Source: a virus
Strand: one strand, 5' to 3'
DNA length: 25,611 nucleotides
Virus record (IMG/VR): IMGVR_UViG_3300036804_000034
Location: 1-25,611 of that record
Shown: one piece after another, positions 1 through 25,611 of the stretch
Position numbering within the stretch: position 1 is the stretch's first letter
Layout of the letters: every line of letters begins with the position of its first letter
The notes under the pieces: generated by a model
What the model saw: the letters and a program-made list of their open reading frames with translations, nothing else
Database searches by the model: none
Told to the model about the DNA's origin: nothing
Made by a program: the position numbers and the translations under genes

Positions 1-2
1 AT

Positions 3-248
3 GAGTTCAACCACGCAGTCAACAAGTGGCACTGGAAGAACGCGAGCGCGAGACACGACTGGACGCGTTACAACGACATCCTCATCCACCAAGTCTACGA
101 GAACGCCAACCTGACGCCCTACGCTGCACGCGACCACTACTACGCTGACTGCAAGCGACAGTGGGCCGATGCATTCAAGAGCGATCCCGCTGACGCCGAT
201 TTAGCAACCGACCCCAGCGGTGACCAAGCGCCAGACAATTCGCTCTAA
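3..248 (+). CDS. 3' end of an unrecognised gene (5' partial)
   Basis: Reading frame 3 is open from the left edge to a TAA at 246-248 and gives 81 residues. The other two plus-strand frames stop within about 165 bases. The visible part is rich in Trp, Tyr, His and Asp (for example NKWHWKN and RDHYYADCKRQW) and ends in an acidic, Pro/Asp-rich tail, which looks like real protein rather than noise. I do not recognise a family and the start lies outside the window. It is followed by a hairpin at 258-280 and then by a lipoprotein gene with a strong ribosome binding site. Confidence 0.6.
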   Translation, partial: EFNHAVNKWHWKNASARHDWTRYNDILIHQVYENANLTPYAARDHYYADCKRQWADAFKSDPADADLATDPSGDQAPDNSL

Positions 249-257
249 AACAAACTC

Positions 258-280
258 GGGGGCGGTATCAAGCTGCCCCC
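258..280 (+). other. Hairpin between the partial gene and the lipoprotein gene
   Basis: GGGGGC at 258-263 pairs with GCCCCC at 275-280. Two further inner pairs (264-274 as G-T, 265-273 as G-C) leave a 7-base loop. The bases after it (CCTCTTAACC) are not a real T-tract, so it is at most a weak terminator or an RNA processing or stability element. Confidence 0.4.
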
Positions 281-298
281 CCTCTTAACCCATTTCCC

Positions 299-306
299 AA
301 GGAGGG
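299..306 (+). promoter_or_regulatory. Strong Shine-Dalgarno deciding the lipoprotein start
   Basis: AAGGAGGG at 299-306 lies 6 bases before the ATG at 313. An out-of-frame ATG at 309 is too close to it, which is why 313 was chosen. Nearly the same block (CATTTCCCA then GGGAGGGA) recurs 300 bases later before the ATG at 612. Confidence 0.7.
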
Positions 307-312
307 AGATGT

Positions 313-615
313 ATGAAACCCACAACCGTTACTCTAACCGTGCTCGGTGTCCTCGCGCTGGCCCTCGGCGCCTGCTCCACCATTCAAGGCGTCGAAAACC
401 AACCTGCCGAACACCGGAAAGCCGTCGTCGCTTCCGGCTATTCACTCTCCGGCTGTCAGGAAAACCTCGACCAACAGGCCGGTGGTCATGTCGAGATGAG
501 CTACCACACCGATCAGATCGCGATGAGTGTGCTCAATCTCGGGATCGTCCCGCCCTACTACTGCCAAGGCGTCATCACTGATCCGATCAGCATTTCCCAG
601 GGAGGGAACAAATGA
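313..615 (+). CDS. Small phage lipoprotein (possible outer-membrane spanin-like protein)
   Basis: The product is 100 residues. It has a short basic start (MKPTT), a hydrophobic stretch (VTLTVLGVLALALG) and a clear lipobox at LGAC, so Cys21 should be lipidated after signal peptidase II cleavage. The mature part of about 80 residues has two more Cys (residues 48 and 83) and no recognised domain. A phage lipoprotein next to small membrane proteins suggests a lysis role (o-spanin type) or a superinfection-exclusion lipoprotein, but neither can be shown here. The stop overlaps the start of the next gene as ATGA, so the two are probably translationally coupled. Confidence 0.8.
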   Translation: MKPTTVTLTVLGVLALALGACSTIQGVENQPAEHRKAVVASGYSLSGCQENLDQQAGGHVEMSYHTDQIAMSVLNLGIVPPYYCQGVITDPISISQGGNK

Positions 616-716
616 TCGCGGCACTAATCGCAGTCCCGGCTCAACTCTGCGTTGCGAGCGTGTTCGTTGGACTCGCATTGTGGTTGGTCTTCTGGACCTT
701 CAACAACCATCGCTAG
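612..716 (+). CDS. 34-residue single-helix membrane peptide
   Basis: This short ORF starts at the ATG that overlaps the lipoprotein stop. It is led by GGAGGG at 601-606 with 5 bases of spacing, a near copy of the upstream ribosome binding site. The product is almost all one hydrophobic segment (IAALIAVP, then VFVGLALWLVFWTF) with a short polar end (NNHR). It has no recognised family. The coupled start and strong ribosome binding site argue that it is real. Its position after a lipoprotein suggests a membrane or lysis accessory peptide, which is inference. Confidence 0.6.
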   Translation: MIAALIAVPAQLCVASVFVGLALWLVFWTFNNHR

Positions 717-722
717 ACAACC

Positions 723-754
723 GCCCGAGCGTGGGAGAAATCCTGCGCTCGGGT
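723..754 (+). other. Long hairpin with a GAAA tetraloop
   Basis: CCCGAGCG at 724-731 pairs fully with CGCTCGGG at 746-753. The T732-G745 wobble and GGGA (733-736) with TCCT (741-744) continue the stem to 13 pairs closed by a GAAA loop at 737-740. It starts 7 bases after the 34-residue gene. No T-tract follows, so it is not a standard intrinsic terminator. It could be an mRNA-stabilising 3' end or a structured RNA. Confidence 0.6.
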
Positions 755-836
755 AACCCCAACATCATATTCACGGGATTGATTTGCTGCACAAGTGTCG
801 ATTAGAGCTACGAAACTCAAGCGGGGAATTAAATAC

Positions 837-992
837 ATGGCTGTAGAGCGTGGACAGGTTCTGGAGATCGCGTTGGAACAGTTCAGACACTACCAAAATC
901 GCGTTGTCTTTTACTTGACGGCAGGATTCGTCGTCGGTTTCGTCATAGGGCTAGGAGCCGCCTGGTCGCTGATGCACCTCTACCTTGAGTAG
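837..992 (+). CDS. 51-residue single-pass membrane protein
   Basis: The ATG at 837 is preceded by GCGGGGA at 821-827. An in-frame GTG at 795 lacks such a signal, so 837 is preferred. The N-terminal 20 residues are amphipathic (VLEIALEQFRHYQNR). One transmembrane helix with GxxxG-type spacing follows (VVFYLTAGFVVGFVIGLGAA) and the product ends SLMHLYLE. It has no recognised family. It is the last plus-strand gene and faces the minus-strand genes with 13 bases between them. A holin or inner-membrane accessory role is possible from size and context only. Confidence 0.65.
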   Translation: MAVERGQVLEIALEQFRHYQNRVVFYLTAGFVVGFVIGLGAAWSLMHLYLE

Positions 993-1005
993 CACCGAGG
1001 GCCTC

Positions 1006-1134
1006 CTAGCCAACGCATGACATCTTGTGCGTGATGTGGCAGCGATGGCAGACGTACTTCTGGCAACGCGGGCAGATGCGCGCCGTAGGGCTATTACACT
1101 CGATGCACTTTTTCACCTGGCGATTCTTCTTCAC
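1006..1134 (-). CDS. 42-residue zinc-finger peptide
   Basis: It is probably translated from the GTG at 1132-1134, 4 bases after the stop of the upstream gene. A second in-frame GTG 6 codons later is also possible, and neither has a strong ribosome binding site. The peptide is dense in metal ligands: Cys10/Cys13, Cys21/Cys24, Cys29/Cys32, then His33, His36 and Cys40. The CxxC-x7-CxxC-x4-CxxCHxxH pattern can hold two zinc ions and resembles HIT or B-box type fingers, although it is too short to assign to a family. It is the last minus-strand gene. Its function is unknown. Protein or nucleic-acid binding is plausible. Confidence 0.6.
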   Translation of the reverse strand: MKKNRQVKKCIECNSPTARICPRCQKYVCHRCHITHKMSCVG

Positions 1135-1138
1135 TCGA

Positions 1139-1417
1139 CTAGGCTGGCGGCGGGGGCACGGACGGCTCTGGAACCGGCTGGCTCTTGGCAACAATCGAAT
1201 CCTTCGATTTCGATCCCGTCGATGACCCGAGAAAAAATCCCCAGCTCGCAGTAAATCCAACGACGAAAGTTTGCAAAATCGTAGACTTGGCGGCGGGGTC
1301 CATGTTCACCGTCCAGAACGCAAAGATGACAATCAGCGCGAAAAACTGCCACATGATAGTCAAAGCAATAATCATGACTGGCTCTTTTAAAGTTTGACCC
1401 AAAGTCTTTTCGGGCAT
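1139..1417 (-). CDS. Two-helix membrane protein, holin-like
   Basis: The start is the ATG at 1415-1417, led by AGGAGA 6 bases upstream. The longer frame back to 1474 has no such signal. The 92-residue product has a short cytosolic-looking N-terminus (MPEKTLGQTLKEP), a first hydrophobic helix (IIALTIMWQFFALIVIFAFW) and a second (FVVGFTASWGFFLG). The polar motif SSTGSKSKD follows, then a Pro-rich tail ending PPPPA. Two helices followed by a GSSxGSxxK motif is a pattern I associate with small phage holin-like proteins. It sits 1 base after another two-helix protein gene, which fits a lysis block. No endolysin is visible in the window, so the role stays provisional. Confidence 0.7.
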   Translation of the reverse strand: MPEKTLGQTLKEPVMIIALTIMWQFFALIVIFAFWTVNMDPAAKSTILQTFVVGFTASWGFFLGSSTGSKSKDSIVAKSQPVPEPSVPPPPA

Positions 1418-1418
1418 C

Positions 1419-1652
1419 CTAGTCTCCTTTTGGTGGTGGCCGACCACCCGCCATGAGCGCCAGCAAGATGGCAATGATATTTTCGATCAAACCCTTCACC
1501 GTCTCGATAAGCCCGCTACTGGAAGCAGCGCACCCACCGCTCACGCGACAGACAATCGAGACAACGATAAATCCGCTAAACACGAGCACCACCACGAACG
1601 CAAACAATATGAACGCGCAACTGCGGATGTCGATGTCACGCGGCAGTTGCAT
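1419..1652 (-). CDS. Two-helix small membrane protein
   Basis: The likely start is the ATG at 1650-1652. A GTG two codons upstream (1658) is equally possible, and neither has a clear ribosome binding site. The product is 77 residues: MQLPRDIDIRS, a strong helix (CAFILFAFVVVLVFSGFIVVSIV), a Cys/Gly/Ser loop (CRVSGGCAASSS) and a second helix (IENIIAILLALMAG) with a basic, Pro-rich end. It has no recognised family. Its size, topology and tight spacing to the holin-like gene suggest a paired lysis or membrane function, for example holin and antiholin, as inference. Confidence 0.65.
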   Translation of the reverse strand: MQLPRDIDIRSCAFILFAFVVVLVFSGFIVVSIVCRVSGGCAASSSGLIETVKGLIENIIAILLALMAGGRPPPKGD

Positions 1653-1664
1653 ACTCACGGACGC

Positions 1665-1892
1665 TCATGGGCCTGAAGGAGGAGGTCGCTCAACCTCGGC
1701 CCCTGGACGATAGGGCGCGAATGTCCTGATGCGCTCGATTGGCACCTTGCCGCGATCGCGCAGCTCGACATAGCGCTTGCTCGGGGGCCGGTCCAGGAAG
1801 CGGTCCACAAAGCGCTCGCCAGTATCCAGCACAATCAGCACCCGCTTGTTACGATAGGTGGCCGTGTGCAGCCCGTTCGGTCTCTTCTTCAT
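1665..1892 (-). CDS. Small basic protein, possibly an SH3-like barrel
   Basis: The ATG at 1890-1892 overlaps the TGA of the adaptor gene (TGATG), which suggests coupled translation. The product is 75 residues and starts MKKRPNGLHTATYRNKR. The middle reads as short alternating strands (VLIVLDTGERFVDRFLD and then VPIERIRTFAPYRP), like small SH3-type barrels, and the C-terminus is Pro-rich. I do not recognise a family. Its position directly after the adaptor is consistent with a minor head-tail joining protein, but that is inference. Confidence 0.65.
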   Translation of the reverse strand: MKKRPNGLHTATYRNKRVLIVLDTGERFVDRFLDRPPSKRYVELRDRGKVPIERIRTFAPYRPGAEVERPPPSGP

Positions 1893-2836
1893 CACCACAC
1901 ATCGGGCGGAATGCCCTGGGTTGAATGCTGCTGCAACTGCTGACTCATCAGAATCGCCATCTCACGCATGACTAAGGCGCGAAACCGCTGCGCGCTCTCC
2001 ATGTCGCCGAGTACCGCTTCGCACAACCGCGCCGCCGCCTCGCTGCGAATCAGTGCCTCGGCCTGCGTGGTCCAGAAGTTCACATCGGTTGCCGAGCGCG
2101 GCAGCGCCGGAGCGGTCGTGTAGGAAAGCGTGACCGGGTAGAAACCGACTGGATAGGGCCAGAAGTATATCTGCTGCTGGAACCAAGCCCACCAGGTTGG
2201 ATAGGTGGTCGGCGGCGAGTACCTAATCACGTCATACTCGCGCAGTTGCAGATAGGTAATCTTGGTCATCCCGATGCGCATATTGCCCGCCCACGTAACC
2301 TCCACCAGGCGTGGTGCTACGTAATCGATGGGCGGCACATACTGATTCTGGAAGGGCACCGTTGACAGTTGCGTCCAGATGCCCGGTCGCCACGACGCGA
2401 CCGTAGCCCACAGGCAGCCACCGTCCACCGTGGTGCCAACCGAGGTCGGGTTGAATACCGGGGGCGAAGCCTGCACCGCTGGTGCATAGAGTATTGGCGT
2501 GAAGACCGGGCGCGTCGCTCCTGCGGTCCCAGCAATCAGATTGACGAACACGTACTGATTGCTATCGCTGGCAACGTCGGTGATGGTCGCGCCCTGCGGA
2601 TAAATCAGGTTTGGCGTCCCCGCTGCGGGGGGCGCGGCATTGCCCCAATAGGGCACGGCGCTATTGTCGGATTCGGAAAAGAAGAAGGGCTTACGCTGGA
2701 AATACCTGATCGCATCCTGGATATAGGTCGGCGCGAACTGCGACAAGTCGGGGCGGTTCAGATCGTCCAGGAGCCGCGTCTGCATCGTCCCGAAGTTGCG
2801 TTGGTCGGCCTGTATCAGCGACCACTCTTGCGCCAT
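1892..2836 (-). CDS. Head-tail adaptor protein, SU10/P22 gp4-like, with an inserted domain
   Basis: The product is 314 residues and would form the adaptor ring beneath the portal. The family pattern is visible. There is an N-terminal helical part with PTYIQDAIRYFQRKPFFFSE (37-56). The later strand part reads YDVIRYSPPTTYPTWWAWFQ (201-220) and QQIYFWPYPVGFYPVTLSYT. A C-terminal helix follows, starting at NFWTTQAEALIRSEAAARLC, of the kind found in P22 gp4-like adaptors. Residues about 62-150 look like an insertion containing a GATxPVF...VDGGCLW pattern, reminiscent of small beta modules in phage fibres. The start lies just after the structured RNA at 2847-2958, with GGTGAG as ribosome binding site. 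Confidence 0.8.
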   Translation of the reverse strand: MAQEWSLIQADQRNFGTMQTRLLDDLNRPDLSQFAPTYIQDAIRYFQRKPFFFSESDNSAVPYWGNAAPPAAGTPNLIYPQGATITDVASDSNQYVFVNLIAGTAGATRPVFTPILYAPAVQASPPVFNPTSVGTTVDGGCLWATVASWRPGIWTQLSTVPFQNQYVPPIDYVAPRLVEVTWAGNMRIGMTKITYLQLREYDVIRYSPPTTYPTWWAWFQQQIYFWPYPVGFYPVTLSYTTAPALPRSATDVNFWTTQAEALIRSEAAARLCEAVLGDMESAQRFRALVMREMAILMSQQLQQHSTQGIPPDVW

Positions 2837-2846
2837 AGCTCACCGC

Positions 2847-2958
2847 AAAAAGAAGCGGGGCTTGGCTCCCCTGAAATCCGCCAGGGCCTTTGCCGCGCAC
2901 CGGAGGCTTAACCCACTGCGCCGCATATCCCAGCTTCCTTCAGGGGACCACGCCCCGC
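2847..2958 (-). ncRNA. Four-arm structured RNA with a T-rich end, between the capsid and adaptor genes
   Basis: Read on the minus strand, four nested arms form. GCGGGGC (2952-2958) pairs with GCCCCGC (2855-2861). TCCCCTGAA (2939-2947) pairs with TTCAGGGGA (2867-2875). GCTGGG (2929-2934) pairs with CCTGGC (2880-2885) using two G-U pairs. GCGCA (2917-2921) pairs with TGCGC (2895-2899). The closing arm runs straight into TTCTTTTT (2854-2847), as in an intrinsic terminator. The adaptor ATG follows 11 bases later, so no separate promoter fits between. I read it as an attenuator, partial terminator or structured leader. It is not a tRNA, since the second arm has 9 pairs and there are no T or anticodon arms. 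Confidence 0.6.
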
Positions 2959-2976
2959 ACTCGTTACTAAGTTCCT

Positions 2977-3210
2977 CTACTTACCGCTCTTGAGCGTGGT
3001 CATCCCTGCCGGGTTAGGTTCGCCAGGAGCTGGCCCCCCCATGATCCCGCTGCCCGATTCAGAGTTGGAGGTGGACTGCATATCTCCCGACTGGAGATGA
3101 ATAGCCATTACCTCGTCCAGGTCGTAGTAGAGATTGTTGGTATCCGGCTGCTCACCGCTCTCAGTCTCATTGCTCGGAGATGGGTAACGCAGACCCTTTT
3201 TGTCAGCCAT
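2977..3210 (-). CDS. Small acidic hydrophilic protein, unknown
   Basis: The start is the ATG at 3208-3210 with AGGGGA upstream. The longer frame back to 3264 has no ribosome binding site. The product is 77 residues, begins MADKKGLRYPSPSNE, and is polar and Ser/Gly/Pro-rich with a short ordered-looking piece (NNLYYDLDEVMAIHLQSGD). I do not recognise it. It lies one base after the neighbouring small gene in the capsid block and may be a minor virion or assembly protein. This placement is the only evidence for a role. Confidence 0.65.
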   Translation of the reverse strand: MADKKGLRYPSPSNETESGEQPDTNNLYYDLDEVMAIHLQSGDMQSTSNSESGSGIMGGPAPGEPNPAGMTTLKSGK

Positions 3211-3211
3211 A

Positions 3212-3439
3212 TTATTTCCCCTGATTCTTGGTTTTGTACGTCTCGCTGCATCCCCACCCGGCATCCATTACCGTGTCGGTCGCGTCAGTAACCCGCACCT
3301 TCCGCATCGGCTGGTAACTATCCTTGTCCTCCACGAGTGTGGAGGGATCGTCATCCTCGGGATGGTAGTGCGGACTCGGCGGTGCTACCGGCAGCGGCCT
3401 GACCTGCCGATCGCGCTGGAGCTTGTCAGATTCATCCAT
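3212..3439 (-). CDS. Small charged protein, unknown
   Basis: The ATG at 3437-3439 lies 4 bases after the stop of the decoration-like gene. The ribosome binding site is weak (TAGGGCG). The 75-residue product is highly charged and Pro/Asp-rich in its first half (PPSPHYHPEDDDPS) and ends with WGCSETYKTKNQGK. I do not recognise a domain. Short spacing on both sides places it in the capsid transcription unit. The start is less certain than for its neighbours. Confidence 0.55.
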   Translation of the reverse strand: MDESDKLQRDRQVRPLPVAPPSPHYHPEDDDPSTLVEDKDSYQPMRKVRVTDATDTVMDAGWGCSETYKTKNQGK

Positions 3440-3443
3440 CGCC

Positions 3444-3869
3444 CTAGACCGATGCGAACAGGATCACAAAGTTGATGGTGACCGGACCAACCGCCGAGCC
3501 GCCCGCTGCCGCCGCTGCCAGCAGCAACTGCTGCGCGGTGTTGTAGACCGTGCCGAGCGATCCACGCACGTTGAAGTCCGCTGTGCTGAGTAGGCCCCCG
3601 GCCTGCCCCCTATTGCTGGCGGTCACGTAGTTAACCGGCGTGCCCTGATTGTCCCGCAGGGTCAGCGTTATGGTGGTGCCGAGGATGGGCAGATCAATCG
3701 CGACGCTGGCGATATAAGTGCCCGGCGAGATGTTGCACAGCGGGATGGTGTCATTGAGTGCCAGCGTGGTCGCCGCAGGAATCACCACCTGACCGAGCGC
3801 GGCCAGCGGGTAGACGCCCTGCTTGCCGGGAGTATTGGTCGCTATCAGATTGCTATTGTAGGTTGCCAT
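3444..3869 (-). CDS. Candidate capsid decoration protein
   Basis: The product is 141 residues and the start is led by GGGAGGTGG. The sequence alternates hydrophobic and polar residues like a beta-sandwich (TIPLCNISPGTYIASVAIDL, TTITLTLRD, TINFVILFASV) and is poor in charge. A run of Ala/Gly (LLLAAAAAGGSA) lies near the end. It follows the MCP gene after 19 bases, the usual place for head-decoration or head-fibre proteins. The family is not recognised, so decoration is inferred from position, size and beta character. A small tail or fibre component is the main alternative. Confidence 0.65.
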   Translation of the reverse strand: MATYNSNLIATNTPGKQGVYPLAALGQVVIPAATTLALNDTIPLCNISPGTYIASVAIDLPILGTTITLTLRDNQGTPVNYVTASNRGQAGGLLSTADFNVRGSLGTVYNTAQQLLLAAAAAGGSAVGPVTINFVILFASV

Positions 3870-3888
3870 TTATTCCACCACCTCCCGC

Positions 3889-4977
3889 CTACTGCGCATT
3901 GGCTGCGCCGGAGCCGAGCGTGTCGATGTCGATGCCCCAGGTGTCGATGCACTGAACTCCGAAATCAACCCCGTTAAATTGCGCCTTAAGAAGCCCCCAT
4001 ATGGAAGACACGCCTATTCCGAGCTGGCGTCCGAAATCTCTTAGTTCCTCAAGCCATAAAAATTTTTGCGTTTCCCCACTGGCGCGACCGAAGGCGAGCA
4101 TCGCGGCCTGCGCCCCGCAAAATAGTGCGCGCTTGGTTGAGGCCACTGCGGTTCCGGCATTAGCCACCGCATTAGTGATACGGGCGTTCTCATGCATCAG
4201 CGTACCATGGTAGGCTCCCACAGCCTGCCAGAACAGGGGGTTATCCCCGACATCACCACCAGTCATGGCCGCTTTTTGAATATCGAGCCACTGACCAGTC
4301 GAAGTATTCTTTCTCATGTCCGTCACCTGGGACGGATGCATGATCAATATATAGAGGCTCCGACCCCCAACCTTAACAGGCCGAATGCCGCTAGTCAGCG
4401 CTTTCGCTCTGAGTACCGCCGTATCGATCATGGTAATGTCGAAGGTATTGGTACTGGCCAGCGTGGCGGCGTCAGTGACGGTCGCAGGCAGAATCTGCCG
4501 GGTAGTAGCTACCGGCGCTTGCAGGCCGGTGTAGCGCGTGTCGCTCTGCGGTATATAGCCCGCGAGCTGGTTGGGCGCCGAGTGATCGACGCGAGCCGCG
4601 TACCAGTCGCCGAGGCGGTTCCGCCCCGTGCGCCGCATATCGAACAGCACCCGCTGGTTGCTTATCGGGCCGACCAGGAGCGTGGCGTGGGCCAGCTCGT
4701 GGATATAGAGCTGTTGCCCGTAAGTAGTCGGCGCCTCCTCGCTGCCGGTCAGGGTCGCGAGGTCGAGCACGCCAGGCGCCGAGAGCAGATTGCTGATGCC
4801 GTAGGTAACCGCATCGCCCGAGTGCTTCTGAAGATCATCGAGAATCTGGACCATGCCGGTGTCCTCTTTCGAGGCCATCCGTAGGAACCAGGTCTCCTGC
4901 ATGAATTGGGCGAGCATTAGCTTCGCCCATCGCTTATTGGTCAGTGGATCATTGGTTGTATATTCCCATCCGGCCAC
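3889..4977 (-). CDS. Major capsid protein, N4-gp56 family
   Basis: The product is 362 residues and would form the shell of the head. Features typical of the N4-gp56-like family (HK97 fold) include an N-terminal WAKLMLAQFMQETWFLRMAS and a segment with GDAVTYGISNLL. Then come TGSEEAPTTYGQQLYIHELA and an Arg/Asp-rich helix (NQRVLFDMRRTGRNRLGDWY). The C-terminal half contains the YILIMHPSQVTDMR segment. The start chosen is the GTG at 4975-4977 because GGAGG (4986-4990) sits 8 bases before it. The TTG at 4992 overlaps that ribosome binding site. It has its own promoter and a hairpin-bearing leader upstream. The scaffold-like gene is about 6.5 kb away. Confidence 0.85.
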   Translation of the reverse strand: MAGWEYTTNDPLTNKRWAKLMLAQFMQETWFLRMASKEDTGMVQILDDLQKHSGDAVTYGISNLLSAPGVLDLATLTGSEEAPTTYGQQLYIHELAHATLLVGPISNQRVLFDMRRTGRNRLGDWYAARVDHSAPNQLAGYIPQSDTRYTGLQAPVATTRQILPATVTDAATLASTNTFDITMIDTAVLRAKALTSGIRPVKVGGRSLYILIMHPSQVTDMRKNTSTGQWLDIQKAAMTGGDVGDNPLFWQAVGAYHGTLMHENARITNAVANAGTAVASTKRALFCGAQAAMLAFGRASGETQKFLWLEELRDFGRQLGIGVSSIWGLLKAQFNGVDFGVQCIDTWGIDIDTLGSGAANAQ

Positions 4978-5044
4978 CGGCGCATCCTCCAAAGAAGGTT
5001 TTAGCTTCCCGAGAGTTAACGCCGTCGAGGGAATATGCGGCGAG

Positions 5045-5060
5045 ACTGGCTATAGCCAGT
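5045..5060 (-). promoter_or_regulatory. Perfect 16-bp palindrome in the capsid gene leader
   Basis: ACTGGCTATAGCCAGT is fully self-complementary. As RNA it gives a 6-pair hairpin with a TATA loop. As DNA it could be an operator for a dimeric regulator. It lies about 30 bases after the expected transcription start from the promoter at 5099-5126 and about 70 bases before the MCP start. Confidence 0.5.
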
Positions 5061-5098
5061 GCGCAGTTTAACGTCCTGCGAGACGATACAAACGCGAC

Positions 5099-5126
5099 AT
5101 TAAATCCTATGCCACGTCATAGTCAA
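5099..5126 (-). promoter_or_regulatory. Sigma70-type promoter for the major capsid gene
   Basis: On the minus strand TTGACT (5126-5121) matches the -35 consensus in five of six positions. TTTAAT (5104-5099) matches the -10 consensus in five of six, and the spacer is 16 bases. It lies just after the stop of the upstream coiled-coil gene. It predicts a start near 5092 and a leader of about 115 bases before the MCP. It is the best promoter match I found in the window. Confidence 0.6.
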
Positions 5127-5132
5127 GAGGGG

Positions 5133-5399
5133 CTATTTCTTGGTTGCGCCTGACGCCGACTTCGGCGGGTCTTTGAGCCGTTCGTTTTCCGCCTTCAGCT
5201 CGGTGATCTGCTTCTGTAACCCGGCGATGGTCTGCGCCGAGGTCATGGTCACTGCGTTGCAGGCAATCTGATTCAGCTGACCGGCCACCCGCTGAACCTC
5301 GGGAGAGTCCATTGCCGGTGGTTGCTGCGCCCATGCTGCGAGAGTTGCGGTCGATACCACCACGGTCAATACCACCACCCCAATTACCAAGAACCTCAT
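5133..5399 (-). CDS. Exported coiled-coil protein (possible spanin-like)
   Basis: The product is 88 residues. The start overlaps the stop of the gene before it (ATGA) and is led by GGAGG with 6 bases of spacing. Residues 1-25 form a signal peptide or anchor (MRFLVIGVVVLTVVVSTATL, then AAWAQQ, with possible cleavage after AWA). The rest is helical and polar, with one Cys and a short coiled coil (IAGLQKQITELKAENERLKD), and ends in a Lys-rich tail. A membrane anchor plus periplasmic coiled coil, next to a two-helix membrane protein, resembles an i-spanin/holin pair. Its place between fibre and capsid genes is unusual for that. The MCP promoter starts right after it. Confidence 0.65.
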   Translation of the reverse strand: MRFLVIGVVVLTVVVSTATLAAWAQQPPAMDSPEVQRVAGQLNQIACNAVTMTSAQTIAGLQKQITELKAENERLKDPPKSASGATKK

Positions 5400-5563
5400 C
5401 CTAAGCCTCCATGGTGCGGCAGCATCCCGAGCACCGCCAACACCAACAAGACTACCCCCACGAGGCCGATTATCAAGCGTGTGGTGCCGACTCCACCCAC
5501 AGGCGGAACCGGGATGTTAAAGACTACCCACACAATGGCGAAGATCGTGAATAGGTATTCCAT
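5396..5563 (-). CDS. 55-residue two-helix membrane protein (holin-like)
   Basis: The start is the ATG at 5561-5563 with AGAGGTGA just upstream, a site formed by the end of the previous gene. The stop overlaps the next start as ATGA. The product has a first helix (MEYLFTIFAIVWVVFNI), a Pro/Gly/Thr turn (PVPPVGGVGTTR) and a second helix (LIIGLVGVVLLVLAVLGML), and ends HHGGLG. Size and hairpin topology match small class II-type holins. No family can be named. Being coupled to an exported coiled-coil gene fits a membrane or lysis function. Confidence 0.65.
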   Translation of the reverse strand: MEYLFTIFAIVWVVFNIPVPPVGGVGTTRLIIGLVGVVLLVLAVLGMLPHHGGLG

Positions 5564-5568
5564 AGAAA

Positions 5569-5847
5569 TCACCTCTTATGGCTCGGTGATGAGGTCGCCA
5601 TCGGGATGGCAGTGAAAGGAGGCGGCAGCATCAATGGCACTACCCTTGGCGTCGGCGTTGCAGTCGGTGGTGGCCACCCCGTGGGAACCCACGTCGGTGT
5701 CGGCGTTGGTGATGGACCGGGGGTCATCGTTGTCATCGGCCCTGCCGTCGCTGGAAACCACACAATAGTCGGGGTTGAAGTTGGAGTCTGCGCGAACGCC
5801 ACGGCGGCGAACAAGAACCCCAGTAGTAATAGAATTGTGCTTTTCAT
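5569..5847 (-). CDS. Exported Pro/Thr-rich protein
   Basis: The product is 92 residues. It starts directly after the stop of the large fibre gene (TAAATG) with no clear ribosome binding site, so re-initiation is likely. Residues 1-20 are a clear signal peptide (MKSTILLLLGFLFAAVAFAQ, cleavage near AFA/Q). The mature part is dominated by Pro, Thr and Ser (TPGPSPTPTPTW) and lacks a fold I can recognise. Such regions are often extended linkers or O-glycosylated in other proteins. It resembles the exported His/Pro/Thr-rich mini-protein at 16512-16685 in design. Its role is unknown. Confidence 0.65.
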   Translation of the reverse strand: MKSTILLLLGFLFAAVAFAQTPTSTPTIVWFPATAGPMTTMTPGPSPTPTPTWVPTGWPPPTATPTPRVVPLMLPPPFTAIPMATSSPSHKR

Positions 5848-8800
5848 TTAATATACGTCAGCGCAGTGATACGCGAACCACAATCCGCCACAAACAGGCC
5901 CGCCCGCATAATTGACACAACCGAACTGTATATTGTTGGCATTCTGAGCGTTGGTATAGATAACACCTGACGAGCCTGCTCCGGCGGTAGCGATGCAGGC
6001 CGGGTTCCCGTTAAAAGGCTTCGCGAAATTCAACTGGACCGGCCAAGCGCTGGCTAGAATGTACCCGAACGCGTCTCGTGATCCCGACATGAGCGAGCCA
6101 TTGGTAACACTGGCGGAGCCATAATTAGCGTTGTTGGCTAGATGGACAACATTGAGCGTCCAGTTCGACCAACTAAAAGTCTGATTCCAAGCAGAGATCG
6201 TGGTTCCTCCCGGTGCCGCTCCAGTCCAGCCAATGAATCCACCGCCGGGAGTGAGGTCCAAGATTGGTGCCCCGCCGCCAGCACCCCCGTCTGTTACCCA
6301 AGCACCACTACCGGGGGATAGAGCGGCTCCGGTTATATCGATAGTCCCAAATGTACGTCCGGTAAGATAACCGTTGCCGACATTGAATCCAGTAATCCCG
6401 CTGTTTCCACCAAATATGGCAGCGTAACCGGGAACCGATAGGCCAGCGAAATTCGTACCGTTGCTTAGAAACTGCCCGAGGCCACCACCAGCATAGTTCA
6501 AGATTGAGGTCGCATTCCCTCCGTAAATACTGACGTTATGCACGCTATTTATCCACAGACCCTGCGAGGCACTAGTCCCAAACAACGCAACGTTATGCGT
6601 GGCGGCATCGGTGAAGCCAGTGTTAGTCAATTGAAAGGCGGCGTATTCCGATGCATCGTTGCTGAGGTACATAGTTTCGTTGGCGTGGGCACCCGTTGCA
6701 TTATTGGTTAAATTGGTAGTGGCACCCCAATTGCCATTAGCCGTCATTTGCAACAGACCCGAAGCAGTACCACCAGCATTATTCGTTGCGTTGTTTTGTA
6801 GATTGAACAGACTAGTCCACGGTTTCGTACCGTCGGTGCCAGCGGGAACTACCATCATCCGCGCCGCCTCAAGATTGCCTAGCCAAAAATGAACCGGCGG
6901 TGCCGGAGTGATGGTCGTGTTAGTCGCGAACTCCATTCCACCCGCACCATTGCTGGCTAGTTGCAGACTGTCACCGGCAACGGCTGGACCGGAAGCAGTA
7001 TAACCGCTGCTCACCATCATCAACCAACCCGAATGGACGTCGTTATTAAGATAAATTGGACCCGCACCCGCGTTTGTACCGGAAGTGGTGTTCGTGATGC
7101 TCACCACAGCTCCGTGATTACCGCTTGAGGTCGCTTGAAGCAGATTGCCCGCTGCCGTGGGCGCAGCCGCTCCGATACCGAGCGCCAACATGTTGTTGTG
7201 GCCCGCAGTCGTATAGGTGCTGCCGTCAGGGAACGTCATGGTGCCGGTAAAACTAGGCGAAGCGATAGGCGCGAATATACTGGTCAACGCTGTGCCACCG
7301 CTCTTGGTTACGGTGATAGCGCCCGCACTGTTGATGGTCGCGTCACCCGACATGGTGACTCCCGCGAACGCAGTGCCCGACTGCGCAATATCGATCTGTC
7401 CTGCCGTAGGCGCAGTGCTGGACCCTCGCCCTCCATTGGCAATGCTCAAGGGTACTGATGCAGTCGCCAAGGCACTGAACGCCACCCCGCCCGTCTTGGT
7501 GACCGTCGCGACATAACTGTTCGTACCCCCGCGAGCGTAGGTAAAATCGCCGCTCACCGTCTCCGCTTCGGAGATGTTAGCAGCTGAATATCCGGCAACC
7601 TGCGGAGGCGATCCATTGGGATAAGTGGCACCACCCGAGATACCACAAGGCCCGCCTGCATCCACCAGATTGCCGCTCGCATCGAACTTCGCGCAGTCGT
7701 TGCCAATGAGTGTGCCGCTGGTCGTTCCAAAGACAATCGTACTACCCGAGCGTGCTCCGGTAGTTGGAGCGCCACCGGCACCACCGCCAAGAACCGGCGC
7801 ACTAGCACTCAGTGTCCCTGACGATTGCAGCGTCGCATTACTGCTAAAGTACAAGATGCCGCCGCTGGTTGGCCCGGTTGTCGGCAAAGCAACCGGATTC
7901 GTAGGACCGAAATGCAGGCCCGACACAGTCGCGAGGCCAGAAAGACTCACGGCTACATCTCCGCTCATTGTCTGAGGAGTGTAAGTCGTCGCAGTCTGCG
8001 CAATGAGAATCTGCCCCGCTGACGGAGCAGTACCAGAACCCAAACCGCCATTCGCTACGGATAGCGGCGTGCTCGCGGTTGCCAGCGGTCCCAGTGGAGT
8101 CCCGCCGGTCTTAGTCACCGTCAGATTTCCGTTGGTAGCGAGCACCGCGTCACCGCCCACGGTCTCGGGCGCATAGCCAGTAGCTGACTGGGCAATCAGT
8201 ATCTGTGGCGCGGTGGGCGCGGCGGAATTGCCGGTTCCGCCGCTGGCAATGGCCAATGGGTTGGCCAGCGTGAGTGTCGGCGCGCTTAATACACTGCCCG
8301 TTGGCAAAGTCAGGCCAGAAGCACTCAGCGTGGCAATGCTAGTTGGAGTGAAAGTGTTACCGACCGTCAATCCGGTGTTTTCAAAGAACGATATGCCGGT
8401 ACTTCCTTCAGTTATGATGTCTGCGGTAGTCGCACTCGCAAGCCAGTTAGTGCCGTTGTTGTACGCCCCGGCTGCCATGTTCATGTTGGGCGCAGTAGCG
8501 CCTGAACTTAGTGACCCGATGGGCGTGGTTGCCGATCCGAAAAACTGCTGCGTCGCTGGGCCGGTGCCGGTCAGCGTGAGCGTCGGCGTCTGTATCGTTC
8601 CCCCGCTGGCCACGGCCACCGTCCCGGTAAAGGTCGGCGACGCGAGAGTCGCAAACCCTGGACAGTTCAGCGTGTAGCTGCTCGTAGAGTTCCACACGAA
8701 CGAGCAGTTGCCGCGACCACCGCTCACCGTCTGCCACTCGGGAGTGTTGTTGGAGTTGACGCCGAATACCTGCCCTGAAGCAGCTGGATTGGGAACAGGC

Positions 8801-9177
8801 GTCACCAGATAAGTGCCCATGATCATGTTGCCGAAAGGCGAGGTGCTCTGGTTGGGGATGATCGCGCTGAAGGGCGCACCGCAGTTGCCGAGCTGGTCAC
8901 ATATCGTGATCGAGTTCACCAACAGCTGCGCAAAGGTATTGGGACCAATGACTCCATTCTGATCGGTATTTATCGAGATGATCTTCCGCGCAACCGTTTG
9001 GCCGCCTGCGAGGACTTGGGTCTTGATCGAATCGAAATTGATGACGCCATTCTTGAGCGGTTGACCGCTCGCGTCCTGGACGGTGCCGGTGAGGGTACAG
9101 CTCGGCACCGACTGCGCGTGCGCTACGCCGCCAGCGAAGACCAGCAGAATTGCGAAAACAAATAGTCTCTTGAGCAT
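5848..9177 (-). CDS. Large repeat-containing tail-fibre-like protein with a signal peptide
   Basis: The product is 1109 residues from the ATG at 9175-9177, which has GGGGAGG upstream. The five codons added by starting at 9192 are not supported. Residues 1-22 are a signal peptide (MLKRLFVFAILLVFAGGVAH, then AQ). Next is a transthyretin- or carboxypeptidase-regulatory-like module beginning CTLTGTVQDASGQPLKNGVI. Residues about 300-660 hold three or four divergent repeats with PLSVANGGLGSGTAP, GQILIAQ and TVTKTGG, typical of phage fibre shafts. A second repeat pair covers about 660-900. The last 100 residues look like a Cys-containing receptor-binding head. Fibre function follows from the repeats and the nozzle neighbour. 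The signal peptide is abnormal for a virion protein. Confidence 0.75.
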   Translation of the reverse strand: MLKRLFVFAILLVFAGGVAHAQSVPSCTLTGTVQDASGQPLKNGVINFDSIKTQVLAGGQTVARKIISINTDQNGVIGPNTFAQLLVNSITICDQLGNCGAPFSAIIPNQSTSPFGNMIMGTYLVTPVPNPAASGQVFGVNSNNTPEWQTVSGGRGNCSFVWNSTSSYTLNCPGFATLASPTFTGTVAVASGGTIQTPTLTLTGTGPATQQFFGSATTPIGSLSSGATAPNMNMAAGAYNNGTNWLASATTADIITEGSTGISFFENTGLTVGNTFTPTSIATLSASGLTLPTGSVLSAPTLTLANPLAIASGGTGNSAAPTAPQILIAQSATGYAPETVGGDAVLATNGNLTVTKTGGTPLGPLATASTPLSVANGGLGSGTAPSAGQILIAQTATTYTPQTMSGDVAVSLSGLATVSGLHFGPTNPVALPTTGPTSGGILYFSSNATLQSSGTLSASAPVLGGGAGGAPTTGARSGSTIVFGTTSGTLIGNDCAKFDASGNLVDAGGPCGISGGATYPNGSPPQVAGYSAANISEAETVSGDFTYARGGTNSYVATVTKTGGVAFSALATASVPLSIANGGRGSSTAPTAGQIDIAQSGTAFAGVTMSGDATINSAGAITVTKSGGTALTSIFAPIASPSFTGTMTFPDGSTYTTAGHNNMLALGIGAAAPTAAGNLLQATSSGNHGAVVSITNTTSGTNAGAGPIYLNNDVHSGWLMMVSSGYTASGPAVAGDSLQLASNGAGGMEFATNTTITPAPPVHFWLGNLEAARMMVVPAGTDGTKPWTSLFNLQNNATNNAGGTASGLLQMTANGNWGATTNLTNNATGAHANETMYLSNDASEYAAFQLTNTGFTDAATHNVALFGTSASQGLWINSVHNVSIYGGNATSILNYAGGGLGQFLSNGTNFAGLSVPGYAAIFGGNSGITGFNVGNGYLTGRTFGTIDITGAALSPGSGAWVTDGGAGGGAPILDLTPGGGFIGWTGAAPGGTTISAWNQTFSWSNWTLNVVHLANNANYGSASVTNGSLMSGSRDAFGYILASAWPVQLNFAKPFNGNPACIATAGAGSSGVIYTNAQNANNIQFGCVNYAGGPVCGGLWFAYHCADVY

Positions 9178-9237
9178 CGCTCGCCTCCCCAAGAAGGCCG
9201 AAGTCTTCTCGGGTAAGACGGCGAGTGTGGTGCGGCG

Positions 9238-9648
9238 CTAGACATACCAAACCTTTGTCACCGGGTGATAAACCGCCAGCACCAGTGCCCCAACTGGCGG
9301 CGACACTGCGCGGCTGATGTTCCCGCCAGTGCCGAGCGCGAAGCCATTCAGCGAGATGAGCGCGAGCAGGCCATTGTAACCCGCAGGCGGCACGATGGTC
9401 GTCACGGTGACGGTTCCGGTTACGATGTGCATGAAGTTGGTCGGATGGATAGTGGCTGCCGAGGCGATGTTCGGCCCGTAGTTCTGCGCGTTGTTGTTTA
9501 CCGCCTGAACCAGATTCTGGAAATACTGCTGATTGTAGTTGTTCTGCGTATCGACAATGGATTTCACGCGATCGCGAAACGAGCGGAAGTCGCGCACATC
9601 GGCGAGCGAAATGTTCGGCGGGCTATAAGACGAGACTTGGTAACTCAT
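9238..9648 (-). CDS. Small tail protein, fibre or fibre-adaptor-like
   Basis: The product is 136 residues. Its ATG overlaps the TGA of the nozzle gene (ATGA). The N-terminal half is helical (SLADVRDFRSFRDRVKSIVD, then NNYNQQYFQNLVQAVNN). The C-terminal half is beta-rich (TVTVTTIVPPAGYNGLLALI, ALVLAVYHPVTKVWYV), like the small C-terminal domains of phage tail proteins. I do not recognise the family. Position between the nozzle and the long fibre suggests a fibre attachment or tip component, which is inference. Confidence 0.7.
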   Translation of the reverse strand: MSYQVSSYSPPNISLADVRDFRSFRDRVKSIVDTQNNYNQQYFQNLVQAVNNNAQNYGPNIASAATIHPTNFMHIVTGTVTVTTIVPPAGYNGLLALISLNGFALGTGGNISRAVSPPVGALVLAVYHPVTKVWYV

Positions 9649-11027
9649 CGCACCCCACCTTGCCGATACTCGTAAGCAATTGCCTGCACTTCGGCAGGAC
9701 CGGAAGTCTGGAGCTGAATGCGATGATAGCGGTCATACTGACGAAAATTATGCCAGGCGTCCGGTCCAAGGACCGGGGTCGGTCCCTGCGAATCGGGCTG
9801 ACCCAGGACATTGGTGTGAAAGGGAATCAGGCTCTCGCCGGTCGGATACAGACCCTCGCTGTAAGTCGCACGCACACGCATCAGCTGGCTCAACCGCGAG
9901 GGACTACCCTGGTAACCAGTCTTGAGCCGCATCGCCCCCGGCGGGCCGGTCCACGTCCACAGCGAGTGATCACTCGCGAGGTAGTAGCCGCTCATGTTCC
10001 CCGGCTGGGTATTGCCAATCACCGTGTTCATCGCCAGGTAGCCGGTCGCCCATTTACCAACCCGCAGATTGTAGGCAACGTAGCGGTCGGCATCGGGTGG
10101 ATTGGGTGCCTGCGTTGAACACCAGTGCCAGTAGATGGTGGCGTTCGGGTCGTCATACCAGCTGGTGGTCAGGTGGATGTTGTTCATATCGACGTTATCG
10201 AAGAAGTAACGCCGAACATTGTTAGGAATGCGGGTCGGCGTATAGCCGGTGGTCACATAGAAGTCATCGATGCCGAGAAACGCGATCGAATCCGGCAGCA
10301 CACACACGCACTCTTGTCCCCAGGTGCCGGTCTCCGCAGAGATGAGCTGAAAATTCCACACGAAGGGCGCGCCGGTAAAGGTGCCAAGCCAGATGGCGTT
10401 CTTCTTGAAGACTAGCTGCGCGCGGAAAATCGGTGCCGCCGCGACAATAGGGCCGGGATAGTCATAGAGCGTGCCGGTTGCAGCCAGGGTCTGCACGTCA
10501 GGCGTCCAAGTAGTGTCATTGCCGAAGGCGCTGTTGTACCAGTTCGCACCCTGGTACATGACCACCGTGCCCGCCACCGAGAGCACCACGCTCGCGTTGG
10601 TGGGGGGCGCCCCGGTCACGCCGGGCAGGATGGCAAAGGTGCCGGTGGGGCCGCTCGCCATTATCGGCGAGAGGCCGGGGGCTACCGCGATGACATCATC
10701 ATTGAACTGGGTGAAGCGAACCCGACCCGTCGCTCCATACCCGATACCGGCTTGTTGCCACGCACCGCTTACCAGCCGAAAGATGTGGCCAACGCCTGCG
10801 ACCAGCACCGAGGTTGAACCATCGCCGTAGTAGGCGAGGTAGGAACCATAGACCGGCTCAGGCAGCGCAGGCGCAACCTGTACCGCCGTGTTCCGCGCCT
10901 TGTACCCTTTGGTGGTAGGGATCGCGTTATTGCAATCGAGCAGGATGCCGGGCGTATCGCTGGGCAGATCAGGCGCGAAGTCCTGAAACGGGATGCTCTG
11001 ACCACTGCCCTGTTGGTAATTGCCCAT
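9645..11027 (-). CDS. Tail nozzle / DNA-stabilisation protein, P22 gp10-like
   Basis: The product is 460 residues. It is rich in short strands separated by Gly/Asp/Trp turns, as expected for a beta-propeller. The segment NFQLISAETGTWGQECVCVL followed by DSIAFLGIDDFYVTTG and later TRIPNNVRRYFFDN is characteristic, as I recognise it, of the P22 gp10-like nozzle or packaged-DNA-stabilisation family. In that family the protein closes the tail tube below the adaptor. The C-terminus RYHRIQLQTSGPAEVQAIAY fits the same fold. The ribosome binding site is weak. It is followed by fibre-like genes, as in other short-tailed phages. Confidence 0.75.
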   Translation of the reverse strand: MGNYQQGSGQSIPFQDFAPDLPSDTPGILLDCNNAIPTTKGYKARNTAVQVAPALPEPVYGSYLAYYGDGSTSVLVAGVGHIFRLVSGAWQQAGIGYGATGRVRFTQFNDDVIAVAPGLSPIMASGPTGTFAILPGVTGAPPTNASVVLSVAGTVVMYQGANWYNSAFGNDTTWTPDVQTLAATGTLYDYPGPIVAAAPIFRAQLVFKKNAIWLGTFTGAPFVWNFQLISAETGTWGQECVCVLPDSIAFLGIDDFYVTTGYTPTRIPNNVRRYFFDNVDMNNIHLTTSWYDDPNATIYWHWCSTQAPNPPDADRYVAYNLRVGKWATGYLAMNTVIGNTQPGNMSGYYLASDHSLWTWTGPPGAMRLKTGYQGSPSRLSQLMRVRATYSEGLYPTGESLIPFHTNVLGQPDSQGPTPVLGPDAWHNFRQYDRYHRIQLQTSGPAEVQAIAYEYRQGGVR

Positions 11028-11033
11028 TACTCA

Positions 11034-11228
11034 TTAGTAGGGCGGAGCCTCTCCCGGCGGAGGCCCGAATGCCCCGCGTGTGCGCTTGACCCGCCCAAAC
11101 GACGGCGCCGGGGTTTTGCGCATCGCCTCGGGGCCTTTGGGGCCTTTCGGCATCCCGAGTCCCTTCCCCACCCCGAACGCCTTCCCGAGCGGACTCGCCT
11201 TGGGTTTCTTGAATCCGAACTTTTTCAT
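11034..11228 (-). CDS. Small basic Gly/Pro/Lys-rich protein
   Basis: The product is 64 residues from the ATG at 11226-11228, with GAGG upstream. A longer open frame up to 11339 has no ribosome binding site. It begins MKKFGFKKPKASPLGKAFGV and is strongly basic and low-complexity (GKGLGMPKGPKGP, RVKRTRGAFG), ending PPPGEAPPY. No fold is apparent. Such peptides in virion blocks may bind DNA or RNA or be minor virion components. Here there is only composition and position to go on. Confidence 0.6.
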   Translation of the reverse strand: MKKFGFKKPKASPLGKAFGVGKGLGMPKGPKGPEAMRKTPAPSFGRVKRTRGAFGPPPGEAPPY

Positions 11229-11229
11229 T

Positions 11230-11436
11230 TCAATAACCTCGTGAACCTCGCGTGTGCTTACCGCGTCCGACATGCACCGGAAGCTTGCTGGTCTTGGTGC
11301 CCGAGAACTCGCGCACCTTGGGGCGTCCCATTGCGGCAAACTTCTTGACTGCGGGCGATGGACTCTTGAGGTCGCCCTTCAAGTAGCTATCCGCCATCCC
11401 CGCAAGCCGCTGCTGACTCTTCGACTCCGATGGCAT
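11230..11436 (-). CDS. Small basic protein, DUF3008-like
   Basis: The product is 68 residues from the ATG at 11434-11436, led by AGGAGGG. The opening MPSESKSQQRLAGMADSYLK follows the MPxxSKxQQR pattern I associate with the DUF3008-type small proteins found in bacteria and phages. The middle AVKKFAAMGRPKVREFSGTK also fits that layout. The C-terminus is basic and Gly-rich (HVGRGKHTRGSRGY). No biochemical role is established for the family as far as I know. It lies between the scaffold and a second small basic protein, so a virion or assembly role is plausible. Confidence 0.65.
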   Translation of the reverse strand: MPSESKSQQRLAGMADSYLKGDLKSPSPAVKKFAAMGRPKVREFSGTKTSKLPVHVGRGKHTRGSRGY

Positions 11437-11444
11437 AAACCCTC

Positions 11445-12488
11445 CTATTGGCGAACTCCCTCCAGGCGCTCCAGCGCCTTGTTGATCTGGATGGCGCGCT
11501 GCGGGTCTTGGAGCGCTTCCACGAAATCGTTCTCGTCCATGTCGGCTATCTGTTGCGCCGAAAGTGCCGACCAATTGGCGTTGCTGTCATCGAGGATGGG
11601 CGCGCGAGACAGCCCCTGCGCGGCCTGGCCCTTGCGAAGCTGCGCGAGTTTTTCTTGCGAAGAGGGCGGCGCAGCGGCAGCTGCCGCCTCGGGGGTAGGC
11701 GCCGCCCCCTGATAACCCATGGTTCTGGCGGCGTCGTAGTACGCCTGCGCGGCGCTCTTGCCGTTCTGGCGCGCCGCATAGGCAACCGCGAGGGCCTCGT
11801 TATTGACGATCACCTCGGCCTGGTCGGGCGGCAGGCCGACCGACTGCCAGAAGGTGACTCGCGCCTGACGCGCGTGCTGCGCGGCCTGTTCGTAGTCGGG
11901 CTGCCGCTGCCGATAGCTATTGATGTCGTTGGTTAGCCACAGATTGAAGTCGCTTAGGTTGGCGGATTGCTGAACTTGCTGGCTGGTCTGCCCCAGGTTC
12001 TGCCGCACCTCTTGGAGGGATTGGGTGAGCTGGTCGATCTTGCGATCGCGCTCCCACAGCTGCGCCCCGTAAGGGTCGAGCGTCTCATCGGGCTTGGTAG
12101 GAATCTTGGCCTTCTCGGCATCGGTCTGTTGCTGGCGCTCAAAGTTCGCTTGCGCTTCCTGCGCCAGGCGCGAGCGCTCTTCCAGGCGCGCCCACTTCTC
12201 GCGCATCTCGGACAGCTCGCGATCCTTGCGCTTGCTCTCTTCGTTGACCTCCCGAAAGCGTTCGTAGGGAATCGCCTGCTCGGGGGTTTTCTTGGTCTTG
12301 GGCGGCTGCTGGCCGGGCTGCCCGGCGGGTAAGACCTGGGGTGGCAGCGCTTCTTCGGCGGGAGGCGCCTGCGGTGGTGACGGGGCCGCAGGCTCCGCCT
12401 CACTGGCTATAGCTTGCTGGTCCTCTTGGGTGAGGACTTCATCCTCATTGAGTAACGCCTGATTAGTCGGTGCCGCCGCTGTCGGCAT
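11445..12488 (-). CDS. Candidate capsid scaffolding protein
   Basis: The product is 347 residues, with GGAGGGG before the ATG. The N-terminal 70 residues are disordered-looking and Pro/Glu/Gln-rich. A segment IPYERFREVNEESKRKDREL opens a long charged coiled coil (to about residue 130), the common opening of phage scaffolds. Further Gln-rich helices follow, and an Ala-rich helical C-terminus ends DPQRAIQINKALERLEGVRQ. Scaffolds guide head assembly and usually sit next to the MCP. Here the MCP lies about 6.5 kb downstream, past the tail genes. A hairpin (12499-12515) precedes the ribosome binding site. Confidence 0.7.
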   Translation of the reverse strand: MPTAAAPTNQALLNEDEVLTQEDQQAIASEAEPAAPSPPQAPPAEEALPPQVLPAGQPGQQPPKTKKTPEQAIPYERFREVNEESKRKDRELSEMREKWARLEERSRLAQEAQANFERQQQTDAEKAKIPTKPDETLDPYGAQLWERDRKIDQLTQSLQEVRQNLGQTSQQVQQSANLSDFNLWLTNDINSYRQRQPDYEQAAQHARQARVTFWQSVGLPPDQAEVIVNNEALAVAYAARQNGKSAAQAYYDAARTMGYQGAAPTPEAAAAAAPPSSQEKLAQLRKGQAAQGLSRAPILDDSNANWSALSAQQIADMDENDFVEALQDPQRAIQINKALERLEGVRQ

Positions 12489-12498
12489 AATCCCCTCC

Positions 12499-12515
12499 GC
12501 GCAGCTTCACTGCGC
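12499..12515 (-). promoter_or_regulatory. Hairpin just upstream of the scaffold ribosome binding site
   Basis: GCGCAG and CTGCGC form a perfect 6-pair stem around a 5-base loop (TGAAG on the minus strand). The GG that follows, part of the GGAGGGG ribosome binding site, could extend the stem with an upstream CC. The same GCGCAG/CTGCGC stem occurs at 16492-16510 before another start. Confidence 0.45.
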
Positions 12516-12565
12516 TCGGTCCTTCTTTTAGGGATTAGTGCCTGCATAGCCATCTCATTAACAGA

Positions 12566-13852
12566 TTAGGCGGCTTCCTTCATACCACCCCAATCAAGGC
12601 GCAAACGCTCCCCTGCCCTTATACAGTCGGCAGCTTTGGTAAAGGCGCTCGGGTCATAATTCACCTGGTAGCCAGTAACCGACTCCGCCGCTTCCAGGGC
12701 ATCCCCGACCGCCGCCTCCAGCGAGTCGCCATAGCCAATAGCGGCGCCGAACTCGGTCACATCGCTTGGGGACACCGCGTAGTCATGCCCGTCGATGCGG
12801 CAGTGATGATGAATCCGCACCCGATCGGGGCGACCGATTTCCAGGCCGAGGTAGTACACCGGCTTGGGATATTGCTCCTTGGCCCACTTGGTGGTCATGA
12901 CTACCTGCGCGGCGTAGGCCCCCCGATACTTGGGCTTGGGCATCAGCCCGTTGGCCCCGTCCCACATCACCTCGCCGATATTCTCAATGAGCTGAGACTG
13001 AACTTCCGAAGGCGGCGAGGGAAAGCGCGCGGTAAAGTCGATGAGATACGCCTCTTCGCGGGTGAAGCGCACCTCGTTGCTCATGGGACCGCGATAGCTG
13101 ATGCCCTCAAGCAGCGGCGCTATCTTGTTATGCACCTGGAGGAGCCGATCGGGCACCGCGCCCACCAGGCCGACATAGGCTTGGTCCTTTACTTCATAGC
13201 CCCACAGCGAGGGCGTCATGAGCTTACCGTCCACCACCATGGCATCGATGCCGACCTCGCACGCCTCGCCATCTTCATCCTGGATAGGCTGCTCCACGAT
13301 GAACTCGCAGATGTCCTGGAACGCGCCGAGCTTGGCGGCCAGCTCATCGAGCCACGATTGAGTGGCGAAGTAGGATTGGTGGTGGAAGGTTTCCATATCG
13401 CCGCGAAAGTTGGAGAGCTTGATAAAACATTCGTCGGCGTCACGCAGAAACTCGCGAAGCTTGTCGAGTCCCTTCACCAGCATTGCCACCGAGGTGTCGA
13501 GTCCGCATTGCTCCACGATGGTGCGTAGAAACCAGCGATCGCGCTCCAGCCGCGCGCCCTTGCCGGAACCCCACACCTTCATCCCCTGGTCGCGGAGCTG
13601 CTGCTGAAGTCCGACCATGCCCACGTCGGGGAACACCACCAAGTCGGCGCGGTTTAGAGCCTCAAAGAAGTCCTCAACGCGCTCGACCCCCTCAAGTCCG
13701 TAGCCTGGCATGGCGTCGCGCGAGAGCGAAAAAGCGCGCTCCCACTGCGAGAAGTACAGAACATTGGCGAACTCGCCGACTACTGCATCCGCCAGATGCG
13801 TGTAAAAGCCCGAGAGGTCGTAGAAGAGAACAGTCTTGCGCGAGGTGTCCAC
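12566..13852 (-). CDS. PurD-like ATP-grasp ligase
   Basis: The product is 428 residues from the GTG at 13850-13852, just after the upstream stop. The longer frame to 14101 only overlaps the neighbour. It reads as an ATP-grasp enzyme of the PurD/carboxylate-amine ligase type. There is a Rossmann-like N-domain (KTVLFYDLSG, 6-15; ADLVVFPDVG, 69-78), then VWGSGKGARLERDR (93-106). The lysine-bearing strand is FIKLSNFRGDMETF (143-156). The adenine/E-loop strand is EFIVEQPI (183-190), followed by EVGID (199-203). The closing strand is LIDFTARFPSPPSE (270-283). PurD has E-x-N-x-R there, whereas this protein has D-F-T-A-R, so metal binding may differ. It would join a carboxylate to an amine using ATP. 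The substrate is unknown. Confidence 0.75.
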   Translation of the reverse strand: MDTSRKTVLFYDLSGFYTHLADAVVGEFANVLYFSQWERAFSLSRDAMPGYGLEGVERVEDFFEALNRADLVVFPDVGMVGLQQQLRDQGMKVWGSGKGARLERDRWFLRTIVEQCGLDTSVAMLVKGLDKLREFLRDADECFIKLSNFRGDMETFHHQSYFATQSWLDELAAKLGAFQDICEFIVEQPIQDEDGEACEVGIDAMVVDGKLMTPSLWGYEVKDQAYVGLVGAVPDRLLQVHNKIAPLLEGISYRGPMSNEVRFTREEAYLIDFTARFPSPPSEVQSQLIENIGEVMWDGANGLMPKPKYRGAYAAQVVMTTKWAKEQYPKPVYYLGLEIGRPDRVRIHHHCRIDGHDYAVSPSDVTEFGAAIGYGDSLEAAVGDALEAAESVTGYQVNYDPSAFTKAADCIRAGERLRLDWGGMKEAA

Positions 13853-13854
13853 TT

Positions 13855-14592
13855 TCAGAGGACGACGCCGACCGCGAACACGTTGCCCACTTCGATTGCC
13901 CCCGAGCCGTCGTTCTTGAAGTTCACAGCGACCGCCGGGTAAAGCAGCGTCTTTGGATCGGGTGTCACTTCCCAATTGGGCCAATCGGGAAAGTTTGCCG
14001 CGCCGCCGTCGAGGTTGTTGTCCACCGTATCCACCCGAAACATCGTCACGGTGCGCGCATCGCCGGGACCGAGTGTTTCGGAAGCGATCTGAGATTCCCA
14101 CACGCCGAGGTCATGCGCGTACCCGAGATATGGAAAAATTGGTCTGGACGGGCCGTTCACGTTGACTACGCCCAACCCCACCGCGAAGCTGGCTTTGGTG
14201 TTGCCGGGGTTGCGCACCAATATCTTCACCATGCTCAGATATTGAACCCGATTGACGCCCGAGGTCGGCGGTTGGATACGAATCGGTTCGTTGCCCTTGG
14301 CTTGTGATCCCGAGGGACCATAGCCGCCACCTTTCTGACCGTTCGGGACGCGATACCCTGGGGGCCAAGGACCGGGAGCGATGCACAGCACGTCATTAAA
14401 GTTGGGCGGGATGGTGCGAAAGTAATCCTGCGGGTCGAGGTATTCAGTTGCATAGCCCGCGTGTCCACTGATCGCCGGGAAAGACTGGCTAGCGCCTGAG
14501 TGACCTGAGAGCACATCGCCGCTACCACCACTTCCGCCGTTATCTGGAATCGTCGCGGTGCCGGTAACTGTGCCGGTGATTGGTACTTCCAT
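13855..14592 (-). CDS. Beta-rich protein, unknown, paired with the ATP-grasp gene
   Basis: The product is 245 residues. The second of two tandem ATGs (14592) is chosen because GAGGTGG directly abuts the first. The first 100 residues are Gly/Ser/Pro-rich and include GGSGGSGDVLSG. The C-terminal 130 residues look like a beta-sandwich (YLSMVKILVRNPGNTKASFA, VGLGVVNVNG, LLYPAVAVNFKNDGSG, AIEVGNVFAVGVVL). No family is recognised. The start overlaps the upstream stop, and the ATP-grasp start follows its own stop by 2 bases, so the two are coupled. It could be a virion surface protein and a possible substrate or partner of the ligase. That is speculation. Confidence 0.65.
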   Translation of the reverse strand: MEVPITGTVTGTATIPDNGGSGGSGDVLSGHSGASQSFPAISGHAGYATEYLDPQDYFRTIPPNFNDVLCIAPGPWPPGYRVPNGQKGGGYGPSGSQAKGNEPIRIQPPTSGVNRVQYLSMVKILVRNPGNTKASFAVGLGVVNVNGPSRPIFPYLGYAHDLGVWESQIASETLGPGDARTVTMFRVDTVDNNLDGGAANFPDWPNWEVTPDPKTLLYPAVAVNFKNDGSGAIEVGNVFAVGVVL

Positions 14593-14939
14593 CATCCACC
14601 TCGGGGCTTTTTCTGGCGGCCCGTTGAAGCCGCTTCTAGTGGTTGAACCTCAACTGGCGGCGGCTCCTCCACCGGGGGCGGCTCCTCGATTGGAGGTGGC
14701 TCCTCGGGTGGAGGCGTCTCCTCCACTATCGGTGGCGCATCCGCCGTGCTCGTCCAAATCGTATATCCGCAGTGCTCACAACTCACATGAAGATGTTCAG
14801 TGGGCGGACATCCCAAGCACAGCGAATTACGCCGAATCTCCGCTGTCCGTACGAACTGGTACACACTAAGCGTACCTGCTCCGCACTTCGGACAGGTAGT
14901 ATTGGGCTGGCTCTGGCCCGAGACCTCCACAGGGTTCAT
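14592..14939 (-). CDS. Zinc-ribbon protein with a Pro/Glu repeat tail
   Basis: The product is 115 residues, with AGGAGAGG before the ATG, which overlaps the upstream stop (ATGA). Residues 14-60 carry paired cysteines: Cys16/Cys19, Cys41/Cys44 and Cys54/Cys57, with nearby His49 and His51. This fits one or two zinc ribbons. Residues about 70-100 are a repeat of PPPxEE units, followed by a basic end (GRQKKPRGG). The repeat tail could be a rigid spacer or a protein-docking arm. It has no recognised family. It is one of three Cys-pair proteins between portal and ATP-grasp genes. Confidence 0.65.
   Translation of the reverse strand: MNPVEVSGQSQPNTTCPKCGAGTLSVYQFVRTAEIRRNSLCLGCPPTEHLHVSCEHCGYTIWTSTADAPPIVEETPPPEEPPPIEEPPPVEEPPPVEVQPLEAASTGRQKKPRGG
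14640..14735 (-). repeat. Tandem PPPxEE-coding repeats
   Basis: About four or five imperfect 18-base units within the zinc-ribbon gene encode PPPEE, PPPIEE, PPPVEE and PPPVE. Length variation in such a tract can arise by slippage. Confidence 0.6.
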
Positions 14940-15508
14940 GTGTCCTCTCCTGTCAGCATCCGCAAAGCATTAGCCAGTCCCGGTGTTTGCGGCGGTACGC
15001 CGACTGACGGTGGGCTGGCGAGGGACGACGATGGCGGCGGGACGTTAGCTAATCCTGGCGGCGGCTGTGGGCTAGTCGCGGAAGGACTTACCTGCTTGCT
15101 GCGGATTTCCTCGCCGTCTTCTGCCCGCGCCCAATTGGCGTGTTCGCCTGCGCAGTACCAACCGCGTGCGCCAAAGCGCATCTGGTATGCACCAGGCCGT
15201 CCGCACATGACGCAGGGGTTGAGCACTTTAGGGGGCGGTGGTGGGGCCGGGGAAGACGACCCCACCACCGTGTGAAGTGGTGACCCTTCCACTCCGTTCG
15301 CGAGCAGCAGTCGGCGTAACTCTTCAAGTTTGCCTGCGACTACCTGTAAGGTCGCGACCTTGATCGCTTCCATCCCGAGCGGGCCGAGTACCTCGGCGTG
15401 CTTGCGAATGATTTTGCCCTTGCGCTCGACCTCGGCCTGCAACTTGGGCGGCGCCAGGCTCTTAATTCTTCGTTTCGGCTTTTCCGTTATGATCGCTGGT
15501 TCGCTCAT
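14936..15508 (-). CDS. Zinc-finger protein with Pro/Ser-rich arms
   Basis: The product is 190 residues. The N-terminal 70 residues are helical and basic (EKPKRRIKSLAPPKLQAEVE, then a Leu-rich helix VVAGKLEELRRLLL). A Pro-rich linker leads to a CxxC...CxxxH site at Cys99, Cys102, Cys119 and His123 (within NPCVMCGRPGAYQMRFGARG and WYCAGEH). The rest is Pro/Ser/Gly-rich. The start at 15508 lies 47 bases inside the preceding gene with a poorly spaced GGAAG, so a later start (for example the ATG at 15373) cannot be excluded. Its role is unknown; metal binding is inferred from the Cys/His pattern. Confidence 0.6.
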   Translation of the reverse strand: MSEPAIITEKPKRRIKSLAPPKLQAEVERKGKIIRKHAEVLGPLGMEAIKVATLQVVAGKLEELRRLLLANGVEGSPLHTVVGSSSPAPPPPPKVLNPCVMCGRPGAYQMRFGARGWYCAGEHANWARAEDGEEIRSKQVSPSATSPQPPPGLANVPPPSSSLASPPSVGVPPQTPGLANALRMLTGEDT

Positions 15509-15962
15509 CTTCCGTAGACCAGTGCAAGGACCATTGTCCTTGGTGTTCGACTACTTTCTGCGTGGTCCGCACGATCTCATCGCCGAGCGCCTCGCCCAAT
15601 ATCTCGCGCGCTTCCTTAAGGTCGGTGTCCGTCCACGAAACCAGCGCCAGTAGCGCTTCGCGCGCGGTGCCCCACTCGCCCTCGCCGATCTCTTCCAGGA
15701 TAGTCACCTGGCTGTGCCAGTTAGGGGCGCGCCCCTTCTCGGCTCGGTAGCTAATCTCGACGTAGTATTTGCCCCACTTGAAGGTGTAGTCACCCATTAT
15801 CTCCTTGACATAATCAAGGTAGGAGAGCGTGAGCGCCTCCTGGGGGTGCTCCAGCAGGTAGAGCCGATAGCCCTCCGCCCCGATGAGCCACGGCACTATC
15901 GGCACCATGCGGGCGTAGGCCCTATGCGCTGCGCAAATCTCTTTCAGCTCGTCGGTACTCAT
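15462..15962 (-). CDS. Unrecognised 166-residue acidic protein
   Basis: The product begins MSTDELKEICAAHRAYARMV and continues with helical, aromatic-rich sequence (GAEGYRLYLLEHPQEALTLS; DYTFKWGKYYVEISYRAEKG) and a polar C-terminus. No motif is recognised. The ATG at 15960-15962 overlaps the upstream gene by 41 bases. An alternative in-frame ATG at 15908 avoids the overlap but has no ribosome binding site. Its end overlaps the next gene by 47 bases. These overlaps are longer than the 4-base overlaps used elsewhere in the window. Confidence 0.6.
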   Translation of the reverse strand: MSTDELKEICAAHRAYARMVPIVPWLIGAEGYRLYLLEHPQEALTLSYLDYVKEIMGDYTFKWGKYYVEISYRAEKGRAPNWHSQVTILEEIGEGEWGTAREALLALVSWTDTDLKEAREILGEALGDEIVRTTQKVVEHQGQWSLHWSTEDERTSDHNGKAETKN

Positions 15963-16134
15963 CAAACTTCTGCCGGTTTCGATACACGTGGTCGTAGAGC
16001 GCCAGGATCGTGAGGTCGTGGGTGCGTATCTGTTTAAGCCCGCTCGCCGCCTCGCCTTCGATTTCGTTCCACGGGTCTTGGACCCAAAACTCCATGCAAC
16101 CGCAGTAAGCCCGAGGTGAGTCCCATGAACTCAT
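15922..16134 (-). CDS. Unrecognised 70-residue protein
   Basis: The ATG at 16132-16134 overlaps the upstream stop (ATGA), which fixes the start better than the open frame up to 16287. The sequence begins MSSWDSPRAYCGCMEFWVQD and is followed by an amphipathic, charged helix (LYDHVYRNRQKFDEYRRAER). A CGC pair is the only notable motif. It belongs to the tightly packed cluster after the portal. No function is assigned. Confidence 0.6.
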   Translation of the reverse strand: MSSWDSPRAYCGCMEFWVQDPWNEIEGEAASGLKQIRTHDLTILALYDHVYRNRQKFDEYRRAERDLRSA

Positions 16135-16478
16135 CGGGTCTTTATCGGAATTGGCATCCCGGCAAAGGGATTGAGTATCCGTCCCCCGCGCTGGCGAATC
16201 TGCCCCACCTCCAGCTCGGCCATCTCGCGGCGCAGCAAATACCCGCAGTCCTCGCAGAGGTCGTGCTTCTCGGGTAGGCGGCCCCAAGTCTCGCCGTTAC
16301 AGTTGCGGCAGCGGTATTGCTGCCAGGGCAGCTCCTTATCCTCCAGCTCCCAATCCTCGGCCTTGCGCGCGAACCAGGGCGGTTGCGGCACCACCGGGGT
16401 CTCGACTGGATTCTCAATCGTCTCGGTCAGGGTGAGCACTTCCTCCTGACCTGTGATTATTTTCTTCTTGTTGCTCAT
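16131..16478 (-). CDS. Zinc-ribbon protein, 115 residues
   Basis: The product has a Lys/Thr/Glu-rich N-terminus (MSNKKKIITGQ) and a WFARKAEDWELEDKELPW segment. A clear two-knuckle ribbon follows with Cys57/Cys60 (CRNC) and Cys75/Cys78 (CEDC), then a charged helix. Such a ribbon binds one zinc and is found in many DNA-, RNA- and protein-binding proteins. There is no visible ribosome binding site, but a hairpin (16492-16510) lies 14 bases upstream of the start. It is the first of the Cys-pair proteins after the portal. Confidence 0.65.
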   Translation of the reverse strand: MSNKKKIITGQEEVLTLTETIENPVETPVVPQPPWFARKAEDWELEDKELPWQQYRCRNCNGETWGRLPEKHDLCEDCGYLLRREMAELEVGQIRQRGGRILNPFAGMPIPIKTR

Positions 16479-16491
16479 CGTTTTTCAAAGC

Positions 16492-16510
16492 GCGCAGGAT
16501 TTCGCTGCGC
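16492..16510 (-). other. Hairpin between two small genes
   Basis: GCGCAG (16492-16497 on the plus strand is GCGCAG, pairing with CTGCGC at 16505-16510) forms a 6-pair stem with a 7-base loop. On the minus strand it is followed by GCTTTGAAAAA, a poor T-tract. It may be a weak terminator or leader hairpin. The stem sequence is the same as at 12499-12515. Confidence 0.4.
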
Positions 16511-16511
16511 A

Positions 16512-16685
16512 TTAAATGTTGCCTGGCGTTGAGGTTGGCTTGGGTGTTTTGTGCCGGTGATGATGGTGATGATGCGTGCTACTCGACGGCGTGGGTTGCG
16601 GTGTTGCTTGGGTTCCCGTGTTGGTTTGCGCAAGCGCCACGCCGCCGAATAGCAATATCACTACGATAGTCAGTGCTTTAATCAT
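16512..16685 (-). CDS. Exported His/Pro/Thr-rich mini-protein
   Basis: This 57-residue ORF starts at the ATG that overlaps the portal stop (ATGA), with AAGGG a few bases before. Residues 1-20 are a clean signal peptide (MIKALTIVVILLFGGVALAQ, cleavage near ALA/Q). The mature peptide is TNTGTQATPQPTPSSST, then a natural run of six His followed by RHK, then a Lys/Pro/Thr end. The His run could bind Zn, Ni or Cu in the periplasm or on the surface. The design is like the exported Pro/Thr-rich protein at 5569-5847. It has no recognised family. Confidence 0.65.
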   Translation of the reverse strand: MIKALTIVVILLFGGVALAQTNTGTQATPQPTPSSSTHHHHHHRHKTPKPTSTPGNI

Positions 16686-18871
16686 TGCTGCCCTTGTGGT
16701 GGTGGTCCTTGGGGAGGAAATCCTTGTTGCGGTCCCTGGGGTGATCCCTGTTGCGGCATCTGCGGAAATGGCATCTGGTCCTGCGGCTGACTGGTATTAC
16801 CAAGCAGCATACGGATCATTTGCATGGGATCAACCGGCGGATTGTGACGAGCATTCTCGTCCTGCTGGTGCGAGCGGGCCTGGTTGAACGAATCCATCGC
16901 CAGCTCGGCGATCTTGAACTTCTGCTCCTGGTCGATCGCGCGGGCCTGCGCCAAGGCGCGCTGCCCTTCCGCCGACATCTTCTGGATCTTGGCCTGCTGC
17001 TCCTGCGGGTCAACTTGCTTGCCACGGCCTTTCTGCGGCGGATTCGGCCCCTGCTGTTGCCCCATCTGCTGGAGCTTGGCAACCAGCTGCGCCGGAAGCG
17101 GCGAGAACTTGAGCGCTTCAAGCAGGAAGCTGCCAAACCCGAACCGCAGCAAACTCGGGATAATCGGCTGGAGGTCGTTCCACACCTGTGCCTTCAGGTT
17201 CGGGTTGTGCTTAACCGACTCATCCAGCACCAGGTCGTAGTCGAGCGGCAGGCCCTTCTTGAACAGCGGGATCGCCTGAGCATTGGCTTCGCCGCCGACT
17301 CTGATGAGCTGGCCCTGCGTCCAGAACTCGCGGATGAACTCCAACATGACGCGCGCTTCGTTACGGGTGTGACGCGCGACCGCATCGAAGAACCAGCCGA
17401 TGATCGCCATCCCGCCCTGGACTCGCGACTGCGCAGTCGGTGAGGGGGTCTGGCCCTGCGCCATGCCGATGATTTCGTCGTTGATGCCCGAGGTGTAGGC
17501 AATCGCCTTGTAGGACTCGGTGAAGAACAATTGCAGATCGGTGGAAACCGTCTGCGTCTGGCGCTGGACGATCTTCTGCGCGCCGCCCGCGTTAAGCTCG
17601 ATGAAGGCATCGGGCCTGCTCCACTGCTCCTTGGCATTGATCGGGTCCACGAACGCATCGGACTCATACATGACCCCGCCCTTGGCATTGGTCAGCATGA
17701 AGGTCAGCGATGAGGACATGGATTTGTTCATAGTGCGCTGCGGGTCCATCATCGGTCTGACAAACCCGTACCAGTGCTTGGCCGAGGAGTTCCAAATGCC
17801 AGTCATGCAGAGCAGCGAGAAAAAGCTGCCGGGGAGCTGGATGGGTTCCTCCAGGACCACCCCACGTGCCACAAACGCCTGCTTGTAGACCGGGCGGAGC
17901 TGGCGCACCGCCGGGGGCGCGGGCTTGCCGATGAGCCGCATCTTCAAGACCAGGCGCTTCCACGAGTCCTCATCGAGATTAGTCAGTTCCTGCGGATTGG
18001 TCGGGTCGAGGAAGCGATAGACCGGCACCATGTCACGCCACTGGTACTGGATAACCGGAATCGATTTCAGATTCTGCGTAGCCTGGCCGACTTGTGGATT
18101 AGCCTGTTCGTTCTGGCGGCTATAGTAAGGCGTCACCAGTTCGTAGCGGCCCACCCGGCGCTCTTCCCAATCATCCGGCGCGGCAGCATCGACCTTGGCC
18201 AGAATCTCCTCACCCCACAGCTTCTTAAAGGTGCGCCGTCCGATGGGACGCTGCCGGGCGCGCCACTCCGAATCCTCCAGGCACTCTTTGATGCAGTTGT
18301 GGTCCCACCACATCTCGCGCCAGGGGAGACATTCCAGGATCACCCGCCCATCGATGTCATGTTCGTAATCGGTGCGGACCTCCACCCAGCCCATCCCACC
18401 AATCGCCATATCGAGCGCGGCGCGCGAGCGTTCATCGTCGCCATTGCATAGTTCGATGGCGGCCACGCGGGATTCAGTGGCCAAGTCGCCGGTCATATCA
18501 TTTTGCAGCTTGGAGTCGAGCGCGCGGGTAACAACGCGCACATCCATGCGGTTGAGCCGCTCCAGGCCGGAGATGGCGTCGAGAGTCGGCTTGATGCGAT
18601 TGAACACCACCGCCGGGCGCTTAAGCTGCTCCATTTTCAGGCGATCGAGTTCTTCCCACTGGTCGCCGTTGTAGAACTTGAACGCCACTTCCGCCTCTTC
18701 GCGGTAAGCGTTCACCATTCCGGCGGCGTCGCTTATGTCGCGGTGAATCTTGAGCGCCAGCTCCTCCATCTCGTCGGACTGGTCTACGAACAGCGTGCGC
18801 TCGTCCGTATCCCGATCCGACTGCTGGCCGATCAGATTTAAGTTGAAGCCCGCTGTAGGTCCGATCGCCAT
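16682..18871 (-). CDS. Portal protein, P22 gp1-like
   Basis: The product is 729 residues, the usual size for P22-type portals, which form the dodecameric DNA gate at one head vertex. Recognisable segments are AFKFYNGDQWEELDRLKMEQ (61-82 region), RPAVVFNRIKPTLDAISGLE, and NRMDVRVVTR. Then come GGMGWVEVRTDYEHDIDGRV, ECLPWREMWWDHN and SGINDEIIGMAQGQTPSPTA. The last 130 residues are helical, then Gln/Pro-rich and likely disordered (GSPQGPQQGFPPQGPPPQ). It starts directly after the stop of the 1194-residue gene (TAAATG) with little ribosome binding site, so it is probably coupled. No terminase is next to it in this window. Confidence 0.85.
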   Translation of the reverse strand: MAIGPTAGFNLNLIGQQSDRDTDERTLFVDQSDEMEELALKIHRDISDAAGMVNAYREEAEVAFKFYNGDQWEELDRLKMEQLKRPAVVFNRIKPTLDAISGLERLNRMDVRVVTRALDSKLQNDMTGDLATESRVAAIELCNGDDERSRAALDMAIGGMGWVEVRTDYEHDIDGRVILECLPWREMWWDHNCIKECLEDSEWRARQRPIGRRTFKKLWGEEILAKVDAAAPDDWEERRVGRYELVTPYYSRQNEQANPQVGQATQNLKSIPVIQYQWRDMVPVYRFLDPTNPQELTNLDEDSWKRLVLKMRLIGKPAPPAVRQLRPVYKQAFVARGVVLEEPIQLPGSFFSLLCMTGIWNSSAKHWYGFVRPMMDPQRTMNKSMSSSLTFMLTNAKGGVMYESDAFVDPINAKEQWSRPDAFIELNAGGAQKIVQRQTQTVSTDLQLFFTESYKAIAYTSGINDEIIGMAQGQTPSPTAQSRVQGGMAIIGWFFDAVARHTRNEARVMLEFIREFWTQGQLIRVGGEANAQAIPLFKKGLPLDYDLVLDESVKHNPNLKAQVWNDLQPIIPSLLRFGFGSFLLEALKFSPLPAQLVAKLQQMGQQQGPNPPQKGRGKQVDPQEQQAKIQKMSAEGQRALAQARAIDQEQKFKIAELAMDSFNQARSHQQDENARHNPPVDPMQMIRMLLGNTSQPQDQMPFPQMPQQGSPQGPQQGFPPQGPPPQGQQ

Positions 18872-21800
18872 TTACCCAATCATCGGTTGCAGCCACTCAC
18901 GATCCTGCGAGCTGGCCATGGCGAGAAGATGTTGGCGATCGCTGGGCGACATGAAACGCAACATCCCGCGCGCGTTGATCTGATTCATCTGCGCCAGCAT
19001 ATTTTTGATCGCGGGCTGCGAGAGCTGCCCGGTGCGCAGCTGGCTACTGACATCCGGCGTGCCGCCTTTGCGCACGTCGCGGCTCAAGTCCATTACCGCC
19101 TCAACCTTGTCGGGCGCCTTGTTGCTCGCGACCTCCTGAGCTTGCGCGCGTTCGATGGCAGCGGTGAGACCTCTTGAATTTGGTCTGCCGCGAAGCCGAC
19201 CGATCTCGTCAGAGAGACCCTCGAACCCTTCTCTAAGCGGTGACGGCAACATATCTGCCATACGTGGCGCTGGCGGTCCTGCTGGACCCGCGCCTGCTGG
19301 TCCAGCTGGTGCTGCCGGTCCCGGCATTGGCGTCGGTGTCGGTGCTGCCATAGGTGGCGGCGGTGGACCTCCAGCTCCAGGCGGTGGCGGCGGAGCTGGG
19401 CCGCCCGGCGGTGGTCCTGGTGGCGCGCCCCCTGGTGGCGGTCCACCCATGAAGCGTTGCATTTGCGGAGGTATCGGCCCTGGAGGCGCTGGCGGTCGCG
19501 GCGTAGTAGGTATTGGCGGCTGCTGAGTAATCGTCGGGGGCCGCTGCGTACTTGCCATCTTGTTCATCCAGTACCACTTGAACGCTTGCGCATTGATGGC
19601 CTTGCCCTTCTCCATCATTCGGGTACTGAATGGCTCTTGCAGGTTCTTCAGATAAGCCGCCGAGGTTTGCGGCTCTTCCAGCGCCCGCATAAAAGCCTGG
19701 CGCCGACCCTCCAGAGCATTAACCCCCGCCCCAACTCCGAGCATACCGGAGACGAATGGGGAGAGATGGCCCATCGCGGTGTAGACCAGGGATTGCAGCG
19801 CGTAGACCGGCCAGTAGTTGATCATGCGCCGAGTCAGCGGATCGGGATCTTTCACCCGTCCCGTCTGGAGCGCGAACTGCGCCGCCTCTTCGGGAGTCGT
19901 AGGCGTCTTCAGTGGAATGCGCTGGAGGGGCGTTTCCAGCGGCGCACCAAATTTCTTGCCGATTGCTTCGCGGCCCGCCTGCTGCGGCGAGGTCAGCTGC
20001 CTGGCGAACTCCTGGGCCGCCTGTTGTGGTGTCGTACCGAACAGCGCCTGTGCGCCGATTCGCGATTGCCGAATAGGATCGCCTGCGGCGGCGTCCATCG
20101 CCCGAATCGCCTGTTCACCTAGCGGACCCATCTGGCGGAGATCGCGGTAAGACATCTCCACCGCGCGGCGCGCGTCCTTAACCATCAACTCGCCCACGCC
20201 GTCCTTGAGCTGCCGGTTGTACTCCTGAGCCACCAAGGGGTTGCTTTGCAGCACCTGCTCCATGGTCAGCTCATTGGAAGTGATCTGCGCGTAGCCTTCG
20301 GGCGAGCCGAGCGGCGAATTGGGAAAGAGCGTAGACAGCACCTCGCGCTGACCTGGACCTACTATCCTGTTGACTGGATCGCCGTTGGCTATCCGGTTTT
20401 GCACCCACTGACTATAGAGATCGCGCATGGTGGTGCGCTGGCCAGTGTCGGCGCCACGATACCAGGCGTTGAAACGATCGTTCTCTCCGGTGGGACCGCG
20501 ATAGTTGAAGAACTCATCGCCTATTTTGTTGACATCGCCGGTTGCGATAGTGGACTGGAGCTGGGAAGGGAACAGCTGGCCGCGAAAAACCCGATAGCGA
20601 CTGTATAAGTCCTTGAGTTCGGGAACCTTGGCCGCGCCCCACCGCTCTATCACCTGGTCAACGCCATTCGCCACGCTCTTGGCCGCGTTGTAGTTGGTGC
20701 CGTCACGGGCGCTGCGCATCGCGGTCTTGGCGGCTTTCTGGAGCGCGATATATTCCTCGACCGTGGCCGGTGGCCGCGCGCCTTCGCCTTCCGCTGCCCC
20801 TGGTGCTCCCGCAGGCGGAGCCTTGATCAGGCCCTGGTCAAGCATGGACTGCGCTAGCTGCGTCTGCTGCTCGGGAGGAAGCCGATCGAAGCCATCGATC
20901 ATCCCTCCCGCCTGCTTAAGAAGTTCCGGCGTTAGCCCCCCTGGCGGGGCGCTAGGCGGCGCACCTGCTGCGGGAATCCGCATCAGGTCTTTCGCTCGCG
21001 CGAACAGGCCCTTGCTGGTGTTGTTGAAGTTGAGTCCGAGGTTGGCCTCCTCGTTCTCCACGATTCCCCTAAGCGGATTGATGGTGTGTTCCTGGCCTGG
21101 CTCGGCCTCGATGGGCAAATCGACCGGCGCTTTGAGCAGAGCCTTGCCGCCGAGCAGGCGATCGCGCTCGTCCACCCACTTATCCATCGCGTCGCCGATG
21201 GGCGCGTTGATGTCGTTATGAATTTTCGAGGCGTAATCGGCCTGCGTTTGACTCGCCATCGCCGTGCGATCGAGTGGATCGCTAACCCCGAGACGCTCGC
21301 GCTGCGGACCCTGATAGCCGAGCGCCTCGGTCATCATCGCGTTCTGCGCTGCCGGGGTGTGCTCCTTGGCGAGCTGCTGCTGGAGCTTGGCGACGTTCTC
21401 AGCGCTTACATCGGTCATCGCCTGGTGATCGCGTTGAAACTGATTCTGTACCTGAGTGTACTTTTCCAGCGCCTGCTGGTGCGCCTCGATGTTTTTCTGT
21501 TCTTGCTCCCTGCTGGCCGCTAGGCTGGCCTCGCGTGCAGTGGTTTCAGCTTCGGTGGCGGCTTCCTTGAGTCGGCCTCGGCCTTCGGCGAGATCCTGAT
21601 ATTTCTGTTGGACAGCGCCCATGCCCAATCCGGCGCCTAGCGCTACGCCAGTACCGGCCATCGCGCCCAAGACCGGATGACCGGCCTCCGTCAATTTGCG
21701 ATCGGCCAGCTCGCCCAACTTGTTCTGAACCTGAAACTGGGCCTGGGTTTTGAGTACGTCCGCTGCAATCGGCAGCAACTTCCCTGTCGCGAACACCTCG

Positions 21801-22456
21801 GGGTCACCACCGCCCGCCAGCGCGATGTTCTCGGCACCTGCCACCAGGGGATGAGTAATCTGCTGGGGGAATGGCGAACCCTCGGGACTGCCCGATACCA
21901 TTTGGTTCCCGAAGCTAACTACATTGGGAGTGTCGGTGGTGAGCGCACCTTTGGCGCCCGGCATCGGGATGCCAGTCAAACCCTGAATAGCGGAAGCCCC
22001 GCCTCTCACGAATTGGCCGAACGAGGGCGGCTGCGTTTCAAATGCTGCGTGGGTCGGCTGTCCTTCGTACTCCTGCGCCCTGGCGGAGGCCTGCGCCTCA
22101 CTGGGACGGAGCACCTTCATATCGGGAGTGATGACGTAGCCAGGATAAGTGGTCGGATCGATGCCCTTCTTGATGAGATCGCTTTGCCAGGCGTAGGGCT
22201 GGCCCTCGCCTTCACGCCAGGAGCCGGGTACGCCCAACGTGCCGTAGGGTGCTTGTGGCTTCGGCGCCGCCTGCGCGCGGCCCACATTGTATTTGCTGAA
22301 AATCTTCTGCATCCCGAACTGCTGGCTTTCCGGCGAGGCTTGCGCATACTCGGGGTCATTCGCCATCAGGGTCTTATGCGCAACTTGCAGCTTCTGACTA
22401 TCGGGCAGCGGCGCGAAGTTGGGATCGGCGAATAGCTGTTCAAGTATATTTGGCAT
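18872..22456 (-). CDS. Large internal virion / ejection protein candidate
   Basis: The product is 1194 residues. The N-terminus (MPNILEQLFADPNFAPLPDS and the following QKLQVAHKTLMANDPEYAQA) resembles short helical repeats seen at the start of some phage internal virion proteins. A Gly-rich hydrophobic segment (VLGAMAGTGVALGAGLGMGA) is followed by a long Glu/Gln/Ala coiled coil and a helical middle. A second hydrophobic stretch (VYALQSLVYTAMGHLSPFVS) is followed by a low-complexity Pro/Gly region (codons within about 19258-19545) and a helical end. Size, membrane-active-looking segments and position before the portal suggest a DNA-ejection protein. No enzyme motif is visible. Confidence in the gene is high, in the role moderate. 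Confidence 0.65.
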   Translation of the reverse strand: MPNILEQLFADPNFAPLPDSQKLQVAHKTLMANDPEYAQASPESQQFGMQKIFSKYNVGRAQAAPKPQAPYGTLGVPGSWREGEGQPYAWQSDLIKKGIDPTTYPGYVITPDMKVLRPSEAQASARAQEYEGQPTHAAFETQPPSFGQFVRGGASAIQGLTGIPMPGAKGALTTDTPNVVSFGNQMVSGSPEGSPFPQQITHPLVAGAENIALAGGGDPEVFATGKLLPIAADVLKTQAQFQVQNKLGELADRKLTEAGHPVLGAMAGTGVALGAGLGMGAVQQKYQDLAEGRGRLKEAATEAETTAREASLAASREQEQKNIEAHQQALEKYTQVQNQFQRDHQAMTDVSAENVAKLQQQLAKEHTPAAQNAMMTEALGYQGPQRERLGVSDPLDRTAMASQTQADYASKIHNDINAPIGDAMDKWVDERDRLLGGKALLKAPVDLPIEAEPGQEHTINPLRGIVENEEANLGLNFNNTSKGLFARAKDLMRIPAAGAPPSAPPGGLTPELLKQAGGMIDGFDRLPPEQQTQLAQSMLDQGLIKAPPAGAPGAAEGEGARPPATVEEYIALQKAAKTAMRSARDGTNYNAAKSVANGVDQVIERWGAAKVPELKDLYSRYRVFRGQLFPSQLQSTIATGDVNKIGDEFFNYRGPTGENDRFNAWYRGADTGQRTTMRDLYSQWVQNRIANGDPVNRIVGPGQREVLSTLFPNSPLGSPEGYAQITSNELTMEQVLQSNPLVAQEYNRQLKDGVGELMVKDARRAVEMSYRDLRQMGPLGEQAIRAMDAAAGDPIRQSRIGAQALFGTTPQQAAQEFARQLTSPQQAGREAIGKKFGAPLETPLQRIPLKTPTTPEEAAQFALQTGRVKDPDPLTRRMINYWPVYALQSLVYTAMGHLSPFVSGMLGVGAGVNALEGRRQAFMRALEEPQTSAAYLKNLQEPFSTRMMEKGKAINAQAFKWYWMNKMASTQRPPTITQQPPIPTTPRPPAPPGPIPPQMQRFMGGPPPGGAPPGPPPGGPAPPPPPGAGGPPPPPMAAPTPTPMPGPAAPAGPAGAGPAGPPAPRMADMLPSPLREGFEGLSDEIGRLRGRPNSRGLTAAIERAQAQEVASNKAPDKVEAVMDLSRDVRKGGTPDVSSQLRTGQLSQPAIKNMLAQMNQINARGMLRFMSPSDRQHLLAMASSQDREWLQPMIG
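19258..19545 (-). repeat. Low-complexity Pro/Gly/Ala-coding tract
   Basis: GC-rich CCN/GGN codons encode PPPGGAPPGPPPGGP-type sequence, then PAAPAGPAGAGPAGPP, inside the 1194-residue gene. The stretch is a likely disordered hinge. Confidence 0.6.
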
Positions 22457-22458
22457 GA

Positions 22459-24024
22459 TCAGCCGCCGTATTTAGTCGTCCAGTCAGCGCCACTCGATGG
22501 CGCGGCAGCGGGAGCAGTGCCAGGGGGAGCAGTGCCACCGCCAGTAGTACCCACTCCGCCCCAACCAGGACTGCCAGTGCCGGTAGCCAGGGGATTAGTC
22601 GTATCGCCCTTGGCATTACCCAAGTTCATCGCCCTATTCACCTCTCCCCATGCCGCCGCTTGCGCTGCGTTATCGAGTTGCTGGGCACTCGACCCGCCGA
22701 AATACGGGAAATGACTCGATGCCTTGTAGGTATTGACGAAGTTCGTGTAGGCCTTCTCGTAGACCCCCTGGTACTGAATGGGCAACTGGAGCATGAAGCG
22801 CGCAACATCTCCCGGCAGCGCCCCTGGCGGCGCAACCACCCCCTGCGACCACTGCTTGGTGGTCGGGTTGTAGAAGTCCTGGGTCTTGGGAGCCTGTTCC
22901 TGGGTAATCTCGTCGCCCTGCGGGCGCGTACCCAAGCGCGAGGTGCCCTTGCTCGGGCTGTAGAAGACTTGCGGACGCGCGCCCATCATCGTGTCTTTGC
23001 GCTCGTCCGGTGACATCTGTTGCAGAGTTTGCAGGTTAAGCCCGCCCTGCTGAACCTGCTGAATGCCTTGCTGAATCTGCGGGCCGCCCGAGGGAACCTC
23101 GTCGCCCTGCGGTTGCAGGCCCGTGCGAAACGAGTTGTTACTCGGGCTGTAGAAAGTTTGCGACCGCGCGCCCTCCGCCATCTGGACCCGATCCGACATC
23201 GGGATCGCCTGCTGAACCTGCATTTCCTGCCCGCGCTGCTGCATCTCCTGGCCGAGATTGGCGATTTGCGCGTTGTTAAGTTTTGAGCGAAGGCTGAGTT
23301 CCTGGTTGTTAGTGTAGGCACTGGTAATATCCGACATTGAGACCGGCACCGAAGAGCCTGCGACCAGCGGGGCGACCTCGGCGAAGAACCGCCCCCGATC
23401 GGTATTTGGCTCCGCTGCGGCTGCGGCAGTCAGCGACCCCGATAAGGTCTTATTGCCTTCCAGGGCAAACTGGTGTTGGACGAACTGAGTCGGCGCGAGA
23501 CGCGACGCGAGTTTTTGCTCGGGCGGCAGGCCCGCGCGTTCCTTCTCCAGCTCCGCCTCCTCATCGAGCTTCTCCTGTGCGCTCTTGATGTCCAACGCGC
23601 CCTTCTGGATACCCTGCTGTTTTTCCTGGAGGGTGTACGGGAAGAGCTGCTGTTCCTGCTGCGCCTTCATCAGATTCGGCAAGTTATACATGGCCGCGAC
23701 ACCGCCGCGTGAGATCGCACCGCCGAGGCCCCCGAGCCTCGGTGCGCCGAGCGCGGCCAAACCGCCAGTCAGCGCGGTGCCGACCAGGGGATTACTAAGA
23801 AAATTCATCACTCCCTGTCCGAAGCCGCCCTGCTGCGGAGGAGGAGTAGGCGCTGCCTGACCCACCGGAGCTGGCGCCGTAGTTATCGGCGTCTGCGCAG
23901 CCGCACCTGGCAGTGGCGGCGTTGCACCTGGCGCCCCTGGTGGCGGCATCCCGCCGCCGCCTGGTGCCGGAGTTGTGGCGCTCGGTCCACCAATACCTAG
24001 TGACTGCCACAACTTATCACCCAT
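22459..24024 (-). CDS. Internal virion / ejection protein candidate with duplicated motif
   Basis: The product is 521 residues, with GGAG before the ATG. A Pro/Gly/Ala N-terminus leads to a hydrophobic Gly-rich segment (LVGTALTGGLAALGAPRLGG). A Gln/Glu/Lys helical region follows (LQEKQQGIQKGALDIKSAQE). Two copies of a 25-residue motif are present: GARSQTFYSPSNNSF, then TGLQPQGDE, and GARPQVFYSPSKGTS, then LGTRPQGDE, with a third remnant TQDFYNPTTKQW. The end is Gly/Thr/Pro-rich. I do not recognise a family. It is flanked by two similar Pro/Gly-rich proteins upstream of the portal, the expected place of ejection proteins. Confidence 0.6.
   Translation of the reverse strand: MGDKLWQSLGIGGPSATTPAPGGGGMPPPGAPGATPPLPGAAAQTPITTAPAPVGQAAPTPPPQQGGFGQGVMNFLSNPLVGTALTGGLAALGAPRLGGLGGAISRGGVAAMYNLPNLMKAQQEQQLFPYTLQEKQQGIQKGALDIKSAQEKLDEEAELEKERAGLPPEQKLASRLAPTQFVQHQFALEGNKTLSGSLTAAAAAEPNTDRGRFFAEVAPLVAGSSVPVSMSDITSAYTNNQELSLRSKLNNAQIANLGQEMQQRGQEMQVQQAIPMSDRVQMAEGARSQTFYSPSNNSFRTGLQPQGDEVPSGGPQIQQGIQQVQQGGLNLQTLQQMSPDERKDTMMGARPQVFYSPSKGTSRLGTRPQGDEITQEQAPKTQDFYNPTTKQWSQGVVAPPGALPGDVARFMLQLPIQYQGVYEKAYTNFVNTYKASSHFPYFGGSSAQQLDNAAQAAAWGEVNRAMNLGNAKGDTTNPLATGTGSPGWGGVGTTGGGTAPPGTAPAAAPSSGADWTTKYGG
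22909..22984 (-). repeat. Direct repeat copy 2 (FYSPS motif)
   Basis: This 76-base stretch matches the one at 23098-23173 over most of its length, with the same CTCGTCGCCCTGCGG start and GCTCGGGCTGTAGAA core on the plus strand. It encodes the second copy of the FYSPS...PQGDE motif. Confidence 0.65.
23098..23173 (-). repeat. Direct repeat copy 1 (FYSPS motif)
   Basis: This 76-base stretch encodes the first copy of the FYSPS...PQGDE motif, 189 bases from copy 2 within the same gene. The divergence indicates an old in-frame duplication. Confidence 0.65.
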
Positions 24025-24026
24025 GA

Positions 24027-24923
24027 CTATCTCCGTCCCTGCAATAGCATAGCTAATTGCATTTGCTGCGGCGTCAGGTTGCTCGGGTTAATCTGTGAGA
24101 AGTTCGGCATATTGACCGGCGAGTAGTTACCTCCCGTGGGCGGAGCCGCATTCATAACCGGCACAGTAGGCACTGCCGGTGAAATCTGGAGCGCGGGCGC
24201 ACCCTGCCCACCGCCAGCAGGCCGCCCGGTCGGAGGACGCGCGGGCTGCTGGCCTTGTCCACCGCTGCCGAATAATTTCGAGGCGACGCTCATTGCCGGG
24301 TCTACATATTTGAGGTATTCCGAATAGCCCTGATTTTGAGTGGCCGCATTTTGCTGGGCCTGCTGAGTCGCCTGCGTGCCAGTCGCTCCTGCCGCTACCG
24401 GCGTTGACGGTGCTATCTGACCACCGCCGCCCTGTCCTGACATGAACGCATTGGCGAGGCCGTGGGTGAGTTGCTCTGCTTGCGCTTGCGGAATCGGCGG
24501 CGCTCCAGGTGCCGGAAACGCACCCGGCGCTCCGGTGGGAGTGGGCGTCACTCCCGCCGCGACCGAGCTACCCAGCGCCCCTGGCGCGGGCGTCCCGCCA
24601 CCCCAACCTCCCATCAGGCCCTTGAGCGCCCCGCCAAGGCCAGTGCCCTGAAAAGACTGACCAAGTTGCGAGCCTCCAAGGCTGGACCCCAGCGGACCCA
24701 TCCCGGCGAAACCTTCGCCGAGGCCGCCGACCGCGCCACCGATGCCCGCGCCCATCGATGCGCCGCTGCTGCCACCGGCAGCCTGGCCGACTGTAGTACC
24801 AAGTCCACTAGTCATGAGTGGAACACCGAGGGCAGCTCCGCCGGGTATCATCGACAAGCCCGCGCCCGCCGCCATCTGCAAAGGCCCGGTTATATAGCCT
24901 GAGTTTTTACCGCCTATACCCAT
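24027..24923 (-). CDS. Gly-rich virion protein candidate
   Basis: The product is 298 residues, with GGAG 8 bases before the ATG. The first 110 residues are Gly/Ala/Ser-rich and hydrophobic (AAGAGLSMIPGGAALGVPLM, GAGIGGAVGGLGEGFAGMGP), like membrane-active glycine-zipper segments. A Pro/Thr/Gly and Gln-rich middle follows, with a short ordered helix (GYSEYLKYVDPAMSVASKLF). The C-terminus ends NLTPQQMQLAMLLQGRR. Glycine-zipper-type proteins are known among phage DNA-injection proteins, so an ejection role is plausible. No specific family is identified. Confidence 0.6.
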   Translation of the reverse strand: MGIGGKNSGYITGPLQMAAGAGLSMIPGGAALGVPLMTSGLGTTVGQAAGGSSGASMGAGIGGAVGGLGEGFAGMGPLGSSLGGSQLGQSFQGTGLGGALKGLMGGWGGGTPAPGALGSSVAAGVTPTPTGAPGAFPAPGAPPIPQAQAEQLTHGLANAFMSGQGGGGQIAPSTPVAAGATGTQATQQAQQNAATQNQGYSEYLKYVDPAMSVASKLFGSGGQGQQPARPPTGRPAGGGQGAPALQISPAVPTVPVMNAAPPTGGNYSPVNMPNFSQINPSNLTPQQMQLAMLLQGRR

Positions 24924-25611
24924 TTACTTTGCTCCTAAACCTTGAAGTGGCGTACCAGGCATATAGCTGGTGCCCGGTGCATCGTAGGCACCCATCGGCT
25001 GCGTGCCCGCCGGATTGCCGGTAATTGAGTTGGGACCGACCATGGGAGTGGGATAAGGACCGCCGGGCGCAAGCGACGAGGTAGGATTGTAGCCAGATCC
25101 GCCTTTCGCGGTGTATGGACTCGCCGTCATCATCTGCCCCGGTTGGTTTGGATTAGCAACACTTTGCTGCGTACCTTGTAGAATCTGGTTCAAGAGGTTG
25201 CTGGAGACTCCCGCTGCGCCCGAGCCAGCAGTGCTACTCTGAGTAACGCCTGGCTGGTTGGGATTGATACCAGTCGGAAATGCCATCCCGGCGTAGTTAT
25301 TAAACGTAGCGGCTGGCTGGTTGGGGTTGGTGGTAAACGTGTTGGGATTGTTGGGATTCATGCCGAGCGCGTTCCAATACTGATAGGCGAGCTGGTTGGC
25401 GGGATTCAGGTAAGTAGGATTTCCGCCCGTCGTATAGGTCGGCCAGGAAGAAGTCGGCGGCGGCGGCCCTGGCGGAGCCGGATCTGGTTGATTCGTTGAG
25501 ACCGGCTCCGGCGGCGGAGCTGCCAGCGGGATCGGCGCGGGTGGCGGCGGTGCCGGTGGTGGTGGCGGCAAAGGAGGTGGAGGTGGTGGAGGTGGCGGAG
25601 GTGGAGGTGGT
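24924..25611 (-). CDS. Pro-rich protein, 5' end beyond the window
   Basis: The frame is open to the right edge with no stop. The TTG near 25571 is unlikely to be the true start because upstream codons continue an uninterrupted polyproline run. At least 228 residues are visible. The N-terminal visible part is nearly pure Pro, with some Ala and Leu. Then come Asn/Pro/Gly/Thr-rich segments with repeated NPNNPN and NPNQP motifs (at least three NPNQP copies) and a C-terminus PGTPLQGLGAK. Composition resembles extended virion or linker proteins. It has no recognised domain. It is the most upstream visible member of the Pro/Gly-rich set before the portal. Confidence 0.6.
   Translation of the reverse strand, partial: PPPPPPPPPPPPPLPPPPPAPPPPAPIPLAAPPPEPVSTNQPDPAPPGPPPPTSSWPTYTTGGNPTYLNPANQLAYQYWNALGMNPNNPNTFTTNPNQPAATFNNYAGMAFPTGINPNQPGVTQSSTAGSGAAGVSSNLLNQILQGTQQSVANPNQPGQMMTASPYTAKGGSGYNPTSSLAPGGPYPTPMVGPNSITGNPAGTQPMGAYDAPGTSYMPGTPLQGLGAK
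25458..25611 (-). repeat. Polyproline-coding GGT/GGC/GGA tract at the window edge
   Basis: On the plus strand the last 50 bases are almost only GGN triplets, read on the minus strand as CCN (Pro). The tract is a likely slippage site and a likely cause of assembly trouble or contig ends. Confidence 0.6.

Follow-up and report, generated by a model that had tools for sequence, protein, structure and literature searches.

A phage family of PurD-type ATP-grasp ligases with altered active-site motifs, encoded mostly near virion genes

Published work lists viral purD among the auxiliary metabolic genes (PMC11360552, PMC11097641, PMC12043954): marine viruses were enriched in phosphoribosylamine-glycine ligase genes (PMC11360552), and purD was found in snow phages (PMC11097641). 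Other ATP-grasp enzymes of phages include a member of the LUZ24-like set, which consists of amidoligase, GATase, ATP-grasp, and COOH-NH2 ligase (PMC3890496), and the R2K enzymes, whose proposed targets are proteins of the host (PMC4431377, PMC7824862). No description of the present phage PurD-fold ligase family was found in a search of the non-subscription literature.

The ligase gene studied here is located in a 25,611-base IMG/VR virus record, the whole of which was analyzed and is referred to as the window. The following features were assigned in the window:

12566–13852, minus strand: PurD-fold ATP-grasp ligase (predicted), 428 aa, GTG start
13855–14595, minus strand: 246-aa protein of no family just upstream of the ligase, 2-nt gap before the GTG
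16682–18871, minus strand: P22-type portal protein (PF16510, 2.4e-73; PHROG 156, 1.6e-83)
11445–12488, minus strand: scaffold-like coiled-coil protein, with relatives at 27–33% in the equivalent place
9645–11027, minus strand: stabilization/nozzle-type structural protein
3889–4992, minus strand: major capsid protein (family profile against PDB major capsid proteins, best 4.7e-52)
1892–2836, minus strand: SU10-type adaptor protein

The GTG at 13852 (stop at 12566) was preferred over a longer, 511-aa frame, because the proteins of relatives start at the equivalent position. Four strings quoted as ATP-grasp segments in a sequence-only reading of this DNA (FIKLSNFRGDMETF, EFIVEQPI, EVGID, and LIDFTARFPSPPSE) were all found in the ligase frame, in the claimed order. 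The same reading had placed the ligase between portal and scaffold. The position was correct, with several small genes separating the portal from the ligase, and the portal was identified by family match; the scaffold was recognized by composition and position only, the protein at 11445–12488 having no family match. Coupling of the ligase to the beta-rich protein at 13855–14595 had also been proposed. The two genes are adjacent, but no counterpart of that protein was found in any related locus; the arrangement is local to the window phage, and the protein was rejected as a conserved partner.

Within 3889–11027, the nozzle-type gene, g136, and the gene for a 1114-aa protein precede the capsid gene, as in loci L002 and L007, the capsid protein of which is 94% identical to that of the window; in other relatives, these three genes are placed after the adaptor. 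Where the contig ends (24924–25610), an open-ended frame starts with a long proline-rich stretch, which may be a repeat-driven assembly end.

The structure of the ligase was predicted with AF2 from an alignment of 51 family sequences (pLDDT 94.6, pTM 0.92); an earlier run with 6 sequences (pLDDT 54) was set aside as poor. In the PDB structure search, the best matches of the model were ATP-grasp enzymes (probability 1.00). The top ones were human, Cryptococcus, Thermotoga, and Aquifex GARS/PurD (TM 0.68–0.71; the best with E 6.6e-21 and TM 0.71, matched along almost the entire protein), followed by biotin carboxylases, and the best match among known viral structures was far weaker (TM 0.47 or less, normalised by query). 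A PurD-type ATP-grasp fold had been claimed from the letters, with structure prediction against PurD and other ATP-grasp folds as the suggested check. The confident model and its GARS/PurD matches bore the claim out, and a structure of another fold, which would have spoken against it, was not obtained.

At the sequence level, the window protein alone matched PurD (2yw2) at 2.7e-4 in a single-sequence PDB search, and the 51-sequence family profile matched PurD at 7e-12. Profile positions 237–407 were aligned to 2yw2 248–422, so a PurD-type C-terminal domain is present. The NCBIfam model purD TIGR00877 gave 3.7e-9 with only 35.9 bits for the window protein, missing its cut-off of 288. Pfam GARS_A had no match to the window protein and one match among the 51 members (E 0.0013). 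The similarity of the window protein to PurD exceeds chance, and the predicted fold, the conserved ATP lysine, and the acidic candidate metal ligands place the ligase in the ATP-grasp superfamily.

For motif comparison, genuine PurDs of E. coli and Chloroflexota were added to an alignment of the family. The key residues are encoded in the window as follows:

13418–13420, minus strand: K145, predicted ATP-binding lysine, kept in 50 of 51 members
13379–13405, minus strand: R150-GD-x-ETFHH-H158 loop, standing where PurD has the glycine-rich AAGKG loop
13187–13195, minus strand: E220-x-K222, invariant in the alignment
13073–13075, minus strand: E260, invariant acid and candidate first metal ligand (PurD is non-acidic at the matching position)
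13025–13039, minus strand: D272-F-T-A-R276, aligned as an altered form of the PurD E-F-N-x-R metal motif

Thirteen positions were invariant in the 51 members, including R150, G151, E154, E220, K222, E260, D272, and R276. The N-terminal GGREH/GAREH loop of PurD is replaced by D-x-(S/G)G-x-Y/F in the family, and the NTGGMG loop, which in PurD comes after the residues matching E220-x-K222, is deleted in the subfamily of the window. The altered metal motif had been read correctly as D-F-T-A-R, and it proved to be family-wide rather than peculiar to the window copy: the family has D-x-(T/C/S/A)-x-R where PurD has E-x-N-x-R, with Asp at the Glu position in all 51 members and Thr (30), Cys (18), Ser (2), or Ala (1) at the Asn position. 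In most other ATP-grasp enzymes, a two-acid metal site is usual. E260 and D272, both kept in 51 of 51 members, could form such a site, and the change in the metal motif looks compensated rather than a plain loss.

Purifying selection was detected in nine close pairs (dN/dS 0.06–0.13). At L105 (6873–8015), an intein with a LAGLIDADG domain splits the most conserved motif of the ligase, between RGD and SETWHH; inteins favour conserved functional sites. The 13 invariant positions, the dN/dS values, and the intein inside the putative catalytic loop point to an active enzyme. Separately, an HNH endonuclease ORF located just upstream of the ligase in L004 (13414–13893) opens with a near copy of the ligase N-terminus (MTDLSKKTVLFWD in comparison with MSVDLSRKTVLIWD), a pattern that resembles insertion of a homing gene at the 5' end of the ligase gene.

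With the window protein alone as query, no relatives were found in IMG/VR, INPHARED (50,697 phage records), or PLSDB plasmids. Relatives were reached first by portal and capsid protein baits and then by profiles built from them, and these profile searches yielded about 50 distinct ligase members in IMG/VR; the alignment comprised 51. Bacterial and archaeal genomes (257 billion bases) were searched for the RGDxETFH loop by means of a DNA pattern, which detects about half of the known ligase loci, and one match was obtained. The matching contig (3.5 kb) belongs to an Anaerolineae MAG but is itself phage, with probable portal, partner, and ligase genes. The rarity of the ligase in cell genomes is real, though not absolute. 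No cultivated phage in INPHARED carried a ligase of the main subfamily.

In the maximum-likelihood tree, the main family came out as a single, fully supported group that contains only phage sequences, on a stem of approximately 1.8 changes per site, and the PurDs formed a separate group. Only 32 of the 78 inner branches were strongly supported and the root was placed on PurD by choice, so neither the branching order within the family nor the direction in which it descended was used as evidence. A second phage subfamily, closer to PurD, has a GPNTG-type loop, an E-x-T-x-R motif, and a partly kept NTGGMG loop. It was reached only via the gene of the HExxE partner described below, beside which it lies in loci L183, L185–L190, L194, L198, L203, L210, L218, L219, L229–L231, L233, L237, and L238. 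INPHARED contained one record of this subfamily, an uncultured spring-water phage with the ligase in the late region; the HExxE partner was absent from the parts of the record that were read.

The neighborhoods of the relatives were compared. In the lineage of the window, portal and scaffold flank the ligase at every locus with the upstream side covered. The same placement was observed in the L098–L101 group and L100, where the portal is only 22–24% identical, and the order portal, ligase, scaffold, capsid is common to the two lineages. In a further lineage, the order is probable portal, partner, ligase, scaffold-like, capsid-like, the portal and capsid being named from size and position; profile comparisons of low diversity gave no confirmed identity for its 750-aa portal-like protein against P22 portals or for its capsid-like protein against that of the window. 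Other ligases are found next to a capsid protease (L125), a portal (L117, L127, L150), or terminase and neck/tail genes (L151), some come after very large ejection-type proteins, and L145 has no visible structural gene near the ligase. It had been asked whether homologues always sit beside portal genes. They often do, but not always: others lie near neck/tail, protease, terminase, or ejection-type genes. It is fair to say that the ligase is mostly placed within the virion module. In sister phages with capsids 40–46% identical, the ligase was found in none of the 46 loci having both portal and capsid genes, and the slot between portal and scaffold was short or occupied by other genes. The following observations were also made: proteins of nearly 2000 aa are encoded directly upstream of the ligase in L116 (63–5996) and L118 (102–5996), that of L116 having a RIIA/topoisomerase-type ATPase match, and a radical-SAM-like protein (CNMTCSWCF, by eye) is encoded upstream of the ejection-type genes and the ligase in L096 (924–1781).

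The partner, which probably binds metal, is 125 aa long and has an HE-x-x-E motif followed further on by H...E. It was found in 22 of the 51 members, mostly adjoining the ligase, and the other 29 were without it in the stretch covered; no copy is present in the window. In a scan of IMG/VR that used only the partner as query, as an independent test, the ligase was present in 63 of 79 loci, on the same strand in all of them and within 150 nt in 45; these loci (L164–L242) are not fully independent, some being near-copy contigs and some having been recovered earlier by searches for the ligase. At loci without the ligase, inspection by eye often showed the partner next to terminase or portal genes all the same. 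The partner had no convincing match in Pfam, PHROG, PDB, or INPHARED.

There is good support for the ligase being a phage-specific PurD-type amide ligase whose substrate has changed. It would descend from PurD or share an ancestor with it, and would use ATP to form an acyl-phosphate and then an amide, with a product other than glycinamide ribonucleotide. Judging from gene order only, its production is probably late, at the time when the head genes are expressed. The fuller reading, in which an active, late-made PurD-related carboxylate-amine ligase most likely acts on a virion or surface component, is in our judgment evenly balanced between right and wrong. A small carboxylate (e.g., an amino acid) would most likely be joined to an amine of that component, which may be a protein or a sugar decorating it. 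We infer a virion protein as target, and weigh it about equally with a sugar or surface component. In many phages, the ligase may work beside the small HExxE, probably metal-binding, protein. Several points speak against this reading: PurD-type enzymes normally act on small molecules and not on proteins; the portal-like protein of the second lineage is unconfirmed as a portal; the HExxE partner is missing from the window and from the stretches of 29 of 51 members; glycosyltransferases occur in only 13 of 50 records; and none of the 46 sister phages whose portal and capsid are of the same types has the gene. Because of this last absence, the ligase does not belong to the core assembly factors and may occupy a permissive slot as cargo. 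As a tentative and rather doubtful extension, the PurD-derived amide ligase and the HExxE metal-binding protein might form a new two-gene module, shared by many uncultivated phages that are unrelated to one another, for the covalent modification of a virion component while the head is being assembled.

The ligase could instead make a small metabolite or acylate an amino sugar for the host envelope or a phage glycan, the head operon providing late expression only; we consider this possible, though on the unlikely side. The substrate that PurD acylates, a glycosylamine, is a small molecule. In L013, the gene directly upstream of the ligase is glycosyltransferase-like (5850–6620; PHROG 34859, 3.9e-30), its counterpart in L003 (14595–15371) has the same position, and GT2 and methyltransferase genes are near the ligase at other loci. 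However, Pfam glycosyltransferase 2 was present in just 13 of the 50 ligase-bearing records, which may be fragments, and no glycosyltransferase was recognized as a neighbor of the window ligase. A glycosyltransferase as obligatory partner was rejected on the former count.

Modification of a host protein or metabolite for takeover or counter-defence, with the late-operon position due to chance, appears improbable. The proposed action of R2K phage ATP-grasp families on host proteins (PMC4431377, PMC7824862) and the accessory nature of the gene among sister phages are in line with it, but the same portal–scaffold slot in two distant lineages and the recurrent same-strand partner are unexpected for random cargo.

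We regard a genuine auxiliary metabolic GAR synthetase boosting purine synthesis as very improbable, even though PurDs are the closest solved structures and viral purD genes are known from marine enrichment (PMC11360552) and snow phages (PMC11097641). Among the 50 ligase-bearing records, which may be fragments, AIRS_C (PurM/PurL), SAICAR synthetase (PurC), and GATase were found in none, with working controls; amidoligase was likewise found in none, but its control was silent. The TIGR00877 cut-off was missed by far, and the phage proteins form a separate clade on their long stem. Judged by its motifs, the window enzyme is not PurD, because the GGREH, GGMG, and EFN motifs are lost and PurM/L, PurC, and GATase are missing from the 50 records. 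The sequence-only reading, which held purine synthesis unlikely, agrees with these results, and homologues confined to purine operons, the finding named as contrary to it, did not turn up. A catalytically dead ATP-grasp fold reused as a structural or chaperone-like head protein, as the location among head genes and the altered metal motif might suggest, is scarcely credible against candidate ATP and metal residues each kept in at least 50 of 51 members and an intein in the catalytic loop.

If the preferred reading, a ligase acting on a virion or surface component, is true, a new phage enzyme family tied to head genes would be added. To our knowledge, head-gene chemistry beyond proteolysis and cross-linking has rarely been described. 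Members of the second subfamily passed the Pfam PurD cut-offs in part (L188, GARS_A 48.2 bits against 27; L194, GARS_C 46.2 against 34.8), and one main-subfamily member passed that of GARS_A (29 bits), so the PurD-fold ligase may be encoded by some of the viral genes that were published as auxiliary genes of purine metabolism (PMC11360552, PMC11097641, PMC12043954).

Compared with known systems, the R2K ATP-grasp peptide ligases (PMC4431377, PMC7824862) are similar as phage ATP-grasp enzymes with a suggested protein-modifying role, but are set apart, by structure search only, as viral structures reached TM 0.47 or less against 0.71 for PurD. The LUZ24-like amidoligase set (PMC3890496) also comprises phage-encoded amide-forming enzymes including an ATP-grasp, but it sits in an early, replication-side module, and no GATase was found in the 50 ligase records. 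Biotin carboxylase and other ATP-grasp carboxylases are the second-best structural match, and E260 and D272 recall their two-acid site; the phage ligase profile, however, matched them no better than E 0.33, and no biotin partner was seen. The closest likeness is to PurD/GARS (2qk4, 2yw2, 1gso), which shares the whole predicted fold, the domain order, the ATP lysine, the E/D-x-x-x-R frame, and the C-terminal domain. PurD/GARS keeps GGREH, AAGKG, GGMG, and E-x-N-x-R, all of which are replaced in the phage ligase, whereas the phage ligase has no purine partners, an extra invariant E260, and a setting in the phage head module.
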